In this document: positions 1 through 64,000 of the stretch, one piece after another
How positions within the stretch are numbered: position 1 is the stretch's first letter
Layout of the letters: each line of letters opens with the position of its first letter
Assembly: GCA_022647575.1 (NCBI GenBank)
Contig: JALCKY010000003.1
Coordinates: 145,001 to 209,000, forward strand
Direction of reading: 5' to 3'
DNA: 64,000 nucleotides
Source of the DNA: Lachnospiraceae bacterium
Lineage (GTDB): Bacteria; Bacillota; Clostridia; Lachnospirales; Lachnospiraceae
Notes under the pieces: model-generated
Database searches by the model: none
Told to the model about the DNA's origin: nothing
The model's input: only the letters and a program-made list of their open reading frames with translations
Translations under genes and position numbers: made by a program

Positions 1-891
1 ACGAATGATCGTACAGCAGTCATCCACCAGCATCTTCAGGTCGAAGGTCTCTGCGGCAAATTCCACCTTCCCGCTTTCCAGCCGGCTGATGTCGAGGATG
101 TCGTTGATGAGGGAAAGAAGATGCATGGACGAGACACGTATTTTCTTCAGGCAGTCCGCCTGACGCGCCGCATCGGACGGATTCCGTTCCGCGATGTCCA
201 GCATCCCGACGATGCCGTTGATCGGCGTACGGATATCATGGCTCATATGCGAAAGAAATTCTGTCTTTGCCTTATTTGCCGCATTGGCGGCATCCGTGGC
301 CGCTTCCAGCTGCCGGTTCTGGTCGATGAGCTTCTTCATGGCCTTGTCATAAGCCATGCTCTGGAAGCGCATGATGAGACCCAGCGTAAAGGCCGCGATG
401 AACATGCTCTGTGCCGCATCGATGAAAACGCCCGACCTGGACGGAAACTGCGTGATCCATTCCGGATAATAATAAGCCACCGTAAAGCAGCCGATGTACA
501 GAAGGGTCTGTATCGCCGCGAGGATCAGGCAGAGTCTGCCGTCAATTAAAAGGAAGGTAAAGACGATGCCGATCACGAACCACGAAGGCATTCCTCCGTA
601 AACGCCGCCGCCCGTAATGAACATGATCGGCAGAAGAACCATCGTAATCAGGGAAATGATGATGATCGAAGCTGCCTTCAGCCTGTCTTTGAAATTCGCC
701 AGATAAAGACAGTACGCCAGCATCAGAATCGAGCAGAACACCACGGCATCCTGAATGGCCGGAAGTCCGTTTGCCAAAGAGACGCCGAACGAAATCAGTC
801 CGCCGATCAGGCCGACCGTGGAAATGATATTAAAGAGCGTCAGCCGAAAGCTCAGCTGCGGACTGAAAAAGCGGTTGAACAGTTTCTTCAT
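1..891 (-). CDS. Membrane sensor histidine kinase, N-terminal part (cut by window edge)
   Basis: The first 297 codons of a sensor kinase; the rest lies beyond the left edge. About 180 residues of hydrophobic membrane segments are followed by a short coiled linker and a HisKA dimerisation domain whose phospho-accepting His sits near residue 218 (SHMSHDIRTPINGIVGM). The ATPase domain and any receiver domain are not visible. The ATG at 891 is the first in frame after the methyltransferase stop and lies about 40 bases downstream of it, so the two genes may be co-transcribed. The signal sensed is unknown. The H-box closely resembles that of the hybrid kinase encoded at 2765-5305. Confidence 0.85.
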   Translation of the reverse strand, partial: MKKLFNRFFSPQLSFRLTLFNIISTVGLIGGLISFGVSLANGLPAIQDAVVFCSILMLAYCLYLANFKDRLKAASIIIISLITMVLLPIMFITGGGVYGGMPSWFVIGIVFTFLLIDGRLCLILAAIQTLLYIGCFTVAYYYPEWITQFPSRSGVFIDAAQSMFIAAFTLGLIMRFQSMAYDKAMKKLIDQNRQLEAATDAANAANKAKTEFLSHMSHDIRTPINGIVGMLDIAERNPSDAARQADCLKKIRVSSMHLLSLINDILDISRLESGKVEFAAETFDLKMLVDDCCTIIR

Positions 892-931
892 GGTGCACAC
901 TTTCCGGAAAATAACTGTCGTCTTCCCTCAG

Positions 932-1684
932 TCACCTGACAGCTTTCATGCGGAGCCGGACGTAATCGGCGTACCATTTCCCGTCGCGGAAAAGCTCCGG
1001 CTTTACGGCATCTTCCGCGTCATGGATAATGGCCGTCTTCTTGTCCTCATCCATTCCCGCAAACGGAGTCTGGTCGAACATTTCCACCCATTCCTCAAAG
1101 CCGTCCTCGCCTTCCAGTTCCGTCGGACGCGGGAAAAGATAAGCCTCCGTCACCGTGAACCCATGGCTCTCCAGCTTTGCGGAATACTCTCCGATCTTCG
1201 GGAAATAAAACGGCATTATATAGGTAAGCCCGCGCTTCTCAAACTGTTCCTTCAGCGCAGCGTGGATGACGGCATTATTTCCGAAGCCGCCCATCTCGAA
1301 GACAAACTGGCCGCCTTCCTCCAGGCATCTGTAAACGCAGTCCATCATCGCATCCTGCTTATCCGCATCGATCCAGTGAAAGACCGCATTGGAAATGACC
1401 GCCGACACCGGCTCCTTCAGTGCGAAATCCGACGCGTCCGCCTGAATGAATTCCAGATCCTTGTGGTTCTCCCTGGCAAGCTCCAGCATTTCCGGCGAGG
1501 CGTCGAGGCCGATGGCATGCATCCCCGCCCTTTCCAGCTCGCCCGTCAGCGAACCGTTCCCGCAGCCCAGGTCGAGCACGCGCATATGCCGCTTCACTTC
1601 GATCATCTTCACAAGATCCGAACCGAACTTCGGGACAAATGAAAAACTGCTCGCATACTTTCCTGCATTCCATTTGATATTCAT
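932..1684 (-). CDS. SAM-dependent class I methyltransferase (trans-aconitate methyltransferase-like)
   Basis: A 250-residue cytosolic methyltransferase. The SAM-binding motif I (VLDLGCGNGSLT) lies near residue 37, followed by the acidic motif GLDASPEML and the motif FIQADASDF; this order is typical of the Tam/UbiE-like Rossmann fold. The sequence up to FHWI resembles trans-aconitate 2-methyltransferases, but the substrate cannot be read from the sequence. I start it at ATG 1684 because GGAGGA lies seven bases upstream, although the frame stays open for 20 more codons. A good promoter lies at 1756-1784. The next gene downstream is the sensor kinase at 891. Confidence 0.85.
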   Translation of the reverse strand: MNIKWNAGKYASSFSFVPKFGSDLVKMIEVKRHMRVLDLGCGNGSLTGELERAGMHAIGLDASPEMLELARENHKDLEFIQADASDFALKEPVSAVISNAVFHWIDADKQDAMMDCVYRCLEEGGQFVFEMGGFGNNAVIHAALKEQFEKRGLTYIMPFYFPKIGEYSAKLESHGFTVTEAYLFPRPTELEGEDGFEEWVEMFDQTPFAGMDEDKKTAIIHDAEDAVKPELFRDGKWYADYVRLRMKAVR

Positions 1685-1755
1685 AGGAAGTCCTCCGTCA
1701 TTCATCCGGACTGCTGCCGGAAATAAATCTGCACTATGAAGCATTCATTTTTTTC

Positions 1756-1784
1756 ATTATACATGAAATATTACCTGTTGTCCA
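1756..1784 (-). promoter_or_regulatory. Sigma-A promoter for the methyltransferase gene
   Basis: On the minus strand TGGACA, a 17-base spacer and TATAAT are read, about 70 bases before the methyltransferase ATG. The promoter overlaps the 5' edge of the flavodoxin remnant on the other strand. Confidence 0.6.
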
Positions 1785-1788
1785 AATT

Positions 1789-1974
1789 GGGAAGCGTCTT
1801 GCCCTCTTTGCCTGCAGCATGGGAGGCAATTCGGAAAAATGCCTTACGTCCATGAAGAATGAACTCCGTACGGATTCCGTCGCGGCTGAAATGGGGCTCA
1901 TCGATCCGCTGCGGAAACAGTCGCCGGAAAATTCCGATAAAATTGCCCAGTTCTGCAGGGATCTTACGGACTGA
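1789..1974 (+). pseudogene. Remnant of a flavodoxin-domain protein (C-terminal end only)
   Basis: About 60 codons on the plus strand read GKRLALFACSMGGN and continue to ...GLIDPLRKQSPEN...KIAQFCRDL before a stop at 1972. This resembles the C-terminal strand and helix of flavodoxin-like proteins of the MenJ or multimeric type. No start codon with a ribosome site and no FMN-binding P-loop lie upstream; that space is the methyltransferase promoter and gene. It therefore appears to be the surviving 3' end of a displaced gene. The assignment rests on resemblance of a short segment, so confidence is modest. Confidence 0.4.
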
Positions 1975-2768
1975 AGATCAGCCAGAGAATTCCGTAGACG
2001 ATCGGCTGGTGGACCATATACACGATCAGAGAATATCTTCCCAGGAAATTGAACGGCGCGAAAGAAAGATGCAGCCATTTCCTTCCGCATCCGGCACGGC
2101 CTGCGCAGCTTTCTGCGTTCCCCGTACCCGCCGTACATTCCTTATCCTTTTCTTCTGCATGCTTCTGATATGCCCTGCACAGGAAATATCCGGTGATGAA
2201 CAGCAGCATCCACGGAAGCACGGAAAAATAATCAACAGAATAAAATCCCTGCTCCTGGAAACCGAGGAAGGTCATCGCGATGCCGTGGAAAAGCTGCTCC
2301 GGCCAGATGAAAAAGATATGGCCGAACAGGGCGCAGACCTGTGAATTCAGATGATAGAAAAGCAGGAACAGGAAAAAGCTGATGCCTGCTCCGGCAGACG
2401 GATTCATTTTCCGGAAAAGACGGTCGAGCGGAATCATGGCCAGCATCGAAGTCTCCGATGAGCGTCAGGATTCCGAAAATGATCGTATCCTCCGGCATGA
2501 AAACAACCGTGAAAAAAGTGATCAGGGCACCGCAGGCAAAAACCGTGAGGCCCCGTTTCAGCGGATGCCTCCCGAGCGGCCAGCAGATTCCCGAAAGCAG
2601 GATGAAGGTGCAGCAGATGCTCTTCTGCCACGCCTCGGCACCTGCTGAATCAAACCACGGCCACGGAACTCCGAAGGTCCGCACCAGATCCCACGTCGCA
2701 TGATAGAGGATCATGCTGACAAGGGAGATTCCGCGGATCAGATCAAGTGTTTCAAGTCTTCTTTTCAT
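1964..2768 (-). CDS. DUF1624-type membrane acyltransferase (heparan-alpha-glucosaminide N-acetyltransferase-like), frameshifted
   Basis: A multi-pass membrane protein of about 267 residues. The N-terminus (RRLETLDLIRGISLVSMILYH) matches the first helix of the PF07786/DUF1624 family, and the C-terminus ends in further helices including GRYSLIVYMVHQP. These proteins are thought to move acyl groups across the membrane; the substrate here is unknown. The reading frame breaks near 2453-2455, where one extra base turns the expected GILTLIGTSMLAMIPL into two overlapping frames. ATG 2768 overlaps the stop of the hybrid kinase upstream (ATGA), implying translational coupling. Confidence 0.7.
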
Positions 2769-5305
2769 ACTGTCCCCGATAAAAAGCGTACCAGCACGTC
2801 GACGAGCTGAAGCGGGTCGATCGGCTTTGCTATGTGTTCGTTCATTCCTGCATCCAGGCATTTCCGGATATCCTCGGCAAAGGCATCCGCCGTCATGGCA
2901 ATGATCGGCACGGTCTTCGCATCCGCCCTGTTCAGGCTGCGGATGATTTTCGTCGCTTCGTATCCGTTGACGTTCGGCATGCGGATATCCATCAGAATCA
3001 CGTCGTAGGTTCCTTCTTCCGAAGAGGAGAACTTCTTCACGCCGTCGGCGCCGTCTCCTGCGATCTCGACAATCATGCTTTCATTTTCCAGAAGCTTCCG
3101 GATGATTTCCTGATTCATCGGATGGTCCTCGCAGACAAGCACGTGCTTATCCTTCAGGATTCCGCTGCTGAAATGTTCGCTGCGCGTCAGCTTCTCATTC
3201 TTCGGAAGCTGATCATTGGAAATGCAGTCGAAGCTGCCGTCCAGCAGGAAGGTGGTTCCCTTCCCCTCCTTGCTTTCCACGGAAATGGTTCCGCCCATGA
3301 GCTCCGCCATCTTTTTCACGATAGCCAGGCCCAGTCCGGTTCCTCTCTTGTCCGATGCGTCGTCACGGTTCTCCTGCGTAAACGGTTCGAACAGCACTTT
3401 CTGGAAATCCTCGCTCATGCCAACTCCGTTATCCGTGATTTCCATATGAATCTGCACCTTTCCGTCCGGAAGCATTTTCTGATGGAAGCGGAAAAGAATG
3501 GTCCCGCCTTCCGGCGTGTATTTCACGGCATTGGAAAAGAGATTGAAGATAATCTGGTTGCCCCGCAGGGAATCGATGAGCGGCGTATGATCCGGATCCG
3601 GCTGCAGGTCCCGTACAAAGCTGATGCCCTTGTTTTCACACAGCGGCACAATGACGGCATTCAGATAATTTACGAGCATGCCGAAGGTATAGGGCTCCGC
3701 TCTCAGTTCCACCCGGTTGCTTTCCACCTTCGACATGTCGAGGATGTCGTTGACCAGTCCCAGAAGGAATTTGGAGGAAGTATCGATCTTGGCCAGATAT
3801 TCTTTGGTTGCCGGCGGATTGTCTTCTTTGTTTGCAAAAAAGGTCATGCCGATAATCCCGTTGAGCGGGGTACGGATATCGTGACTCATGCGGGAAAGGA
3901 ATTCCGTCTTTGCCGCGGTCGCCGCATTGGCATTGTCGAGTGCCTCCCGGAGCTTCAGCTGATGCTCCATTTCCTCATCGGCATTTTCAATGAAGGTAAA
4001 ATAGCTGTGCGATTTCTCATACTCCCTGTCACGGATCGTGCGGATGGAATACCAGTGCTCATCCGTCATCTGCACCCGGACGAAGGCAGAGGAACTTTCA
4101 CTGAGGGCTTCCGACACATTTTTCGGCAGAAGCGCCCGGACGAATTCCTGCCGGTACTCTTCCTTCACATGCTGCTCCGCATATTCCTGCAGTTTTTCTT
4201 CATTTCCGATGATGTTCTCCAGGATGCCGGTCATCCCCCGGACGGAATGAATATTCGTGTGCTTTCCGGTCACGGCATTTCCGATGAAGACCGCTTCGTA
4301 GTGATAGGCAATGGATTCCAGGACGTGGCGCTGCAGGACCGAAGCCCTGTTCATGCCGCTGATGACCTGCCGATTCTTGATGAAAATGATGCATTCCAGC
4401 GCGATCAGAAGAATCATGATCAGCATGGCCAGCAGAAGGTTCTTGACAAAGAAGGAAAGGAACGGCACAAGGATGACGTAGCAGTTGCCTTCGCCGTCAG
4501 ATGAAGTATAAAGGTATTCTGCCTGCCCGCTGACAATCGCAAACCTCAGCTGTTCCTGTGCGTTCTTCGATGCGGCAAGGGCTTTCATCAGGCTTTCGGA
4601 AACGGCGCTGTCGGCCACCTGGACATTATGGCTGTAAAGAGTGCTGTCGGTGGCTGCCAGAATATATCCGTTTTTTTCATAGAGGAGGACGGACGCCCCG
4701 TCATAGGAAGCGTTCTTGTTGTTGATCAGGCTGCTGATTTCGCCGAGCTTCAGATCCAGGTCGAAGCTGACCTCGTCATTGTATTTCTGTGCAACCGTGA
4801 TTTCAATGACCTGATCCGCACTGGGGGCATTGACCCCGAGATAGCTGACGTACGGAGGCACCAGGACCGGCTCCCCGCCTGCTTCCTGCGCCCGCTGATA
4901 CCAGATGCGTTTCGTCGGATCATAATGGGAATAGTCGCCGTAGTCCCAGCTGCGGGCATAGCCGCCTTTATAGGTCAGGGCAATTCCGTCAAAAATATCT
5001 TCGCCGATGGCCTGCGTATATTTCTCATTGTTGGAGCGGAGATAAGCCTGCATCTCATCGAAGGAGATTCCTTCGTCGACTTTATCCCTGATCGGAATCG
5101 TCAGGGTTTTAAAGATGGAAATGTAATTCTGCTCCACCCTCGCATAATCCAGTTTGGTTTCTTCGGCGGTCTGCCGGCCTTCATTTTCCAGAGTTGCCAG
5201 TCCGGAGAAAACGAAAGCCACGCTGACGCCGATCGTCAGGATGATTTCAGCCGCCAGGATCAGCGGTGAATGGATTTTCGATTTTCGTTTCACGGAAGCT
5301 GCCAT
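2765..5305 (-). CDS. Hybrid sensor histidine kinase with extracellular Cache-like domain and C-terminal receiver
   Basis: About 846 residues. An N-terminal membrane helix, an extracytoplasmic segment of about 230 residues resembling a dCache ligand domain (including the motif DPTKRIWYQRA), and a second membrane helix come first. They are followed by a cytoplasmic linker, HisKA (MSHDIRTPLNGIIGM), HATPase_c (N, G1 DNGVGMS and G2 GTGLGLAIVKK boxes) and a receiver domain with the phospho-acceptor Asp in VILMDIRMPN. The frame is open to ATG 5353, but I prefer ATG 5305, preceded by GAGGACAAGG. No separate response regulator is adjacent; output probably passes through the internal receiver to an unlinked partner. 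Confidence 0.88.
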   Translation of the reverse strand: MAASVKRKSKIHSPLILAAEIILTIGVSVAFVFSGLATLENEGRQTAEETKLDYARVEQNYISIFKTLTIPIRDKVDEGISFDEMQAYLRSNNEKYTQAIGEDIFDGIALTYKGGYARSWDYGDYSHYDPTKRIWYQRAQEAGGEPVLVPPYVSYLGVNAPSADQVIEITVAQKYNDEVSFDLDLKLGEISSLINNKNASYDGASVLLYEKNGYILAATDSTLYSHNVQVADSAVSESLMKALAASKNAQEQLRFAIVSGQAEYLYTSSDGEGNCYVILVPFLSFFVKNLLLAMLIMILLIALECIIFIKNRQVISGMNRASVLQRHVLESIAYHYEAVFIGNAVTGKHTNIHSVRGMTGILENIIGNEEKLQEYAEQHVKEEYRQEFVRALLPKNVSEALSESSSAFVRVQMTDEHWYSIRTIRDREYEKSHSYFTFIENADEEMEHQLKLREALDNANAATAAKTEFLSRMSHDIRTPLNGIIGMTFFANKEDNPPATKEYLAKIDTSSKFLLGLVNDILDMSKVESNRVELRAEPYTFGMLVNYLNAVIVPLCENKGISFVRDLQPDPDHTPLIDSLRGNQIIFNLFSNAVKYTPEGGTILFRFHQKMLPDGKVQIHMEITDNGVGMSEDFQKVLFEPFTQENRDDASDKRGTGLGLAIVKKMAELMGGTISVESKEGKGTTFLLDGSFDCISNDQLPKNEKLTRSEHFSSGILKDKHVLVCEDHPMNQEIIRKLLENESMIVEIAGDGADGVKKFSSSEEGTYDVILMDIRMPNVNGYEATKIIRSLNRADAKTVPIIAMTADAFAEDIRKCLDAGMNEHIAKPIDPLQLVDVLVRFLSGTV

Positions 5306-5393
5306 CCGTCGAGCCTTGTCCTCACAGGTAGATTTGAAATAAATATACCACAAACCGCTTCATTTGAGGATACCGGATGCATTTCTGACTGTC

Positions 5394-5430
5394 TTGATTC
5401 GGGCCGCCGATTGTTTTATACTGTTCCGCA
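5394..5430 (+). promoter_or_regulatory. Sigma-A promoter placing the transcript start at the ATG (leaderless)
   Basis: TTGATT at 5394-5399, a 17-base spacer and TATACT at 5417-5422. The ATG begins eight bases after the -10 box, which is where transcription is expected to start. No purine-rich ribosome site precedes the ATG. Confidence 0.6.
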
Positions 5431-6131
5431 TGAAACCTTTTCAGATAAAAAAACCGCGCGGCCAGGTTTCCGATTCTCTGGTCCTTGCCGTTTTCCTGAC
5501 TGTTTCCGGCGGCCTGCAGGATGCCTATTCCTACATGATCCGCGGGAACGTCTTTGCGAACGCCCAGACCGGAAACATCGTCCTGATGAGCGCCCGTATT
5601 TTCAAGGGCGACATCCCGGGCATTATCCGCTACCTGGTTCCGCTGCTCTTTTTCGCTTTCGGCATTTTCATCTGCCAGCTGATCCGCATGTCTTTCCGCA
5701 GCCTCAGGCCCGTGCACTGGCGCCAGATCATCGTGGCTGCCGAAGTGATCCTGCTTTTCTTCGTCGGATTCATGCCTTCGGAAATGGACCTGATCGCGAA
5801 CTCGATGATTTCCTTCTCCTGCGCCATGCAGGTTCAGGCCTTCCGCAAGCTCAACGGCAATTCCTATGCCACGACGATGTGCATCGGAAATATCCGCAGC
5901 GGTATGGAATCGCTGGCTGTCTGGTTCCGCCTGAAAAACCGCTCCGCTCTCCGGAAAGCTTTTCAGTACTTCAGCGTCATCCTGCTCTTCGCTTTCGGCG
6001 CCGGCATCGGCTCGGTACTGGTAAGGTATCTCGGCCAGTCAACCATCTGGGTTTCCTGTGCCCTGCTTTTCATCGGCTTTATCATCATGTTCATTAAGGA
6101 AGATCTCGAAGGCGAATCGGAGCAGCCCTGA
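5430..6131 (+). CDS. YoaK/DUF1275 family membrane protein
   Basis: A 233-residue integral membrane protein with about six hydrophobic helices. The N-terminal signature VSGGLQDAYSYMIRGNVFANAQTGN is diagnostic of DUF1275 (YoaK) proteins, whose transport or other role is not established. ATG 5430 is chosen because the family signature begins about 25 residues later and because the promoter ends exactly there; the frame itself is open from 5364. No Shine-Dalgarno sequence is present. Its 3' end overlaps the 3' end of the convergent epimerase gene by 38 bases. Confidence 0.8.
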   Translation: MKPFQIKKPRGQVSDSLVLAVFLTVSGGLQDAYSYMIRGNVFANAQTGNIVLMSARIFKGDIPGIIRYLVPLLFFAFGIFICQLIRMSFRSLRPVHWRQIIVAAEVILLFFVGFMPSEMDLIANSMISFSCAMQVQAFRKLNGNSYATTMCIGNIRSGMESLAVWFRLKNRSALRKAFQYFSVILLFAFGAGIGSVLVRYLGQSTIWVSCALLFIGFIIMFIKEDLEGESEQP

Positions 6132-6969
6132 ATTCCGCATCCAGGTACCCTCTGAGGAAACGGCAGACCTGTGTCGCTTTTTCTTCATAGCCTTCATTTC
6201 CCCCGCAGAAAAGTTCCGCGGTAAAGATCCGGACGCCGAGCTTCTTCGCGGCATGGATGCTGCGCGGAAAATCGACCATTCCTTCTCCGTATTTCGTATA
6301 GCGGAAATCTCCCGGCACCATGTCCTTCAGATGCATCGCGAAAATTCTTCCCTGCCCGCACAGCAGATCTTCGGCTGCGCGCTCTGCATCCCCGTCATTG
6401 ACATTGGCCGTGTTGGCGATGTCCGCATAGATTTTCAGATAGGGGGAATGAATCCGGTCCACGATGTCCGCCGCTTTTTTCACCGTATCGCAGAACGGCA
6501 TCTCGGCATTTTCCAGACCGGCCGTCACGCCGTACTTCGCACAGATCTCCGCGGCCTTCGGAAGGTTCTCGAAAAATCTTTTCCGTGTCTCTTCCGTCGA
6601 CGGCTCGCCGTAGACGTCGTAGCCGTTGATGAGAATGATGCGGCTGCCCAGGTCCCGCGCCAGTTCCGCGCTCTTTTCCAGTACATCGAACGCTTCCTGA
6701 TTTTTTGCGCGGTCGGGAAGTCCGAGGGGTGTACGGCGGAGGAGGCTTAAGGAAAAAGTCGTGAAGGGCAGATTCATTTCCCAGGAAATGTCCCTCCAGC
6801 GCTTCCGCTCATCCCGGCTCCAGTCCAGCCGTGCCGCCCGCTCCGCGTTGAGGTCCACGCAGAATTCCAGATGATCGTAGCCGCAGCGTTTGGCGATTGC
6901 CATCTTCCGGTCCAGCGGCAGGGAATCGGGAACCGCTTTTTCATACATCCCCAGATCGTATTCAGACAT
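6094..6969 (-). CDS. UlaE/SgbU-like L-xylulose(ribulose)-5-phosphate 3-epimerase
   Basis: A 291-residue TIM-barrel sugar-phosphate isomerase/epimerase. Family features seen are LGMYEKAVP at the N-terminus, the metal-ligand Glu in GLENAE, a central YADIAN with Asp, HLKD and a terminal TAELF Glu. In UlaE/SgbU enzymes this fold interconverts L-xylulose-5-P and L-ribulose-5-P; whether that is the substrate here is inference. It is the second gene of a minus-strand pair, overlapping the FGGY kinase stop by eight bases, so kinase product and epimerase substrate are probably the same phosphate ester. Confidence 0.8.
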   Translation of the reverse strand: MSEYDLGMYEKAVPDSLPLDRKMAIAKRCGYDHLEFCVDLNAERAARLDWSRDERKRWRDISWEMNLPFTTFSLSLLRRTPLGLPDRAKNQEAFDVLEKSAELARDLGSRIILINGYDVYGEPSTEETRKRFFENLPKAAEICAKYGVTAGLENAEMPFCDTVKKAADIVDRIHSPYLKIYADIANTANVNDGDAERAAEDLLCGQGRIFAMHLKDMVPGDFRYTKYGEGMVDFPRSIHAAKKLGVRIFTAELFCGGNEGYEEKATQVCRFLRGYLDAEFRAAPIRLRDLP

Positions 6970-8497
6970 TCTTCAGAGTCCTTGTCGTCTCGTGCATCCA
7001 GTCTCCGCACTCTTCATAAGCCTTGGCATACTGTGCGAAGATCTTCTGGTATTTCTCATGGTTCTCCGGATCCGGCCTGACTTCCTTGGCATAATGGACC
7101 ATGCTTCCGGCCGCTTCGGGAATGCTTCCGAATTTCCCGGCCGCATAGGCCGCCAGGATTGCGGAGCCGAGCACGCAGCTCTGCGGATTCGACGGCACAT
7201 GGATCACGACGTTGCTGACGTCCGCGTGGATCTGCATGAAGAGATCGCTGTTCGTCGTCCCGCCGCCCATGTAGATGTCGTTCACTTCATAGCCGTCATC
7301 GCGGAAGGAGCGGAAGACATTTTCCGTTCCGAAGGCGACGCCTTCCATGATGGCGCGGAAAAGATGCGCCTGCGTATGTTCCAGCGAAAGCCCGTAGATC
7401 ATGCCGCGGATCTGCGAATCGGTGTACGGCGTGCGGTTGCCCTGCCACCAGTCGAGCACGATCAGTCCGTCCGCCCCCGGCTCGATTTTCGCCGCTTCTT
7501 CATTGAGCGTCCGGTAAGCATTTCCGCCGTTGCTTTCCAGATCTTTGCAGAAATTGTTCTTGAACCATTTCACGATGGAGCCCGAAGAGGTCTGCCCGCC
7601 TTCGACGACGCCCAGGCCTTTCAGGACGCAGTCAGGAAACGGTCCGAAATAGCTTCTTTTGGAATAGTGATACTGATCGGTCAGGCACATGATGAGATGC
7701 GAAGATCCCGTAATCAGGGCAACCTTGCCGGCATCCGTCGCGCCCAGGCCGAGGATTCCGATGTAGGCATCGGTGCCGCCCTGCGCGACCAGCGTGTTTT
7801 CGGAAAGCCCGAGGAATTCCGCCGCCTCCGGGGAAATGTTTCCGAGGCTGTCGCCGATGCTGTGCATTTCTTCCGGGAACTTATCGAGGACGTCTTCCAG
7901 TCCGATCTTTTCATAAAGGGATCTCTGGAATCCGCCGTTCCGCGAATCGTAATACCAGCGGATCGCCGTCTCGGAAAGATTCGCGGTCCATTTCCCGGTC
8001 AGCTTGTAGGTGATCCAGTCCGCGCACTCGCAGACCACGTCCGCCTGATCGTAAAGGTCCCGTTCATTCCGCTTGAGCCAGAGAGCCTTGCACGGCATCC
8101 ATTCCGCCGATACATTTCCATAGCCGTTGAATTTCAGAGCATCGTCTTTGGTATTTTTAATATCCTCCGCTTCCTTTGAAGCGCGCACATCCATCCACAT
8201 CACGCAGTCTCTCAGCGGCGTGCCGTCCTTCCTGCACAGCATGACTGAGCAGCAGGTCACATCGTAGGAAAGGGCAATGATCTCGCTTTTATCGATGCCG
8301 GCTTTCCGAACGGCCTCAGCCGTCGCCTCGGCGAAAGCCTTCCACCAGTCGTCCGGTTTCTGCTCCGCCCAGCCGGAGTGCCGGTAGAAAGTTTCATACT
8401 CCGTTGAGGCAAAGGCGATTTCATTTCCCTGAAAATCATAGATGCCCGCGCGCAGCCCGCCGGTTCCGAGATCGTATCCGATTACATATTCCGCCAT
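6962..8497 (-). CDS. FGGY-family carbohydrate kinase
   Basis: A 511-residue sugar kinase of the actin-like ATPase fold. Seen are the N-terminal phosphate loop (GYDLGTGGLRAGIYD), the substrate-domain motif VMWMDVRA with the family Asp, GTDAYIGILGLG and the C-terminal adenosine motif YMGGGTTNSDLFMQI. Length and architecture match xylulokinase/ribulokinase relatives; the exact ketose is not determinable. Start ATG 8497 has AGGAGGAA upstream. It heads a two-gene operon transcribed away from the SorC regulator, with which it shares a 147-base control region. Confidence 0.88.
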   Translation of the reverse strand: MAEYVIGYDLGTGGLRAGIYDFQGNEIAFASTEYETFYRHSGWAEQKPDDWWKAFAEATAEAVRKAGIDKSEIIALSYDVTCCSVMLCRKDGTPLRDCVMWMDVRASKEAEDIKNTKDDALKFNGYGNVSAEWMPCKALWLKRNERDLYDQADVVCECADWITYKLTGKWTANLSETAIRWYYDSRNGGFQRSLYEKIGLEDVLDKFPEEMHSIGDSLGNISPEAAEFLGLSENTLVAQGGTDAYIGILGLGATDAGKVALITGSSHLIMCLTDQYHYSKRSYFGPFPDCVLKGLGVVEGGQTSSGSIVKWFKNNFCKDLESNGGNAYRTLNEEAAKIEPGADGLIVLDWWQGNRTPYTDSQIRGMIYGLSLEHTQAHLFRAIMEGVAFGTENVFRSFRDDGYEVNDIYMGGGTTNSDLFMQIHADVSNVVIHVPSNPQSCVLGSAILAAYAAGKFGSIPEAAGSMVHYAKEVRPDPENHEKYQKIFAQYAKAYEECGDWMHETTRTLKNV

Positions 8498-8531
8498 GAT
8501 CTTTCCTCCTGCATGATTCGTTACGGATAAA

Positions 8532-8595
8532 TGTCAAATGTGAATTTATTTTTCTTAAATTGTCAATTGACATATTCGTTATAGCATACTATGAT
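8532..8595. promoter_or_regulatory. Divergent control region: SorC promoter and operator palindromes
   Basis: A perfect 12-bp palindrome TGTCAATTGACA lies at 8561-8572. Its right half doubles as the -35 box of a consensus plus-strand promoter (TTGACA 8567-8572, 17-base spacer, TATGAT 8590-8595). A degenerate copy, TGTCAAATGTGA, lies 29 bases away at 8532-8543. The arrangement suits autorepression by the SorC regulator. No clear -10 box is visible for the minus-strand kinase operon. Confidence 0.55.
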
Positions 8596-8644
8596 TCATT
8601 TGAAAAGAACTTTTTAGCCGACTGCACCACAGGAGAAGACGGAT

Positions 8645-9577
8645 ATGTATACGACAGAAGATCTGATCAGAATTGCCGAGCTTTACTATATCAACGGGAT
8701 GTCGCAGCAGGACATCGCCGACCTGACGCATCAGTCGCGCACGAATATTTCGCGGCTTCTGAAAATCTGCGTCGAAGAGGGAATCATCGAATTCCGCATC
8801 AAGGTCCCCACGAAAAAACGCGCCCAGCTGGCAGCCGAAATGGAGAAGAAATTCGGCCTGATGAAGGTCATCATCGTTCCTTCGGGCGGGTCGCTGAGCC
8901 AGCTGAAAGGCCGGGCAGCCATCGAGACCTGTGAGTATCTCAAGGAGAATCTGCACAGCGGCATGCTGATCGGTCTGGCCTGGGGCACGATGATTTACGA
9001 AATCGTCAGCCGCTTCACTTCCTCCGTTCCCTACCGGATCGACGTCATCCAGTGCCTCGGCGGAACGGTTGCCTCGTCTCCTGCCTCTGACGGACAGCTG
9101 CTGACGAAAATGCTGGAAAACAATTTCACCGGCACGGCTTACTCCCTGAATGCCCCGATGATCGTCTCGTCGAAGAACACGAAGGACGTGCTTCTGACCG
9201 AGCCGATGCTGAAGGAGCATTTCCGGAAAATGGCCCAGGCGGACATCGCGCTGCTCGGCATCGGAAGCAACGAAAGCTCCTCTTCCCTGATCTGCTCCGG
9301 GAACCTGAGCCGGAAGGAAATCAGTTCTCTCCTCAGCAGCAATGTCTGTGCGGATATCTGCGGCACCGGAATCGACATCAACGGAGCTGTCTGCGATACC
9401 GTCCTCAACGGGCGTGTCATTGCCATCGACATGGACACCCTGAAAAAGATTCCGCTCCGCATCGGCTCCGCGGTCGGAAAAAATAAAGTCAAGCCGATTC
9501 TGGCCGTTCTTCGCGGTCACTACATCAACGTCCTGATTACGGACGAAGATACGGCATCAGAAGTTTTAAAAGGATAA
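8645..9577 (+). CDS. SorC/DeoR-type sugar-responsive transcriptional regulator
   Basis: A 310-residue regulator. An N-terminal helix-turn-helix (residues about 5-50, GMSQQDIADLTHQSRTNISRLL) is followed by the phosphosugar-binding SorC effector domain, with motifs GLAWGTMI and LGIGS typical of this NagB-like fold. The family usually binds a phosphorylated sugar intermediate. The gene is divergent from the kinase/epimerase pair and leads a plus-strand operon with aldolase, isomerase and YjbQ genes, so it most likely controls both halves. AGGAG precedes ATG 8645. Confidence 0.88.
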   Translation: MYTTEDLIRIAELYYINGMSQQDIADLTHQSRTNISRLLKICVEEGIIEFRIKVPTKKRAQLAAEMEKKFGLMKVIIVPSGGSLSQLKGRAAIETCEYLKENLHSGMLIGLAWGTMIYEIVSRFTSSVPYRIDVIQCLGGTVASSPASDGQLLTKMLENNFTGTAYSLNAPMIVSSKNTKDVLLTEPMLKEHFRKMAQADIALLGIGSNESSSSLICSGNLSRKEISSLLSSNVCADICGTGIDINGAVCDTVLNGRVIAIDMDTLKKIPLRIGSAVGKNKVKPILAVLRGHYINVLITDEDTASEVLKG

Positions 9578-9590
9578 CGGAGGAAAAAAA

Positions 9591-10439
9591 ATGAACGTAT
9601 CATCAAAGGAACTGTTTCGGATCGCACGGAAAAAGAATTTTGCCTATCCCGCGTTCAACTACATCGACCAGCTTTCGGCCGACGCCATCGTCAGAGAAGC
9701 CGAGAAGCTGAACGTCCCGGTCTTTCTCTGCTTTGCGGAAGTTCTGAAGGAATTCATCGAGCCCGCGGATGCATTTGAAATCGGACGCTACTATGCCGAA
9801 AAGGCAAAGGTGCCGGTCGTGCTTCATCTGGACCACGGCACCACGAAATCGCTGATCTTCGATGCCATCGACAGCGGCTTCAAATCCGTCATGATCGATG
9901 CCTCTTCCGATCCTTTTGAGGAAAATGTCCGCAGGACCAGGGAAGTCGTGGAATATGCGCACCTGCGCGGCGCCGTCGTCGAAGCGGAAATCGGCCACGT
10001 CGGAACCGGCAGCGATTACAATGCGGCAGGCGATGCCGGCCATGTCTATACGACGGTCGAAGAAGCAAAGAAGTTCGTCGAAGCGACAGACGTCGATTCG
10101 CTGGCCGTTTCCATCGGAACGGCGCACGGTGCCTACAAAGGCACGCCGCACATCGACTTCGAACGTCTGTCTGAAATCCGCGCCGCGATCGACACGCCGC
10201 TCGTTCTGCACGGCGGCTCTTCTTCCGGCGATGAGAACCTGAAGAGGTGCGCGACCGGCGGCATCAGCAAAATCAACATTTACACGGATCTGTTCGCCTC
10301 TGCCTACGAAAAGGCGATGGCTTCCAAGCCGAAGGATTATCACGAACTCCGCGACGTCCAGAGGGAAGGCCTGACGGAATGTCTGGACCGCTATTTCCAT
10401 GTCTTTGAAACCGTCCGGTATGCGGAGGGAAAAGTATGA
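9591..10439 (+). CDS. Class II ketose-bisphosphate/ketose-phosphate aldolase (GatY/FbaA family)
   Basis: A 282-residue zinc-dependent aldolase. The metal ligands appear in LHLDHGTT (His following the Asp), in EAEIGHVG and in LHGGSS; AVSIGTAHG carries a further conserved His. Members split ketose-1,6-bisphosphates or ketose-1-phosphates to dihydroxyacetone phosphate and an aldehyde. Given a kinase and epimerase opposite and a triose-phosphate isomerase-like gene directly downstream (ATGA overlap), cleavage of a pathway-specific sugar phosphate is more likely than central glycolysis. GGAGGAAAAAAA precedes the ATG. Confidence 0.87.
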   Translation: MNVSSKELFRIARKKNFAYPAFNYIDQLSADAIVREAEKLNVPVFLCFAEVLKEFIEPADAFEIGRYYAEKAKVPVVLHLDHGTTKSLIFDAIDSGFKSVMIDASSDPFEENVRRTREVVEYAHLRGAVVEAEIGHVGTGSDYNAAGDAGHVYTTVEEAKKFVEATDVDSLAVSIGTAHGAYKGTPHIDFERLSEIRAAIDTPLVLHGGSSSGDENLKRCATGGISKINIYTDLFASAYEKAMASKPKDYHELRDVQREGLTECLDRYFHVFETVRYAEGKV

Positions 10440-11131
10440 GGCAGATTAAAGCACCGTTCCTGATCGTCAATCCCAAGTCCTATCTCTATGGGGAAAAAAG
10501 CCTGCAGCTGGCACTCGCGGCTGACAGGGCTGCCGAGCAGTACGGCATCGATATATTTTTTACCTGTCCGTATTCCGACCTGCGCCTGATCAAAGAGCAC
10601 ACGAAGCATCTGATCCTGACCGCGCAGCACATGGATTCCCTCGTGCCGGGACGCGGCATGGGCTATGTCCTTCCGGAAGCGCTCCGCGACGCAGGGGTGG
10701 AAGCCGTCTTTCTCAACCATGCCGAACATCCTCTGACCGTCAATGAACTTTATAAAACCATGAAGCGGGCAGAGGAAATGGGCATTGCCACCATCGTCTG
10801 CGCGGATTCCGTCGCCGAAGGCATCGCCCTTTCCCGGCTGCATCCGACCGTTATCCTCTGCGAGCCGACCGATCTCATCGGCGTCGGCAGAATTGCAGAC
10901 GACAGCTACATCACGGATGCGACCGAAAAGATCCGCCGGGAGAGCCCCGACGTTCTTGTCGTCATCGCTTCCAGCATCACGACCGCGGACGATGTCCGCA
11001 AGGTCATCCGCATGGGAGCCGACGGAACCGGCGCCACCAGCGGAATCATCAAGGCACCGGATCCGGCACAGCGCGTCATGGAAATGGTCGCTGCCGCCGC
11101 TGAATTCAAAAAAGGAGAACCGGAAAAATGA
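10436..11131 (+). CDS. Short (archaeal-type) triose-phosphate isomerase-like protein
   Basis: A 231-residue TIM barrel, shorter than typical bacterial TpiA (about 250). The three catalytic positions are recognisable: Lys in NPKSY, His in FLNHAEH and Glu in LCEPTDLIGVG. The loop sequences resemble the compact archaeal enzymes (NHSE, EPPELIGTG) more than bacterial GHSERR and EPVWAIGTG. Related TIM-like enzymes in sugar operons isomerise tetrulose phosphates (EryH/LerI), so the substrate may be dihydroxyacetone phosphate or another short ketose phosphate. It overlaps the aldolase stop and the YjbQ start by four bases each. Confidence 0.78.
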   Translation: MRQIKAPFLIVNPKSYLYGEKSLQLALAADRAAEQYGIDIFFTCPYSDLRLIKEHTKHLILTAQHMDSLVPGRGMGYVLPEALRDAGVEAVFLNHAEHPLTVNELYKTMKRAEEMGIATIVCADSVAEGIALSRLHPTVILCEPTDLIGVGRIADDSYITDATEKIRRESPDVLVVIASSITTADDVRKVIRMGADGTGATSGIIKAPDPAQRVMEMVAAAAEFKKGEPEK

Positions 11132-11649
11132 AAATGTTCAAGCAGCAGATCGAGCTTCACTCGCACGGCGGGAGTCCCACCTACATCAACATCACCGAAC
11201 AGGTAAAGAAAGCAATCGCGGAGAGCGGAATCTCGGACGGCGTATGCTTCGTCATTTCCCCGCATACGACCTGCTCCGTATTCTATGAGGAATATGTCCA
11301 CGACAGGACGGAAGACGGCGACGAATTCCTTCAGGCCGACCTGAACGATGCGCTCCGTAAAATCCTTCCGGACCATAAGAGTGCGGACGACTACCGCTAT
11401 CCCGGCGACGAGCATTTCAAGGCCGTCTCCGAATGGCCGGAAGCGGCGGACTATCTGCCGACCGGCACGAAGAAAGACCTCTTCAACGGTGATGCCCATC
11501 TGCGCGCAACACTGATCGGCTCCTCGCAGACATTCGATGTCTCGGACGGGAAGCTGGGCGTCGGAAAAACCGGCTATGTTTATTTCGTGGATTTTGATAC
11601 GACGCATCCCCGTACGCGGAAATGCAAAATCACCGTCATGGGTGAATAA
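11128..11649 (+). CDS. YjbQ-family (UPF0047) protein
   Basis: A 173-residue protein of the YjbQ fold, with the conserved segments VCFVISPHTTCSVFYEE and HLRATLIGSSQ. Family members are usually about 135-140 residues; this one carries an insertion in the middle (about residues 80-110). E. coli YjbQ has weak thiamine-phosphate synthase activity in vitro, but the physiological role is unsettled. Its position as last gene of an aldolase/isomerase operon, coupled by ATGA overlap, argues for a role in the sugar pathway, perhaps on a phosphorylated intermediate (inference). A bidirectional terminator follows. Confidence 0.8.
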   Translation: MKMFKQQIELHSHGGSPTYINITEQVKKAIAESGISDGVCFVISPHTTCSVFYEEYVHDRTEDGDEFLQADLNDALRKILPDHKSADDYRYPGDEHFKAVSEWPEAADYLPTGTKKDLFNGDAHLRATLIGSSQTFDVSDGKLGVGKTGYVYFVDFDTTHPRTRKCKITVMGE

Positions 11650-11730
11650 GAAAGAAAAAGAACCGGCACCCCCCCGTCCCCGTGGTTCCAGGAACCACGG
11701 GGACGGGGGTGCCGGTTCTTTTTCTTTTTC
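11650..11730. terminator. Very long bidirectional terminator hairpin
   Basis: About 38 bases pair around a centre at 11690: GAACCGGCACC...GGTTCC against GGAACC...GGTGCCGGTTC, flanked by A-runs on the left and T-runs on the right, so it works for both converging operons. The left arm has seven Cs where the right has five Gs, leaving a two-base bulge. Confidence 0.85.
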
Positions 11731-11733
11731 CTT

Positions 11734-12012
11734 TTATTCGTCCCAGCCTTCGAAGAAACGGATATGGACTCCGATGTTGCGGGCAATCTCGCCCTTCTTC
11801 AGTTCCATGTCCGCAATTTCCGTATGGGGCGGAAGCTGCGGATCCTCCTCATCCAGTTCGAGAAGGATCCAGTCGTTTTCCGCCAGGATGGCATTCCGGA
11901 TTGCATCATCCAGGGAATACCCCGTCACTTCGATTCCGTCCAGATCCGGGAAATAACCTTTGTAGCAATCTTTCTTTACTTTCTTAAATACCGCAGGGTA
12001 AGAAAACTGCAT
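11734..12012 (-). CDS. Orphan HicB-like antitoxin-fold protein
   Basis: 92 residues with the degenerate RNase H-like HicB fold: YPAVFKK...YKGYFPDLDGIEVTGYSLDDAIRNA. There is no C-terminal ribbon-helix-helix of clear quality and no HicA toxin on either side, so a toxin-antitoxin role is doubtful. It is the last gene of the psicose epimerase-rclA unit, 42 bases after the rclA stop, and ends immediately at the large hairpin. Confidence 0.7.
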   Translation of the reverse strand: MQFSYPAVFKKVKKDCYKGYFPDLDGIEVTGYSLDDAIRNAILAENDWILLELDEEDPQLPPHTEIADMELKKGEIARNIGVHIRFFEGWDE

Positions 12013-12054
12013 TTCTTCAAACCTCTTCCGTCAAGATTCCGTCTATCCTGTCAT

Positions 12055-13439
12055 TTATCCCGCAAACAGATCGTTGAGCCCTTCGGTCATCGTCGGATGC
12101 GTATAGATGCTGTCCCTGAGAACGGTGTAGGGAATTCCCTGGTCAATCGCCAGCTTCAGCAGGTTGATGATTTCATAGGATTCCTCGCAGAACAGATGCG
12201 CTCCGAGGATCTTCCCGGTTTTCTCATCGACCACGGCCTTCAGAAGGCCCGCGGGCTTCCGGAGGACCTGCGCCTTGGGAATGGCTGCTGCCGGCAGCTT
12301 AAAGATCTTCACCTGATAGCCTTTGTCGAGAGCTTCCTTTTCGGTCATGCCGACGCGTGAGAACGGCGGATCCAGGAAGACGCTGTACGGAACCGCGCCG
12401 CGGTTTTCCGTGCTCCTTGCTCCGTCTCCAGAACCTGCGATTTCACGATCCGGAAATCATCAAGGGAAATGTACGTGAACTGCAGCCCGCCGACGATGTC
12501 TCCCATCGCCCAGATATTGTCTGCCGTCGTTTTCAGGCCGGCATCCACCTTTACGGCTCCGCGCTCGGTCAGTTCAACGCCTGCGGCCTCCGGATTCAGG
12601 TCTTCCGTATTCGGACGTCTGCCCGTCGCCACGAGAATCGCATCCGAGTAGATTTCCTCGGTATCCGGCTCAGCCCCTTCTTCACCGGCGATCTCCACGG
12701 TCATGACTGCCTGTCCGCCGCGGTCCTCGGCTTTAAGAATCTTCGTCGATTTCAGGATTTCGATGCCCCGGTCTTCCAGGCTCTTTTCAACCGCATCCGC
12801 AATCTCCGAGTCTTCCCTCGGCAGGAACTGCGCGCCGTCCTGGACAACCGTGACGTGCGAACCGAAGTTTGCGTACATGGATGCAAATTCCATGCCGATG
12901 TATCCGCCGCCGATGATCGTCAGGTAATGCGGAAGCTTTTTCTGGTCCAGCAGTTCCTCGCTCACGAAAGCGTATCTGCTTTCGGCCAGTCCCGGAATCG
13001 GAGGCACGAACGGTCTTGCGCCGGTATTGATGAAAATCTTTCCGGCTTCGATTTCCTCTTCTTTTCCGTCAGCCATCTTCACTTTAACATGCGTGCTGTC
13101 GGCAAATGAACCCGTCCCGTTCAGGACGGTCACATTTCCGTTATCCGCCAGCTTGTGATAATTCTTTCCCCGGAGCATTTCCGTCAGACGGTCTTTTTCT
13201 TCAATCGCCTTTTCATAGCGCTCCGACTTCTCCTTGAAGCTTCCGCCCTGCGCTGCCGAAAGCGCGGCGCTGTGAACAAGAGACTTTGTCGGAATGCAGG
13301 CGACGTTGATGCAGGTTCCGCCGTACATCCTGTCCGATTTCTCAATCATGACAACCGTCTTTCCGCTTCCTGCAAGGGCTCCTGCGATTGTCTTGCCGCC
13401 TTTTCCGAATCCGATGACGGCTGCATCTGCCTTAATCAT
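12055..13439 (-). CDS. rclA: RclA-like flavin disulfide reductase (frameshifted)
   Basis: A pyridine nucleotide-disulfide oxidoreductase of about 460 residues. The N-terminal FAD motif GFGKGGKT, the redox-active pair in GGTCINVACIPTK, an NAD(P) motif GGGYIGMEFASM and NIWAMGDIVGGLQFTYISLDDFRIV match E. coli RclA, a Cu(II)/thiol oxidoreductase protecting against hypochlorous acid and copper, better than dihydrolipoamide dehydrogenase or mercuric reductase. The C-terminal dimerisation domain (THPTMTEGLNDLF) lies in another frame; a missing base in the C pair at 12428-12429 restores the join (LGDGARSTENRG). AAGGAG precedes ATG 13439. Confidence 0.82.
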
Positions 13440-13496
13440 ACTGGCTCCTTCTCCCGTTCTCCGACGGGCAGTCGTGTCTGTTATCCTGCAGCAGTT

Positions 13497-14366
13497 TCAT
13501 TTCCCGAATACATATCTTAAAAATGACACGGATCCTGCCGCGTCTGCGTCGAGCTTTGCCTCGTCCGCTCCGCCGCTCAGGTCGCGCCAGACCTTGATGT
13601 CCGAACCGATGCCTCCGCCCGACTGAACAAACGGTTCCATGACGACCGGCCCGTCGTAGCCGATGTCCTTCAGGGCCCGGCCGATTTCAAACCAGTCAAG
13701 GGTTCCCTTGCCGGGCACTTTGCGATTGTTTTCTCCCACATGGAAATGACCCAGCTTTTCTCCGGCGGTCCGGATCGCATCCGGCATGCTGTCCTCTTCG
13801 ATATTCATGTGGAACGTATCCAGCATGCATTTCACGGCAGGCACGTCGACCTCATCCACGAAGCGACGGCACTCCTCAGCCGTGTTGATCAGGTATCCTT
13901 CAAAACGGTTGAGCGTTTCCAGGCAGTAGTCGATGCCGAGATCCCCGGCAATTTTTCCGACCCGGCGGACATTGGCGATGCTCCGTGCACGGTCCCCTGC
14001 CTTGTCGATCGGTCTGCTGTAATCGACCGGCCAGTAGGAGTAAATGCCGCCGCCGATCGTATGCACGCCGAGGAGGTTCAGCTTCTTCAGAAGATCCGTG
14101 TAGAAAGAGACCGCATACTCCGACACGGCCGGATCCGCTGATGCCAGATTCTCCGAAGCACCCGGTCCGTATCCGGCAGTCAGGATGACTCCCGCATCTT
14201 CCGCCTGCTTCTTCATTTCCAGAATTTTCTCATCCGAAATATCTTTCAGCATCGCACAGGAGATTTCCAGGATATCAAATCCCAGATCCCTGACCCGGCG
14301 GATGTACTTCGACTGATTGACATTCCATTCTTTTTCCCAATAGGCGAAATAGATTCCGTACTTCAT
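13497..14366 (-). CDS. D-psicose/D-tagatose 3-epimerase-like sugar epimerase
   Basis: A 289-residue TIM barrel. The N-terminus (MKYGIYFAYWEKEW) and the metal quartet, Glu in YCLETLNRFEG, Asp in CMLDTFHMNIEE, His in HFHVGENNR and Glu in VVMEPFV, match D-psicose (allulose) 3-epimerases, which interconvert unphosphorylated D-allulose and D-fructose. The upstream operon encodes a fructokinase-like PfkB enzyme and a lyxose isomerase, which would fit. It has its own extended -10 promoter (14395-14403) and is followed by rclA. Confidence 0.82.
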   Translation of the reverse strand: MKYGIYFAYWEKEWNVNQSKYIRRVRDLGFDILEISCAMLKDISDEKILEMKKQAEDAGVILTAGYGPGASENLASADPAVSEYAVSFYTDLLKKLNLLGVHTIGGGIYSYWPVDYSRPIDKAGDRARSIANVRRVGKIAGDLGIDYCLETLNRFEGYLINTAEECRRFVDEVDVPAVKCMLDTFHMNIEEDSMPDAIRTAGEKLGHFHVGENNRKVPGKGTLDWFEIGRALKDIGYDGPVVMEPFVQSGGGIGSDIKVWRDLSGGADEAKLDADAAGSVSFLRYVFGK

Positions 14367-14394
14367 AGAATGCTCCTTTCTCCCTCAGAAGTAA

Positions 14395-14442
14395 ATTATA
14401 GCATAAAACAGCGTCCGTCTGACAAGAATGAAAGACGGACGC
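14395..14442 (-). promoter_or_regulatory. Terminator of the rare-sugar operon merging into the next promoter
   Basis: Inverted repeat GCGTCCGTCT / AGACGGACGC (14433-14442 and 14411-14420) is followed on the minus strand by TGTTTTATGC and TATAAT (14400-14395). The T-tract of the terminator thus leads straight into an extended -10 element (TGC before TATAAT). No -35 box is recognisable. Confidence 0.65.
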
Positions 14443-14464
14443 ACATTTTTTTACCAATGGCCGT

Positions 14465-15253
14465 TCAGCGCCTGCCGCCGGAATAGCTCTTCTCGAATTC
14501 ATTGAGGATCTGCGCGGTCAGCTGCTGCCGCGGAATCTCTTTCCCTGCCTCCAGACGCAGGGAGGTAAACGGAACGTTTCCTGCCGGCGGCAGGCCGTCC
14601 TTCTCCTCGTTGACCAGGATTCCGATGCCCAGGATCATGAAGCGGATGCGGTCCAGTTCCCCGGCTGTCTCCGTCAGGATTCCGCAGACTTTCTTCCCCC
14701 CGATGAAAACATCATCCGGTGCCCGGACTTCCACTTCCGGCACGTACGTCCCAAGCACTTTCCCGATCGTCCGGCAGGCTTTCGAAGCGATGGCCGCACT
14801 TTCGGAAAGCGGTGCATCCGGCCGCAGGATCAGGGACATCAGGATGCTCTTTCCCTTCTCCGAAGCCCAGCTGCCTCCCGTGCGTCCCCTGCCTCCGGTC
14901 TGTTCCTCGGCTATCACGACAGTGCCCTCCGGTTCGCCTCTGTTCGCCAGTTTTTTTGCCTCATCATTCGTGGAAACGGTCGTGTTATAATGGTCAATTT
15001 TTTGCCCAATCGTATCCGTTTTCAGATACGGCCGGATCTCTTCGGAAATGAGAAGATCCGGACTGTAAAGCAGACGGTATCCTTTCTTGGATACCGCCTC
15101 AAACTGATAGCCTTCGCTTTCCAGCTGCTTCACATACTTCCAGACCGCTGCCCTGGTAATGCCGAGCTGCCGGCTGATATCCTCGCCGGACACGAAGCTG
15201 TCCGGCCTTTCCCGGAGCAGGCCCAGAATGGCATCCTTCGTCATCCTCTTCAT
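14465..15253 (-). CDS. BirA-like protein: HTH plus biotin-ligase domain with altered active-site motifs
   Basis: 262 residues: a winged helix-turn-helix (about 5-60, SGEDISRQLGITRAAVWKYV) followed by a biotin/lipoate ligase fold beginning STNDEAKKL. The loop GGRGRTGGSWAS is near the canonical GRGRxGRxW. The usual KWPND(V/I) block reads VRAPDDV, losing the Trp and the catalytic Lys, while GGKKVCGIL is kept. The C-terminal SH3-like domain of BirA (about 50 residues) is absent and a terminator follows at once. It overlaps the fucose-isomerase-like gene (ATGA). It could still be a ligase, or a sugar-operon regulator built from BirA (inference). Confidence 0.75.
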   Translation of the reverse strand: MKRMTKDAILGLLRERPDSFVSGEDISRQLGITRAAVWKYVKQLESEGYQFEAVSKKGYRLLYSPDLLISEEIRPYLKTDTIGQKIDHYNTTVSTNDEAKKLANRGEPEGTVVIAEEQTGGRGRTGGSWASEKGKSILMSLILRPDAPLSESAAIASKACRTIGKVLGTYVPEVEVRAPDDVFIGGKKVCGILTETAGELDRIRFMILGIGILVNEEKDGLPPAGNVPFTSLRLEAGKEIPRQQLTAQILNEFEKSYSGGRR

Positions 15254-16704
15254 TCCTCCGGACTCTGAAGATAATCCTGATACGGAACTACCTTAACCCC
15301 TTTCAGGCCCAGCCAGGACATCGCTTCCCGGACACAGGCACTGCAGTCGCCTTTGACGATCGGGAAATGATGCTGGAATCTCCGGACCAGTACCGTATTC
15401 AGGAAATCCAGCGAAGAGACGCTCTGCCCGCCGATTTTCAGATCGCCGGTCCACGCACGGGAGCCCCGGAAGCTCGGCTTGTCATAGTCAATGAATTTTC
15501 CGGTCGCTTCAAACATCCTGTCGCTCTCTCCGGTCAGTCTGGCAATCGTAACAGGTCCGGGATCCATGATCATGTCGCGCACGACGCCTGTGCCGCCCGG
15601 CTCTTTCTCATCCTTGTCATGCGCCGAGCCGGAATAATTGAGCCCGTAGCAGAATCCGTTCTTTTCCGAGAATCTCCTGCTGGCCGGTCCGCAGTGCCAG
15701 AGCAGGACCGTATCATCCTTCTGGTCGAACGCAGACAGGTCCATGAGCGTCGGGATATCGTCCGATAAATATTTCAGGAAAAGCATGCTGATGGCGGATG
15801 TCAGGTCTCCTTCGCAGGCGGTAACGGTTCCTTCGTCATTCAGTTCGCCGATGACCGCACAGCTGCTGAACAGGAAGTCATCCTGAAATTTCGGCCAGCA
15901 GCTTACGGCAACGGCATCATAGCCGTTCTCCTTCACGAACTGTTCATAGGCAATGGTAAAGCGCGCATTGAGATTCATCATCTTTCTCGCAGTGGGATGA
16001 AGGAATCCGCCGCCGAGACGGGCTTCCTTTTCCGCACGTGCTTCCGCGTCCTTATCCGGGACGGCCAGCGCCGCTTTCTTCAGCTCATCGTATTCGTGCA
16101 GGCGGCTGATCTTCATGCCGTCAAAAAGACGGATCAGGTTCCGCTCGTCATCGTAAAGGTCGTCAAAGCCGGGAGCGATGCCGCCGACCAGCGCAACGCT
16201 CGAATGCTCCATTTTCTTAATGGCCTTCAGCGTACGGACCGTGATGCGGAAACGCTCAAGAAAGAGCGGATCGTCGGCCGTGCCGAAGAACCATTTAAAA
16301 GACTTGTGATAATCCTTCAGGTAATGTCCGATAATCGCGGAATACATATGGATGCCGCACAGGGAATTGAACGGCATCGCTCCGTCCTCCGCACCTTCGG
16401 GGATTGCCCAAAGGCCGAGTCTTGCATCTTTGGTCCTGGCAAAAACCGGCGCCAGAAAACCTGCCGAAAAAGAGGTCGTCTGCAGCAGGACGAAATCGAC
16501 CTTCTCCTCTTCCAGTGCCTTCCGTGCCGCATATCCGTCTTCCGCGTTAATGACGGTTTTCTTATAAACATAGAGTTCGAAATCCCATTCCTCTGCCAGT
16601 TTCCTGACCTTACGGGTTGCCCTGCGGAAAGCACTTTCCTTGTCGCCCGGGAAGCTGAGCTGCGAGCTTCCGACCAGTCCGACTTTAAACGTCATCTTTT
16701 CCAT
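15250..16704 (-). CDS. L-fucose/L-arabinose isomerase-family protein
   Basis: 484 residues of the FucI/AraA-like fold. Conserved features are the N-terminal Rossmann-like part (FKVGLVGSSQLSFPGD), the middle segment VAVSCWPKFQDD with the downstream CEGDLTSAISMLFLKYLS (Glu and Asp expected to bind Mn) and a terminal LWHCGPA and HHFPIVKGD. Many members of this branch are annotated only as isomerase-family proteins; the sugar is unknown. ATG 16704, preceded by AAGGAGAA, is preferred to upstream in-frame ATGs that overlap the lyxose isomerase gene. It precedes the BirA-like gene with a four-base overlap. Confidence 0.8.
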   Translation of the reverse strand: MEKMTFKVGLVGSSQLSFPGDKESAFRRATRKVRKLAEEWDFELYVYKKTVINAEDGYAARKALEEEKVDFVLLQTTSFSAGFLAPVFARTKDARLGLWAIPEGAEDGAMPFNSLCGIHMYSAIIGHYLKDYHKSFKWFFGTADDPLFLERFRITVRTLKAIKKMEHSSVALVGGIAPGFDDLYDDERNLIRLFDGMKISRLHEYDELKKAALAVPDKDAEARAEKEARLGGGFLHPTARKMMNLNARFTIAYEQFVKENGYDAVAVSCWPKFQDDFLFSSCAVIGELNDEGTVTACEGDLTSAISMLFLKYLSDDIPTLMDLSAFDQKDDTVLLWHCGPASRRFSEKNGFCYGLNYSGSAHDKDEKEPGGTGVVRDMIMDPGPVTIARLTGESDRMFEATGKFIDYDKPSFRGSRAWTGDLKIGGQSVSSLDFLNTVLVRRFQHHFPIVKGDCSACVREAMSWLGLKGVKVVPYQDYLQSPEE

Positions 16705-16729
16705 TCTGTTCTCCTTCTGAAACTCCTCT

Positions 16730-17407
16730 TCAGTCTTTTGCCGGCGGATACTCGTTGCACAGCAGACGGTACGGCGGCTCATCCTCCTCGATGGTCGGGA
16801 AGCGTGCCGGCATGTCGAGGAAACGGTTGTCCGTATTGTCATCGTTGCATTTCGAAACTTCTCCGATCAGTGCCGGCTCCCCGGTGACCGTGAATTCATG
16901 GTAATAATACGGATAAAGCGTCAGCGACTGTCCCGGTGCGATCACGATGTCCGACCCGGCCGGCACCGTATAGCAGCGTCCGTCCGAAAATACCTTCACG
17001 TCCGTCGTATCCAGCTGCTCGTCCTTCGTCGCGTTCCACAGCCGGAAAATGACATTTCCGCCGCCCCGGTTGATAATGTCTTCCATCTTGTTCCAGTGGA
17101 AATGATTCGGCGAAATCTGTCCGGGAAGCGTCATCATGATCTTTTCGGCATAGCTTTTCGTATACTTCGGGTTCCTGACATTTCCATTCCTCAGCGTAAT
17201 CAGGGAAAGTCCCGTCTTCGCGAAATCGCCGAGACCGTAATCCGTAATGTCCCAGCCCAGCATGTTGTCGCGGATCTCGTCGTACTCATGTCCCTTGGTC
17301 TGCCATTCTTCCGGCGTGAAGGAACAGAAAGGCGGCAGCGCAAACCGGTATTCCTGAAGCCGGGCTTCGAACCCTTTAATGACGGCATTGATTTCCGAAC
17401 GTTTCAT
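16730..17407 (-). CDS. D-lyxose ketol-isomerase
   Basis: A 225-residue cupin-fold enzyme. The metal ligands are visible as HFHWNKMED (two His and Glu) and YYYHEFTV (His), with LIGEVSKCNDDNTDNRF as family signature. D-lyxose isomerases interconvert D-lyxose/D-xylulose and D-mannose/D-fructose. The neighbours (psicose epimerase-like enzyme, PfkB kinase) make a route through fructose or xylulose plausible. GGAGGAAAGAAA precedes the ATG. It lies between the hexuloisomerase-like gene and the fucose-isomerase-like gene in the same operon. Confidence 0.86.
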   Translation of the reverse strand: MKRSEINAVIKGFEARLQEYRFALPPFCSFTPEEWQTKGHEYDEIRDNMLGWDITDYGLGDFAKTGLSLITLRNGNVRNPKYTKSYAEKIMMTLPGQISPNHFHWNKMEDIINRGGGNVIFRLWNATKDEQLDTTDVKVFSDGRCYTVPAGSDIVIAPGQSLTLYPYYYHEFTVTGEPALIGEVSKCNDDNTDNRFLDMPARFPTIEEDEPPYRLLCNEYPPAKD

Positions 17408-17419
17408 TTTCTTTCCTCC

Positions 17420-17502
17420 GATTTTCCTGTTCTGTGATTTTGCTGTTCCGTGATTTTCCCTGTTCTGTGATTTTTCCTGTTCCGTGATTTTTCCTGTTCC
17501 GT
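17420..17502. repeat. Tandem minisatellite, 16-17 bp unit, five copies
   Basis: Five head-to-tail copies of GATTTTTCCTGTTCCGT with minor variation (starts at 17420, 17436, 17452, 17469, 17486). They fill the gap between two operon genes and run into the stop codon of the hexuloisomerase-like gene. Confidence 0.9.
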
Positions 17503-17504
17503 GA

Positions 17505-18083
17505 TTATTCCATATTCGCGTGATACTGCCACAGCGACTTCATATCCAGATGCTTCTCATCGATGATCATCTTTGCGAGGATGTCTCCGACCAGAAGCAG
17601 CGACTGGTCAAACAGCGTGGTCATCGGCTGGCAGGAATCGATTTCATCCTCCAGGTAGAGCTTCGTACGGACCGGGATGCGCACCAGGTAATCCGCATAG
17701 TCATCGACCGGACTGTTCACGGCAGATCCGATGTGGGCAATCCTGCAGCCTACGGTCTCCCTTGCCTTTTTGGCAATGGCCAGCGGAAAAAGGGTCGTCC
17801 CGGATCCGGAGCCGACAATCAGCAGATCCTCCGGATTCAGATGAGGCTCCGTGATATCGCCGACGCAGTGTGCCCTGATTCCCAGATGGGAAAACCTCTT
17901 GCAGATGCTTTCCAGGGAAAGCATGACGCGTCCCACGCCGACAAAAAACACCTGGTCGGCGGAAAGAATATCGTTTTTCAGCTTCTCCAGCGATGCCGGG
18001 TCGATGCTGTCCAGCGTGCGCGTCAGTTCCTTCAGCACGGCTGCTTCCGTCTCCTTGTATGCTGCTGCAAAATCCTGTTCCAT
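17505..18083 (-). CDS. SIS-domain 6-phospho-3-hexuloisomerase-like protein
   Basis: A 192-residue single SIS-domain protein resembling PHI (HxlB). It has the phosphosugar-binding FFVGVGRVM, LLIVGSGSGTT and a C-terminal LFDQSLLLVGD. PHI converts hexulose-6-phosphate to fructose-6-phosphate in formaldehyde fixation, but related SIS proteins occur in rare-sugar operons. No HxlA synthase is present; the epimerase upstream is RPE/AlsE-like. I infer a role in turning a 3-hexulose or allulose phosphate into fructose-6-phosphate. GGGAGACAGG lies directly before ATG 18083. Confidence 0.78.
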   Translation of the reverse strand: MEQDFAAAYKETEAAVLKELTRTLDSIDPASLEKLKNDILSADQVFFVGVGRVMLSLESICKRFSHLGIRAHCVGDITEPHLNPEDLLIVGSGSGTTLFPLAIAKKARETVGCRIAHIGSAVNSPVDDYADYLVRIPVRTKLYLEDEIDSCQPMTTLFDQSLLLVGDILAKMIIDEKHLDMKSLWQYHANME

Positions 18084-18125
18084 CCTGTCTCCCTGCCTCT
18101 TTGCCGGATTTGAAGAATCCGGCTT

Positions 18126-18805
18126 TTATTTTTTCCGGATCTCCAGAAGCTTCTTCATGCTTCCCGGAATATCCTTCCGGTCGATGCAGGTGCTCCCGCA
18201 GACAAAAAGGTCGACGCACCCGCCGCCGTAGGCGGCAATATTTTCCGGCGAAACCCTGCCGTCGATTTCAATCTTCGTATCCAGTCCGCGGGCATCGATC
18301 AGCTTCCGAAGATCGCGGATTTTCCGGTCCGCATACGGAACCTGCTTCTCGCCTCTGACCTGGGCATAGCCCGGATTGATCAGCATCAGGAGGACCGTGT
18401 CGCATTTCTCCAGGACATACTCCAGCGTATCCAGCGGGGTTGCCGGCTTAAGGGCAATTCCCGCACGGACCCCCGCCGCATGGATCCGGTTTCAGCAGTC
18501 CGTCGATATGAGGTGCGGTTTTCCGCCTGAAAGACGATCTGCTGCACGCCGATGTCCAGCAGCTCATCCACGAAAAAATCCGGCTCCGTCACCATCACAT
18601 GGCAGTCGAACGGCAGCTCCGTCTTTTCCCGCAGCTGCCGGACGGTATCCAGGCCGAGCGGCATGCTCGGGCTGAAATGTCCGTCAAGTATATCCACGTG
18701 CAGCATCTTCGCTCCGCTTCGTTCCAGCTCACGGACCTGTGATTCCAGGTTCGTCATGTCGAGCGTGATGAGCGACGGAGAAAGCATGATTCTTCTCTCA
18801 GGCAT
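18126..18805 (-). CDS. Ribulose-phosphate/allulose-6-phosphate 3-epimerase family (two frameshifts)
   Basis: About 225 residues of the RPE/AlsE TIM barrel. Seen in the first frame are LSPSLITLDM, HVDILDGHFSP and FDCHVMV (two His and Asp metal ligands). In the last frame LLMLINPGYAQ, IEIDGRVSPEN and FVCGST are seen. Between them two extra Cs (near 18500 and near 18485) scramble the frame; correcting both gives ENAPHIDGLLKRIHAAGVRAGIALKP. The ILDGHF spacing and the operon favour an AlsE-type allulose-6-phosphate epimerase, but RPE activity is possible. ATG 18805 overlaps the PfkB stop; ATG 18787 is an alternative. Confidence 0.72.
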
Positions 18806-19751
18806 TTTCATTTTCCTCTTCCGCAAGCGCCTCTTCAATTTCACGGCGCGTCGGCAGCGAATCAATCGCTCCCATATGCTGGCAGCAGATGGTCCCGGAA
18901 GCACTGCCGTAGCGCATTGCCCTGCGCACGGTTTCCTCCGTCAGCTGCCCTGCGTGCTCAATTCCCTGAAGGCGGAGTCCCGAAAGGAAACCTCCCCAGA
19001 AAGCATCTCCTGCTCCCGTGGTATCGGCCGCATGCACTTTCTTTCCCTTCACCCGGATTTCCTTTCCTGCGAAATAAGCCAGTGAGCCTTCGCTTCCCAG
19101 CGTCTCGACCGTCACCGCGATCTTCTGCCGGGCCATGACTTCCGGAATCCTCTCCTCGCCGCCGAGCATCACGGCTTCCTCTTCCGATATCTTCAGCAGA
19201 TCGACAAACGGCAGGATCTCAAAGACCGCATCGGCGCAGGCATCCCTGTCGTCATTCCACATCAGGTTCCGGTAATTGATATCGAAACTGACCATTTTCC
19301 CGTTCCGGGCACCCAGCATGAGTGCGCGCTTCGTCGCCTCCCGGGCAGGCTGCGCCGACAGGGAGCACGATCCGGCATGGACAAGGACGCTGTCACGGAT
19401 GTCTTCTTCCTTCACGAATTCCGGTTCGATGAACATGTCCGCACCGGGCTTCCTTGCAAATGTGAAAGAACGGTCATTGTTCTCGTCCAGGCTTACGAAC
19501 GCCATCGTCGTGACGGCTTTCGTGCAGTATGCCGGGTTGAGGATCCGGATGCCGTTCTCCTTCAGAGTCTTCATCAGGAAATGTCCGAAGTCATCTTCTC
19601 CCACGCTGCAGCATACACCGGCGGAGAATCCGTTCCGTGCCATCGCGATGGCTACATTTGCCGGAGCGCCTCCCGCATTGGCGATGTAGCTGCGCTTCTC
19701 TTTTCCGGGAATGAAATCAATCACGACTTCGCCGATTGCATAAAGATCCAT
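18798..19751 (-). CDS. PfkB-family fructokinase-like sugar kinase
   Basis: A 317-residue ribokinase-fold kinase. The N-terminal signature GEVVIDFIPG, GGAPANVAIAMARNG, the catalytic-base motif DTTGAGDAFWGGFLSGL and the adjacent ATP-binding segments match fructokinases (ScrK type). Probable reaction: ATP-dependent phosphorylation of fructose or another ketohexose at C6. GGAGGCGTC precedes ATG 19751, and the gene follows the ROK regulator by only nine bases. It would feed the phosphate ester to the AlsE-like epimerase encoded directly downstream. Confidence 0.87.
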   Translation of the reverse strand: MDLYAIGEVVIDFIPGKEKRSYIANAGGAPANVAIAMARNGFSAGVCCSVGEDDFGHFLMKTLKENGIRILNPAYCTKAVTTMAFVSLDENNDRSFTFARKPGADMFIEPEFVKEEDIRDSVLVHAGSCSLSAQPAREATKRALMLGARNGKMVSFDINYRNLMWNDDRDACADAVFEILPFVDLLKISEEEAVMLGGEERIPEVMARQKIAVTVETLGSEGSLAYFAGKEIRVKGKKVHAADTTGAGDAFWGGFLSGLRLQGIEHAGQLTEETVRRAMRYGSASGTICCQHMGAIDSLPTRREIEEALAEEENENA

Positions 19752-19760
19752 GACGCCTCC

Positions 19761-20951
19761 TTATTCCGATTCCAGCGCATCAAACAGGGAATGTCCCAGG
19801 AAGATTTCGTAGATGCAGTTGCAGGCCGCGCCGAGCACGACTTCATCCTCTCCGAAACAGGCCTTCTTCACCGGAACTTCATGCCTGCTGCTGACAAATT
19901 TCTTCTCATTGATTTTTTCTTCGAGAAGCTGCAGGCACCAGTCCGGCCAGTAGACGCAGTCCTGTCCCAGAACGATCAGTTCAGGATTCAGCAGGTTGAC
20001 CGTGCTGACTGCCGCAATGGACAGTTTTTCGATTGCCTCCCTGAAAATGTCCCGGACGGCGGCATCCTTTTCCATTCCGCAGAATTCCCTGTAGGAGGCA
20101 TTCTTCTTTCCCGTTGCCCGCTGGAATTTCTGCAGAAGCACGGAAGAATTGACATAGAGTTCAATGCAGCCCTTCGCCCCGCACACGCAGCGGAGTCCGT
20201 TTTCATCAATGCTGACATGTCCGAATTCCGGCGAAAAACCGCCCGCGTTCCGGTACGGTCTGTTCTGCTCTACCATGCCGCATCCGATGCCCTCGTTGAT
20301 TCCGATGAACAGGATGTCTTCACAGGCCGCCCGTTTCCGTACAGTTTTTCCGTCAGGACGGCGCTCTGGCTGTTGGTGTCAAAGCAGACCGGCAGGTGAT
20401 AGCGTTCTTCAATGGCCTTCACAACGGCCACATTTTCAATGCCGTAGAAATAGTACGGGTGAAGAATCGTCCCGGTATTCAGGTCGACCGGACCGATTGA
20501 TGAAAGTCCGATGGCCGGAACACGGTCTTCCTTATCCAGCAGGCTGTCGATCAGACGGAACACCTGACGGAGCAGCCCCGCTTCGCTGTACTCCCGGAGC
20601 ACGGCTTTTTTCTTTTTCAGGACATGGAGGCTCAGATCGCACAGGACAGCCTCGACACCGGAGCGCACGATGGTCACGCCGAGAATCTTCGGCGCCTCCG
20701 GCGAAATTTCAAGCCCGATCGGTTTTACGCCCGACCGGGCTCAAATGATTGGTTTTGCGTTCGGAAATGAGTCCGGCTTCGATCAGCTCATTCACGATAT
20801 TCGTGATGGTCATTTTCGTAAGCCCGGTGACGCGTGCCAGTTCGGCACGTGAAGAACAGTGTCCGGTGCCGATCATTCCGAGAACCAGTGCGCGGTTGCT
20901 CCGCCTGTAATCATCGCGGTTTCTACCCAGTCTGTTTTCTTCCCGAACCAT
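19761..20951 (-). CDS. ROK-family (NagC/XylR-type) repressor, two frameshifts
   Basis: About 395 residues. The N-terminal winged HTH (SRAELARVTGLTKMTITNIVNELIEAGLI) is joined to a ROK sugar-binding domain with GLSSIGPVD and the zinc signature CVCGAKGCIELY near the middle. Two breaks interrupt it: an extra A in the A-run at 20723-20726 (true sequence GRKPIGLEI) and an indel near 20328 in the GNGR region. It heads the rare-sugar operon and should respond to its sugar. A promoter and an operator-like palindrome lie at 20970-21023. Confidence 0.8.
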
Positions 20952-20969
20952 CTTTATCCCCTCATATTA

Positions 20970-21023
20970 GTAAATTCAATTTACCCATAAAATACTATAC
21001 CATTCGGGGAACCGGGTTGTCAA
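20970..21023 (-). promoter_or_regulatory. Promoter and palindromic operator of the ROK rare-sugar operon
   Basis: On the minus strand TTGACA (21023-21018), an 18-base spacer and TATAGT (20999-20994). The perfect 15-bp palindrome GTAAATTCAATTTAC (20970-20984) lies just downstream of the predicted start site, as expected for autorepression by the ROK protein. Confidence 0.65.
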
Positions 21024-21034
21024 CGGATGCTGTA

Positions 21035-22273
21035 TTATTCAGCCTGATTTTTCTTTTTTGCGGACAGAAGATAGAGCGGAATGGCCGCCAGCTGTGCCAG
21101 GACGGAAATGCCGATCATGGCCGGAATGCTGATGTCATAGAGAACTCCGAGGAGCCAGCTTCCGAGGAACCAGAAAACGCCGAAAGAGCATTCAAAGATT
21201 CCGTAGCCTGTCGCACGGCTTGCCTTCGGCACCATGCTTGTGACGGCTGCCTTGAGGATGGACTCCTGCGCTCCCATTCCCACACCCCACAGGGCAATTC
21301 CCAGAAGCAGCAGAGGAACGGAATGGAAGGCAAAGACAAAAATCGCAAACGGCGCTGAAATGAGGGTCGACCAGACCAGGGCTTTGACGCCCTTCTTGTC
21401 GTACATCAGCCCGAAGAAGAGTGCCGCCACGGCATCCACCAGCATGGCTCCCGCATAGAGCAGGGGCAGCGTGCCGCTGCTGACCAGGGAAGACGTCTGC
21501 GACAGGCCGGATGCCAGGCTCATATAGGTTTTCGAGACGTGCATGATGACGATGGAATAATCGATGAAGCCGAAGGCAAACAGACTGATTCCGGCAATGT
21601 AGAAAATGAACTCTTTCTTCATTTTAAACGGAATGTATTCTTTCGGTTCCGGCTCAAAACGCTCCGGATTGGGGAACCGGAATTTCGTGAAGAGAAGCAG
21701 GATGATGGTAATGGCTCCGGGAATCGCCAGGACCGCAAAGCAGAACGAATAGATTTCAAACGTTGTGCCTTCCGTCTTAAAAAGCATGACGAGATACAGC
21801 AGGACCGGTCCCAGAAATGCTCCGAACTGGTCCAGCACTTCCTGGATGCCGAAGCTCTTCCCGACCCCTTCCTGCGTCGCGGCAAAGGACATGATCGTGT
21901 CCTTGGCCGGTTTCTTGATGGCTTTTCCCATCCTCTGGATGACCAGCAGGAAACAGGCCATGATCCATCCGTGCTCCCCGACCAGAGCCAGGGCCGGCAC
22001 TGCCAGCACGTCAAGGATATAGCCGGCTATCGTCATCGGCCAGTACATTTTCGTGCGGTCGGTGATTTTTCCGAAAACATAGCGCATCGAATAGCCGATC
22101 AGTTCTCCGAGTCCGGAAATAAACCCGATCGTGCCTGCGGAAGCCCCCAGCAGAGACAGATAGGCGCCCCGGATGCTGGAGGCTCCCTCATGCGTCATAT
22201 CAGAAAATAAGCTGACGATGCCGAACAGAATGATAAAGACCATTGCCTGGGAAAGCTTTTTCTTGTTCTTCAT
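21035..22273 (-). CDS. MFS transporter
   Basis: 412 residues with about 12 membrane helices. The first loop carries SDMTHEGASSIRG and the helix 2-3 loop a GKITDRTK motif of the major facilitator type. The substrate is unknown. It follows the GlpB/DUF1667-like gene after 91 bases, and no promoter is obvious, so it probably belongs to the glycerol-phosphate-like oxidoreductase operon and may import or export that pathway's substrate (inference). Its 3' end abuts the promoter of the ROK operon. Confidence 0.82.
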   Translation of the reverse strand: MKNKKKLSQAMVFIILFGIVSLFSDMTHEGASSIRGAYLSLLGASAGTIGFISGLGELIGYSMRYVFGKITDRTKMYWPMTIAGYILDVLAVPALALVGEHGWIMACFLLVIQRMGKAIKKPAKDTIMSFAATQEGVGKSFGIQEVLDQFGAFLGPVLLYLVMLFKTEGTTFEIYSFCFAVLAIPGAITIILLLFTKFRFPNPERFEPEPKEYIPFKMKKEFIFYIAGISLFAFGFIDYSIVIMHVSKTYMSLASGLSQTSSLVSSGTLPLLYAGAMLVDAVAALFFGLMYDKKGVKALVWSTLISAPFAIFVFAFHSVPLLLLGIALWGVGMGAQESILKAAVTSMVPKASRATGYGIFECSFGVFWFLGSWLLGVLYDISIPAMIGISVLAQLAAIPLYLLSAKKKNQAE

Positions 22274-22298
22274 TTTCAGTCTGTACCTTCACTGTAAT

Positions 22299-22364
22299 GT
22301 ATTTCTGCAAAGTATTTCTGCAGCATATTTCCGCAATGATTTTCCGTATTTCTCCGCTGCATCT
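22299..22364. repeat. Short imperfect tandem repeat, 13-14 bp unit
   Basis: About four degenerate copies of TATTTCTGCAGCA fill the gap between the MFS gene and the upstream oxidoreductase gene; the first two copies (22299 and 22312) are the best conserved. Confidence 0.5.
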
Positions 22365-23732
22365 TCAGGATACCGCTGCACGGATTCCTGCTTCAAAGCC
22401 TTCGACAGAGAGAACTTCCCCGTCGTGAAGCTCTCCTTCCCGGACGCTGATCTTTCTGCATGCTTCCGTAAATTCCCGGAGCCTCTTCAGCTCGACCGGA
22501 GCCGTTGACTTCACCGGAATCAGGTTCCCGGCGGAGTCCTTGATCGTCGTCGTGACGGTACGCATCGGACTGATCATTTCCTGCTTCGCAAATAAGATTC
22601 CTCTTCCGCATTTGTTACCGCTGACGGTAACATTTCCCGAAGCATCCGTTTCTGCCGTCAGACGGCAGCCGCGCGGACAGTTGATGCAGAACATTTCCTT
22701 CTCGTCCGGAATTCCCTTTTCGACCGCATCATTTTTCTTCTCGTCGTACGCTTCCGGCGTTTTCCCGAGCACATAAGCTGCCGCATTCTTTCCGGCCAGG
22801 ACGCCTTCGCCGGTCACATAATCGGCAAGGTCGTGTACCTTCCGCGAATTGCCGCAGGAGAAAATGCCCGGCCGGTTCGTCTGCAGAAAGGCATCCGTAA
22901 TAACGTTATTGGTTCTGTCTTCCAGCGCAATGCCGGCTTCCCGGGCCACCTCATTTTCGGGGATCAGCCCGACCGAAAGGATGAGCAGGTCGCAGGGAAT
23001 CTCATATTCGGTTCCCGGAATAGGCGTTCCCTTTTCATCGACCTTTGCCGCCACGATTGAGGAGAGGCGGTTCCGACCCTTGATTTCAACGACCGTTTCC
23101 CGGATGCGCACGGGGATCCGGAAGTCCTGCAGGCACTGCCGGATGTTTCTGGAGAGCCCGCCTGAAAACGGATTGAGTTCCAGCACGGCGCTGACTTCGG
23201 CACCCTCCAGGGTAAGACGCCTGGCCATGATCAGTCCGATATCGCCGGAGCCCAGGATGACCGCCTTCCTTCCCGGAAGGATGTTGTGGATATTGATCAG
23301 CTTCTGGACAGCCCCGGCCGTCAGGATTCCCGCCGGTCTTTCGCCCGGAATTGCCAGGGCTCCCCTTGTCCTCTCACGGCAGCCGGTTGCCAGAACGATG
23401 CTTTTCGCGGTGACTTTTTCCAGACCCTTCGGGGACTGGAGGTGCACGGTCTTCTCGCCGTTTTCAAAGGTAATGGCCGTCGCGATCGTGTCGGTCATGA
23501 TTTCGATTTCCGGAGAAGCCGCTTCCTGAAGACTCCGTCCGGCGTATTCCGGACCGGTCAGCGCATCGTGATAGCGGACCAGCCCGAACCCGTCGTGGAT
23601 GCACTGGTTCAGGATTCCGCCGGCACGGAAATCGCGCTCGACCACCAGAATGTCCTTCAGTCCGGCATCCCTTGCTCCGCAGGCTGCGCCGAGGCCGCCC
23701 GGGCCCCCTCCGATGACAATCAGCTCTCTCAT
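22365..23732 (-). CDS. FAD-dependent oxidoreductase fused to a DUF1667 domain (GlpB-like role)
   Basis: 455 residues. Residues 1-340 form a two-dinucleotide-fold flavoprotein (GGGPGGLGAACGARDAG at the N-terminus, GSGDIGLIMARRL near the middle, FSCGNSRKVHDLADYV near the end). The last 110 residues are a DUF1667 domain with the Cys-rich start FCINCPRGCRL and a later NKCGRG. DUF1667 is usually a separate small protein next to such flavoproteins. The pair is expected to act with the GlpA-like protein, to whose gene it is coupled by ATGA overlap, probably oxidising glycerol-3-phosphate or a similar polyol phosphate. Confidence 0.82.
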   Translation of the reverse strand: MRELIVIGGGPGGLGAACGARDAGLKDILVVERDFRAGGILNQCIHDGFGLVRYHDALTGPEYAGRSLQEAASPEIEIMTDTIATAITFENGEKTVHLQSPKGLEKVTAKSIVLATGCRERTRGALAIPGERPAGILTAGAVQKLINIHNILPGRKAVILGSGDIGLIMARRLTLEGAEVSAVLELNPFSGGLSRNIRQCLQDFRIPVRIRETVVEIKGRNRLSSIVAAKVDEKGTPIPGTEYEIPCDLLILSVGLIPENEVAREAGIALEDRTNNVITDAFLQTNRPGIFSCGNSRKVHDLADYVTGEGVLAGKNAAAYVLGKTPEAYDEKKNDAVEKGIPDEKEMFCINCPRGCRLTAETDASGNVTVSGNKCGRGILFAKQEMISPMRTVTTTIKDSAGNLIPVKSTAPVELKRLREFTEACRKISVREGELHDGEVLSVEGFEAGIRAAVS

Positions 23733-25211
23733 TTTACATACCCCGCAAAAAGGCTGGAGCCTTCTTCCCTCAGGAGAATATCCTCCGGCCTGTATCCGTA
23801 TTCATGGATCAGGATCTCGGCAATGCGCGCCAGGCAGTAGCCGCCCTGGCAGCGTCCCGTCGTGCAGCGTGTTCGGTTCTTGATGCCCGAAAGCGTCACC
23901 GTATGCAGCGGATTCTCAATCGCGTCCAGGACTTCCTGCCGCGTCACTTTCTCACAGCGGCAGACCACTTCGCCGTAGGCCGGATTCTTCCGGATCAGCT
24001 CCTGCTGCTCTTCTTCCGAAAGTTCCCGGAACCTCACCGGTCCCTTCCTCCGGGAAATGAACCCGTCCTTTTCCTTCAGCTTCTCTTTCCCCGCCAGGAT
24101 CTTCACGACTTCCTTCGCAATCGGAATCGATGAGGTCAGGTCCCGGCGATTCAATGCCGATGAGGCTGATCAGATTCGGGAAGTTTTCCTCTTCCCGGAT
24201 GACGAAGTCGCGGAAGCCTCCTTCTTCAGGCGGCGACTGTTTCGCCCTGAGGCCGGCATACTGGCCGATGATGTCCGATCTCTTCAGCACTGGCAGGATC
24301 TGCCTGGCTTCCGTAAAAAGACGGTTCAGAACCTCCGCCGTCGTCCCGCAGTCATTTCCATCATCAATGTATTCGCTGCTCGGGCCCAGGATCAGGTTGC
24401 CGTCCGTCGTGGGCGTGATGTGGATGCCCAGGCCGCCGATGCCTTTTCTCGGCGCCGGGTAGACCGGAATGGCGCAGTATTTCATGACATTCTTGTCGAG
24501 GATCAGATACTGTCCGCGGCAGGGATAGATGCGGTATCCCCCGATGCCGAAAAGCGCCGCGACATCCGCCGAAGCAAGACCGGCGGAATTGATGACATAG
24601 CGCGTGCGGAATTCCTCCCCGTCCGCCGTCGTGAGAACGATCCTCCCGTCAGCTTTCCGGGTAGGATCTTCTCCGCTGCCCTCCCTCCGGGCCGAGACGA
24701 CTTCTTTCCGGAAATAAAACTGCACGCCGTTTGCACAGGCATTTTCTGCCAGCGCAATCGTATAGAGAAACGGATTGGTAATCGCGGTGTTCGGGGAGAC
24801 CATCGCCCCGATGCCCTGGATGCCGGGTGCCAGCTTCTGCATTTCATAAGTGCCGACAAGACGGAGGCCTTCGCACCCGTTTTCCGTACCCTGCCGGACA
24901 AGCAGCCGCAGGGTTTCCATATCTTCTTCATTAAAAGCAATCAGGATTTTGCCGGTCTTCCGGTAGGGGACATCCAGAAGAGTGCAGGCTTCTTCGAAAT
25001 GCCGGTTTCCCTCGACGCACAAACGTGCCATCAGGCTCCCGGTCCGGTTGTTGAAGCCGGCATGGACAACCGCCGAATTCCGCCCGCTCGTTCCGCAGGC
25101 AGCATCGGAAGCTTTCTCCAGCACGGCCGTCTTCAGATCATATTTGGAAAGTTCCCGGGCGCATGCGCATCCGACCGCGCCTGCCCCGATGATAACGGCA
25201 TCAAAGTCCAT
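23729..25211 (-). CDS. GlpA-like FAD dehydrogenase with C-terminal BFD [2Fe-2S] domain (frameshifted)
   Basis: About 493 residues. An N-terminal DAO-type FAD domain begins IIGAGAVGCACARELSKYDL and includes CGTSGRNSAVVHAGFNN. A C-terminal Fer2_BFD domain has cysteines at VVCRCEKVT and RCTTGRCQGGYC. This is the layout of anaerobic glycerol-3-phosphate dehydrogenase subunit A. One extra C near 24137 separates the two parts; removal restores GIESPGLTSSIPIAKEV. ATG 25211, with GGGAGAAA upstream, is preferred to ATG 25265. Substrate assignment to glycerol-3-phosphate is by family only. Confidence 0.8.
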
Positions 25212-25236
25212 GTTTTTTCTCCCTTTCATGCCGTCC

Positions 25237-25265
25237 AGTATAGCAGAGAGGCTATGATTTCTCAA
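25237..25265 (-). promoter_or_regulatory. Promoter of the GlpAB-like operon
   Basis: Minus strand: TTGAGA (25265-25260), a 17-base spacer ending in TGC, and TATACT (25242-25237), so both a -35 and an extended -10 are present. It lies across the 3' end of the NUDIX gene. Confidence 0.65.
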
Positions 25266-25762
25266 TGCTCCTTCCGCCGGAAATGTCCGTTCCGGCAGGC
25301 AGGATTTTCCCGTCCAGCACGGCCTGCACGAGTCTGTCGCCGCAGTACTGAAGCTTCAGGGAAAAGAAAGGATGGTTCTCACGGATCAGGCGGAAGAAAA
25401 CCGCGTCGCCTTCCCACATCGGAAGGGCGCCGACCTCTTCTTCCGGAATCCATTCCAGGACTCCTTCGTCGCACTGCCTCATTTCCCCGGTAAAGCCATC
25501 CGCCGTGTAGAGGAACATGTACTCCGTTTCATAAAGATCGGAAAGGAAGGTCACGACCCCCGCGCAGGCGCCAGGAAGTCAGCGTCAGTCCGGTCTCTTC
25601 CTTCGCTTCGCGCAGAAGGCAGTCCTCGGGGCTTTCGTTCTCCTCGAATTTCCCGCCGATGCCGACCCATTTGTCATGATTCAGGTCATTCTTTTTCTTG
25701 ATGCGGTGCATCATCAGCATCCGCCCGTCTTTTTCAACGTAGCAGAGCGTCGTATTCTTCAT
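25252..25762 (-). CDS. NUDIX hydrolase, MutT/8-oxo-dGTP diphosphatase-like (frameshifted)
   Basis: About 169 residues. The Nudix box GGKFEENESPEDCLLREAKEETG is complete, so a nucleoside-diphosphate-linked substrate is expected; the pattern LCYVEKDGRMLMMHR near the N-terminus is typical of MutT-like 8-oxo-dGTP pyrophosphatases. One extra G in the run at 25557-25561 breaks the frame; correction gives SWRLRGVVTFLSDLYETEYMF. ATG 25762 overlaps the TetR stop (ATGA), so the two are translated together. Confidence 0.8.
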
Positions 25763-26397
25763 CGTTCATATCCTTTCAGCAGAAACAGCAGGCCTTCGAA
25801 GCACATGCTCTCAAAGGATGCCGGCTTCCGGAACCCGGCCGCCTTCATCGCTTTCTCCTGTTTCTCGGAGGCATGCGTCGTCGGATAGAGTCCGTAGACA
25901 AACGCAAACTGCATCGAATAAAACTGCTGTCTCTCTTTTTCTTTCATTGCGGGAAATAAACCGGCCATCGCCGAATCAAAATCTTTTGTGATTTTCGCCA
26001 TCGCCTTTTTAAAATCAACCAGGCACTCATCGCGGGAGTTGTTTTCGATGACCGTCAGATTGGCGGTAAACAGCTTCAGGACAATTTCATGTTTCCCGTA
26101 TGCCTTCGTCAGAAGACGGCAGAATGCTTCCGCGTCATTCTTCCGGATTTTCCGGGCTCCTTCCAGAAAATCTCCGGACCACTCCAGATATTCCTGTTTC
26201 AGGAGGTCAAGAAGGATTTCCTCTTTGGTCTGATAATAATTGTAAATGGACGGGCGCGAAAAAGAGGTCCGCTCCGCAATGGTTTTGACCGTTACGCCGT
26301 CAAAGCCTTCCCTGCCGTACATTTCCGAGCAGGCACGGAGGATTTCCTTCCTCCTGTCCATAACCTGTTCTTCTGTCCTGGCCCTTTTGAATTCCAT
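25759..26397 (-). CDS. TetR-family transcriptional regulator
   Basis: 212 residues. The N-terminal HTH spans about residues 15-60 (YGREGFDGVTVKTIAERTSFSRPSIYNYY), followed by a helical ligand domain whose C-terminal part resembles the TetR_C branch ending in FVYGLYPTTHASEKQ. It is divergent from the aldo-keto reductase/flavodoxin pair and shares with it a single operator-like palindrome, so it most likely represses both itself and those redox genes. Confidence 0.85.
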   Translation of the reverse strand: MEFKRARTEEQVMDRRKEILRACSEMYGREGFDGVTVKTIAERTSFSRPSIYNYYQTKEEILLDLLKQEYLEWSGDFLEGARKIRKNDAEAFCRLLTKAYGKHEIVLKLFTANLTVIENNSRDECLVDFKKAMAKITKDFDSAMAGLFPAMKEKERQQFYSMQFAFVYGLYPTTHASEKQEKAMKAAGFRKPASFESMCFEGLLFLLKGYER

Positions 26398-26423
26398 GGA
26401 GACCTCCCTTGCATTTCACGAAA

Positions 26424-26466
26424 AGTATAATCTATACTTGACACAATGTCAACTAATAGCTATACT
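26424..26466. promoter_or_regulatory. Back-to-back consensus promoters sharing one palindromic operator
   Basis: Plus strand: TTGACA 26438-26443, 17 bases, TATACT 26461-26466. Minus strand: TTGACA 26452-26447, 17 bases, TATACT 26429-26424. The two -35 boxes together form the 15-bp palindrome TTGACACAATGTCAA (26438-26452), an obvious TetR-type operator. Confidence 0.8.
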
Positions 26467-26520
26467 GATTTTGCTGACATCCAGTCAGCTTTAAGCACTT
26501 TCATCAGAGGAGGAATTCAA

Positions 26521-27651
26521 ATGGCAGAACTGGGAGAAAATACGCCGAAGCTCGGCTTCGGCCTGATGCGTCTTCCGAAGACAGACGGCGTCATTGATCT
26601 GGAGCAGGTAAAAGTCATGGTTGACCGCTTCCTGGCCGCCGGCTTTACTTATTTTGATACGGCATGGGCTTATGAAGGAAGCGAAGAAGCGATTCGGGAA
26701 GCCCTCGTCAAAAGGCATCCGCGCGACAGCTTCACCCTCGCCTCCAAGCTCGCTGCCTGGATCGGCTGCCGCACGAAAGAAGATGCCGCCGCACAGTTCC
26801 GGACATCCCTGGAACGTACCGGAGCCGGCTACTTCGATTATTATCTTCTTCACAATCTCGGGGAAGGCCGCACGAAATTTTTCGACGAATTCGACATGTG
26901 GAGCTTTGCGCAGGAAATGAAGAAAGAAGGACTTATCCGCCATGTCGGCTTCTCCTTCCATTCCACGGCAGATGAACTTGAGGAAATCCTGAACCGCCAC
27001 CCGGAGATGGAATTCGTCCAGCTTCAGATCAACTGGGCTGACTGGGAAGATTCCGCCATCCAGTCCCGTGCCTGCTATGAAACCGCAAGAAGACACGGCA
27101 AGCCGGTCGTCGTCATGGAACCGGTCAAGGGCGGCCTGCTGGCCAATCCTCCTGCCCCTGTTGCGGAGCTGCTGAGGAAGGCCGATCCGGAAGCACCTTT
27201 TGCTTCCTGGGCCATCCGCTTTTCGGCAAGCCTCGACGGCGTCATTACGGTTCTGTCCGGCATGAGCAATACGGAACAGATGGACAGCAACCTTTCCTAC
27301 ATGAAGGACTTTCAGCCGCTGACGGAAGCCGAACAGAAAACCGTCTCGGAAGCCCGCGCCCTGCTGCATTCGATTCCGGTCATCCCCTGCACTTCCTGTG
27401 ACTACTGCGCAAAGGTCTGCCCGATGGGTATCGGGATTTCCGGCTCCTTCGCTTCCATGAACATCCTGACTCTCTACGGGGATCCGAAAGCAGCCGCCTC
27501 CCGGGAAAACTGGCTGGTCGGCGGCCATCAGAGGAAGCACGCCGTCGAATGCATTAAGTGCGGGAAATGCGAGCAGGTATGTCCGCAGCACATCCATATC
27601 CGTGACGAGCTGAGCCGGTGTGCAGAGGCTCTCGGTCAGAAAAAGGAATAA
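26521..27651 (+). CDS. Aldo/keto reductase with C-terminal two-[4Fe-4S] domain
   Basis: 376 residues. The N-terminal AKR barrel shows GFGLMRLP, FDTAWAYEGSEEAI (catalytic Asp and Tyr), SKLAAW (Lys) and YYLLHNLGEG (His). The last 90 residues carry two ferredoxin-type clusters, CTSCDYCAKVCPMGI and CIKCGKCEQVCPQHI. Such fused reductases are common in anaerobes; the substrate is unknown. The frame is open from 26446, but GAGGAGGAATTCAA directly before ATG 26521 decides the start. It is followed after 15 bases by a flavodoxin gene, a probable electron partner. Confidence 0.88.
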   Translation: MAELGENTPKLGFGLMRLPKTDGVIDLEQVKVMVDRFLAAGFTYFDTAWAYEGSEEAIREALVKRHPRDSFTLASKLAAWIGCRTKEDAAAQFRTSLERTGAGYFDYYLLHNLGEGRTKFFDEFDMWSFAQEMKKEGLIRHVGFSFHSTADELEEILNRHPEMEFVQLQINWADWEDSAIQSRACYETARRHGKPVVVMEPVKGGLLANPPAPVAELLRKADPEAPFASWAIRFSASLDGVITVLSGMSNTEQMDSNLSYMKDFQPLTEAEQKTVSEARALLHSIPVIPCTSCDYCAKVCPMGIGISGSFASMNILTLYGDPKAAASRENWLVGGHQRKHAVECIKCGKCEQVCPQHIHIRDELSRCAEALGQKKE

Positions 27652-27666
27652 TAAAGGAGAAGAACC

Positions 27667-28146
27667 ATGAGCAGAAAACTTGTCGCCTATTTTTCCGCAG
27701 GCGGAGTCACCGCTTCTGCGGCAGAGAAACTGGCAGATGCCATCCATGCCGATCTGTATGAAATCGTTCCGGAGGAGCTTTACACCCAGGCCGATCTTGA
27801 CTGGACCGATCACCACAGCCGCAGCACGAAGGAAATGAAGAATCTCTCTTTCCGTCCTGCCCTGAAGAAAAAAGATGCAGGGATTGATTCCTATGATGCG
27901 GTCTTTGTCGGTTTCCCGATCTGGTGGGGCATCGCTCCCACCCTCATCAACACCTTCCTGGAAAGCTACGATTTTTCCGGGAAAACCGTCATTCCCTTTG
28001 CCACTTCCGGCGGCAGCGGCATGGGAAAGACAGATGCCGGACTGAAGCCGTCCTGTTCCAAAGATACGAAATGGAAGCAGGGTAAGCTCCTGAACGGCCT
28101 GTCGAAGGAACGCATGGCCGCCTGGGCAGACAGTCTGGATCTGTAG
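27667..28146 (+). CDS. Flavodoxin
   Basis: 159 residues, the usual size of a long-chain flavodoxin-fold protein of the Flavodoxin_4 type. The N-terminal FMN phosphate loop reads YFSAGGVTASAA, with VFVGFPIWWGIAPTLINTFLE and FATSGGSGMGKT contacting the isoalloxazine. It probably carries electrons to or from the [4Fe-4S] aldo-keto reductase encoded just upstream in the same TetR-controlled operon. AAAGGAGAAGAACC precedes the ATG. A terminator follows. Confidence 0.87.
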   Translation: MSRKLVAYFSAGGVTASAAEKLADAIHADLYEIVPEELYTQADLDWTDHHSRSTKEMKNLSFRPALKKKDAGIDSYDAVFVGFPIWWGIAPTLINTFLESYDFSGKTVIPFATSGGSGMGKTDAGLKPSCSKDTKWKQGKLLNGLSKERMAAWADSLDL

Positions 28147-28211
28147 GATTCTGCTCCGCAGCCGCGGCGGGTTCTGTTTCATCCGAAAGGGATCCCGCTG
28201 CATCTAAAATT

Positions 28212-28275
28212 TTTCTTTTCAAAAGAAAATAAAAAATCTGCCGGCATACGGTTTTCCGTGTCCGGCAGATTTCAT
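28212..28275. terminator. Bidirectional terminator between the flavodoxin and alcohol dehydrogenase genes
   Basis: The stem AAATCTGCCGG (28234-28244) pairs with CCGGCAGATTT (28262-28272) and an inner ACGG/CCGT pairing extends it, with A-rich and T-rich flanks. A smaller A/T hairpin (TTTTCTTTT / AAAAGAAAA) lies just left of it. Confidence 0.75.
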
Positions 28276-28280
28276 TTTCA

Positions 28281-28356
28281 GTTGCGATTCCGTTTGCGGA
28301 TTCAGTTTACGAATTCAGCTCACGAATTCAGTTTGCGGATTCATTTTGCGGATCAG
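28281..28356. repeat. Tandem minisatellite, 13 bp unit, about five copies
   Basis: Copies of GTTTGCGGATTCA start at 28292, 28305, 28318, 28331 and 28344, the last three bases of the array merging with the alcohol dehydrogenase stop codon. Confidence 0.88.
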
Positions 28357-29575
28357 AAGTCGACTTCGGTATCGTAATAGCAGCACTTGAGGAGCTTTTC
28401 CATCTCCTCCTGAGCTCGGCTGACGCGGGATTGGAGCCCGTGCAGGCGTCGGCGATCGCGTTCTTCGCGATCTCGGGCAGGCGCTCCAGAAACACCTTCT
28501 CCGGGACGAAGCCCTCGGCTCGCGTCGGATAGCTGTCCGCGCCGTAGTTCTTGATGCACTGCGGGATGTTCAGCTTGTCATTCATGCCGCGCAGATAGGC
28601 GATCAGGAGTTTCACCTTCTCATCATCGTCTTTTCCGCCGAGTTTCATTTCATCGGCAATGACGCCGTAGCGTTTCTTTGCTGTCTCATCTTTGGCGTTG
28701 AAGGCAATGACCTTCGGCAGATACATGGCATTGGCTGCACCGTGGATGATGTGCGCACCCTGGTCTGCAAATGCAGCGCCGGTTTTGTGTGCCATGGAAT
28801 GTACGATTCCGAGAAGTGCATTGGAGAAGGCCATTCCGGCCAGGCACTGTGCATCATGCATCGTATCTCTCTTGGCCATCTCTCCGTTATAGGACGGGAT
28901 CAGGTCATCCTTGATCGTACGGATGGCGAAAATGGCCAGCGGATCGGTGTAGGCACAGTTAGCTGTTGAAACGTAAGCTTCGATGGCATGCGTCATGGCA
29001 TCCATTCCTGTATGGGCTACCAGCTTCTGCGGCATTGTTTCCGCAAGTTCCGGATCCACGATTGCAACATCCGGCGTGATTTCGAAATCGGCGATCGGGT
29101 ACTTGATGCCCTTCTGATAATCGGTAATGATCGAGAAGGCCGTTACTTCGGTTGCTGTTCCGGATGTTGAGGAAATCGCGCAGAAGTGTGCTTTCTTTCT
29201 CAGTTCCGGAATGCCGAAGACCTTGCACATTTCTTCAAAAGTAATATCCGGATATTCGTATTTGATCCACATTGCCTTTGCTGCATCGATCGGTGAACCG
29301 CCGCCGATTGCCACGATCCAGTCCGGTCCGAAATCCATCATGGTCTTGGCGCCTTTTAAGACGGTCTCGACAGAAGGATCGGATTCAATTCCGTCCAGAA
29401 CCTGGACTTCCATTCCTGCATCTTTCAGATAGCCGACTGCTTTATCCAGGAAGCCGAAACGCTTCATGGATCCGCCGCCTACGCAGACGATTGCTTTCTT
29501 GCCTTTCAGACTCTTCAGGGCTTCCAGTGCTCCCTTGCCGTGATATAAATCTCTGGGAAGTGTAAATCTTTGCAT
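28353..29575 (-). CDS. Iron-containing alcohol dehydrogenase (frameshifted near the C-terminus)
   Basis: About 407 residues of the group III Fe-ADH family, NAD(P)H-dependent. The nucleotide motif is VAIGGGSPIDAAKAM. Metal ligands are in IVDPELAETMP (Asp), HTGMDAMTHAIEAY (His), GIVHSMAHK (His) and ADQGAHIIHGAANA (His). It is best placed with butanol/ethanol dehydrogenases of fermenters. One missing base near 28420 shifts the end; the true C-terminus is EEMEKLLKCCYYDTEVDF with stop at 28353, not the extension into the repeat. A strong promoter and a Rex-like site lie upstream, and AAGGAGG precedes the ATG. Confidence 0.87.
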
Positions 29576-29610
29576 GATGTATGCCTCCTTTTATATTGGT
29601 GATTCCTTAT

Positions 29611-29671
29611 GTGTTAAATTTTTATCACTCTTTCTGAGGCATAGTATATAGGCTTGTTATTATTTTGTCAA
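29611..29671 (-). promoter_or_regulatory. Strong promoter and Rex-like operator of the alcohol dehydrogenase gene
   Basis: Minus strand TTGACA (29671-29666), 17 bases, TATACT (29648-29643). Fifteen bases after the -10 box lies GTGATAAAAATTTAACAC (29611-29628), a near-palindrome matching the redox regulator Rex consensus TTGTTAANNNNTTAACAA at most positions on the opposite strand. Confidence 0.65.
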
Positions 29672-29742
29672 TATGATTTCATGTACTTTAAAAAAACATG
29701 ATTTTCTCTTCCGTCAGATTGCTGTCCTGTCCGTTTTCCCGC

Positions 29743-30598
29743 TCAGTCCGACTCCTCTTCTTTGCCGCGGCGGAGCAGTTTGTTCTTCAGATATTCCAGC
29801 GTCTCACCGTACTGATGATGCTTCATATCCGGGAACGCACGCAGGATACGCGTTAATATCATGAAGACGGGTTTTGGGAATCCTGTCTTTCAGTTCGTCC
29901 ATCTTGTCCGTGAGTTCCGCCTTGGCCAGGGCCCCCTGCACCTGTCCTTCGCCGATGACCTGCGCGGTCCGGATGGCATTGGAAGCAATCTTCTCGGTCA
30001 TCGTATCGCTCACCGTGCGGATGGATTTCCGCACCTTATCCACTTCTGCCAGCGTTTTATTCAGTCCCCTGATCTCCGCGATCGTCACGCCCAGATCCGT
30101 GAAATAGATCACGTAAATGGCCAGCAGGATCCACCATCCGATGTTCTCCGGAATCGCTTCCACGGAAGCCCGGCTGATCAGCGGATGGACGACCTTCACC
30201 GCAAACACGACGGAAAGTCCCCAGATGATGCTGTATTCCAGGCAGATATAGCCGTGGAGGTTGAACGGCTTGTCGCTGTAGTCCCACCATCTTGCATGAA
30301 AGAAAACATCCAGAAGAAATCCGGCCGCAAATTCCACCGCTGTTGCCAGCACCATTCCTCCGAGGAACAGATAAAGGACTCCGATTTCCTCGCCGGCGCC
30401 CTGCGGAATCAGCGACGAGACGGCAAAGACGGCCAGCATCCCGAAACCGTAGACCGGGCAGACCGGTCCGTTCAGGAACCCGCGGTTCACGACCTTGCCG
30501 AGCGTCACGGCATGGAAAATCACTTCGATGACCCATCCTGCAAAAGAATAGATGACAAAGTACGTGCATATCTGATAATAAGTCATTCCGGCTATCAT
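29743..30598 (-). CDS. CmpB-type putative ABC-transporter permease (PF06541), frameshifted
   Basis: About 284 residues. Four or five N-terminal membrane helices carry the family motifs FAGWVIEV, NRGFLNGPVCPVYGFG and WDYSDKPFNLHGYICLEYSIIWG; a basic helical tail follows. The family name implies a transporter but no ATPase is adjacent and the function is unknown. An indel near 29855 ends the long frame early; the other frame supplies a typical tail (TRILRAFPDMKHHQYGETLE) and a stop at 29743. AAAGGCGG precedes ATG 30598. Confidence 0.75.
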
Positions 30599-30722
30599 AC
30601 GGTACCGCCTTTTATCTTCCCCGGTTCCCGGGTTTTATTCTGTTCAGGTTCTGAGCTGTGTTCCGCCCGGCTCCTGAATTTGCCTTCTATCTTAACACAC
30701 TTTTTCCTTCATAAAACAGGTC

Positions 30723-30760
30723 TTGACATTTGCAATTAATATGATATCATTATGATATCA
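30723..30760 (+). promoter_or_regulatory. SPFH operon promoter with two direct ATGATATCA boxes
   Basis: TTGACA (30723-30728) with a possible TATCAT -10 after 16 bases. Two identical ATGATATCA boxes start at 30741 and 30752, exactly 11 bp apart, over the -10 region. One-turn spacing is the usual pattern for ribbon-helix-helix dimers. Confidence 0.55.
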
Positions 30761-30797
30761 ATTTACAAACTTCTCTTTTTAGAGACGGAGGTCAATT

Positions 30798-31823
30798 ATG
30801 GAAGAGAAATCGTTAAAAGCCGGAAACGGCATGGCTATGCTGCTTCTGCTGATTGTTTCAGGCATCGTATCCTTATTTCTGATTATTTTCGGCTCCATGG
30901 GACTGGACAGCGGCAATGTCTTCCGCATCGTGCTTTTTGTCGTCGGTCTTGTCTGGTTCTCCTGTGAATGGATCCTGGTGCCCGGACTGAAAGTTCTGAA
31001 GCCGGAAGAAGCTCTGGTTCTTACCCTCTTCGGGAAATACATCGGCACGCTGAAAGGCGAAGGATTCTATTTCGTGAATCCGTTCTGCCAGGCAGTCAAT
31101 CCGGCTGCGCAGACGCATCTGGGCCAGAGCGGCGACGTGGACAGCGGCGAGCATCAGCCGAAGATTCTTCTGTCCTCTTCCCCGGCAAAAACCGCCCAGG
31201 AAGCGGTCAGCAAAAAAATCTCTTTGAAGATCATGACGCTGAACAACTGCAAGCAGAAGGTCAACGATGTGCTCGGCAATCCTGTCGAAATCGGCATCGC
31301 AGTCATGTGGCGCGTCGTCGATACCGCCAAGGCTGTATTCAAAGTCGACAACTACAAGGAATATCTTTCCCTGCAGTGCGACTCTGCCGTACGGAATATC
31401 GTCCGCATCTATCCTTATGATGTCGCACAGGGAATCGACACGACCGGCGACGGACTTCCCGATGAAGGAAGTCTGCGGGGCTCCAGTTCAGTTGTCGCAG
31501 AACGGATCCGCAGGGAGATCCAGGACAAGGTCGATATCGCCGGCATCGAAATTCTGGAAGCCAAGATCACGTATCTTGCCTACGCTCCGGAAATCGCGGC
31601 CGTCATGCTGCAGCGCCAGCAGGCCAGCGCCATCATTGATGCCAGAAAGATGATTGTCGACGGTGCTGTCGGCATGGTCCAGATGGCTCTCGACAAACTC
31701 GGAAAAGACAATGTCATTGAACTCGACGAGGAACGCAAGGCTGCCATGGTCTCCAATCTTCTCGTTATCCTCTGCGGAAACAGAGACGCACAGCCGGTTG
31801 TCAACTCAGGCAGCCTGTATTAA
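30798..31823 (+). CDS. SPFH/Band 7 domain membrane protein
   Basis: 341 residues. Two N-terminal membrane helices (about 10-32 and 42-62) precede a cytosolic SPFH domain with KVLKPEEALVLTLFGKYIGTLKGEGFYFVNP and a C-terminal helical region with LQRQQASAIIDARKMIVDGAVGM typical of stomatin-like proteins. SPFH proteins organise membrane microdomains or scaffold proteases. The gene is followed by a small ribbon-helix-helix gene, a pairing known in Firmicutes but of undefined purpose. GACGGAGGTCAATT precedes ATG 30798. Confidence 0.85.
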   Translation: MEEKSLKAGNGMAMLLLLIVSGIVSLFLIIFGSMGLDSGNVFRIVLFVVGLVWFSCEWILVPGLKVLKPEEALVLTLFGKYIGTLKGEGFYFVNPFCQAVNPAAQTHLGQSGDVDSGEHQPKILLSSSPAKTAQEAVSKKISLKIMTLNNCKQKVNDVLGNPVEIGIAVMWRVVDTAKAVFKVDNYKEYLSLQCDSAVRNIVRIYPYDVAQGIDTTGDGLPDEGSLRGSSSVVAERIRREIQDKVDIAGIEILEAKITYLAYAPEIAAVMLQRQQASAIIDARKMIVDGAVGMVQMALDKLGKDNVIELDEERKAAMVSNLLVILCGNRDAQPVVNSGSLY

Positions 31824-31847
31824 AGAAACCGGATCTTCGATAAAAAA

Positions 31848-31890
31848 GGATGCTTCCGTGATGATCAGCTGATCATTTACGGGAGCATCC
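31848..31890 (-). terminator. Intrinsic terminator acting on the minus strand only
   Basis: A near-perfect 20-bp stem centred at 31869/31870 (core TGATCAGCTGATCA). On the minus strand it is followed by TTTTTTATC; on the plus strand by CGGAAAGGAAAC, the ribosome site of the next gene, with no T-run. It should stop transcription arriving from the amylosucrase operon but let the SPFH message through. Confidence 0.7.
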
Positions 31891-31905
31891 CGGAAAGGAA
31901 ACTTC

Positions 31906-32103
31906 ATGCCGGACGAAAAAAAACAAGTACCGCTTCGACTCTCTCCAAAACTTTATAATGCCATCGCCGCCTGGGCTGAAGACGATTTTCGCTCCGTAAA
32001 CGGACAGATCGAATATCTCCTGTCCGAATGCGTCCGTCAGAGAAAAAAAGACGGAAAATATGTTTCAGAGCATCTGGACGAAGGCATCGACCTGAAGCTG
32101 TGA
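31906..32103 (+). CDS. Arc-like ribbon-helix-helix DNA-binding protein
   Basis: 65 residues. The N-terminal strand [38 protein letters not shown] gives the Arc/CopG fold; the tail is acidic and helical. It probably dimerises and binds the paired boxes in the promoter of its own operon (inference). GGAAAGGAAACTTC precedes the ATG. It converges on the amylosucrase gene with only 24 bases between the stops. Confidence 0.75.
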
Positions 32104-32127
32104 CGGATCATCCGCCTTTCTGCAGCT

Positions 32128-33954
32128 TCAGTACAGATACCAGACAAATCCATTCCCCGGAAGGCTGATATGGTCTCCGGCCTCGGTCTTCCGCCCGGTC
32201 ATCAGATTTCTGGATGCCGGGAATTCCACCCCTGCCGTAATCTCGCTGTCCGTGAAATTAAACAGCGCGATCAGCGTCTTTCCCTGATATTCTCTCCGGA
32301 TGGCAAGAATCGAATCGCTTCCTGCCCAGAAAGTGGAAACATTCGCCTGGGTCCTGAAAACCGGATTCGCTGAACGGACCTTTTCCATTTTCCTCAGACC
32401 GTCAAAAAGCACTTCCTGAATCGTGCCGTTTTTATGACGGAGCTTCTCAAGATCCCAGTCAAAATTTCCGCGGTGAATGTAGCGGCTGTCCGCCCATTTC
32501 TCCGGATCCTCATGATAGGAATAATCGTTCCGCTGTCCGATCTCATCTCCTGCATACAGAATCGGAAGCCCCGTCTGCGTAAGCAAAAACGCATGGAGCA
32601 TCAGATCCAGATCCAGTGCTTTCCGGAGCGCCTCTTCATTCTGCTCATAAAAGGCTTTTTCAATGCCGCACAGGGAAGCGGAAGTTCCGCAAAGGCGCGC
32701 ATCCCCGAGCCGCGGATCATCGTTGTACAGTTCTCCCCTGCTGAAGCTCAGCGGCAGTTTCCCCGTAAAGAAATCGTTGAGGAATTTTTTGTGAGGCACT
32801 TCTTTCCAGCCGAACTGCTTAAGCCACGGGAAGTCAAGTCCCCAGCCGATGTCGTCATGGCAGCGGAGATAATTCAGGAAAATGTACTGTTTCGGCAGCG
32901 CACTGACCTGATCGACCTGCCTTCTCAGAAGACGTACATCCCTGGTAGCAACCGTGTTCCACGTCGTGCACATCGTCGTCGCGTTATAGAGCATATGGCA
33001 TTCGGGCTTCTCTGTCGTTCCGAAATACGGAGCCAGCTTATCCGGCGCCATGACGACTTCCCCGAGAAGAAGCGTTCCCGGGCAGACGATTTCGGTAATC
33101 ATGCGGCACATCCGGACAATCGTATGCACCTGCGGAAGGTTGCGGCAGTTTGTCCCCAGCTGTTTCCAGATATACGGGACGGCATCGATCCGGATGACAT
33201 CGATTCCCTTGTTTGCCAGGAAAAGCATATTGGCTGTCATCTCATAGAAGACGTTCGGGTTGCGGTAATTCAGATCCCACTGGTAAGGATAGAACGTCGT
33301 CAGGACGATTTTGCGCGCATCGTCGAGCCAGGTGAAATTGCCCGGCGCTGTCGTCGGGAAAACCTGCGGCACGTATTTCTCATATTCCGAGGGAATTCCC
33401 CAGTCATTGTAGAAGAAATAGAAGTCCTGGTAATAAGGATCGCCGGAGCGTGCCTTTCTTGCCCATTCATGATCCTCGGACGTATGGTTCATGACAAAAT
33501 CCATGCAGACGCTGATATCGGCTGCATGGCATTCTTCCGTGAGTTTCTTCAGATCCGCCATTGTGCCGAGCTCCGGTTCAACGGTACGGAAGTCCGAAAC
33601 GGCATAGCCCCCGTCGCTCCGTCCTCTCGGGCTTTTCAGAAGAGGCATCAGATGAAGGTAATTGACTCCGCATTCCTTGAGATACGGAAGTTTTTTCCGC
33701 ACCCCGTTCAGGTTTCCGGCAAACGGCTTCACGTAGAGGCACATGCCGAGCATATTATTGCCCTTATACCAGTCCGGATCAGCCTCTCTTTTTCCATCGA
33801 GAGCCTTCAGCGATTCCGAACGCCTAGTATAAAAATCTTCCAGCATTTTCAGCAGGCCTTCAAACGCAGGAATGTTTTCGCCGTACAGTTCGCAGTAGAG
33901 CCATTTCAGTTCGTCATAGTGTTTGTTCAGACGTTCCCTGAATTGTGGATTCAT
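32128..33954 (-). CDS. Amylosucrase / sucrose-active GH13_4 enzyme
   Basis: 608 residues, in the size range of amylosucrases (about 630-650). An N-terminal helical domain precedes a GH13 barrel. Catalytic residues are in DVIRIDAVPYIW (nucleophile Asp), LLGEVVMAP (acid/base Glu) and RCHDDIGWG (Asp); MDFVMNHTSEDHEW is the first conserved region. Amylosucrase builds an alpha-1,4-glucan from sucrose while releasing fructose; some relatives mainly hydrolyse sucrose. No signal peptide, so it acts in the cytosol. AAGGGGGAATCAAG precedes the ATG. It is the last gene of the alpha-glucoside operon. Confidence 0.85.
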   Translation of the reverse strand: MNPQFRERLNKHYDELKWLYCELYGENIPAFEGLLKMLEDFYTRRSESLKALDGKREADPDWYKGNNMLGMCLYVKPFAGNLNGVRKKLPYLKECGVNYLHLMPLLKSPRGRSDGGYAVSDFRTVEPELGTMADLKKLTEECHAADISVCMDFVMNHTSEDHEWARKARSGDPYYQDFYFFYNDWGIPSEYEKYVPQVFPTTAPGNFTWLDDARKIVLTTFYPYQWDLNYRNPNVFYEMTANMLFLANKGIDVIRIDAVPYIWKQLGTNCRNLPQVHTIVRMCRMITEIVCPGTLLLGEVVMAPDKLAPYFGTTEKPECHMLYNATTMCTTWNTVATRDVRLLRRQVDQVSALPKQYIFLNYLRCHDDIGWGLDFPWLKQFGWKEVPHKKFLNDFFTGKLPLSFSRGELYNDDPRLGDARLCGTSASLCGIEKAFYEQNEEALRKALDLDLMLHAFLLTQTGLPILYAGDEIGQRNDYSYHEDPEKWADSRYIHRGNFDWDLEKLRHKNGTIQEVLFDGLRKMEKVRSANPVFRTQANVSTFWAGSDSILAIRREYQGKTLIALFNFTDSEITAGVEFPASRNLMTGRKTEAGDHISLPGNGFVWYLY

Positions 33955-34103
33955 CTTGATTCCCCCTTGCTGTCTGTAATTTCAATAACAAGAAACTGAT
34001 AAGGAAAGACTTCTTGTCCGTCCGGTTTTTCCCTTCAGAAAAGTTTTTGTTTTCTTTTATGTTACCACGGTTTATGCATCTTATCCATGGATTAGAGGTG
34101 ACT

Positions 34104-35288
34104 TCAGCCTCTGCCGGCGGAGATTTTCCCGGAACGGACTTTCCGGTTCCCCGCTTCCGCAGCCAGGATCATCATCACGGCAAATAACAGCAGGTAAGCC
34201 GGATACAGCGCCATCCCGGTCCAGTTGGAAAGCAGGCCGAAAAGAGGCGGGACCAGCGTGGAGCCGACATAGGCGCAGGCCATCTGCATTCCCATCAGGG
34301 ACTGCGAATTTTCCGCCCCGAAATTCTTCGGCGTTTCATGCAGAAGGCTCGGGTAGATCGGCGCACAGCCCAGCCCGATCAGGACAAGTCCGAAAAGAGA
34401 CGCCGTTTTTCCGGCCGGGAGCAGCATGAAACAGATGCCCGCAAGAAGGACGGCCTGCCCGCAGCGGATCATCTTCCGGTCACCGAAACGGTCTGCGATG
34501 AATCCTGAAAACAGCCTTCCGAGCGTAATTCCGAGATAGAAAAATGCAGCCCATTTCGCAGCGGACGTCGCATCGATTCCTTTTGCCAGAACAAAGAAAC
34601 TGGCCGCCCAGAGTCCTGCTGCCGCTTCCAGGGAACAGTAGCAGAAAAAGGTCGCAAGAATCAGTTTGGCACCCGGCAGTTTCAGCGCCTGCTTCGGGCT
34701 TAAGACATTCCGGGCGGCTCCGATATCCTTCTGCTCCTGTTTTTCCTTTTTCCACAGAGGGAGGGACACAAAGAGTACGATAACCAGCGCAGCCTGAATG
34801 AACCCGACGGTACGGTAGCCGGCTGTCCAGGCCAGTCCGAGCGACAGGCAGAATCCCATGATATAGGGACCTGCCGTGGCACCGATTCCCCAGAAGCAGT
34901 GAAGCCAGCTCATGTGTCTTGACTTGTAATGCAGGGCAACGAAATTGTTCAGTGCCGCATCGACGCTTCCGGCGCCGAGTCCGTACGGAACGCCCCAGAG
35001 ACAGAGCTGCCAGAAAGCCCCCGACACGGAAAACCCGAAAAGGGCTGCTGCCGTCAGGGCAACGCTCACCAGCGTCACCCTGCCTGTCCCGAATCGATGA
35101 ATGACCCTGTCGCTTACAAGACTCGACAGGATCGTCCCGCCTGCAATGATCATGCTGATGATGCCGGCCCAGGATACAGGCACCTGAAAGCTGCCGTAGA
35201 TGGAAGGCCACGCCGATCCGAGCAGGGAATCCGGAAGTCCGAGACTGATGAAGGCAAGATAAATGACAATCAGCAGAATGGCTGTCAT
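34104..35288 (-). CDS. MFS sugar transporter (FHS-like)
   Basis: 394 residues, about 12 membrane helices. LGLPDSLLGSAWPSIYGSF at the start and GLGAGSVDAALNNFVALHY in helix 4 resemble the fucose-permease-like (FHS) branch. It is coupled by ATGA overlap to the GH13_31 glucosidase upstream and precedes amylosucrase, so sucrose or an alpha-glucoside is a reasonable substrate guess. Its gap to the amylosucrase gene is 149 bases with no clear terminator. Confidence 0.82.
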   Translation of the reverse strand: MTAILLIVIYLAFISLGLPDSLLGSAWPSIYGSFQVPVSWAGIISMIIAGGTILSSLVSDRVIHRFGTGRVTLVSVALTAAALFGFSVSGAFWQLCLWGVPYGLGAGSVDAALNNFVALHYKSRHMSWLHCFWGIGATAGPYIMGFCLSLGLAWTAGYRTVGFIQAALVIVLFVSLPLWKKEKQEQKDIGAARNVLSPKQALKLPGAKLILATFFCYCSLEAAAGLWAASFFVLAKGIDATSAAKWAAFFYLGITLGRLFSGFIADRFGDRKMIRCGQAVLLAGICFMLLPAGKTASLFGLVLIGLGCAPIYPSLLHETPKNFGAENSQSLMGMQMACAYVGSTLVPPLFGLLSNWTGMALYPAYLLLFAVMMILAAEAGNRKVRSGKISAGRG

Positions 35289-36988
35289 CTGTCACTGTTC
35301 TCCTCTGCGAAATCCTTCTTCATTTCCAGAATCAGTACCTGATAGCCGCCGAGCAGGATGCTGCCGTCTTCTGCAAAAAATTCATGCTGATTGTTCAGCA
35401 GCACTTTTTCCCAGCTTCCCTCCGGACGGATCCGCTGCGGTTCCCTGCTGAAGTTTGCCGCAATCAGGATCGTCTGGTTTTCCGATCTGCGGAGATAGGC
35501 CATCAGTTTCGGCCGGTCCGTCATCACCGGCTGCAGCTCTCCGTAGACAAGCGTTTCCCGGTAAGCGGGATCCTTTCGCAGTGCAATCAGGCTCCTGTAG
35601 AAATTCCAGACGGAGTCCGGATTTTTCCGCTCATCTTCAAGATTGATTTTCCGGTAATTCGGATTGATGCGAAGCCACGGCTTCCCGGAAGTAAATCCGG
35701 CATTTTCCCCATGGCTCCACTGGTAAGGCGTCCGTGCATTGTCACGGCTCTGTGCCGCCACCGCCTTCAGGGCTTCTTCCGGAGTCCGGCCCGCTTTCAG
35801 GGCGACCTGATATTCATCCAGTGAAGAAATATCATCGACTTCTTCAATGGAATCAATCGGGATATTCTCCATTCCGAGTTCCTGCCCCTGATAAATGAAC
35901 GGAATTCCCCGGAGCATCACGCTGACCGCGCCGAGCAGTTTTTTCGTATCGTCGCAGAGATCTTCTTTCGGAATATAGCGGCTGACGCCTCTCGGTTCAT
36001 CGTGGTTTTCAATGATGTTGGACAGAAAACCGATCCTGCCGATTTTCTTCTGGCTTTCAAAGCAGCAGTTCCTGTAGTCATCCGGAGTAACCGGCCGGCA
36101 GTCATACCAGCCTTTTCTGCTGCGTCCGCAGACGCTGGCATTGAAATCAAACATCGTTGAGAAATAACCGTTCTCTCCGATAAATTCCGGTACCTCGCTG
36201 TCCCTGATGTTAAAGACTTCCCCTGCCGTAAAGGCATTGTGGGGACGGAAGCAGCGGTCGCGCATTTCCCCCAGGAATTCTCCGATGCCTTCCGCTTCCT
36301 TCAGCATATTGGCAATGTCCGCCAGGCCGTCGCTGCGGTCTGCCGGATAATCATGGAACGGCAGAGTCTTCTTGATATTGATGATGGCATCGATACGGAA
36401 CCCGGCAAGGCCTTTGTCCAGCCACCAGTTGACCATCTTATAGATTTCTTCCCGAAGCTCCGGATTCTCCCAGTTCAGGTCCGGCTGCTTTTTGTGAAAG
36501 ACATGCAGATAGTAACGGTTCTCGTATCCCGGCAGCTTTTCCCAGACCGGTCCTCCGAAATACGATCTCCAGTTGCAGGGAAGCTTTTCCCCTTCCTTCA
36601 CTGTCTCGATATAGAAAAACTTTCCGTATTTTCCGTCCGGATCCCTGCAGGCCTTCTGAAACCACTCGTGCTCATCGGAGCAGTGGTTCACGACCAGGTC
36701 CATTACGATCCCGATGCCTCGCTTTTTTGCCTCGGCGATCAGTTCATCCATATCCTCCATCGTACCGAACCGCGGGTCGATCCGATAGTAATCCGAAATG
36801 TCGTAGCCCTGATCAGCCAGCGGCGAGCAGTAGATCGGAGACAGCCAGATGATGTCCGCTCCGAGTTCCCTGATCGTATCCAGGCGGCTGATGATTCCCT
36901 GAAGATCTCCGATTCCGTCTCCGTCGGAATCACAGAAACTCTTCGGATAAATCTGATACGCAGCAGCTTCCTTCCACCATGTCCTCAT
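35285..36988 (-). CDS. GH13_31 oligo-1,6-glucosidase / alpha-glucosidase
   Basis: 567 residues, normal for the family. The start MRTWWKEAAAYQIYPKSFCDSDGDGIGDLQGI is the classical GH13_31 opening. MDLVVNHCSDEHEW, FRIDAIIN (nucleophile Asp), FTAGEVFNI (Glu) and IENHDEPRG (Asp) give the active site. The enzyme removes glucose from isomalto- or malto-oligosaccharides or sucrose isomers in the cytosol. It lies between the ABC permease genes and the MFS gene in one operon. AAGGAG lies about ten bases before the ATG. Confidence 0.88.
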   Translation of the reverse strand: MRTWWKEAAAYQIYPKSFCDSDGDGIGDLQGIISRLDTIRELGADIIWLSPIYCSPLADQGYDISDYYRIDPRFGTMEDMDELIAEAKKRGIGIVMDLVVNHCSDEHEWFQKACRDPDGKYGKFFYIETVKEGEKLPCNWRSYFGGPVWEKLPGYENRYYLHVFHKKQPDLNWENPELREEIYKMVNWWLDKGLAGFRIDAIINIKKTLPFHDYPADRSDGLADIANMLKEAEGIGEFLGEMRDRCFRPHNAFTAGEVFNIRDSEVPEFIGENGYFSTMFDFNASVCGRSRKGWYDCRPVTPDDYRNCCFESQKKIGRIGFLSNIIENHDEPRGVSRYIPKEDLCDDTKKLLGAVSVMLRGIPFIYQGQELGMENIPIDSIEEVDDISSLDEYQVALKAGRTPEEALKAVAAQSRDNARTPYQWSHGENAGFTSGKPWLRINPNYRKINLEDERKNPDSVWNFYRSLIALRKDPAYRETLVYGELQPVMTDRPKLMAYLRRSENQTILIAANFSREPQRIRPEGSWEKVLLNNQHEFFAEDGSILLGGYQVLILEMKKDFAEENSDR

Positions 36989-37090
36989 TTCCCGGGGCTC
37001 CTTTCCCTGCTGTAAAGCGGAACCGCTGGCACAGACGAATCTGCACCGGCGGTTCCCATAGTAAAAAATGACAAAGAATTCATAACAAAA

Positions 37091-37960
37091 TCAGCCTTTT
37101 ACGGCTCCGTCAATCATTCCCTGAACGATCTGTTTCTGGCCGATCAGGAATACGACAATCATAGGAATAATGGCGATCAGAGCTGCTGCCATTACCATGT
37201 TCCACTCTGTTACGTAGGATCCGATGAAGGACTGTACAGCTACAGGAATCGTCTTATAATCACTGGTTCCTACCATCATGTTCGGCAGAAGGTAGTCGTT
37301 CCAGATCCACATTCCGTTCAGGATCGTGACGGTCATGATGACCGGACGAAGAAGCGGGAATATGATTCTGAAGAAGGTTCCTTCCGGTGAGCATCCATCG
37401 ATGGCTGCACTTTCCTCAAGGTCAAAAGGAACGCCCTTGATGAAGCCTGTCAGAATGAATACCGTCATGGCGCCGCCGAATCCCAGATAAGCGAAAATCA
37501 AGCCGGGTATGGACTGGATCATCGGAATGCCGATGAACTTACCTACATCCCTGAAGGTTGCCACCAGAGGAAGCATGACGACCTGGAAAGGAATGATCAT
37601 GGATGCAATGAAAGTGAAGTAAATAAGCGATGCCCATTTCTTCTTCTGATTTCTGGAAATAACCCATGCCGCCATGGCGCCGAAAAGATTCAGCAGCAGA
37701 ATGGAGATAACGGTTATCGTGACCGAGCTGGCAAATGCCTGCCAGAAAAGGAAATGCGTATTGTTGACAACGTCTACGATATTTGAAATCAACTGACCGA
37801 AACTTGCCCCTGCCAGTGTGACAGGATCATTTCCGATGGCCGTCGTCGTCTTTGAAGAGTTGACAACTACCATGTAGAAAGGAAAGAGGATGTAAACGGC
37901 AAGAATAATCGCAATCACGGACTCGATGACCAGCACCGATTTCTTTGGTGTCCTATTCAT
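37091..37960 (-). CDS. Carbohydrate ABC transporter permease (MalG/GanQ type)
   Basis: 289 residues with six membrane helices. The EAA loop reads ESAAIDGCSPEGTFFRIIFPLLRP, the docking site for the ATPase. Its start overlaps the stop of the MalF-type permease gene (TAATG). No ATPase gene is in the operon, so a shared MsmX-type ATPase elsewhere in the genome probably energises it (inference from the usual CUT1 arrangement). Confidence 0.88.
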   Translation of the reverse strand: MNRTPKKSVLVIESVIAIILAVYILFPFYMVVVNSSKTTTAIGNDPVTLAGASFGQLISNIVDVVNNTHFLFWQAFASSVTITVISILLLNLFGAMAAWVISRNQKKKWASLIYFTFIASMIIPFQVVMLPLVATFRDVGKFIGIPMIQSIPGLIFAYLGFGGAMTVFILTGFIKGVPFDLEESAAIDGCSPEGTFFRIIFPLLRPVIMTVTILNGMWIWNDYLLPNMMVGTSDYKTIPVAVQSFIGSYVTEWNMVMAAALIAIIPMIVVFLIGQKQIVQGMIDGAVKG

Positions 37961-39012
37961 TACAGCGACACCTCCTTCTTATTCGACGTCCTGACCTGAA
38001 GGATGGAGACAACGGCAAGGATAATGAAGAACAGCACTGCCTTTGCCTGCGATACGGCGTAATTATTCTCTGCGATAGCCGTACTGTAGATGTTCAGAGC
38101 CAGCATTTCGGTTCCGTTCGTAATATAGGCTCCAAGGAAGTTCGCAACGGATCCTGTACCGTTTGTCAATGCCAGGTTGACATCGAATTGTTTGAAAGCA
38201 CTTGTAAGAGTAAGGAACGTGCAGATCGTGATCGTGGGTGCGATCATGGGCAGCTTAATCTTGATCAGGGTCTTCCATGCATTGGCTCCGTCGATGGCTG
38301 CCGCCTCAAGAGTATCAGCCGGAACGCCTGTCAGTCCGGTGATATAGATCAGCATGATGTAGCCGCCGTACTGCCAGATGTAGACGATGATGATTGCCAT
38401 AATCGATGTGTTCGTTGCATTCAAAAGCGTTACCTGCCCTGTGATTCTGGTCAGGACTTCATTGAATACGAACTGCCAGATATAACCAAGAACGATACCG
38501 CCGATCAGATTCGGCAGGAAGTAGGATGCCCTGAAGAATCCGAGAGCCTTGATCTTTGTCGTGCAGAGCAGTGCCAGCATGAACCCGATCAGGTTGACGA
38601 GAATGACATTCATGAAAACAAAGATGAACGTGATCAGGATCGACCAGATGAAACTGGGCTGTCCGAACATCTTTGAATAGTTTGCAAAGCCTACAAAGCC
38701 TGTAACGGTAATTCCGTCCCAGTCGGTAAAGGAATAGCAGATACCTTCAATCATGGGAATGATGACTGTGATAAAGAATGTGAAAAGCAGCGGGAACAGG
38801 AAAATGATATATACCAGTACCCGGTGATACTTAAGTGTTGGGAAAAGATAGATTCCGGCGATAATCCCCACCATGCCCATAACCAGCAGGGGGCCTCTTA
38901 ACACGCTTCCGCTTCCGCTCATATCCATGATGAGAGCCACTACCATCAGTATGACTCCGGCCGCGAGAACGGCATATGCACCAAACCTGCGCCCGACTGA
39001 AAATTCTTTCAT
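37960..39012 (-). CDS. Carbohydrate ABC transporter permease (MalF type)
   Basis: 350 residues. Eight probable membrane helices; the EAA loop reads EAAAIDGANAWKTLIKIKLPMIAP. Together with the MalG-type partner it forms the CUT1 channel for the oligosaccharide captured by the upstream binding protein. GGAGGGGAATCGCTGT precedes the ATG. A stem-loop sits between this gene and the binding-protein gene. Confidence 0.88.
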   Translation of the reverse strand: MKEFSVGRRFGAYAVLAAGVILMVVALIMDMSGSGSVLRGPLLVMGMVGIIAGIYLFPTLKYHRVLVYIIFLFPLLFTFFITVIIPMIEGICYSFTDWDGITVTGFVGFANYSKMFGQPSFIWSILITFIFVFMNVILVNLIGFMLALLCTTKIKALGFFRASYFLPNLIGGIVLGYIWQFVFNEVLTRITGQVTLLNATNTSIMAIIIVYIWQYGGYIMLIYITGLTGVPADTLEAAAIDGANAWKTLIKIKLPMIAPTITICTFLTLTSAFKQFDVNLALTNGTGSVANFLGAYITNGTEMLALNIYSTAIAENNYAVSQAKAVLFFIILAVVSILQVRTSNKKEVSL

Positions 39013-39068
39013 ACAGCGATTCCCCTCCTTTCATAAAAGGACTTGATCCATTTACTGCCCTGAAAGCA

Positions 39069-39103
39069 TTGAGGGCAGCGGCCTGACCCGCCGCCGCTCT
39101 CAA
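39069..39103 (-). promoter_or_regulatory. Intercistronic stem-loop after the binding-protein gene
   Basis: A 14-bp imperfect stem (TTGAGGGCAGCGGC with GCCGCCGCTCTCAA) without a long T-run lies between the highly needed binding protein and the permeases. Such hairpins commonly limit read-through or protect the upstream message. Confidence 0.5.
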
Positions 39104-39136
39104 TTGATTCAACCTGATTCTTCAATTCATCTTTCG

Positions 39137-40435
39137 TTATGAAGCGTAATAGCTCTTGATGACCTGTTCTATCGTAGTTACGAACTTCGCTGCGTCAAGG
39201 TTGCCCTTTGCAAAGTCTTCGAAGACCTGACCTGTTTCATTCTGAAGGCCGTCCTTCTTCATGAATGTATTCATGTTCGAGAACTTGCCGTTGTCCATGT
39301 AAGACTTGATGGATGATGCAAACGGATCGGACGGAACATCTGTAACGGTCTTGTACGGAGAAACAAATCCGCAGTCATTGACGAAGATCTTCTGAGCATC
39401 AGCTTCTGAGCACCACTGAAGGAATGCTTTTGCTGCATCTACATTGCCGTCGCCGTATACAGCCCAGTAAGAGGTAGCGCCGCCGCAGATGGTATCGATT
39501 CCGTCTTCAAATGCGAACGGAGCGATGCCGCATTTGAATTTGCTGTAATCCGTGGATGCGGTAAGGTTTGCGCCGAACCAGGAACCCTGTGTAACGAAAG
39601 CAGCCTTGCCCTGTGCGAAGAGAGCTGTTTCCTGATCGTAAGTTCCGTTGGTAGCGATGTCTTTGTCGCAGTGCTGCTGGATAAGATCGATGAAGTTGGC
39701 AAAATCTGTCATTCTGGTTTCGTCGATCTGTCCGCCGTCCTGAAGCATATCGAAATACTTGGAGTCTTCTCCGGACTTGATGCCTGCATCAAGATACTGG
39801 CCGAAGATATGAGTACCGGTTGACCATCCGAGGTTCTTGTTGTTTGCGCCGTAGTCTACGACTGCCGTAAGGCCAAGCTCACTCTTCTTGGATTCCAGGG
39901 TCTCGAATGCTGTCTTGTAAGCTGCCGGGCTTGTAAGCTTGGTTGCATCGATTCCGGCTTTCTCAAGGATATCAGCGTTATAAGCTAAGCCCCAGCCTTC
40001 CACCATGTACGGGAAGCCGTAAACCTTGCTGTCTTCCTTGTAGGCAAGATCTGTGTTGCTGACCCATTTCTCACTTGTAAGATCTGCAAGTTTTCCCTTC
40101 CAGTTAGCAAACTGGTTGGCTTCCGATACGAAGATATCCGGCATTGTTCCTGCCTGATAATCCTTCTTCAGGGTATCGCTTGCTGTTGCCTGATTGGACC
40201 CGCCGACCGTTACGACGGTAACCGTCACACCGCTCTTCTCCTGATAAGTCTTTGCAAGACTCTGGAGCTGCGTGTCGATTTCCGGCTTGCCGTTCAGAAG
40301 CGTAATGCCTTTTCCTGAAGCTGCCGTACTGCTGCCGCTTGCTGCCGTGCTTGCTGTTGCGCTGCCGCCGCAGGCTGCCAGCCCCAGTGCCATTGCTCCA
40401 GCTAAAACAACTGCCATAACTCTGTTCATCTTCAT
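39137..40435 (-). CDS. Extracellular sugar-binding lipoprotein of CUT1 ABC importer
   Basis: 432 residues. A signal peptide ends in the lipobox LGLAAC (Cys near residue 22), followed by a Ser/Ala/Thr linker and a SBP_bac_1 (MalE-like) domain. LLNGKPEIDTQLQSLAKTYQEKSGV and PYMVEGWGLAYNADILEKAGI are typical. The ligand is probably a maltodextrin, isomalto-oligosaccharide or sucrose, given the GH13 enzymes in the operon. GGAGGATGTAAAAAG precedes the ATG. It is the first gene after a LacI-type operator. Confidence 0.88.
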   Translation of the reverse strand: MKMNRVMAVVLAGAMALGLAACGGSATASTAASGSSTAASGKGITLLNGKPEIDTQLQSLAKTYQEKSGVTVTVVTVGGSNQATASDTLKKDYQAGTMPDIFVSEANQFANWKGKLADLTSEKWVSNTDLAYKEDSKVYGFPYMVEGWGLAYNADILEKAGIDATKLTSPAAYKTAFETLESKKSELGLTAVVDYGANNKNLGWSTGTHIFGQYLDAGIKSGEDSKYFDMLQDGGQIDETRMTDFANFIDLIQQHCDKDIATNGTYDQETALFAQGKAAFVTQGSWFGANLTASTDYSKFKCGIAPFAFEDGIDTICGGATSYWAVYGDGNVDAAKAFLQWCSEADAQKIFVNDCGFVSPYKTVTDVPSDPFASSIKSYMDNGKFSNMNTFMKKDGLQNETGQVFEDFAKGNLDAAKFVTTIEQVIKSYYAS

Positions 40436-40535
40436 CTTTTTACATCCTCCTTACTTATTTTTCCCTTTGAAATACTTTCCCTTTAAAACTTTGTAAATGT
40501 GATCCTGCATCGAATCATTAACCGGCCGTATCACA

Positions 40536-40584
40536 GTAACCGGTTACTTGACTCCAGTTTAGTTGAAACCCTCCTCCATGTCAA
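40536..40584 (-). promoter_or_regulatory. Alpha-glucoside operon promoter with LacI-type operator
   Basis: Minus strand TTGACA (40584-40579), 17 bases, TAAACT (40561-40556). The perfect palindrome GTAACCGGTTAC (40536-40547) lies at the expected transcription start. Together with 40648-40676 this accounts for the 348-base intergenic region; I see nothing else in it. Confidence 0.75.
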
Positions 40585-40647
40585 CACTATTTTTAGATTC
40601 GTGTATTTTAGCCAATTTTCAGCCTTTCGTTTTGTACAGGTTTCCTC

Positions 40648-40676
40648 TTGATTTTATATGTAACCGGTTATTTAAT
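40648..40676 (+). promoter_or_regulatory. LacI-regulator gene promoter with operator in the spacer
   Basis: TTGATT (40648-40653), 17 bases, TTTAAT (40671-40676). The palindrome TAACCGGTTA (40661-40670), the same core as at the divergent operon, fills the end of the spacer and implies autorepression. Confidence 0.65.
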
Positions 40677-40783
40677 TATTATATTAGTATGAAAATGTCC
40701 GTCATACTGACTTTGGCACCGTTTCCAGAATCACGGCACAGGGAAACATCAGGTTTACAGTACAGCATCGAAGGAGATCCGAT

Positions 40784-41812
40784 ATGGCCAGAGAAAAGGA
40801 CGTTACATTTCAGGATATTGCCAATTACACTCAGTTCTCGAAAACCACGATTTCCAGGTACTTTAACTGCCCGGAATCTCTGTCGCCTGCCAACCGGAAC
40901 AAAATAGAAGCTGCGCTCAAGGCTCTGCATTATAACGAAAACAAAGTGGCCCGGATTCTTGCGAACGGGCGCACGGAGTTTATCGGTCTCATTATTCCGA
41001 ATATCTACAACAGCTTCTATTCATCAATCACGGAAAAAATTCTTGCTTCCTATGAGCGCTACGGCTACAAGTTCCTGGTCTTTATCGGCAGCCCGACCGA
41101 AGGGAATGAGCGCCGGTACATCCGGGAACTGCTGGCTTACAAAGTGGAAGGACTGATTGTCCTTTCCCATACCATTCCTTCCATGGAACTGGCCTCCTAC
41201 GGGATTCCTCTCGTCTCCATCGAACGGGAGGACCGCTATATTTCATCAGTCAACACCGACAACTACATGGGCGGAATCCAGGCAGCAAGCCTGCTCTATA
41301 AAAACAACTGCGACATTTTCATCCTGCTCAACTCCCCGACAGCAGTGGATGTTCCGAGCTACGGCCGGGTCCGCGGATTCCTGGACACCTGTTCCGAGCA
41401 TCACCTTGATTACAGGATGTATGAATACCCGATAGGCGCAACCTACAATGAAACCGCACGTGCGGTTGAAAATGTCCTTGAGTCGAACATTCTCGATGCC
41501 TTCCCATGCAAGAAAAAAGGCATCTTCTGTCTGTCGGACTTTTCAGCCATCATCGTGCTGAACTATCTCTTCCGCAAATATGGCTGCCTGCCGGATGATT
41601 ACCGCATTATCGGTTTCGACAACATTCCGCCGGCACGCGAAGCGGTCCTGCCGCTGTCAACAATCGGCCAGCAGACAGATGCCCTTGTCAATACGGCAAT
41701 GGAACTGCTCACTGACCAGATCCGCACTCACACGGAAAACTCCGGCGAACCTGTAAAACCGGTCCACAAGCTGATTCCGCCCCGTCTCATCAACAGGCGC
41801 ACAACGGACTAG
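40784..41812 (+). CDS. LacI-family transcriptional repressor (MalR-like)
   Basis: 342 residues. An N-terminal LacI HTH (VTFQDIANYTQFSKTTISRYFN) and hinge (ALHYNENKVARILANGRT) precede a periplasmic-binding-protein-like effector domain (FIGLIIPNIYNSF, VSIERED, YRIIGFDNIPPA). It is divergent from the ABC/GH13 operon and both promoters carry the same CCGG-centred palindrome, so it should repress both in the absence of the glucoside. AAGGAGATCCGAT precedes ATG 40784. Its stop is four bases from the convergent YesL-like gene. Confidence 0.88.
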   Translation: MAREKDVTFQDIANYTQFSKTTISRYFNCPESLSPANRNKIEAALKALHYNENKVARILANGRTEFIGLIIPNIYNSFYSSITEKILASYERYGYKFLVFIGSPTEGNERRYIRELLAYKVEGLIVLSHTIPSMELASYGIPLVSIEREDRYISSVNTDNYMGGIQAASLLYKNNCDIFILLNSPTAVDVPSYGRVRGFLDTCSEHHLDYRMYEYPIGATYNETARAVENVLESNILDAFPCKKKGIFCLSDFSAIIVLNYLFRKYGCLPDDYRIIGFDNIPPAREAVLPLSTIGQQTDALVNTAMELLTDQIRTHTENSGEPVKPVHKLIPPRLINRRTTD

Positions 41813-41816
41813 ATGA

Positions 41817-42476
41817 TTATTTCATGTCATCGGAAGTTTCTGCTTCCCCTGTTGGATCAGGCGGTTCCATCCCCTTGAATACAGGGCTGTAAAGCCAGGC
41901 CTTGCCCCAGGCGGGCAGTGAGAAGCCGAAGAGGATCAGCCAGACAATGGATCTGTAAGGCTGCATATAGACAAAGATCAGAGGAACAGCCGTAATGACC
42001 ACCATGGCTGCCGTCCGAGGCAGATGTCCGACGGCCAGCAGGGAAGCGTTCCTGATATAGGACCGGGTGCTTGCATATTCAAAATGGCAGAGCAGCGGAA
42101 ATACCCACACGATCACAAATAAAATCAGCAGAAAAATCACGCCGAAGGCGATTTTTGCCGCCGGCGGGAAAACATCGGGATTCTTCCTGATGAGCCATGC
42201 ATCCGCAAACACGGCTGCCAGGAATACAAGAACAGGGATCCACAGGATCGTACCGCGTTTGAAATTCTCCTTAAAAGATTTGAAAAAATTTCTGACAATA
42301 TAATCGTCCGTATCCCGGACCATGTGCAGCACCGAATAATGCAGTGCCGCAATCGCTGCCCCTCCCGTGATAACCGGGATGCAGAGCAGTATGGTCAGCA
42401 GATTCAGTATGACAAGGTTGGCAAATACCTCGAGAAAATGAAAGACCGGCCCGTCGAAATTGAATATTCTTCCCAT
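41817..42476 (-). CDS. YesL-like DUF624 membrane protein
   Basis: 219 residues with five or six membrane helices. The opening GRIFNFDGPVFHFLEVFANLVILNLLTILLCIPVITGG is characteristic of DUF624 (YesL), proteins regularly found beside CUT1 sugar importers but of unknown function. It follows MalQ by 25 bases and is probably co-transcribed with it. Confidence 0.82.
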   Translation of the reverse strand: MGRIFNFDGPVFHFLEVFANLVILNLLTILLCIPVITGGAAIAALHYSVLHMVRDTDDYIVRNFFKSFKENFKRGTILWIPVLVFLAAVFADAWLIRKNPDVFPPAAKIAFGVIFLLILFVIVWVFPLLCHFEYASTRSYIRNASLLAVGHLPRTAAMVVITAVPLIFVYMQPYRSIVWLILFGFSLPAWGKAWLYSPVFKGMEPPDPTGEAETSDDMK

Positions 42477-42501
42477 AGCTATCCCCGTCAGTCCTTCCTG
42501 T

Positions 42502-43908
42502 TCAGCAGCGTCCGCTCTCTTTCGTCATGGCTGCAATCTCCTCCCACACGGGATCTTCAGTCAGATCCGGCAGAAATCTCCATGTCCAGTTGCTCCCGAG
42601 CGTTGAAGGCGTATTGATCCGGGCTTCTTTTGTAAGCCGGCAGTAATCATGCATCGGAATAATGGCCGTATTGGCAACGGAAGTCATCGCCATCCGGATG
42701 AAGTCATAGACATAGTCTCCCTTCAGGATGTCTTCCACGGAACGTTTCATATAATCAGCGGCCATCTTCCGGTCATCTTCGGAAATTTCGCGGAACCAGC
42801 TGGCCAGCGTCTGATTGTCATGCGTGCCCGTATAGGCTGCGCAGTTCGGGATCCACGTGTTCGGCCGGTAATCCGCTTCCTCGCGGGAATCAAAACCGAA
42901 TTCCAGCACTTTCATTCCCGGATACCCGGTATCCTTTACCAGCTTCTGTACGGACGCTGTGATATATCCCAGGTCTTCCGCGATGATCGGCTTGTTTCCG
43001 AGTTCCTTCTGCAGGACATGGAACAGCTTCATGCCCGGGCCCTTTTTCCAGCTGCCGCCGGAGGCATCGGCATCGCCGTACGGTATCGAATAGTATTCAT
43101 CAAATCCCCGGAAATGATCCACGCGTACAATGTCATACATGCGGAAGCAATGGCGCAGGCGTCTGACCCACCAGGCATATCCCGTTTTTTCATGATAGTC
43201 CCAGTCATACAGAGGATTGCCCCAGAGCTGTCCCTTCGCGGAAAAACTGTCCGGCGGACATCCGGCTACGGCTGTCGGCCTTCCGTCCGCATCGAACTGG
43301 AACATTTTCCGGTTCGAAAGAATATCCGCGGAATCCATTGCCACATAGATGGGAATATCGCCGATGATCTGAATGCCGAGGCTGTTGACGTATTCCTTCA
43401 GCTGAAACCACTGACGGAAAAATTCGTACTGCACAAAGCAGTAATACTCTTTCGTCCTGCCTTCTTTTCCGACCATAAAATCAGCATAGCCGTCAAGCCA
43501 CTCTCCCTCGGTCTGAAGGAAAGCTTCGTAGTCTTTTCCCTTCGAAAACCTCTGATAGGCCTTCTCCAGGACCGCCGCACGGTTCTGATAAAGCACCGCA
43601 TAGTCCACCCGGTGAGGATCGCTTCCCCAGGAAACCGAATCAATCTCTTCTTGGGTCAGCAGTCCCTCTTCTTTCAGGGTATCAAGGTCTACGAAATAAG
43701 GATTGCCCGCAAAAGTTGAAAAGCTCTGATAAGGCGAATCGCCGTACCCCGTCGGACCGATAGGCAGAATCTGCCAATAGGCCTGTCCTGCCTTTTTCAG
43801 GCAGTCGGCAAAAGCATAGGCTTCTTTGCCGAAAGTACCGATTCCGTAAGGTGAAGGAAGTGAAAAAATCGGAAACAGAATTCCTGCTTTTCTATCGTTC
43901 AGAGACAT
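42502..43908 (-). CDS. malQ: 4-alpha-glucanotransferase (amylomaltase)
   Basis: 468 residues of the GH77 family. FPIFSLPSPYGIGTFGKEAY at the start, VRVDHFRGFDEYYSIP (nucleophile Asp), PIIAEDLGYIT (Glu) and TGTHDNQTLASWF (Asp) give the amylomaltase active site. It transfers glucan segments between maltodextrins in the cytosol, allowing GlgP to use short chains. It has its own promoter with a palindrome and is followed by the YesL-like gene. Confidence 0.9.
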   Translation of the reverse strand: MSLNDRKAGILFPIFSLPSPYGIGTFGKEAYAFADCLKKAGQAYWQILPIGPTGYGDSPYQSFSTFAGNPYFVDLDTLKEEGLLTQEEIDSVSWGSDPHRVDYAVLYQNRAAVLEKAYQRFSKGKDYEAFLQTEGEWLDGYADFMVGKEGRTKEYYCFVQYEFFRQWFQLKEYVNSLGIQIIGDIPIYVAMDSADILSNRKMFQFDADGRPTAVAGCPPDSFSAKGQLWGNPLYDWDYHEKTGYAWWVRRLRHCFRMYDIVRVDHFRGFDEYYSIPYGDADASGGSWKKGPGMKLFHVLQKELGNKPIIAEDLGYITASVQKLVKDTGYPGMKVLEFGFDSREEADYRPNTWIPNCAAYTGTHDNQTLASWFREISEDDRKMAADYMKRSVEDILKGDYVYDFIRMAMTSVANTAIIPMHDYCRLTKEARINTPSTLGSNWTWRFLPDLTEDPVWEEIAAMTKESGRC

Positions 43909-43957
43909 AAAAACCGCCCTCTCTCAAGGTCTTTTAGCCGTATGCCGGCTTGTCTTC

Positions 43958-43986
43958 ATCATACTCCCGGGAGTGGTTCAATACAA
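43958..43986 (-). promoter_or_regulatory. malQ promoter with palindrome in the spacer
   Basis: Minus strand TTGTAT (43986-43981), 17 bases, TATGAT (43963-43958). The palindrome ACTCCCGGGAGT (43963-43974) overlaps the -10 box and spacer. Its CCGGG core resembles a LacI-family operator but differs from the two sites beside the LacI gene. Confidence 0.5.
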
Positions 43987-44027
43987 TCCTTTTCCGCGGA
44001 AACACACCAAGGCCGGACAGTGACAAA

Positions 44028-44054
44028 GGGAATCTGCCTCGGCGGCAGATTCCC
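44028..44054 (-). terminator. Probable terminator of the YtfQRT/YjfF-like operon
   Basis: GGGAATCTGCC and GGCAGATTCCC form an 11-bp stem with a five-base loop, followed on the minus strand by TTTGTC; the T-run is short, so termination may be partial. Confidence 0.5.
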
Positions 44055-44084
44055 TCTGAAGGAAAAAAAGAAGGAGAGAAATTT

Positions 44085-45144
44085 TTATTTTTTCTTTGCC
44101 CGTACTGCTGCAAAAATACTCTGGACCACGATGAATAAGAACAGCAGGGCTGCCGTCAGGATGTTCGGCCAGGAACTTGCCAGTTTCCCGTTGGTCTTAA
44201 CAATGGAAGAAATTGTTCCGTTGATCAGCACGCCGAAAAGCGATCCGATGACATTGCCGACGCCGCCGGTCAGCAGCGTTCCTCCGATGACGGCCGAAGA
44301 AATGGCATCCATTTCCAGACCGAGTGCCTGCTGGACGGATCCCGACATCGTGTTCAGGCAGTAGCAGATTCCGCCAATGGAACAGAGGATGGAGGAAAGC
44401 ATATATGCTCTCATCTTGATCCATTTCACGTTGAGGCCCATCATGATGGCGCTCTGTTCATTTCCGCCGACCGCGTAAAGACTACGGCCGAATTTCGTGT
44501 AACGAAGCATCAGGAAAATGAGGATGAGAACGACAATGGCGATGATGACTCCGACACGGATATACGGTGCCATATATTTTCCGCTGCCTTTCGTGTACCC
44601 ACCGAAAGGAAGGAGGATTTTTGCATTCGCCCATGCATAGAACATCGGATTCATGTCTTCCGTAATGGAGACCTGATCCGTGCAGACGACTGCCGTCATG
44701 CCGCGGCAGAAAAAACATTCCTGCCATCGTGACGATGAAAGGCTGAATCTGCAGGTATCCGACCAGAAATCCCTGAGCAGAGCCGAATACAACACCGAGA
44801 AGAAGCACAAGCAGGCACATTGGCACAGCGCCGATTCCTGCTCTCATGCCGACTGCAAGCAGCATGCAGTCCAGGGCAATCAGCGCGCCGACCGAAATGT
44901 CGATTCCGGCAGTCAGCATCACGACGGTAAGTCCGCAGGTAACGCAAATCAGTCCGGCATTCGTAATCAGGATATTCAGGAATGTCTGCAGATGGATAAA
45001 ACCTTTTGAACCGTAAGCGATACATCCGCCGGCATACAGAATGACAAACAGGGCAATCGTGATAAACAGAAGAATCGTGTTATTGTTCAGCCTGTTCCCG
45101 GATTTCCTTACGGGAGTTTTTGCTGTCTTTGCATTTCCGCTCAT
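44085..45144 (-). CDS. Sugar ABC transporter permease, YjfF-like (frameshifted)
   Basis: About 352 residues, CUT2 type. The N-terminal part shows GLTVVMLTAGIDISVGALIAL and the C-terminal part YAVGGNEQSAIMMGLNV and AVIGGTLLTGGVGNVIGSLFG, the standard order of RbsC-family permeases. One extra base in the A6 run at 44710-44715 separates the halves; with five the join reads MAGMFFCRGMTAV. The E. coli relative YjfF is half of the galactofuranose importer. Its start overlaps the stop of the partner permease gene. Confidence 0.8.
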
Positions 45145-46265
45145 GCCCTGCTCACCTCCTTCACCGAATTTGCTCTCAAGGCAGCCCGCTTGCGGAAGAA
45201 AGCGCGGATAGGAGGTGCCTGGATGGCAACGATGATGATGACAATGACAGCCTTGAAGACAGGTGCCTGATCCGTCGAAACACCGAGCGCGTAGAGCGTC
45301 GTCGTAATCGCCTGAATCGTATAGGCGCCGATAATGGAGCCGGCCAGGGAGAATTTTCCGCCGCCCAGACTGTTTCCGCCGAGGGCAACTGCCAGGATGG
45401 CATCAAGTTCCATGTAAAGACCGATGTTGTTTGAATCCGCTGAAGTAATTCTGGAGGACTGAACGATACCGGCGACTGCCGCGAAGATTCCGCACAGCAG
45501 ATAAGTCATGAAAATAATCTTTGTGGAATTAAGACCCGCAATCCGGCTGGCCTTGTCGTTGATGCCGACTGACTGGATATAGGTTCCCATCGCCGTTTTC
45601 CTGAGGAAAATGCTCATGACTGCAATGCAGACAAACGTAATGACAATCGGTGTCGGAATGATTCCGAGATAACTGCCGAAGATTCCGTAAGAACTGTTGC
45701 GTACATAGACGATCATGTCGTTGCACAGCAGCAGACCGACCGCACGGGCTGCCGAATACAGGATCAGCGTTGCGACCATCGGCTGGATTTTCAGGTTGGC
45801 AACCAGAGCGCCGTTGAAGGCCCCGCACAGAGCTCCCATGACAAGTGCCGCCAGGATGCCGACGATCAGCGGGACAGCCAGTTCATTGGTCGATGTGACT
45901 CCGTATCCTGCCAGCAGCATGCAGCAGAAGCTGGCGCAGAGGCTCATGACTGATCCGACGGAAATATCGGTTCCGGCAGAAGATGAAACACAGAGCGTCA
46001 TGCCGATTGCCAGGATGGCCGCTTCTGATCCGCGGTTCAGGATATCAATAATACGTCCGTATAAAATGACTCCGTTGCTGCTTGTGTTCTGCAGTGTAAT
46101 CTGGAAGAAGGAAAATGGATTGCTCCCGGTTGCGGCACTGTAGAGGATATTAGCCGCCATGACCAGCAGCATGCATACGACCGGGAGAAGCAGATTCCAG
46201 TGACGGAGCCGGTATCCGAAAGAACGGCTGGTCTTCATCTCTTTTTTATCCATTGTCTGCTTCAC
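45141..46265 (-). CDS. Sugar ABC transporter permease, YtfT-like
   Basis: 374 residues, CUT2 permease with about eight to ten helices. ILAIGMTLCVSSSAGTDISVGSVMSL and VALGGNSLGGGKFSLAGSIIG are the conserved family segments. It would pair with the YjfF-like permease, since two different permease genes follow one ATPase gene as in ytfQRT-yjfF. Its start overlaps the end of the ATPase gene by 20 bases. Confidence 0.85.
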   Translation of the reverse strand: MKQTMDKKEMKTSRSFGYRLRHWNLLLPVVCMLLVMAANILYSAATGSNPFSFFQITLQNTSSNGVILYGRIIDILNRGSEAAILAIGMTLCVSSSAGTDISVGSVMSLCASFCCMLLAGYGVTSTNELAVPLIVGILAALVMGALCGAFNGALVANLKIQPMVATLILYSAARAVGLLLCNDMIVYVRNSSYGIFGSYLGIIPTPIVITFVCIAVMSIFLRKTAMGTYIQSVGINDKASRIAGLNSTKIIFMTYLLCGIFAAVAGIVQSSRITSADSNNIGLYMELDAILAVALGGNSLGGGKFSLAGSIIGAYTIQAITTTLYALGVSTDQAPVFKAVIVIIIVAIQAPPIRAFFRKRAALRANSVKEVSRA

Positions 46266-47766
46266 CTCCCGCTATGGCCTGCATAACTTTTTCCTGCGTC
46301 ATTTCGCCGCTCAGTTCATTGACCTTTGCACCGTCGCGCATAATCACCATGCGGTTGCAGGTACGCAGCATTTCGGAAATTTCCGAGGAAATGAAGAGGA
46401 TGCTTCTGCCCTGCTGCGCAAGATCGATAATCAGTTTCTGTATCTCTGCCTTCGTACCGATATCAATGCCTCTGGTCGGCTCGTCAAGGATCAGGAATTC
46501 CGGATCCGTTGCCAGCCACCGGGCAAGGATGACCTTCTGCTGATTCCCTCCGGAAAGCTGCCGTACCGGCGTTTCCATGGATGGAGTCTTGATCTGAAGC
46601 AGGTCGATATAGCGTTCTGCAATTTCTTCCTGTTTTGCCTTCGGCAGCTGGCGGAACATTCCGCCCTTTGCCTGAAGCGCCAGGATGATATTTTCACGTA
46701 CGCTGAGATCATCGATGATTCCTTCTGCCTTGCGGTCATCCGGAAGCATGCCCATGCCCAGATTCATGGCATCGATCGGCTGACTGATCTTCACATCTTT
46801 TCCGCCGACCTTCAGCGTACCGGTCTGTGCTCTGTCCGCTCCGTAAATTGCCCGGGCCAGTTCACTGCGGCCGGATCCCAGAAGGCCGCCGACGCCGACA
46901 ACTTCTCCCTTGTAAATATCAAGGTCAAACGGCTTGACCGTTCCCGCATGGCTGAGACCGCGGGCACTGATTTCCATTTCCGCCTTATCGACATCGATTT
47001 TTTCGCTCTGGATGTCCGCAAGATCATCCAGGTTCTTGCCCATCATCGCCGCAACCAGCTTGACCCTCGGGAGTTCCGAAATCGGGTATTCCCCGACCAG
47101 GGCTCCGTTCCGGAGAACCGTAATGCGGTCGCAGACCGCATAGACCTGTTCAAGGAAATGCGTGACAAAGACAATCCCTACGCCTTTTTCTTTCAGGGTC
47201 CGCATCAGGCGGAAGAGCTTTTCCACTTCGTCCTCATCGAGCGAAGAAGTCGGTTCATCCAGAATCAGGACTTTGCAGTCCTGATCGACTGCTCTGGCAA
47301 TTGCGACCATCTGCTGAATAGCCAGGGAATAATTTTCAAGATTCTGCGTAACATCAATAGAAATGCCCAGATCATCCATGATTTTCTGTGAACGGGCATT
47401 ATAGGAATTTCTGTCTACCGTGTGGAGTTTTGTCAGCGGTTCGCGGCCGATGAAAAGATTCTCCGCTACCGAAAGGTTCGGGCAGAGGTTGACTTCCTGG
47501 TATACCGTGGAAATCCCCACCCGCTGGGCATCGCGTGTCGAATGGTTCCTGACCGGTCCTTCGATGCCTTCCATATGAATTTCGCCTTCTTCAAAATCAT
47601 TGATTCCGGTCAGGCATTTGATCAGCGTGGATTTGCCTGCCCCGTTCTCGCCCATCAGCGCATGAATTTCACCTCTGCGCAGGGTAAAATCGACTTTATC
47701 CAAAGCCTTGACGCCCGGAAATGTCATCGAGATGCCGCGCGCTGTCAGTACGACTCCGTTCTCCAT
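46246..47766 (-). CDS. Sugar ABC transporter ATP-binding protein, YtfR-like (two ABC domains)
   Basis: 506 residues, duplicated ABC cassette typical of CUT2 importers (RbsA, MglA, YtfR). First cassette: Walker A GENGAGKSTL, Walker B VLILDEPTSSLDE. Second cassette: GLLGSGRSELARAI as degenerate Walker A, signature RQLSGGNQQKVILARWL and Walker B FLILDEPTRGID. It couples ATP hydrolysis to import through the two permeases downstream. A strong stem-loop lies between the binding-protein gene and this start. Confidence 0.9.
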   Translation of the reverse strand: MENGVVLTARGISMTFPGVKALDKVDFTLRRGEIHALMGENGAGKSTLIKCLTGINDFEEGEIHMEGIEGPVRNHSTRDAQRVGISTVYQEVNLCPNLSVAENLFIGREPLTKLHTVDRNSYNARSQKIMDDLGISIDVTQNLENYSLAIQQMVAIARAVDQDCKVLILDEPTSSLDEDEVEKLFRLMRTLKEKGVGIVFVTHFLEQVYAVCDRITVLRNGALVGEYPISELPRVKLVAAMMGKNLDDLADIQSEKIDVDKAEMEISARGLSHAGTVKPFDLDIYKGEVVGVGGLLGSGRSELARAIYGADRAQTGTLKVGGKDVKISQPIDAMNLGMGMLPDDRKAEGIIDDLSVRENIILALQAKGGMFRQLPKAKQEEIAERYIDLLQIKTPSMETPVRQLSGGNQQKVILARWLATDPEFLILDEPTRGIDIGTKAEIQKLIIDLAQQGRSILFISSEISEMLRTCNRMVIMRDGAKVNELSGEMTQEKVMQAIAGGEADNG

Positions 47767-47796
47767 GCGATTGCTCCTTTCAAATCTTTTTTTGAA

Positions 47797-47825
47797 ACGA
47801 GGCCCCTCCGTACGAGGGGCCTCGT
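47797..47825 (-). promoter_or_regulatory. Intercistronic 12-bp stem-loop
   Basis: ACGAGGCCCCTC and GAGGGGCCTCGT pair perfectly across a five-base loop between the binding-protein stop and the ATPase start. Only TTTC follows on the minus strand, so partial termination or message protection is more likely than a full stop. Confidence 0.6.
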
Positions 47826-47870
47826 CTGATTGCTTTTTCAGAAGCAGCTTTGCTTCTTCTTGTGTTTCAA

Positions 47871-49031
47871 TTAATACTGAGCAGAAATGACATCATCCGT
47901 GACTTCCGTCATTTCCTGCGCTTCTCCGTCAACGGAGAACGGAAGGATCTGATCTTTCAGTGCGAACCAATGCTCTGTCATGTAGACTTTCTGTTCCGGT
48001 GTCTTTCCGGCTACCAGATCCTGGATGACTCCTTCAACTGTCGGAGCTGCCAGCGGATTGCATTCGAAGTCTGCATTGAACTTGCCTGCTTTAACCTGTT
48101 CCAGACCTGCCGTGCATGCATCGAAGGAAATAAGGATGATGTCGGTGCCCGGGCCGTAGCTTAATCCTGCATTGTCCATTGCTGTCTCAGCGCCGAATGC
48201 TTCATTATCATTCTGGCAGACGACGACGTTGAACTTGCCTTCGTATGTCTTGCAGTAAGATTCCATGACTTCCTGGCCGCCTTCTTCTGTGAAGTCGCCT
48301 GTCTGTTCATCAAGAATCGTCCATCCGTACTTGTCTGCGATTTCCTTGAAGCCGTCGGAACGTCCGATCTGAGCGGAAGCACCTGTCGTGCCGGAAATAA
48401 CCAGTGCATTGATGGCGGATACGCCCTGTTTGTCGGCGTAAGCCTTCAGCCATTCGCCTGCCGCAAGACCCTCTTTCTTGAAGTCGGAGCCGACCCATGC
48501 GGTATAGTTATCGGAATCATCGATGGTACGGTCAATGACGATGACCGGGATGCCTGCATCGGAGCACTCGCCGAGGACGGTGTCCCATCCTGTTGAAACG
48601 ATCGGGTCGATGATGATGTAATCAACATCCTGTTCAATGAAGGAACGGACTGCTTCAAGCTGAGCTGCGGAATCATTGTCGCAGTCAACAAAGCTTAAAT
48701 TGTATCCGTTTGCTTCCGAGAAAACATCCTGGCAGGATTTTGTGGAAGCCGTGCGCCAGTCAGATTCATGTCCGACCTGTGCAAAACCTACATTAATCAG
48801 ATCGCCGGAAGCCTTGCTGGAAGCTTTGGACTCAATAACGGATGCCGCTTCGGAAGCTGTGGATACCGCCGTGGACTCTGCCTTGGAAGCTGCCGTGGAT
48901 GCCGCCGTGGAAGCTGCCTTGGATGCTGCTGCCGAAGCCGCCGTAGAAGCTGTTGAACTGCCGCCGCAGCCTGCAAGCATACCGATTGCCAGTACGCTGG
49001 AAAGAAGTATTCCGATCACTCTCTTTTTCAT
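47871..49031 (-). CDS. Sugar-binding lipoprotein, YtfQ-like
   Basis: 386 residues. The signal peptide ends in the lipobox MLAGC (Cys about residue 22). About 60 residues of Ala/Ser/Lys repeats form a linker, then a Peripla_BP_4 domain follows with NVGFAQVGHESDWRTASTKS, DYIIIDPIVSTGWD and VIVIDRTIDD, closely resembling YtfQ, the galactofuranose-binding protein. The ligand may be a furanose or pentose sugar. AAGGAGGATAGTTGA precedes the ATG. First gene of the importer operon. Confidence 0.87.
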   Translation of the reverse strand: MKKRVIGILLSSVLAIGMLAGCGGSSTASTAASAAASKAASTAASTAASKAESTAVSTASEAASVIESKASSKASGDLINVGFAQVGHESDWRTASTKSCQDVFSEANGYNLSFVDCDNDSAAQLEAVRSFIEQDVDYIIIDPIVSTGWDTVLGECSDAGIPVIVIDRTIDDSDNYTAWVGSDFKKEGLAAGEWLKAYADKQGVSAINALVISGTTGASAQIGRSDGFKEIADKYGWTILDEQTGDFTEEGGQEVMESYCKTYEGKFNVVVCQNDNEAFGAETAMDNAGLSYGPGTDIILISFDACTAGLEQVKAGKFNADFECNPLAAPTVEGVIQDLVAGKTPEQKVYMTEHWFALKDQILPFSVDGEAQEMTEVTDDVISAQY

Positions 49032-49092
49032 TCAACTATCCTCCTTAGTTTTCACAGTTGGAACAACCCGTTCCGCTTTTTCTGTTGTACCC

Positions 49093-49197
49093 ATTATAAA
49101 ATGAGCCCATGGAGGACTCCATGAGCTTGCTTACTGAATAAGTTCTGTTTTTTACCCGGCAGAAAAAGTAGAATTTTTTACGACAGCAGATTTTTTA
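49093..49197 (-). promoter_or_regulatory. Activator-type promoter region of the YtfQ-like importer operon
   Basis: A -10 TATAAT (49098-49093) has no good -35 (TGGAGT at 17 bases). A palindrome CATGGAGGACTCCATG (49108-49123) covers the -35 region. Three TTTTTTA boxes (plus-strand starts 49148, 49174, 49191) lie further upstream. Weak -35 plus upstream direct repeats fits activation by the adjacent AraC-type response regulator. Confidence 0.5.
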
Positions 49198-49215
49198 TCC
49201 GAGAAGTGGATTATT

Positions 49216-50697
49216 TTACTGCTCTGCAATTCTCTTCGGGATCAGGACGCGGACCGTCGTTCCTTTTCCGTATTCGCTTTCAATCGTAAGGCCATAGTTT
49301 TCCCCGTAATTCAGTTTCAGGCGTTCCGCGACATGGCCATGCCGAAGCCCGTATTATTTTCACCGGCACGGATTTCCCCCGAAATCAGCTGCCGGAGTTT
49401 TTCAAGTTCTTCACCGGTCATTCCGATTCCGTCATCTGCAACCGTAATTCGGATTCCGTCATCCATCTCTTCCGCCGCAATCCGGATTTTTCCGATTTCC
49501 CTGCGATTTTTCAGCCCGTGATAGAGAGCATTCTCAACAATCGGCTGCAGCGTCATTTTCACGATAGAATAATTTCCGAGCTCCTCCGGCATGCTGATTT
49601 CATAAGAAAGCACATCGCTGTACCGGAATTTCTGTATCTGCAGATACGATTCAATGTGGGATATTTCTTCCTTCAGGCGGATAAAATCACGTCCCCCTGA
49701 AAGCGTCGTCCGAAAGAACTGCGAAAGCGACGTAACAAGCGATTCGACTTCTTCTTTCTTTCCGTCTTCTGTCAGCCATACGATGTTGTCGAGAGTATTG
49801 TACAGGAAATGAGGATTGATCTGCGCCTGCAGAAGCTTCAGTTCCAATTCTCTCGATCTCTCCTGCTCCTTCCGGTTGTTTTCCACCAGCGTGCCGATAC
49901 GCTCCACCATACTGTTGAAATTGCGGTTGAGGGGCGGCAAGATCATCGCCTTCATTAACTTCTGAACGCGTACTGAAGTCTCCTTTTCCGACCTGTTTCG
50001 TCACAGCCGTCAGTCTTTTGATCGGTTCCGTAATGCTCCGGGAAATAAAGATGGAAAGAAGGATGACCAAAGCAAGCGTCGTACCGATCGTCATAAAAGA
50101 AAACCTCGTAAGGATATTGCGGCTTTCGGACATGTTCTGGCGGACCGTCTCCATGCTCTCCGATTCATGATAGATATACTCCGAAATGCGCTCCTGTATC
50201 AGTTCCGTAATGATCCGGATATCCGAATCCAGACTTGTCATGTTTTCATCATAATAGCCGGAGATTTTTACTTTACTGTCGATATCGTTGACGCGTTTCC
50301 GCAGAGTGATCAGAAGCTTGATGACCGAGCTTAAGCGGTCCTGTGCATCCGGCGAAAAGGAATTCTGCTTCAGGGATTCGAAAGTCTGTTCCGCATCCGT
50401 GATCATCCTGTCCGGATTCTTCATGTTCAGCTGGGATTCCACTTCATATTTGCTCATGGAACGGGCAATCATCTGATAGACGACCTCGTCCATGTCTTCC
50501 TTGAAAGCGACATTGTATTCATTCGCCTGCGTGATATTGCGGACGATGCTGTCGTAAGAAGAACAGTACTGGTTCAGATTATAAAGGAGGTAGAAAATAA
50601 TGATGCTGAAGGGAATGATTAAAAAAGCGCACAGTATGAACAGCTTTTCTTTCAGGGAAATGTGTCCGATGTGCAGCTTCCTATTCTTCGTTCCCAT
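49216..50697 (-). CDS. YesM-type sensor histidine kinase (two frameshifts)
   Basis: About 494 residues. Two membrane helices (about 15-40 and 205-230) bracket an extracellular helical domain, followed by HAMP, the His_kinase motif LQAQINPHFLYNTLDNIVWL and a HATPase domain (TLQPIVENALYHGLKNR, ADDGIGMT, GFGMANVAERL). An extra base in the G run at 49931-49934 and a missing base near 49334 break it; corrected it ends LIPKRIAEQ with stop at 49216. It partners the response regulator whose gene end it overlaps by 17 bases. Confidence 0.8.
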
Positions 50698-52315
50698 CCT
50701 TGCCTCTCATGCGGAATTCCTTCGGGGACATGCCCTGCGTCTTCTTGAAAGTATGGCTGAAATAATGCGGATCCTTGTACCCCACTTCATAAGCGATTTC
50801 CGAACTTCGTATATCCGTCGTCATCAGAAGGCTTTTCGCCTTCTCCATCCTCTTCCCGATCAGGTATTCGATGAAAGTGATCTTCATTTCCTGAGAAAAA
50901 ATCGCCGAGAAATGATTCGGGCTTAAGTTTGCTACGGACGCTACCGTGTTCAGGGAAATGTCCGGATCCGTGTAATGGCTGTCGATGTAGTTCAGTGTCG
51001 TACCCAGGATTTTCCCGTATTTCCGGGCAGATCCGCTGTCACGCAGCCGGATGACATGCCGCAGGTAATCCGTCAGGTATTTCTTCGAATCTTCCCATTC
51101 ACCGAGATGGCTCAGTGTCGAATTGAGATCCCCGCACACCTCATCCACCTGCTTCTGATTCTCTCCCATCTGCTGCAGAAACCGGACCATCAGGAGGTAG
51201 GCGTCAACGGTCAGATACTGCAGGAAAATCGTCGATTTGACGTTCATTTCTCCGGCGGAAATAAAAAAACCTGTCCATGAACGGTTCAGCTTCGTCATAA
51301 GTTCCCGTATTCAGGAAATTCTCCAGGGCCTTATGGGAACTTTCCTTGGCAACTGCCTGACTGATGTCGATGACAGAATCGTCGCCGCGGAGATTTTCTT
51401 TAAATTCTCCGCTGTACATCACTTTATTCGGTCCGGTCAGGAAACGGTTTGAGAATGCCCGGTTTGCCGTCTCATAGCTGTGCCGCACTTCTCTCAGCCG
51501 GTTGACGAGGCTGCCGATTCCCATATAGTAATTGGCACGGTCATATTCCCGGATCATTTCCTGAATGCTGCCGACCGTTTCCTCTGTCACCTTCTTCATT
51601 TCCTCCGGATTATTTCCCGTCTGGAAAATGAAGAAGCCGTCAACTCCCCGGTCTACGACGGACAGTCCGTTCTTTCCATTCGCGAGTTCATACAGCTTCA
51701 TCCTGAAGGCATTCCTTGTTTCGGAAAAAGCATCGCGCTCTTCGCCCTTGATTCGGAAATCCAGAAGCATGATCCGGAATAAAGCATCGTCAGATCAATG
51801 CCGAGTTCTTTGCCGGAAGCAATCAGTTCCGGAACAGACCCGGTCGTCATGATCATGGCATTAAAGAGCCGGTTCTTGGAAAGTTCTTCCTTTTCTTCCA
51901 GTTCTTCCTGTGTCCAGTCCGTCTGTCCCTTCGGGTGTTCCGCCTGTATCGCAGCCGCAACTTTCCGCACTGTTTCCAGAAGCTTCGACGGTGAAATCGG
52001 CTTCAGCAGGTATTCCGATGCTCCGAGGGTTATGGCCTTTTGCGCATATGAAAAATCATCGTAGCCGGAAAGAATAATCACATGAAGATCCGGCAGCTCC
52101 TTTTTAACGAGCTCAATCAGCTGCAGTCCGTCCATAAAGGGCATCTTGATATCCGTGATCAGGATATCCGGTTTCAGATTGAGGATCATCGGATAGGCGA
52201 TTTCGCCGTCACCGGCTTCGCCTGCAAATTCGATGCCTTCCTTTTCCCAGTCAATATGCTTTTTAATTCCTTCGCGCATGACGGTTTCGTCTTCCGCCAG
52301 AAACAGTTTAATCAT
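50681..52315 (-). CDS. YesN-type response regulator with AraC HTH output (two frameshifts)
   Basis: About 544 residues. The N-terminal receiver (LFLAEDETVMREGIKKHIDW, phospho-Asp in ILITDIKMPFMDG, Lys in YLLKPISPSKLLE) is followed by a middle helical region and a C-terminal AraC domain (ISLNTVASVANLSPNHFSAIFSQE and SSEIAYEVGYKDPHYFSHTFKK). A missing base near 51778 and one extra A in the A7 run at 51263-51269 break the frame. It likely activates the importer operon in response to the sugar sensed through the kinase and the second binding protein. Confidence 0.8.
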
Positions 52316-52328
52316 TTTTACGCCGCTT

Positions 52329-53475
52329 TCAGTATTTTCGATTGTCCAGAACTGCCTGTGTCAGGTTTATTACCGGATAGGTAACTCCGCCTGCCATGAC
52401 TTCCGCAATATCCGGCAGTGCACTGAACTGATCCTCATCAATAAAAGTTTCATGCGTGAGCTCTTCGCCTTTTTCAAGCTTCTGCACCATCTGCGTCAGA
52501 ATCGGCCCGTAGAGGGGATTGCATTCCGTATTGACGGAAATGAGACCGTTTCAGCGTATCCGTCATGCCTTCTTTCGTCGAGTCAAAGGAAAGAATCATG
52601 ATTTCTCCGCCCGTGATGTCATTTCCGATTTTGCGTCCTGATTCCCGGATTGCCGTAATGGCTCCGTATGCCTCATTATCGTTTTCGCAGTATACGACAT
52701 TGATTTCACTGCCATACTGGTCCAGCATTTCTTCCATGACTTCCTGTCCCTTGGCAGACGTAAAATCACCGGACTCCGCTCCCAGCAGTTTCCAGTTTCC
52801 GTTGGCCTGTACAGCCTCCTTGAGTGCCTTCGTTCGTCCGATCTGGGCAGAGGAATCGATTGTTCCCTGAATATCGACAATATTGACATTGCCTGTCACA
52901 TTATTTAAATCACACCAGGCCTTCAGCCATGCACAGGCCCTGCGCCCTTCCAGGAGAAAATCCGATCCGATCCAGGCTGTATAAAGGCTCTTATCCGCGA
53001 CATTTACGGTACGGTCGAACATGATGACCGGAATCCCCGCCTCTTTTGCTTCCTGCAGCGACGATTCCCATCCGGTTTCCGTGATCGGTGAGAAAAGGAT
53101 ATAGTCTACATCCTGGTCTATGAGCTCCCGGATTGCCTTGATCTCATTTTCCTGCTTCTGCTGCGCATCGTTGGTAATCAAATGATACCCATTCTCGGAA
53201 GAAAAAGCGTTCTCGATCGAAGCGGTGGAAGCCATCCTCCAGTCAGATTCCGCACCGACCTGAATGAAACCGATTGTCAGTGCCCTGCCGGTGTTTCTTG
53301 CGATTCCGTCAGCTCCTACCGCCGGAGTACCGGATTCATTTGACAAGACTGAAATATCCGATGCATCAGAGGATCCGGTATCACGGGAAAGCGTATCAGA
53401 AGCAGCGCAGCCGGAAAGCAGCGCAGCAGCAGTCATGATTCCGATGATACCCGACAGAAATCTCTTCTTTTTCAT
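52329..53475 (-). CDS. Second YtfQ-like sugar-binding lipoprotein, linked to the two-component system (frameshifted)
   Basis: About 381 residues. Signal peptide with lipobox LLSGC, then a Peripla_BP_4 domain containing TIGFIQVGAESDWRMASTAS, DYILFSPITETGWESS and VIMFDRTVNVADKS, clearly homologous to the importer's binding protein. An extra base near 52548 shifts the end; correction gives LISVNTECNPLYGP and a stop at 52329, 14 bases before the regulator. Being encoded first in the kinase operon, it may present sugar to the sensor instead of to the transporter (inference). ATG 53475 has AAGGA upstream; ATG 53493 is possible. Confidence 0.8.
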
Positions 53476-53538
53476 AGCATCCTTGATTCTCATCTTATTA
53501 CTTTACCATACAGGAGCCTTTCTTTTCAATTTCCGCTC

Positions 53539-53571
53539 AGAAAACCGTAAATAAGTATAAGAAAACCATAA
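53539..53571. promoter_or_regulatory. Direct repeats upstream of the second binding-protein gene
   Basis: Two copies of AGAAAACCRTAA start at 53539 and 53560, 21 bp or two helical turns apart, about 65-95 bases before the gene. AraC-type activators bind such pairs. Confidence 0.5.
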
Positions 53572-53617
53572 AAAAGCACCTTATTGCCGTTCGCGTGCCT
53601 GGCCTGTAAGAAAAGGA

Positions 53618-54475
53618 TCAGCGCATTTCATGCGGCGTACGGCCGTATTTTTTCCGGAAGCTCCGGCAGAAATAGGAAATGTTTTCGAAGCCGCAGGAAA
53701 GGGCGATCGAGCTGATTGGTTCACCGGACACGGAAAGCAGCCGGAGCGCTGAAGACAGACGGTAATCCTGAAGATAAGCGATGAAGGTCTGTCCGGAATT
53801 TTCCCGGAAGAAACGCATGAAATGAGCCGGCGAATAGCCTGCCTCTTTCGCCGCTTCCGCGACCGTCAGATGCTCAGCGCAGTGTTCCCGGATCCATGCC
53901 AGGATATGCTTCATTTTCTCCGAATTCTTTCCGTCCCTTTCCTGTTTCGATTCGGAACGGCATTCGTACAGTGCCGAAAGGAAAAGAAAAAGATCGCCTT
54001 TGACTTCCAGAGGATAGCCATCCTTCTTCCGGTCGCAGGCACGGTCCGCCGCATCGAGGAACGCAGAGGCCCGGCGCTGCAGTTCCGTCCCCGGCTCCAG
54101 CATCCGCGGCAGAAAAAGCCGTCCTTCTTTCAGCGGGCTGAAAAAAGAACGGCTGCACCAGTCATCACCCGACGTCTCCAGAAGAGAGACCGAGAAGATG
54201 ATGTTCTCATACTCCATATGTTCTTCCGAGGAAATGGAGTGCAGGCATCCGGGCGGTACGACGGCAATGCTCCCGCTGCATACTTCATACGCATTCAAAT
54301 CGAGCGTGATTTCGCCGCTGCCCTTCTTGATGTAGATCAGTTCCATTTCATCGTGCCAGTGCAGCGCCACCTTCGGAAAGTCGAGCGGAATCGTGCACAG
54401 ATACGTATTGTACGCGAATCCGGGCTGTTCATGGACCTTGGTTTCCCTGTACTGGATGTATTCCACTGTATTCAT
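53618..54475 (-). CDS. AraC-family transcriptional regulator
   Basis: 285 residues. An N-terminal cupin domain (ALHWHDEMELIYIKKGSGEI, VVPPGCLHSI) is followed by two HTHs (LTVAEAAKEAGYSPAHFMRFFRE and ISSIALSCGFENISYFCRSFRKKYG). The cupin type usually senses a sugar. ATG 54475 with GGGAGGAAGCC upstream is preferred over ATG 54496. No adjacent partner is left: an IS30 element occupies the upstream side. Confidence 0.86.
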   Translation of the reverse strand: MNTVEYIQYRETKVHEQPGFAYNTYLCTIPLDFPKVALHWHDEMELIYIKKGSGEITLDLNAYEVCSGSIAVVPPGCLHSISSEEHMEYENIIFSVSLLETSGDDWCSRSFFSPLKEGRLFLPRMLEPGTELQRRASAFLDAADRACDRKKDGYPLEVKGDLFLFLSALYECRSESKQERDGKNSEKMKHILAWIREHCAEHLTVAEAAKEAGYSPAHFMRFFRENSGQTFIAYLQDYRLSSALRLLSVSGEPISSIALSCGFENISYFCRSFRKKYGRTPHEMR

Positions 54476-54504
54476 GGCTTCCTCCCGCCGGCGCATGTAC
54501 CTGT

Positions 54505-54539
54505 TTACGATGTTCTCTGTTTACGATGTTTACGATGTT
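54505..54539. repeat. Three TTTACGATGTT boxes upstream of the AraC gene
   Basis: TTTACGATGTT occurs at about 54504, 54520 and 54529. The 18-bp block TACGATGTTTACGATGTT (54522-54539) recurs exactly at 56296-56313 on the other side of the IS30 element. Confidence 0.75.
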
Positions 54540-54702
54540 CGTTAATTGTAAATTTAAAAGCTGTGTTTGCATCTGTAACCGTACCGTTTTATGTGTGCCG
54601 TTTATTGTTCTGAAAAGGACTGCCTCTTGCCGTACAAGTGCTTGCGCGAATCCTGTCCTGACGGTATTCTTATCCTGTACCGGCGGCGGATAAGGAGGCG
54701 CC

Positions 54703-55998
54703 ATGTCAAGTTTCTTTACTTATGAGGAACGCCTTTTCCTTCAGAAATATCTGAAAGAAGGTCTTTCCTTCAAAAAAATCGCAGGCCTGCTCGGCAAGAA
54801 CGACACTACGATCTCACGGGAAGTGAGAAAGCATATGAAGGTAATTGCCACCAGCCGGCCCGGCTGTATTTATAATCCATGCCGCAGGAGAAGTGCCTGC
54901 AAGCGGCGCGGGCTCTGCAGGGACTGCCGCAGGAGCGCCGGATCATTCTGCCGCTTCTGTCAGACATGCCGGGATGTCTGCCCTGACTACATCGAAGAAG
55001 TCTGCACCGCACGGTTCCATGTGCCGTATGTCTGCAACGGCTGTTCCCGGTTCCCGAAATGCCCGCTGGCAAAGAACTTCTATGATGCCGAGAAGGCACA
55101 TCTGGAAGCACATGCATCGCTCTCCGCAGCGAGAAGCGGACTATGCGTCTCGGAACAGGAGATCAGCCATCTGAATGCTGTCATCAGCCCTCTTGTGAAG
55201 CAGGGGCAGTCCGTCCATCAGATCTATCTCCATCACAGGGACGAGCTCATGTGCTGCGAGAAGACCGTCTACAATTATATCGACGCCTGCCTCCTGGATG
55301 TCCGGAACATCGACCTCCCCAGGAAGGTACGTTTCCGACAGCGCTATAAGAAGCCTGAATTCAAGGTCGACCGCGGCTGCCGTATCGGAAGGAGCTACAC
55401 TGATTTCCAGAGGTTCCTGGGATCAAGCCCCGAGACGGCTGTCGTCCAGATGGACAGCGTCATCGGGACACCGGGCGGGAAAAGCCTCCTTACGGTCCAC
55501 TTTGTGGAATCCAGTTTCATGCTTGCCTTCCTGCGGGATGCCAACACCTCACAGTCCGTGATCGATATCTTCGACGGTCTTTACAGCCTGATCGGGGCGG
55601 ATGTCTTTACAGGGCTCTTCCCCCTGATCCTTACGGATAACGGAAGCGAATTCTCAAATCCGAAGAGGATCGAGTTCGGTCCGTCCGGCAAAGGCCCTCT
55701 GCGGACCCGCGTGTTCTACTGCGATGCAGGCAGCCCATTTCAGAAGGGCGCGATCGAGGTGAACCATGAGCTCATCCGGCGCATCATTCCGAAAGGGAAG
55801 AGCTTCGACAGCCTTACGCAGGAGGATATCACGCTCATGATGAACCACATCAATTCATACAAAAGAAAAAAGCTGAACAACCGCAGTCCCTACGACGCGT
55901 TCAGCTTTTTTCATGGGGAAGGAACTGCAGGGCTTCTTGGCTGTTCCCCGGTCGCACCCGGGGACATCGTACTGAAGCCTGCCCTTCTTCGGAAATAG
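54703..55998 (+). CDS. IS30-family transposase
   Basis: 431 residues. An N-terminal HTH (LSFKKIAGLLGKNDTTISREVRKHM) is followed by a Cys-rich, probably zinc-binding block (about residues 55-130). The DDE core follows: Asp in VVQMDSVIGTPGG, Asp in LILTDNGSEFSNP and Glu in IEVNHELIRRI. The order and spacing match IS30 transposases of Firmicutes. The frame is intact. AAGGAGGCGCC precedes the ATG. Confidence 0.9.
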   Translation: MSSFFTYEERLFLQKYLKEGLSFKKIAGLLGKNDTTISREVRKHMKVIATSRPGCIYNPCRRRSACKRRGLCRDCRRSAGSFCRFCQTCRDVCPDYIEEVCTARFHVPYVCNGCSRFPKCPLAKNFYDAEKAHLEAHASLSAARSGLCVSEQEISHLNAVISPLVKQGQSVHQIYLHHRDELMCCEKTVYNYIDACLLDVRNIDLPRKVRFRQRYKKPEFKVDRGCRIGRSYTDFQRFLGSSPETAVVQMDSVIGTPGGKSLLTVHFVESSFMLAFLRDANTSQSVIDIFDGLYSLIGADVFTGLFPLILTDNGSEFSNPKRIEFGPSGKGPLRTRVFYCDAGSPFQKGAIEVNHELIRRIIPKGKSFDSLTQEDITLMMNHINSYKRKKLNNRSPYDAFSFFHGEGTAGLLGCSPVAPGDIVLKPALLRK

Positions 55999-56158
55999 AC
56001 AGATAAAAGCAATGCCGCCGGTATCTCAACAGGAAGACCGGAGGGGTAGATTCTCAGGCTTCAAAAAAGCCGGCAGGGAACCTACCTCTTAAAGGCATAT
56101 CCGTCTTTTCCATCATACTTCTTCCTTCGCCGCAAAGCAAACGCTGTATGATACCGGA

Positions 56159-56291
56159 AACTGCATCTCCATTACAAAAACTGCATCTGTCTTACAAAAA
56201 ATCTGAAAAACTGCATTTCGTTTACAAAAGGGAGTGTTTCATTTTCAAAAAATGCATGTCGTGTTACAAAATGGCATCCCGACTTACAAGT
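56159..56291. repeat. Array of CTGCAT-N5/6-TTACAAAA boxes downstream of the transposase
   Basis: Copies begin near 56161, 56181, 56211, 56252 and 56272, with a weaker one near 56236. All read in one direction, and the intervals (20, 30, about 41 and 20 bp) are near multiples of ten. Possibly transposase or regulator binding sites. Confidence 0.7.
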
Positions 56292-56449
56292 CAGCTACGA
56301 TGTTTACGATGTTTATGCTGTTATTGTACAATTTCATGCTTGTATATTGCAAGATATTTGCAAATAAAGATGCTATTGTACAAATGAACAGATGAATTCA
56401 GCCGGATCAGGCATCCTGTCCGGCCGGGCTTTTTTAAGGAGGTTTCCCA

Positions 56450-58732
56450 ATGGAAAGAAAACTGGAAGATTATCTGGATGGTCCTGTTTCTGCTCAGACG
56501 ACACTGGAATTATACAATGCCGCACTTCACCTGGCATCCGATGCCGTGAAAGAACACGGATACAACAGCGGCAGGAAAAAACTCTATTATATATCTGCGG
56601 AATTTCTGATCGGCAAGCTGCTGAGCAATAACCTGATTAATCTCGGGCTCTATGATTCCGTAAAAAAAGAGCTGGCAGATGCCGGCAGGAGTCTTTCCGA
56701 ACTCGAAGAATTTGAAGCGGAGCCTTCCCTTGGGAACGGCGGACTCGGCAGGCTGGCTGCCTGCTTCCTGGACAGCTGCGCCACCCTCGGCCTGCCCGCC
56801 GACGGTGTCGGCCTTGCCTATCATGAAGGTCTTTTCCGTCAGGTATTTGCCGACCGCATGCAGAAAGAAAAACCCGATTCCTGGCTGGTCTGGGGAAGAG
56901 AAAACTGGATGCGCCGGACAGCCCGCCGCTATACGGTCGAGTTTCGGCGGCTTCTCCCTGCCGTCCGTGATGTACGAAATCGACGTGACCGGATATCATG
57001 GAAAATGCGGACGTCTCTGCGTCTCTTCGACATCGACTCGATTGATGAACGGATCATCAAGGACGGCATCCGTTTCAATCAGAAAGACATTGCAAAAAAC
57101 CTGACTCTCTTCCTTTACCCGGACGACAGCAATGACGAAGGCCGCCTGCTGAGAGTCTATCAGGAATATTTCATGGTCAGCAATGCGGCACAGCTTCTGA
57201 TTGATGAAGCGATGGAGCGCGGCTCGGACCTGCACGACCTGCCGGAATATGCCGCGGTCCAGATCAACGACACGCATCCGACCATGGTCATTCCCGAACT
57301 CATCCGTCTTCTTGAACAGCACGGTATCGAAGAAGAGGAAGCCATTCAGATTGTCACGCAGGTCTGCGCTTATACGAATCATACGATCCTTGCGGAAGCC
57401 CTTGAGAAATGGCCGCGGCATTTTATCGAATCCGCCGCTCCGCAGCTGATGCCGATCATCGAAAGACTGGACGCGCGCGTCCGTGAAAAATTCGGAGATC
57501 CTTCTGTCTTCATCATCGACGACAGCAGCTGTGTGCATATGGCCCGGATTGATCTTCATTTCTCGCATTCCGTCAACGGTGTTGCCGCTCTGCACACGGA
57601 AATCCTGAAGAAGAGCGAACTGCATCCGTTTTATGAGCTGTACCCGGAAAAATTCAACAACAAGACCAACGGAATCACCTTCCGCCGCTGGCTTCTGGAA
57701 TGCAATCCGGAACTTTCATCGCTGATTACCGAAACGATCGGGGAAAGCTGGAAACAGAATGCGGACGAGCTGGAAAAATTGCTTGAGCACGCCGGAGACC
57801 GGGAATTTCTGAAGAAACTGATTCAGATCAAGAAAGACAATAAAAAGACCTGTGCCGAATGGCTCAAGCGTACGCAGGGAATCGAAGTCGATCCGGATTC
57901 CGTTTTCGATATCCAGTCGAAGCGCCTGCACGAATACAAGCGCCAGCAGCTGAACCTGCTGTGGCTCATCCATCAGTATCACGAACTGAAAGCCGGCATG
58001 ATCCCGGATGCGAAAATCACCGCGATCTTCGGAGCCAAGGCTGCTCCGGCCTACACGATTGCCAAGGACATCATCCACGCGATACTCTGCCTTCAGGAAA
58101 TCGTGAACCGGGACCCGGATGTCAGCCGCTATCTGAAGATTGTCATGGTGGAGAATTACAACGTCACTGCAGCCGAGGAAATGATTCCGGCCTGCGACAT
58201 TTCCGAACAGATTTCTCTTGCCTCCAAGGAAGCTTCCGGCACCAGCAACATGAAATTCATGCTGAACGGTGCTGTCACCCTCGGAACAATGGACGGTGCA
58301 AATGTAGAAATTGCCGGTCTGGTCGGTGATAAGAACATCTATACCTTCGGTGAAAGCTCCGATGAAGTCATTTCCCATTACCGGAACAATGACTACCACG
58401 CATGGGACTGGGTGCAGAAGGACAGACGGATCTCCGACGCTCTCTATTTCCTTGTCAGCGATCAGATGATGGAGGTCGGGAATGCGGATTCCCTGACCCG
58501 CCTTCACGGCGAACTGACCGGGAAAGACTATTTCATGACGCTTCCTGATTTTGAAGATTACTGCCGGATCAAGTCCCGCATGCTCCACGATATTCTCGAT
58601 GAAGAAAACTGGGCGGTGAAAATGCTGACCAACATCGCCAAAGCCGGATACTTCTCTTCCGACCGGACAATCCGGCAGTACAATGAAGAGATCTGGAAAC
58701 TGACGGAATCATCACAGAATGCAGTAAATTGA
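56450..58732 (+). CDS. glgP: Glycogen/maltodextrin phosphorylase (internally scrambled by compensating indels)
   Basis: 760 residues of GT35. EPSLGNGGLGRLAACFLDS, NLTLFLYPDDSNDEGRLLR, QINDTHPTM and the PLP-lysine segment EASGTSNMKFMLNGAVTLGT are intact. Pyridoxal phosphate-dependent phosphorolysis of alpha-1,4-glucan gives glucose-1-phosphate. Between about 56953 and 57020 the frame is wrong: an extra T and an extra CT dinucleotide offset each other, so the real GGFSLPSVMYEIDVTGYHG is read as unrelated residues. AAGGAGGTTTCCCA precedes the ATG. No glgA, glgB or glgC lies in the window. Confidence 0.87.
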   Translation: MERKLEDYLDGPVSAQTTLELYNAALHLASDAVKEHGYNSGRKKLYYISAEFLIGKLLSNNLINLGLYDSVKKELADAGRSLSELEEFEAEPSLGNGGLGRLAACFLDSCATLGLPADGVGLAYHEGLFRQVFADRMQKEKPDSWLVWGRENWMRRTARRYTVEFRRLLPAVRDVRNRRDRISWKMRTSLRLFDIDSIDERIIKDGIRFNQKDIAKNLTLFLYPDDSNDEGRLLRVYQEYFMVSNAAQLLIDEAMERGSDLHDLPEYAAVQINDTHPTMVIPELIRLLEQHGIEEEEAIQIVTQVCAYTNHTILAEALEKWPRHFIESAAPQLMPIIERLDARVREKFGDPSVFIIDDSSCVHMARIDLHFSHSVNGVAALHTEILKKSELHPFYELYPEKFNNKTNGITFRRWLLECNPELSSLITETIGESWKQNADELEKLLEHAGDREFLKKLIQIKKDNKKTCAEWLKRTQGIEVDPDSVFDIQSKRLHEYKRQQLNLLWLIHQYHELKAGMIPDAKITAIFGAKAAPAYTIAKDIIHAILCLQEIVNRDPDVSRYLKIVMVENYNVTAAEEMIPACDISEQISLASKEASGTSNMKFMLNGAVTLGTMDGANVEIAGLVGDKNIYTFGESSDEVISHYRNNDYHAWDWVQKDRRISDALYFLVSDQMMEVGNADSLTRLHGELTGKDYFMTLPDFEDYCRIKSRMLHDILDEENWAVKMLTNIAKAGYFSSDRTIRQYNEEIWKLTESSQNAVN

Positions 58733-59204
58733 TTTCAGCAGTTCCGTCCCGGTCTTCGTGCGGAAAATCTCTTTCTGAAAGTTTTGAATGTTTTCCCGGC
58801 TGATAGCTGCTTTCGTCGGCGTTCACCAGATAATCCGCTTCAATCAGGATCTGATAATCATCGCCTTCAATGTCCCGAAGCGTATGATGGTGTCCGACCA
58901 GAAAAATGATGCGGTCGTTTTCCGCTTCCGTCAGGCCTTTATCCGAAAGGAACTCCCGTGCCAGGATCATTCCTTCGCTTTCCTGATGCTTACCGTCGGT
59001 ATTGCCGTATTTCCTTCTGCACAGCGGACAGGCGATATCATGAAGAATGGCTGCGATTTCCAGGATTTTCTGCGTCTCCGGATCCAGCCCTTCGCATTTT
59101 CCGATTGTCTCCGCATAGCCATGTACTTTCAGGAAATGACAGATGTCGTGCAGGTTTCCGTCCGAATACTGAATCATTTCCTTCATGATTTCCGAACTGT
59201 TCAT
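58712..59204 (-). CDS. HD-domain phosphohydrolase-like protein (frameshifted near the end)
   Basis: About 163 residues. The HD motif ILHDIACPLC and an earlier HDICHFLKVHGYAETI provide the metal ligands, with VGHHHTL and LIEADYLVNADESS downstream. HD proteins hydrolyse nucleotides or phosphoesters; the substrate is unknown. An extra base near 58800 breaks the frame; correction gives SRENIQNFQKEIFRTKTG and a stop at 58712, overlapping the convergent glgP end by 21 bases. ATG 59204 with GGGAGGCAGCG upstream is the start. Confidence 0.75.
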
Positions 59205-59234
59205 CGCTGCCTCCCGTAACCCGGTTCTGCGCTG

Positions 59235-59292
59235 ATTATAGCATAAAAAGCTCCCGTCCCGGAAAGCAGTCTCTGCCTTGCCGGAACGGGAG
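59235..59292 (-). promoter_or_regulatory. Terminator of the double-cubane operon merging into the HD-gene promoter
   Basis: CTCCCGTTCCGG (59292-59281) pairs with CCGGGACGGGAG (59262-59251), followed by CTTTTTATGC and TATAAT (59240-59235). The T-tract leads directly into an extended -10 element, as at 14395-14442. Confidence 0.7.
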
Positions 59293-59350
59293 TCCCTCAC
59301 ACAGTCTTCTTCAATTCATAAAATGGTCCGGCCGGACCGCCGTCCGCTCT

Positions 59351-59641
59351 TCAGCAGTACCTGTCCCTGTGGGAAATGATCTGTCCGGCCAGCGGAACGA
59401 TATCGTAATACTCTGCCTTGTTTTCGGAAATGCATTTCCTGACCGCCTCAATAGCCTCCGGCTCGATCAGCAATGACATGCCGCAGGAAAGCTTTCCCTG
59501 AATGGAACGCGGAGCCGGCGCAATCCGGTTTTCCAGCCCATGGTCTGACAGCAGTTCATGAAGAGCCAGCCCCTGTTCGTAATTCTGAAACAGGATATAA
59601 TACCGCAGCCGGCCTTCCTCCCCGTTTTTTTCTTCAGGCAT
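59351..59641 (-). CDS. DUF3343 (putative Se/S-carrier-like) protein
   Basis: 96 residues. YYILFQNYEQGLALHELLSDHG and APRSIQGKLSCGMSLLI with a conserved Cys match DUF3343, a small family often encoded beside cysteine desulfurases and hydroxyacyl-CoA dehydratase-like reductases and suspected to carry sulfur or selenium. It overlaps the double-cubane reductase gene (59634-59641) and closes the operon ahead of a terminator. Confidence 0.78.
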   Translation of the reverse strand: MPEEKNGEEGRLRYYILFQNYEQGLALHELLSDHGLENRIAPAPRSIQGKLSCGMSLLIEPEAIEAVRKCISENKAEYYDIVPLAGQIISHRDRYC

Positions 59642-60908
59642 TAAGCATCTCTACGAAAGCACCGATTCGCGTGCGGAGCTGCTCGGCATCCGTATCCGTA
59701 TAATCCGTCTCCAGGCTGAGTACCGGTACGCCGGCTTCCTTCAGGGCTCTGGATACCGAACGTTTCTCCGTATCATACAGGCAGCAGAACTGCAGGCTGC
59801 AGTCAATGACGCCGTCGGCATGGTATTCCTTGACCATGCGGAGAATGTCGTCGACACGGCCGGTATTCGGCGTGAAGCATGCGCAGTTGGTCTTCATGTA
59901 GCGTTCAGACAGAGCCATGAACTGATCATCCAGGGTTGTCTTTGTTTCATCCACAAGGTTCTCGAAATATCTCGTGCCTGTGCACATTTCCTCGCAGACA
60001 ACGGCTGCACCGCTGGTCTCGATGATGTTGTGCAGCTTCCAGTTCGGGACTGCCAGAGGCGTGCCGGTCAGCAGGATTCTCTTCGTGCCTTCCTTGACCA
60101 CTGAAACGCCGTCCTTGATTCTCTGTTCCAGCTCATCCGCCAGCCGGTTGCACATCTGTGCGCAGCGGACCGGATCGTCGAAGAATGAGATCTGCATCAT
60201 CAGCAGGGAGTCTCTTCCGGAAATGGGGAGGCACTCCGACTTGCGGCAGTTGTACACCCTTGCCAGCGCGCGCCGTTTCTCATTGACGATATGGATGGCT
60301 TCGTTCAGCTTTTCGGGAGTGATTTCATTTCCCGTAAACTCCTCGACCTTTTTTGCAAACTCCGCGATTTCTTCCTTCCATTTCACGATGTCTTTATCCC
60401 GCTTCATCTGCGGAACGTCCATGACATACATCGGGACGTCTTCGCCGAGAATCTCATAAGCCTTCTTTTTTCCGTCGCAGGTCGTCTCACCGACATACAT
60501 GTCCGCGATGCGGAAGAACGGGCAGGTGCGGCCCAGACGGGCACCGACCGAAGCCTTGATGAGAGGGCAGGTATTTTTCGGCAGGACAGCTTCGCCGCCC
60601 GGAACCCAGAACTGCGAGCCGCCGCAGAGTCCCGTCACGATGCCGTTTGCCGCGATGACGACTTCATCCGGAACATAGACGCAGAACGTTCCGAAAACCT
60701 TGCGGCCTTTTTTCTGTTCCTCGATCAGCTCTGCCGGACGGATGCCGTGTACTTCGGAAATCACCATATCCCAGAAGTCCATGGCCTTCGGACGGTTTTC
60801 CTGGGAAAGGAAGACATCCCCGACGGCAGTCGGAAGCACGTTGCACAGTTTGTCATGGTTCTCGATATCCATTCCCAAATCTTTCCACATCTGATGATAG
60901 TCTGACAT
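59634..60908 (-). CDS. Double-cubane-cluster anaerobic reductase (HgdB/HgdC-family)
   Basis: 424 residues, similar to 2-hydroxyacyl-CoA dehydratase beta-like proteins that carry two linked [4Fe-4S] cubanes. Cys-containing motifs are FGTFCVYVPDEVV, NTCPLIKAS, RTCPFFRIAD, RKSECLPISGRD and DCSLQFCCLYDTE, all expected around the clusters. Such reductases perform low-potential, ATP-driven reductions of small or unsaturated substrates; the natural one is unknown. The activase gene lies upstream in the same operon. GGAGGTATAAAA precedes the ATG. Confidence 0.85.
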   Translation of the reverse strand: MSDYHQMWKDLGMDIENHDKLCNVLPTAVGDVFLSQENRPKAMDFWDMVISEVHGIRPAELIEEQKKGRKVFGTFCVYVPDEVVIAANGIVTGLCGGSQFWVPGGEAVLPKNTCPLIKASVGARLGRTCPFFRIADMYVGETTCDGKKKAYEILGEDVPMYVMDVPQMKRDKDIVKWKEEIAEFAKKVEEFTGNEITPEKLNEAIHIVNEKRRALARVYNCRKSECLPISGRDSLLMMQISFFDDPVRCAQMCNRLADELEQRIKDGVSVVKEGTKRILLTGTPLAVPNWKLHNIIETSGAAVVCEEMCTGTRYFENLVDETKTTLDDQFMALSERYMKTNCACFTPNTGRVDDILRMVKEYHADGVIDCSLQFCCLYDTEKRSVSRALKEAGVPVLSLETDYTDTDAEQLRTRIGAFVEMLNA

Positions 60909-61001
60909 TTTTATACCTCCATTTTTTTAATTCCTTACGGATGTTTTTTCCGGCAGTCGGTTCTCCTGCTGCCGTTATGCGCGTGATTGTTCTCCGTGCT
61001 T

Positions 61002-62145
61002 TCAGTTTTCTCCCGCCAGCTTCCTTCACGGCGGAAACTGCTGCGTCGATCTCCTCTTCGGTATTGAACCAGGAAAAGCTGAACCGTACCGCTCCCTGCT
61101 GCGTCGTTCCCAGTGCCTCATGCATGCGCGGCGCACAGTGTGCCCCCGGCCTCGTGGCAATTCCGTAGGTCCGGAAAAGTTCGTCGGATACGGCGCCCGA
61201 TTCATAATCACGGATGTTCAGGGCAACGGTCGGCGCATGGAGTTTCCCGGAAAAGTCACCGTAGATTTTCACGCCGTCAGTCCCGGATACGCCTTCATAG
61301 AACCGCCGCATCAGCGCCGTTTCTTTTTCACGGATCACGGAGATTCCCGTTTCTTTGATGAAATCAAGGGCGGCAGACAGCCCCGCAATTCCGTGACTGT
61401 TGAGCGTTCCGGCCTCCAGCCGGGTCGGATATTCTTCCGGCTGGCTCTTCAGATAGCTCTGCACGCCGGTTCCGCCGGTCTTCCACGGACGGATCTCCAC
61501 GCCTTCCCGCAGAAGAAGTGCTCCGGTGCCCTGCGGTCCCATGAGGCCCTTGTGTCCCGAGAAGCACAGAACGTCTATGTTCATTTCCTGCATATTGATT
61601 TCCAGGCAGCCGGCCGTCTGGGATGCATCGGCAATAAAAATCAGTCCGTGCCTGCGGGCGATATCTCCGATTTCCGCCAGGTCGTTTACATTTCCGGTCA
61701 GATTGGAAGCATGCGTGCAGACGATGGCCTTTGTATTGGGGCGGATCCGTTCCTCAAAATCTCCGATACGGATTTTTCCGTCGCGGTCGGCCGGCACGAA
61801 ATCCAGTCCGACGTTTTTTTCCGCCTGCAGGCGGTACAGAGGACGCAGAACGGAATTATGCTCCATGTCCGTGGAGATCACATGGTCTCCTTCGGAAATG
61901 ATTCCGTTGATGGCAATATTCAGGGATTCCGTCGCATTTGCCGTGAAGACGGCATGGTCCGCACGGGAGCAGCCGAACATTTCTGCCAGCTTCTGCCGGG
62001 TGCCGAAAACGGAGCGGGAAGCATCCAGTGAACTTTCGTGCGTTCCCCTTGCCGCATTTCCGAAAGTGGTCATCGCTTCCGTGACCGCATCGATGACCTG
62101 CTGAGGCTTATGAATGGTTGTTGCCGCATTGTCGAGATAAATCAT
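61002..62145 (-). CDS. Class V aminotransferase / cysteine desulfurase-like protein (frameshifted at the C-terminus)
   Basis: About 380 residues. IYLDNAATTIHKPQQVIDAV, ADASQTAGCLEIN and the PLP lysine in CFSGHKGLMGPQGTGAL are typical of CsdB/SufS-like desulfurases; RPGAHCAPRMHEALGT carries the likely active-site Cys. An extra base near 61025 makes the frame run on into the next gene by 56 bases; correction ends it VKELAGEN at 61002. It may supply sulfur for the double-cubane clusters (inference). AAAGGAACGCT precedes ATG 62145. Confidence 0.82.
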
Positions 62146-62217
62146 AGCGTTCCTTTCCCGTTCAGATACTGTATAAAAAACCGAACCGCCCTGATCCGCG
62201 GTTCATGCATACGGGTT

Positions 62218-63012
62218 TCATGCATAAAGGGATGAGGCAATCAGCGCCGCGCCTTCCGCTCCGGCATAGCGTCCTTCTTCGCAGGTCCTGACCGGAACCT
62301 TCAGCGCTTCCGAAAGCGCGCTTCTTAAATATTCAATGCCGCACAGACCGCCGGTGAGACAGGCTGTCGTTCCTTCATAAGGAAGACGTCCGGCCTGCGA
62401 TGCTACTTTTGTCACGATTGAATTCACGACGGCATAGGCGATATTTTCTTTCTTCTCGCCACGCCCGATCAGACTGGTCACTTCGGATTCCGCAAAGACC
62501 GTGCAGAGCGAACTGATGGACGTGCTGCCGCCTTCAGATGCAAGAGCGCAGAGTTCCCGGACGTCCACCGCCAGCGTATTGGCCATGATTTCGAGGAAGC
62601 GTCCCGTTCCGGCAGAACATTTGTCGTTCATGACAAAATCCTTGACGCTGCCGTCTTCCACGGAAATCAGCTTCGTATCCTGTCCTCCGATGTCAATGAC
62701 CGTCATGGCGGAAAGCCCGTGGATATGGCAGGCCCCTTTGGCATGGCAGGTGATCTCCGTCACGCATTTGTCCGCATACGGCACCGAAATGCGCCCGTAG
62801 CCTGTCGCAACGACTGCCGTATTGTCTTCCCCGCAGCCTCTTTCCAGAATGGCCTTCCGGATGTCCTCTGCCGTTCCGATGCTGCTCCATCCGGTAGCCT
62901 GAAGCAGGCGGAAGCAGACCGCTCCTTCCCTGTCCATGACGACCGTCTTGGCGCAGGTGGAGCCGATATCGATTCCTGCAAAATATTTAATATCCCTCAA
63001 ATTATTTTTCAT
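62218..63012 (-). CDS. Acyl-CoA dehydratase activase-like ATPase (HgdC/archerase type)
   Basis: 264 residues of the ASKHA fold. The phosphate loops are GIDIGSTCAKTVVMD and VIDIGGQDTKLI, and NDKCSAGTGRFLEIM supplies one of the Cys residues; the second is in SSLCTVFAESEV. A dimer holds one [4Fe-4S] cluster and injects electrons into the dehydratase or double-cubane partner upon ATP hydrolysis. It is the first gene of the operon. The site before ATG 63012 (TTAGAGTAG) is weak. Confidence 0.87.
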   Translation of the reverse strand: MKNNLRDIKYFAGIDIGSTCAKTVVMDREGAVCFRLLQATGWSSIGTAEDIRKAILERGCGEDNTAVVATGYGRISVPYADKCVTEITCHAKGACHIHGLSAMTVIDIGGQDTKLISVEDGSVKDFVMNDKCSAGTGRFLEIMANTLAVDVRELCALASEGGSTSISSLCTVFAESEVTSLIGRGEKKENIAYAVVNSIVTKVASQAGRLPYEGTTACLTGGLCGIEYLRSALSEALKVPVRTCEEGRYAGAEGAALIASSLYA

Positions 63013-63176
63013 CTACTCTAATGTATCATGAAGAAGGGCATTTGAGAAATTGATAATCCGCCCTCTTTTGGTTCATTTATCTGTTTTATCTATAAACTAA
63101 TTCTTTTTTATCTATTTTTATCCCATCCGTCCTTTTTGCGTTAAAATGGAAGCAGTTCCCGGATCAGGAGGTTTCC

Positions 63177-64000
63177 ATGGAATTCAGACAGCTGGAATTA
63201 TTCATTGCCGTTGCAAATGAAAAAAATTTCTCCAAGGCCGCGGAGGATGTTTTCCTCTCCCAGTCCACGGTCAGCACCCATATCCGGAATCTTGAGAAAG
63301 AGCTCGGAAAGACACTGCTTGAGCGTTCGACGAAATCCGTTCGCCTGACGGAAGACGGGGAAATATTCCTGAAATATGCCAGACGGATCATGGACATGAA
63401 AGAAGCCGCGCTTCAGGCGCTTTCCGGCACGGCGGAATCCATCCTGCACATCGGGGCTTCCACGATTCCTTCCGGCTATCTTCTTCCGCCGGTCATGGGC
63501 GCCTATCACGAAAACCATGCCGGCATTTATTTCGATATCAGTCAGGGCGACTCCCAGTCGATCCTGCAGAAGGTCCAGGACGGAACGGTGGAATTCGGCA
63601 TTGTCGGCCAGAAAGAAAATGCCTCCAAATGCACTTTCCTTCCTTTCTGCTCCGACCAGCTGATGCTGATTACCCCTTCGAATGATCATTATCTGGAACT
63701 GAAAAAGAAAAATCCTGAAATCGCAGATCTCCTGCAGGAACCAATCATCCTCCGGGAAAACGGGTCCGGCACTCAGAAGGCGGCTGACCGTTTCCTGGAA
63801 GGGATCCATGTCGGTCCCGAAAAGCTCCGCGTCATCGCGCGGAACAACGATCTGGAATCCATCAAGCGGATGGTTGCCGACGGCGTGGGTATTTCCATCA
63901 TGTCGGAATATGCCGTGCAGGACCTGATCCAGCGGGGGCAGATTCTGGCCTATCCTCTCCAGAGCAGGTTCCGCCGGAAATTCTATCTGACCTATTTAAA
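63177..64000 (+). CDS. LysR-family regulator, cut by the right window edge
   Basis: At least 274 residues. The N-terminal HTH (MEFRQLELFIAVANEKNFSKAAEDVFLSQSTVSTHI) is complete and an effector domain follows (LHIGASTIPSGYLLPPVM, FGIVGQKEN), resembling CysB/CysL-like regulators of sulfur or selenium metabolism. It is divergent from the double-cubane operon across 164 bases that contain several TTTATCTAT boxes (63075-63125) and is the likely regulator of that operon. CAGGAGGTTTCC precedes the ATG. Confidence 0.85.
   Translation, partial: MEFRQLELFIAVANEKNFSKAAEDVFLSQSTVSTHIRNLEKELGKTLLERSTKSVRLTEDGEIFLKYARRIMDMKEAALQALSGTAESILHIGASTIPSGYLLPPVMGAYHENHAGIYFDISQGDSQSILQKVQDGTVEFGIVGQKENASKCTFLPFCSDQLMLITPSNDHYLELKKKNPEIADLLQEPIILRENGSGTQKAADRFLEGIHVGPEKLRVIARNNDLESIKRMVADGVGISIMSEYAVQDLIQRGQILAYPLQSRFRRKFYLTYL

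Follow-up and report, generated by a model that had tools for sequence, protein, structure and literature searches.

A double-cubane reductase operon with a candidate role in selenium supply in a Lachnospiraceae bacterium

The operon and its protein families

The locus is from a Lachnospiraceae bacterium (assembly GCA_022647575.1, contig JALCKY010000003.1), and coordinates refer to the window, the whole stretch of 64,000 nt that was analysed. Four minus-strand genes stand opposite a plus-strand LysR gene (Table 1), all five at the positions given earlier. The earlier note on this DNA had described a tight operon of activase, desulfurase, double-cubane reductase and DUF3343 opposite a divergent LysR gene, the reductase having its own activase; gene calls and family scores agree. 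The activase and desulfurase genes are separated by 72 bases, the desulfurase and reductase genes overlap by 56 and the reductase and DUF3343 genes by 8, a spacing compatible with one predicted transcript. The LysR gene ends 76 bases past the window.

Table 1. Features of the locus, with model scores and cut-offs in bits
Feature	Position	Strand	Evidence
Activase (BcrAD/BadFG ATPase), first operon gene	62218..63012	-	TIGR00241 221.9 (cut-off 125.4); PF01869 169.5
Cysteine desulfurase / selenocysteine lyase-like PLP enzyme (class-V aminotransferase)	60853..62145	-	TIGR01977 428.4 (cut-off 377)
Double-cubane cluster reductase (DCCP), HGD-D family	59634..60908	-	NF040772 500.8 (cut-off 350)
DUF3343 (PF11823 'Se_S_carrier'), DCCP-partner type	59351..59641	-	60 (cut-off 25)
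LysR, selenium metabolism-associated	63177..64000, on to window-equivalent 64076	+	NF040786 298.6 (in-window part; cut-off 250)
Divergent intergenic region, presumed two-way promoter region	63013..63176		Read directly

Beside the reductase gene there is neither a second dehydratase subunit nor a CoA gene, as had been stated. Acyl-CoA genes, which the earlier note had named as speaking against its reading, were not seen among recurrent neighbour families or in the 11 kb right of the window, where four proteins were scanned (DUF7005, TPR, peptidase M15 and peptidase M14) and the others viewed by eye. The latter look transporter-like and sensor-kinase-like.

The DCCP gene is the only one in the genome above the NF040772 cut-off. 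Its product was aligned with PDB 6ENO and 7YYL (about 468 bits, residues 3-422), which we take to be the double-cubane cluster protein of Carboxydothermus hydrogenoformans; the match extends over the N-terminal 58 residues and also covers the aligned cysteines of the cluster. C76, C95, C114, C129, C144, C309, C342 and C375 are present in every row compared (85 window-clade, 9 other long and 22 short DCCPs). C249, C305 and C376 are near-invariant in the window clade (81, 85 and 78 of 85) but are F, G and Q in the 6ENO/7YYL protein. In the available text of PMC11971306, the cysteine ligands of the [8Fe-9S] cluster of BzdN include C36, C73, C100, C263, C327 and C293. The first five align with window C76, C114, C144, C309 and C375 (hand-counted positions), and C293 falls opposite C344 or, under another gap placement, opposite C342; the window reductase has both. 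C342 is universal in the DCCP rows, and C344 is replaced by V in 16/22 short DCCPs. By alignment, the window reductase has a cysteine at each of the six predicted ligand positions. With one HGD-D gene and one activase, the operon corresponds to a single-subunit DCCP, predicted to be a homodimer.

The desulfurase frame has 430 aa, compared with 370-389 aa in 38/51 aligned rows, so its C-terminal run-on of about 50 residues is unusual. Its Cys337, Cys in 98% of the 51 rows, is presumably the catalytic-type position by motif. The enzyme shares the class-V aminotransferase family with SclA of Enterococcus faecalis (PMC13188914, available text) and also matches the SclA model, but at 373.1 bits it lies below the NF040779 cut-off of 525, and SclA identity was rejected.

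The DUF3343 protein has an internal Cys53 and a C-terminal Cys96. Of 47 copies, 94% have Cys at position 53, and a terminal Cys ends 77/87 DCCP-partner copies versus 1/39 of the other type (unfiltered counts). The invariance of C96 in alignment A1 and its model is by construction, since only Cys-ending copies, plus that of the window, were taken. Ten partner copies lack the terminal Cys: four (L035, L045, L047, L049) accompany another group of long DCCPs, three (L061, L095, L119) look like cut or mis-extended frames, and three (L086, L136, L138) are real-looking exceptions. Co-variation of this cysteine with reductase C376 was not seen among window-clade DCCP rows; seven rows are without C376, of which six have partners ending in Cys and one had no partner found. 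An AlphaFold model of moderate quality (pLDDT 74.6, pTM 0.58) gave a ferredoxin-like beta-alpha-beta-beta-alpha-beta fold, for which Foldseek returned only weak, unhelpful PII/CutA-like matches (best E 6e-3, TM ~0.45). The attribution of selenium or sulfur carriage comes solely from the Pfam name of PF11823, 'Se_S_carrier'. No selenium-specific DUF3343 branch was found by Lin et al. 2015, as far as the available text goes (PMC5322559); the terminal-Cys type may be such a branch.

The full-length LysR protein scored 318.4 bits against NF040786, above the cut-off, and its genome encodes SelD (384 bits), both as in the selenium-associated LysR family. In the class sample described below, selD is present in 26/29 genomes carrying an NF040786 LysR. 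No selA match was found in the window genome, which is 94% complete, and Sec decoding, the usual companion of this family, is accordingly not indicated there. This does not exclude membership, because Sec decoding is found in almost all carriers but not in every one (Lin et al., PMC5322559, available text).

Occurrence with selenium genes

The earlier note had proposed surveying for selD, yedF or molybdenum hydroxylase genes. This survey covered a class sample of 196 genomes and a phylum sample of 249, both including the window genome, as well as relatives of the DCCP, and its outcome was positive for selenium. In the class sample, DCCP above cut-off was found in 20/196 genomes across 8 families; selD was present in 20/20 carriers versus 24/176 non-carriers (Fisher 1.7e-15, shared ancestry not corrected), and 0/152 selD-negative genomes had a DCCP above cut-off. 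In the phylum sample, selD was present in 76/78 carriers versus 90/171 non-carriers; it was not found in the carriers G361 (81% complete) and G423 (94%). Across 14 named control genomes, DCCP and selD were both confined to E. coli and M. jannaschii. For the best 80 of 228 DCCP relatives, 50 genomes were tested, with selD in 47 and not found in 3. The host genome of one sub-cut-off relative (G042) is without selD.

Four of the 20 class carriers, the window genome among them, are without selA, and all four have yqeB. Across the 44 class genomes with selD, selA was present and absent in 16 and 4 with DCCP versus 15 and 9 without (p 0.32). Given this independence from selA and the existence of carriers without it, DCCP appears tied to SelD and not to one use of SelD. 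Many selD genomes do without DCCP (24/44 in the class, 90/166 in the phylum), and selenophosphate therefore does not generally require it. DCCP is nested within selenophosphate users in the samples taken, and part of this could reflect anaerobic lifestyle. By gene content and co-occurrence, the reductase is apparently tied to cellular selenium use rather than to acyl-CoA breakdown.

The window genome carries selD, yedF, yqeB, yqeC, a mocA-like gene, a selenium-dependent xanthine dehydrogenase and YgfK in one stretch on another contig. This stretch holds the gene set of the selenium-dependent molybdenum hydroxylase (Se-cofactor) trait of Haft and Self 2008 (PMC2276186, available text); the DCCP operon lies outside it, but DCCP adjoins such genes in other genomes, at loci L134, L043 and L048. 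Locus L134 has xanthine dehydrogenase, yqeB, mocA, yqeC, selD, desulfurase, yedF, DCCP, DUF3343 and activase in a single run.

Among the best 80 of 228 relatives, DUF3343 lies immediately 3' of DCCP in 79/80, a DUF3343 match was found in 80/80 and a desulfurase-like match in 65/80. Fetched flanks held selD, selA, yedF or yqeB in 36/80 and selD itself in 16/80, the commonest order (12/80) being selD, yedF, second DUF3343, activase, desulfurase, DCCP, DUF3343. A LysR match was near DCCP in 5/80, divergent as in the window in 3. One recurrent neighbour family, an oligopeptide-type ABC transporter, accompanies DCCP at 17 loci. Two neighbour clusters (21 and 12 loci) were antisense frames over DCCP and were excluded. 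Conservation rows were obtained from 81 loci (66 for DCCP, 51 desulfurase, 46 activase, 47 DUF3343); in the other loci the gene was absent or dropped by the ORF filter. Beyond the window clade the partner genes vary: in class-sample DCCP loci, searched with seeds from the window genome only, a DUF3343 match was found in 7/26 and selD, selA, yedF or yqeB nearby in 4/26.

Identity between the window DCCP and Oscillospiraceae copies reaches 91%. In a quick tree (SH-aLRT only, no bootstrap) two supported sets (81 and 51 rows) contain it, and neither includes any of the 26 loci fetched from its own class sample. The pyruvate kinase of the window genome was matched in 18 of 22 relatives' genomes, at 43-55% identity; five genomes from the family of the window genome gave 43-57%. 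This suggests horizontal transfer of the DCCP, which is not proved because the relatives were chosen for high identity.

Proposed function and alternatives

We give an even chance to the operon being a selenium-supply module that acts at or upstream of selenophosphate synthetase (SelD). As far as sequence can indicate, its most likely role would be ATP-driven selenide delivery. The PLP enzyme, judged by its family, would free selenium (or sulfur) from selenocysteine or cysteine as an enzyme-bound perselenide, which the two-thiol DUF3343, with Cys53 and with Cys96 on a flexible tail, would take to the reductase, as adjacency and conserved cysteines suggest. Activases of this family are known to load low-potential electrons at the expense of ATP; here they would pass onto the [8Fe-9S] cluster, and the reductase would release reduced selenium, most likely selenide, to SelD. 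LysR may tune expression to selenium status, as its family would predict. In this genome, the users of the selenophosphate would be the selenium-dependent molybdenum hydroxylase genes of the other contig. Only tentatively do we propose the more specific form, in which the window-clade DCCP is itself an ATP-driven selenium reductase, DUF3343 presenting selenium to the [8Fe-9S] cluster and selenide being handed to SelD. As part of that same tentative reading, the DUF3343 arm would hold selenium between Cys53 and the C-terminal Cys, by analogy with the sulfur carrier DsrC. A counter-point is that perselenide reduction does not obviously need ATP-driven potentials.

Such potentials would fit bond cleavage better, and the reductase could instead cleave C-Se (or C-S) bonds of small organoselenium molecules, methylated selenides for example, as salvage for SelD, which we regard as rather unlikely. 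The nesting within SelD genomes is equally compatible with it, the recurrent oligopeptide-type transporter would make uptake of small compounds possible, and nitrogenase-like MarHDK, acting on sulfur compounds, offers an analogy; the available text of a preprint (PMC10418091) places DCCP genes in clusters for which a part in methyl-selenium metabolism is proposed, and MarHDK is mentioned there too. However, no methyltransferase or corrinoid protein was found among neighbour families in at least 5 loci (one representative each), and the window-clade partners, DUF3343 and the desulfurase-like enzyme, indicate protein-bound selenium.

The same partners, recurrent as they are among the relatives, could have cluster assembly as their sole task, supplying the double-cubane cluster with sulfur or perhaps selenium, the reductase substrate being unrelated. 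Desulfurases generally feed Fe-S assembly, but this would leave the near-confinement of DCCP to selD genomes and the linkage to selD and yedF unexplained. Moreover, a DUF3343 match is absent from all 11 class-sample loci whose sole DCCP is a short one, although the seed may miss distant DUF3343, and DUF3343 seemingly is not needed for the cluster. We consider this quite unlikely. The sulfur or selenium theme of the earlier note is narrowed accordingly: selenium and SelD are favoured, and 'sulfur supply' for cluster assembly, as worded there, is not.

There is a slim chance that the selD association is a by-product of anaerobic lifestyle and that the operon reduces another small molecule. The known DCCP test substrates are acetylene, azide and hydrazine, and according to a 2025 structural paper double-cubane proteins have no known biological function (PMC11971306, available text). 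The one-sided nesting, with no selD-negative class genome above cut-off, stands against it, and it does not explain the physical linkage to selD, yedF and yqeB or the selenium-family LysR. That the reductase is a cryptic 2-hydroxyacyl-CoA dehydratase, or some related enzyme of acyl-CoA compounds, is hardly credible, although the shared HGD-D Pfam family and the same kind of activase could be cited for it. The classical enzyme was rejected on model scores far below the cut-offs (122.4 and 25.4 bits against 700 and 750), on the acyl-CoA gene content described above and on the presence on contig C11 of another HGD-D pair, which has an activase of its own.

The selenium link is already partly in print (Lin 2015, PMC5322559; a 2023 preprint). 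In the available text of Lin et al. 2015, Slackia heliotrinireducens has LysR-like, DUF3343, Sec lyase, activase, YedF, SelD and HGD-D subunit genes listed as functionally linked, whereas the window operon lies apart from selD in a genome without a selA match. New details are the terminal-Cys type of partner DUF3343 and the selenium genes in the flanks of the relatives.

If the tentative selenium-reductase reading holds true, it would give double-cubane proteins, whose cluster resembles nitrogenase-type chemistry, their first physiological substrate, and the selenium pathway a dedicated entry step. How cells bring selenide to SelD is, to our knowledge, unsettled. The near-confinement of DCCP, in the samples taken, to SelD genomes, in which selenium goes into proteins or a molybdenum cofactor, joins both questions, and the function of double-cubane proteins thereby becomes testable.

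The operon, its reductase and its neighbours

Each gene of the four-gene operon described in the earlier note was found again (see table). The reductase belongs to the NCBI curated family 'double-cubane-cluster-containing anaerobic reductase' (hereafter DCCP) and the LysR protein to 'selenium metabolism-associated LysR'. The desulfurase-like enzyme fails the cut-off of the selenocysteine lyase SclA model, though it passes that of TIGR01977. Its frame carries about 50 residues beyond the normal C-terminus and shares 56 bases with the start of the reductase gene; relatives are 370–389 aa long in 38 of 51 aligned rows, and the extra length may be genuine or stem from a lost stop or an assembly error.

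Features of the operon and its surroundings in the window
Feature	Position	Strand	Basis or remark
Transposase-like frame	54703–55998		HTH_38 match; IS30-type by eye; between regulator-like gene and phosphorylase
Glycogen-phosphorylase-like frame	56450–58732		760 aa; two separate Pfam stretches
HD-domain protein	58569–59300	as DUF3343	immediately downstream of DUF3343 gene
DUF3343 protein	59351–59641	−	gene-by-gene check
DCCP	59634–60908	−	NCBI model, 500.8 bits (cut-off 350)
Cysteine-desulfurase-like PLP enzyme	60853–62145	−	above TIGR01977 cut-off
Activase	62218–63012	−	gene-by-gene check
LysR gene	63177 to window-equivalent 64076	opposite to operon	318.4 in full (cut-off 250)

The HD-domain protein is probably outside the module, because its family did not recur beside DCCP when neighbour families were compared in relatives. 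Residues ~150–200 of the phosphorylase-like frame look odd by eye, as if altered by two frameshifts or a small deletion.

The closest solved structures to the reductase were 6ENO and the 7YYL group of double-cubane proteins, aligned over residues 3–422. The ligand cysteines of BzdN, as listed in the accessible part of PMC11971306, align by hand count with C76, C114, C144, C309, C375 and either C342 or C344. Cysteines 76, 95, 114, 129, 144, 309, 342 and 375 are present in 85/85 DCCPs of the window clade (rows sharing 64% identity or more with the window protein), 9/9 other long and 22/22 short DCCPs. Extra cysteines of the window clade are C305 (85/85; 1/9 other long, 10/22 short), C249 (81/85; 0/9, 0/22) and C376 (78/85; 0/9, 0/22), the last adjoining ligand C375. 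A second, short paralogue, 34–39% identical, shares a gene cluster with the long DCCP at loci L061, L065, L075, L080, L087–L089, L105, L106 and L135, and keeps the eight universal cysteines.

Selenium genes in this genome and in relatives

The genome (3.03 Mb, 94% complete) holds one DCCP above cut-off and, on contig C11, a separate HGD-D pair with its own activase. Its selD (384 bits, no in-frame TGA) is surrounded by yedF, yqeB, yqeC and YgfK, with a selenium-dependent xanthine dehydrogenase (1233 bits, cut-off 830) and a below-cut-off mocA-like gene nearby. Since this stretch includes that dehydrogenase and selA had no match in the 94% complete genome, selenium use looks like that via the molybdenum-hydroxylase cofactor. 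In the same stretch, a hydantoinase-like gene is broken into two overlapping frames (L012:13695–15087), which suggests a frameshift in the gene or assembly.

Co-occurrence was assessed with a nesting logic like that applied to the YedF family (Haft and Self 2008, PMC2276186, accessible part). Within the class sample (196 genomes), DCCP was above cut-off in 20 genomes spread over 8 families, selD was found in 44, selA in 32, yqeB in 20 and the selenium-family LysR in 29; the only LysR carriers without selD were G065, G082 and G093. selD was present in 20/20 DCCP genomes versus 24/176 others, and in the phylum sample (249 genomes) in 76/78 versus 90/171, the exceptions being G361 (81% complete) and G423 (94%); p-values were 1.7e-15 and 1.2e-14, ignoring shared ancestry. 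The two samples have the window genome in common, along with a few non-carriers, and genomes with only a sub-cut-off DCCP match counted as non-carriers (G184, G333 and G402 with selD, G042 without). Among 14 named control genomes, DCCP and selD occurred together only in E. coli and M. jannaschii. Among the best 80 of 228 DCCP relatives, selD was found in 47 of 50 genomes tested, of unstated completeness. DCCP is not generally needed, because 24/44 class and 90/166 phylum selD genomes are without it.

The association extends across more than one use of selenium: 4/20 class carriers are without selA, all 4 with yqeB, and 11/20 have selA and no yqeB. Among selD genomes DCCP showed no dependence on selA (p 0.32). 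The most economical interpretation places DCCP in selenophosphate synthesis or in a step before it.

The best 80 of 228 relatives (76–91% identity) were surveyed over flanks of up to 10 kb, often shorter, which held matches to DUF3343 (80), the desulfurase-like enzyme (65), activase (60), yedF (34), selD (16), LysR (5), selA (4) and yqeB (3). At least one of selD, selA, yedF and yqeB was flanking in 36/80, and in 17 of the 42 loci whose flanks reached 6 kb in each direction. DUF3343 directly follows DCCP in 79/80, lying ~3 kb further on in L077; the commonest order (12/80) was selD, yedF, second DUF3343, activase, desulfurase, DCCP, DUF3343. Linkage is looser in the class sample, with one of those four markers near 4/26 DCCP loci (L043, L044, L047, L048) and a DUF3343 match in 7/26. 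Recurrent unseeded neighbours, each labelled from one representative, included a second DUF3343 (17 loci) and a YedE-type sulfur-transport protein (7 loci). An oligopeptide/dipeptide-type ABC transporter ATPase, likewise labelled, lay within 7 kb of DCCP in 17 loci (e.g. L127:2772–3731) and may be a module member or a chance neighbour.

Two kinds of DUF3343

DUF3343 has a predicted ferredoxin-like fold with a loose tail. The DCCP partner ends in a C-terminal cysteine in 77/87 frames, mostly as R-D/N-x-Y/F-C; four copies paired with another long-DCCP group are without it. The other kind, in 31/80 best-relative loci and usually adjoining yedF, has it in 1/39 copies, and the 25 copies inspected carry a C-G-L/M-x-W motif. 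The accessible part of Lin et al. (2015, PMC5322559) gives one conserved cysteine and no selenium-specific branch; the terminal cysteine is a candidate marker for one. This genome's second DUF3343 (L004:9557–9793, contig C1) is of the yedF-partner type and adjoins LUD-like and cell-wall genes (by eye), not selenium genes.

A putative role in selenium supply

The locus belongs to a known, unexplained kind: the accessible part of Lin et al. lists, for Slackia, linked genes for a LysR-like protein, DUF3343, Sec lyase, activase, YedF, SelD and an HGD-D subunit. In the accessible part of an E. coli LysR study, yjiM and yjiL are tabulated together with formate hydrogenlyase genes among those that changed, which fits a selenium link but proves nothing. 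Within a searchable literature that omits most subscription journals, 'double-cubane' with 'selenium' gave, among the matches listed, preprint PMC10418091 and one paper on inorganic synthesis, and '2-hydroxyglutaryl-CoA dehydratase' with 'selenium' returned, by titles and abstract starts, only Lin et al. on the subject; the DCCP–selD nesting may already be published elsewhere.

The earlier note had proposed a reaction involving sulfur or selenium. Its operon observation was right and its interpretation partly so, selenium now being the firmer answer. The main rival within the selenium reading is that DCCP cleaves carbon–selenium bonds of methylated compounds, the preprint having placed DCCP genes in proposed methyl-selenium gene clusters. 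Only gene content, cysteines, nesting in selD genomes and linkage were observed directly, the substrate, the route of selenium and the LysR role being inferred; on such genomic grounds, a selenium-supply module is the best-supported reading of the operon. The PLP enzyme would free selenium and DUF3343 would carry it, activase and reductase would supply low-potential electrons driven by ATP, and the reduced selenium would pass to SelD.
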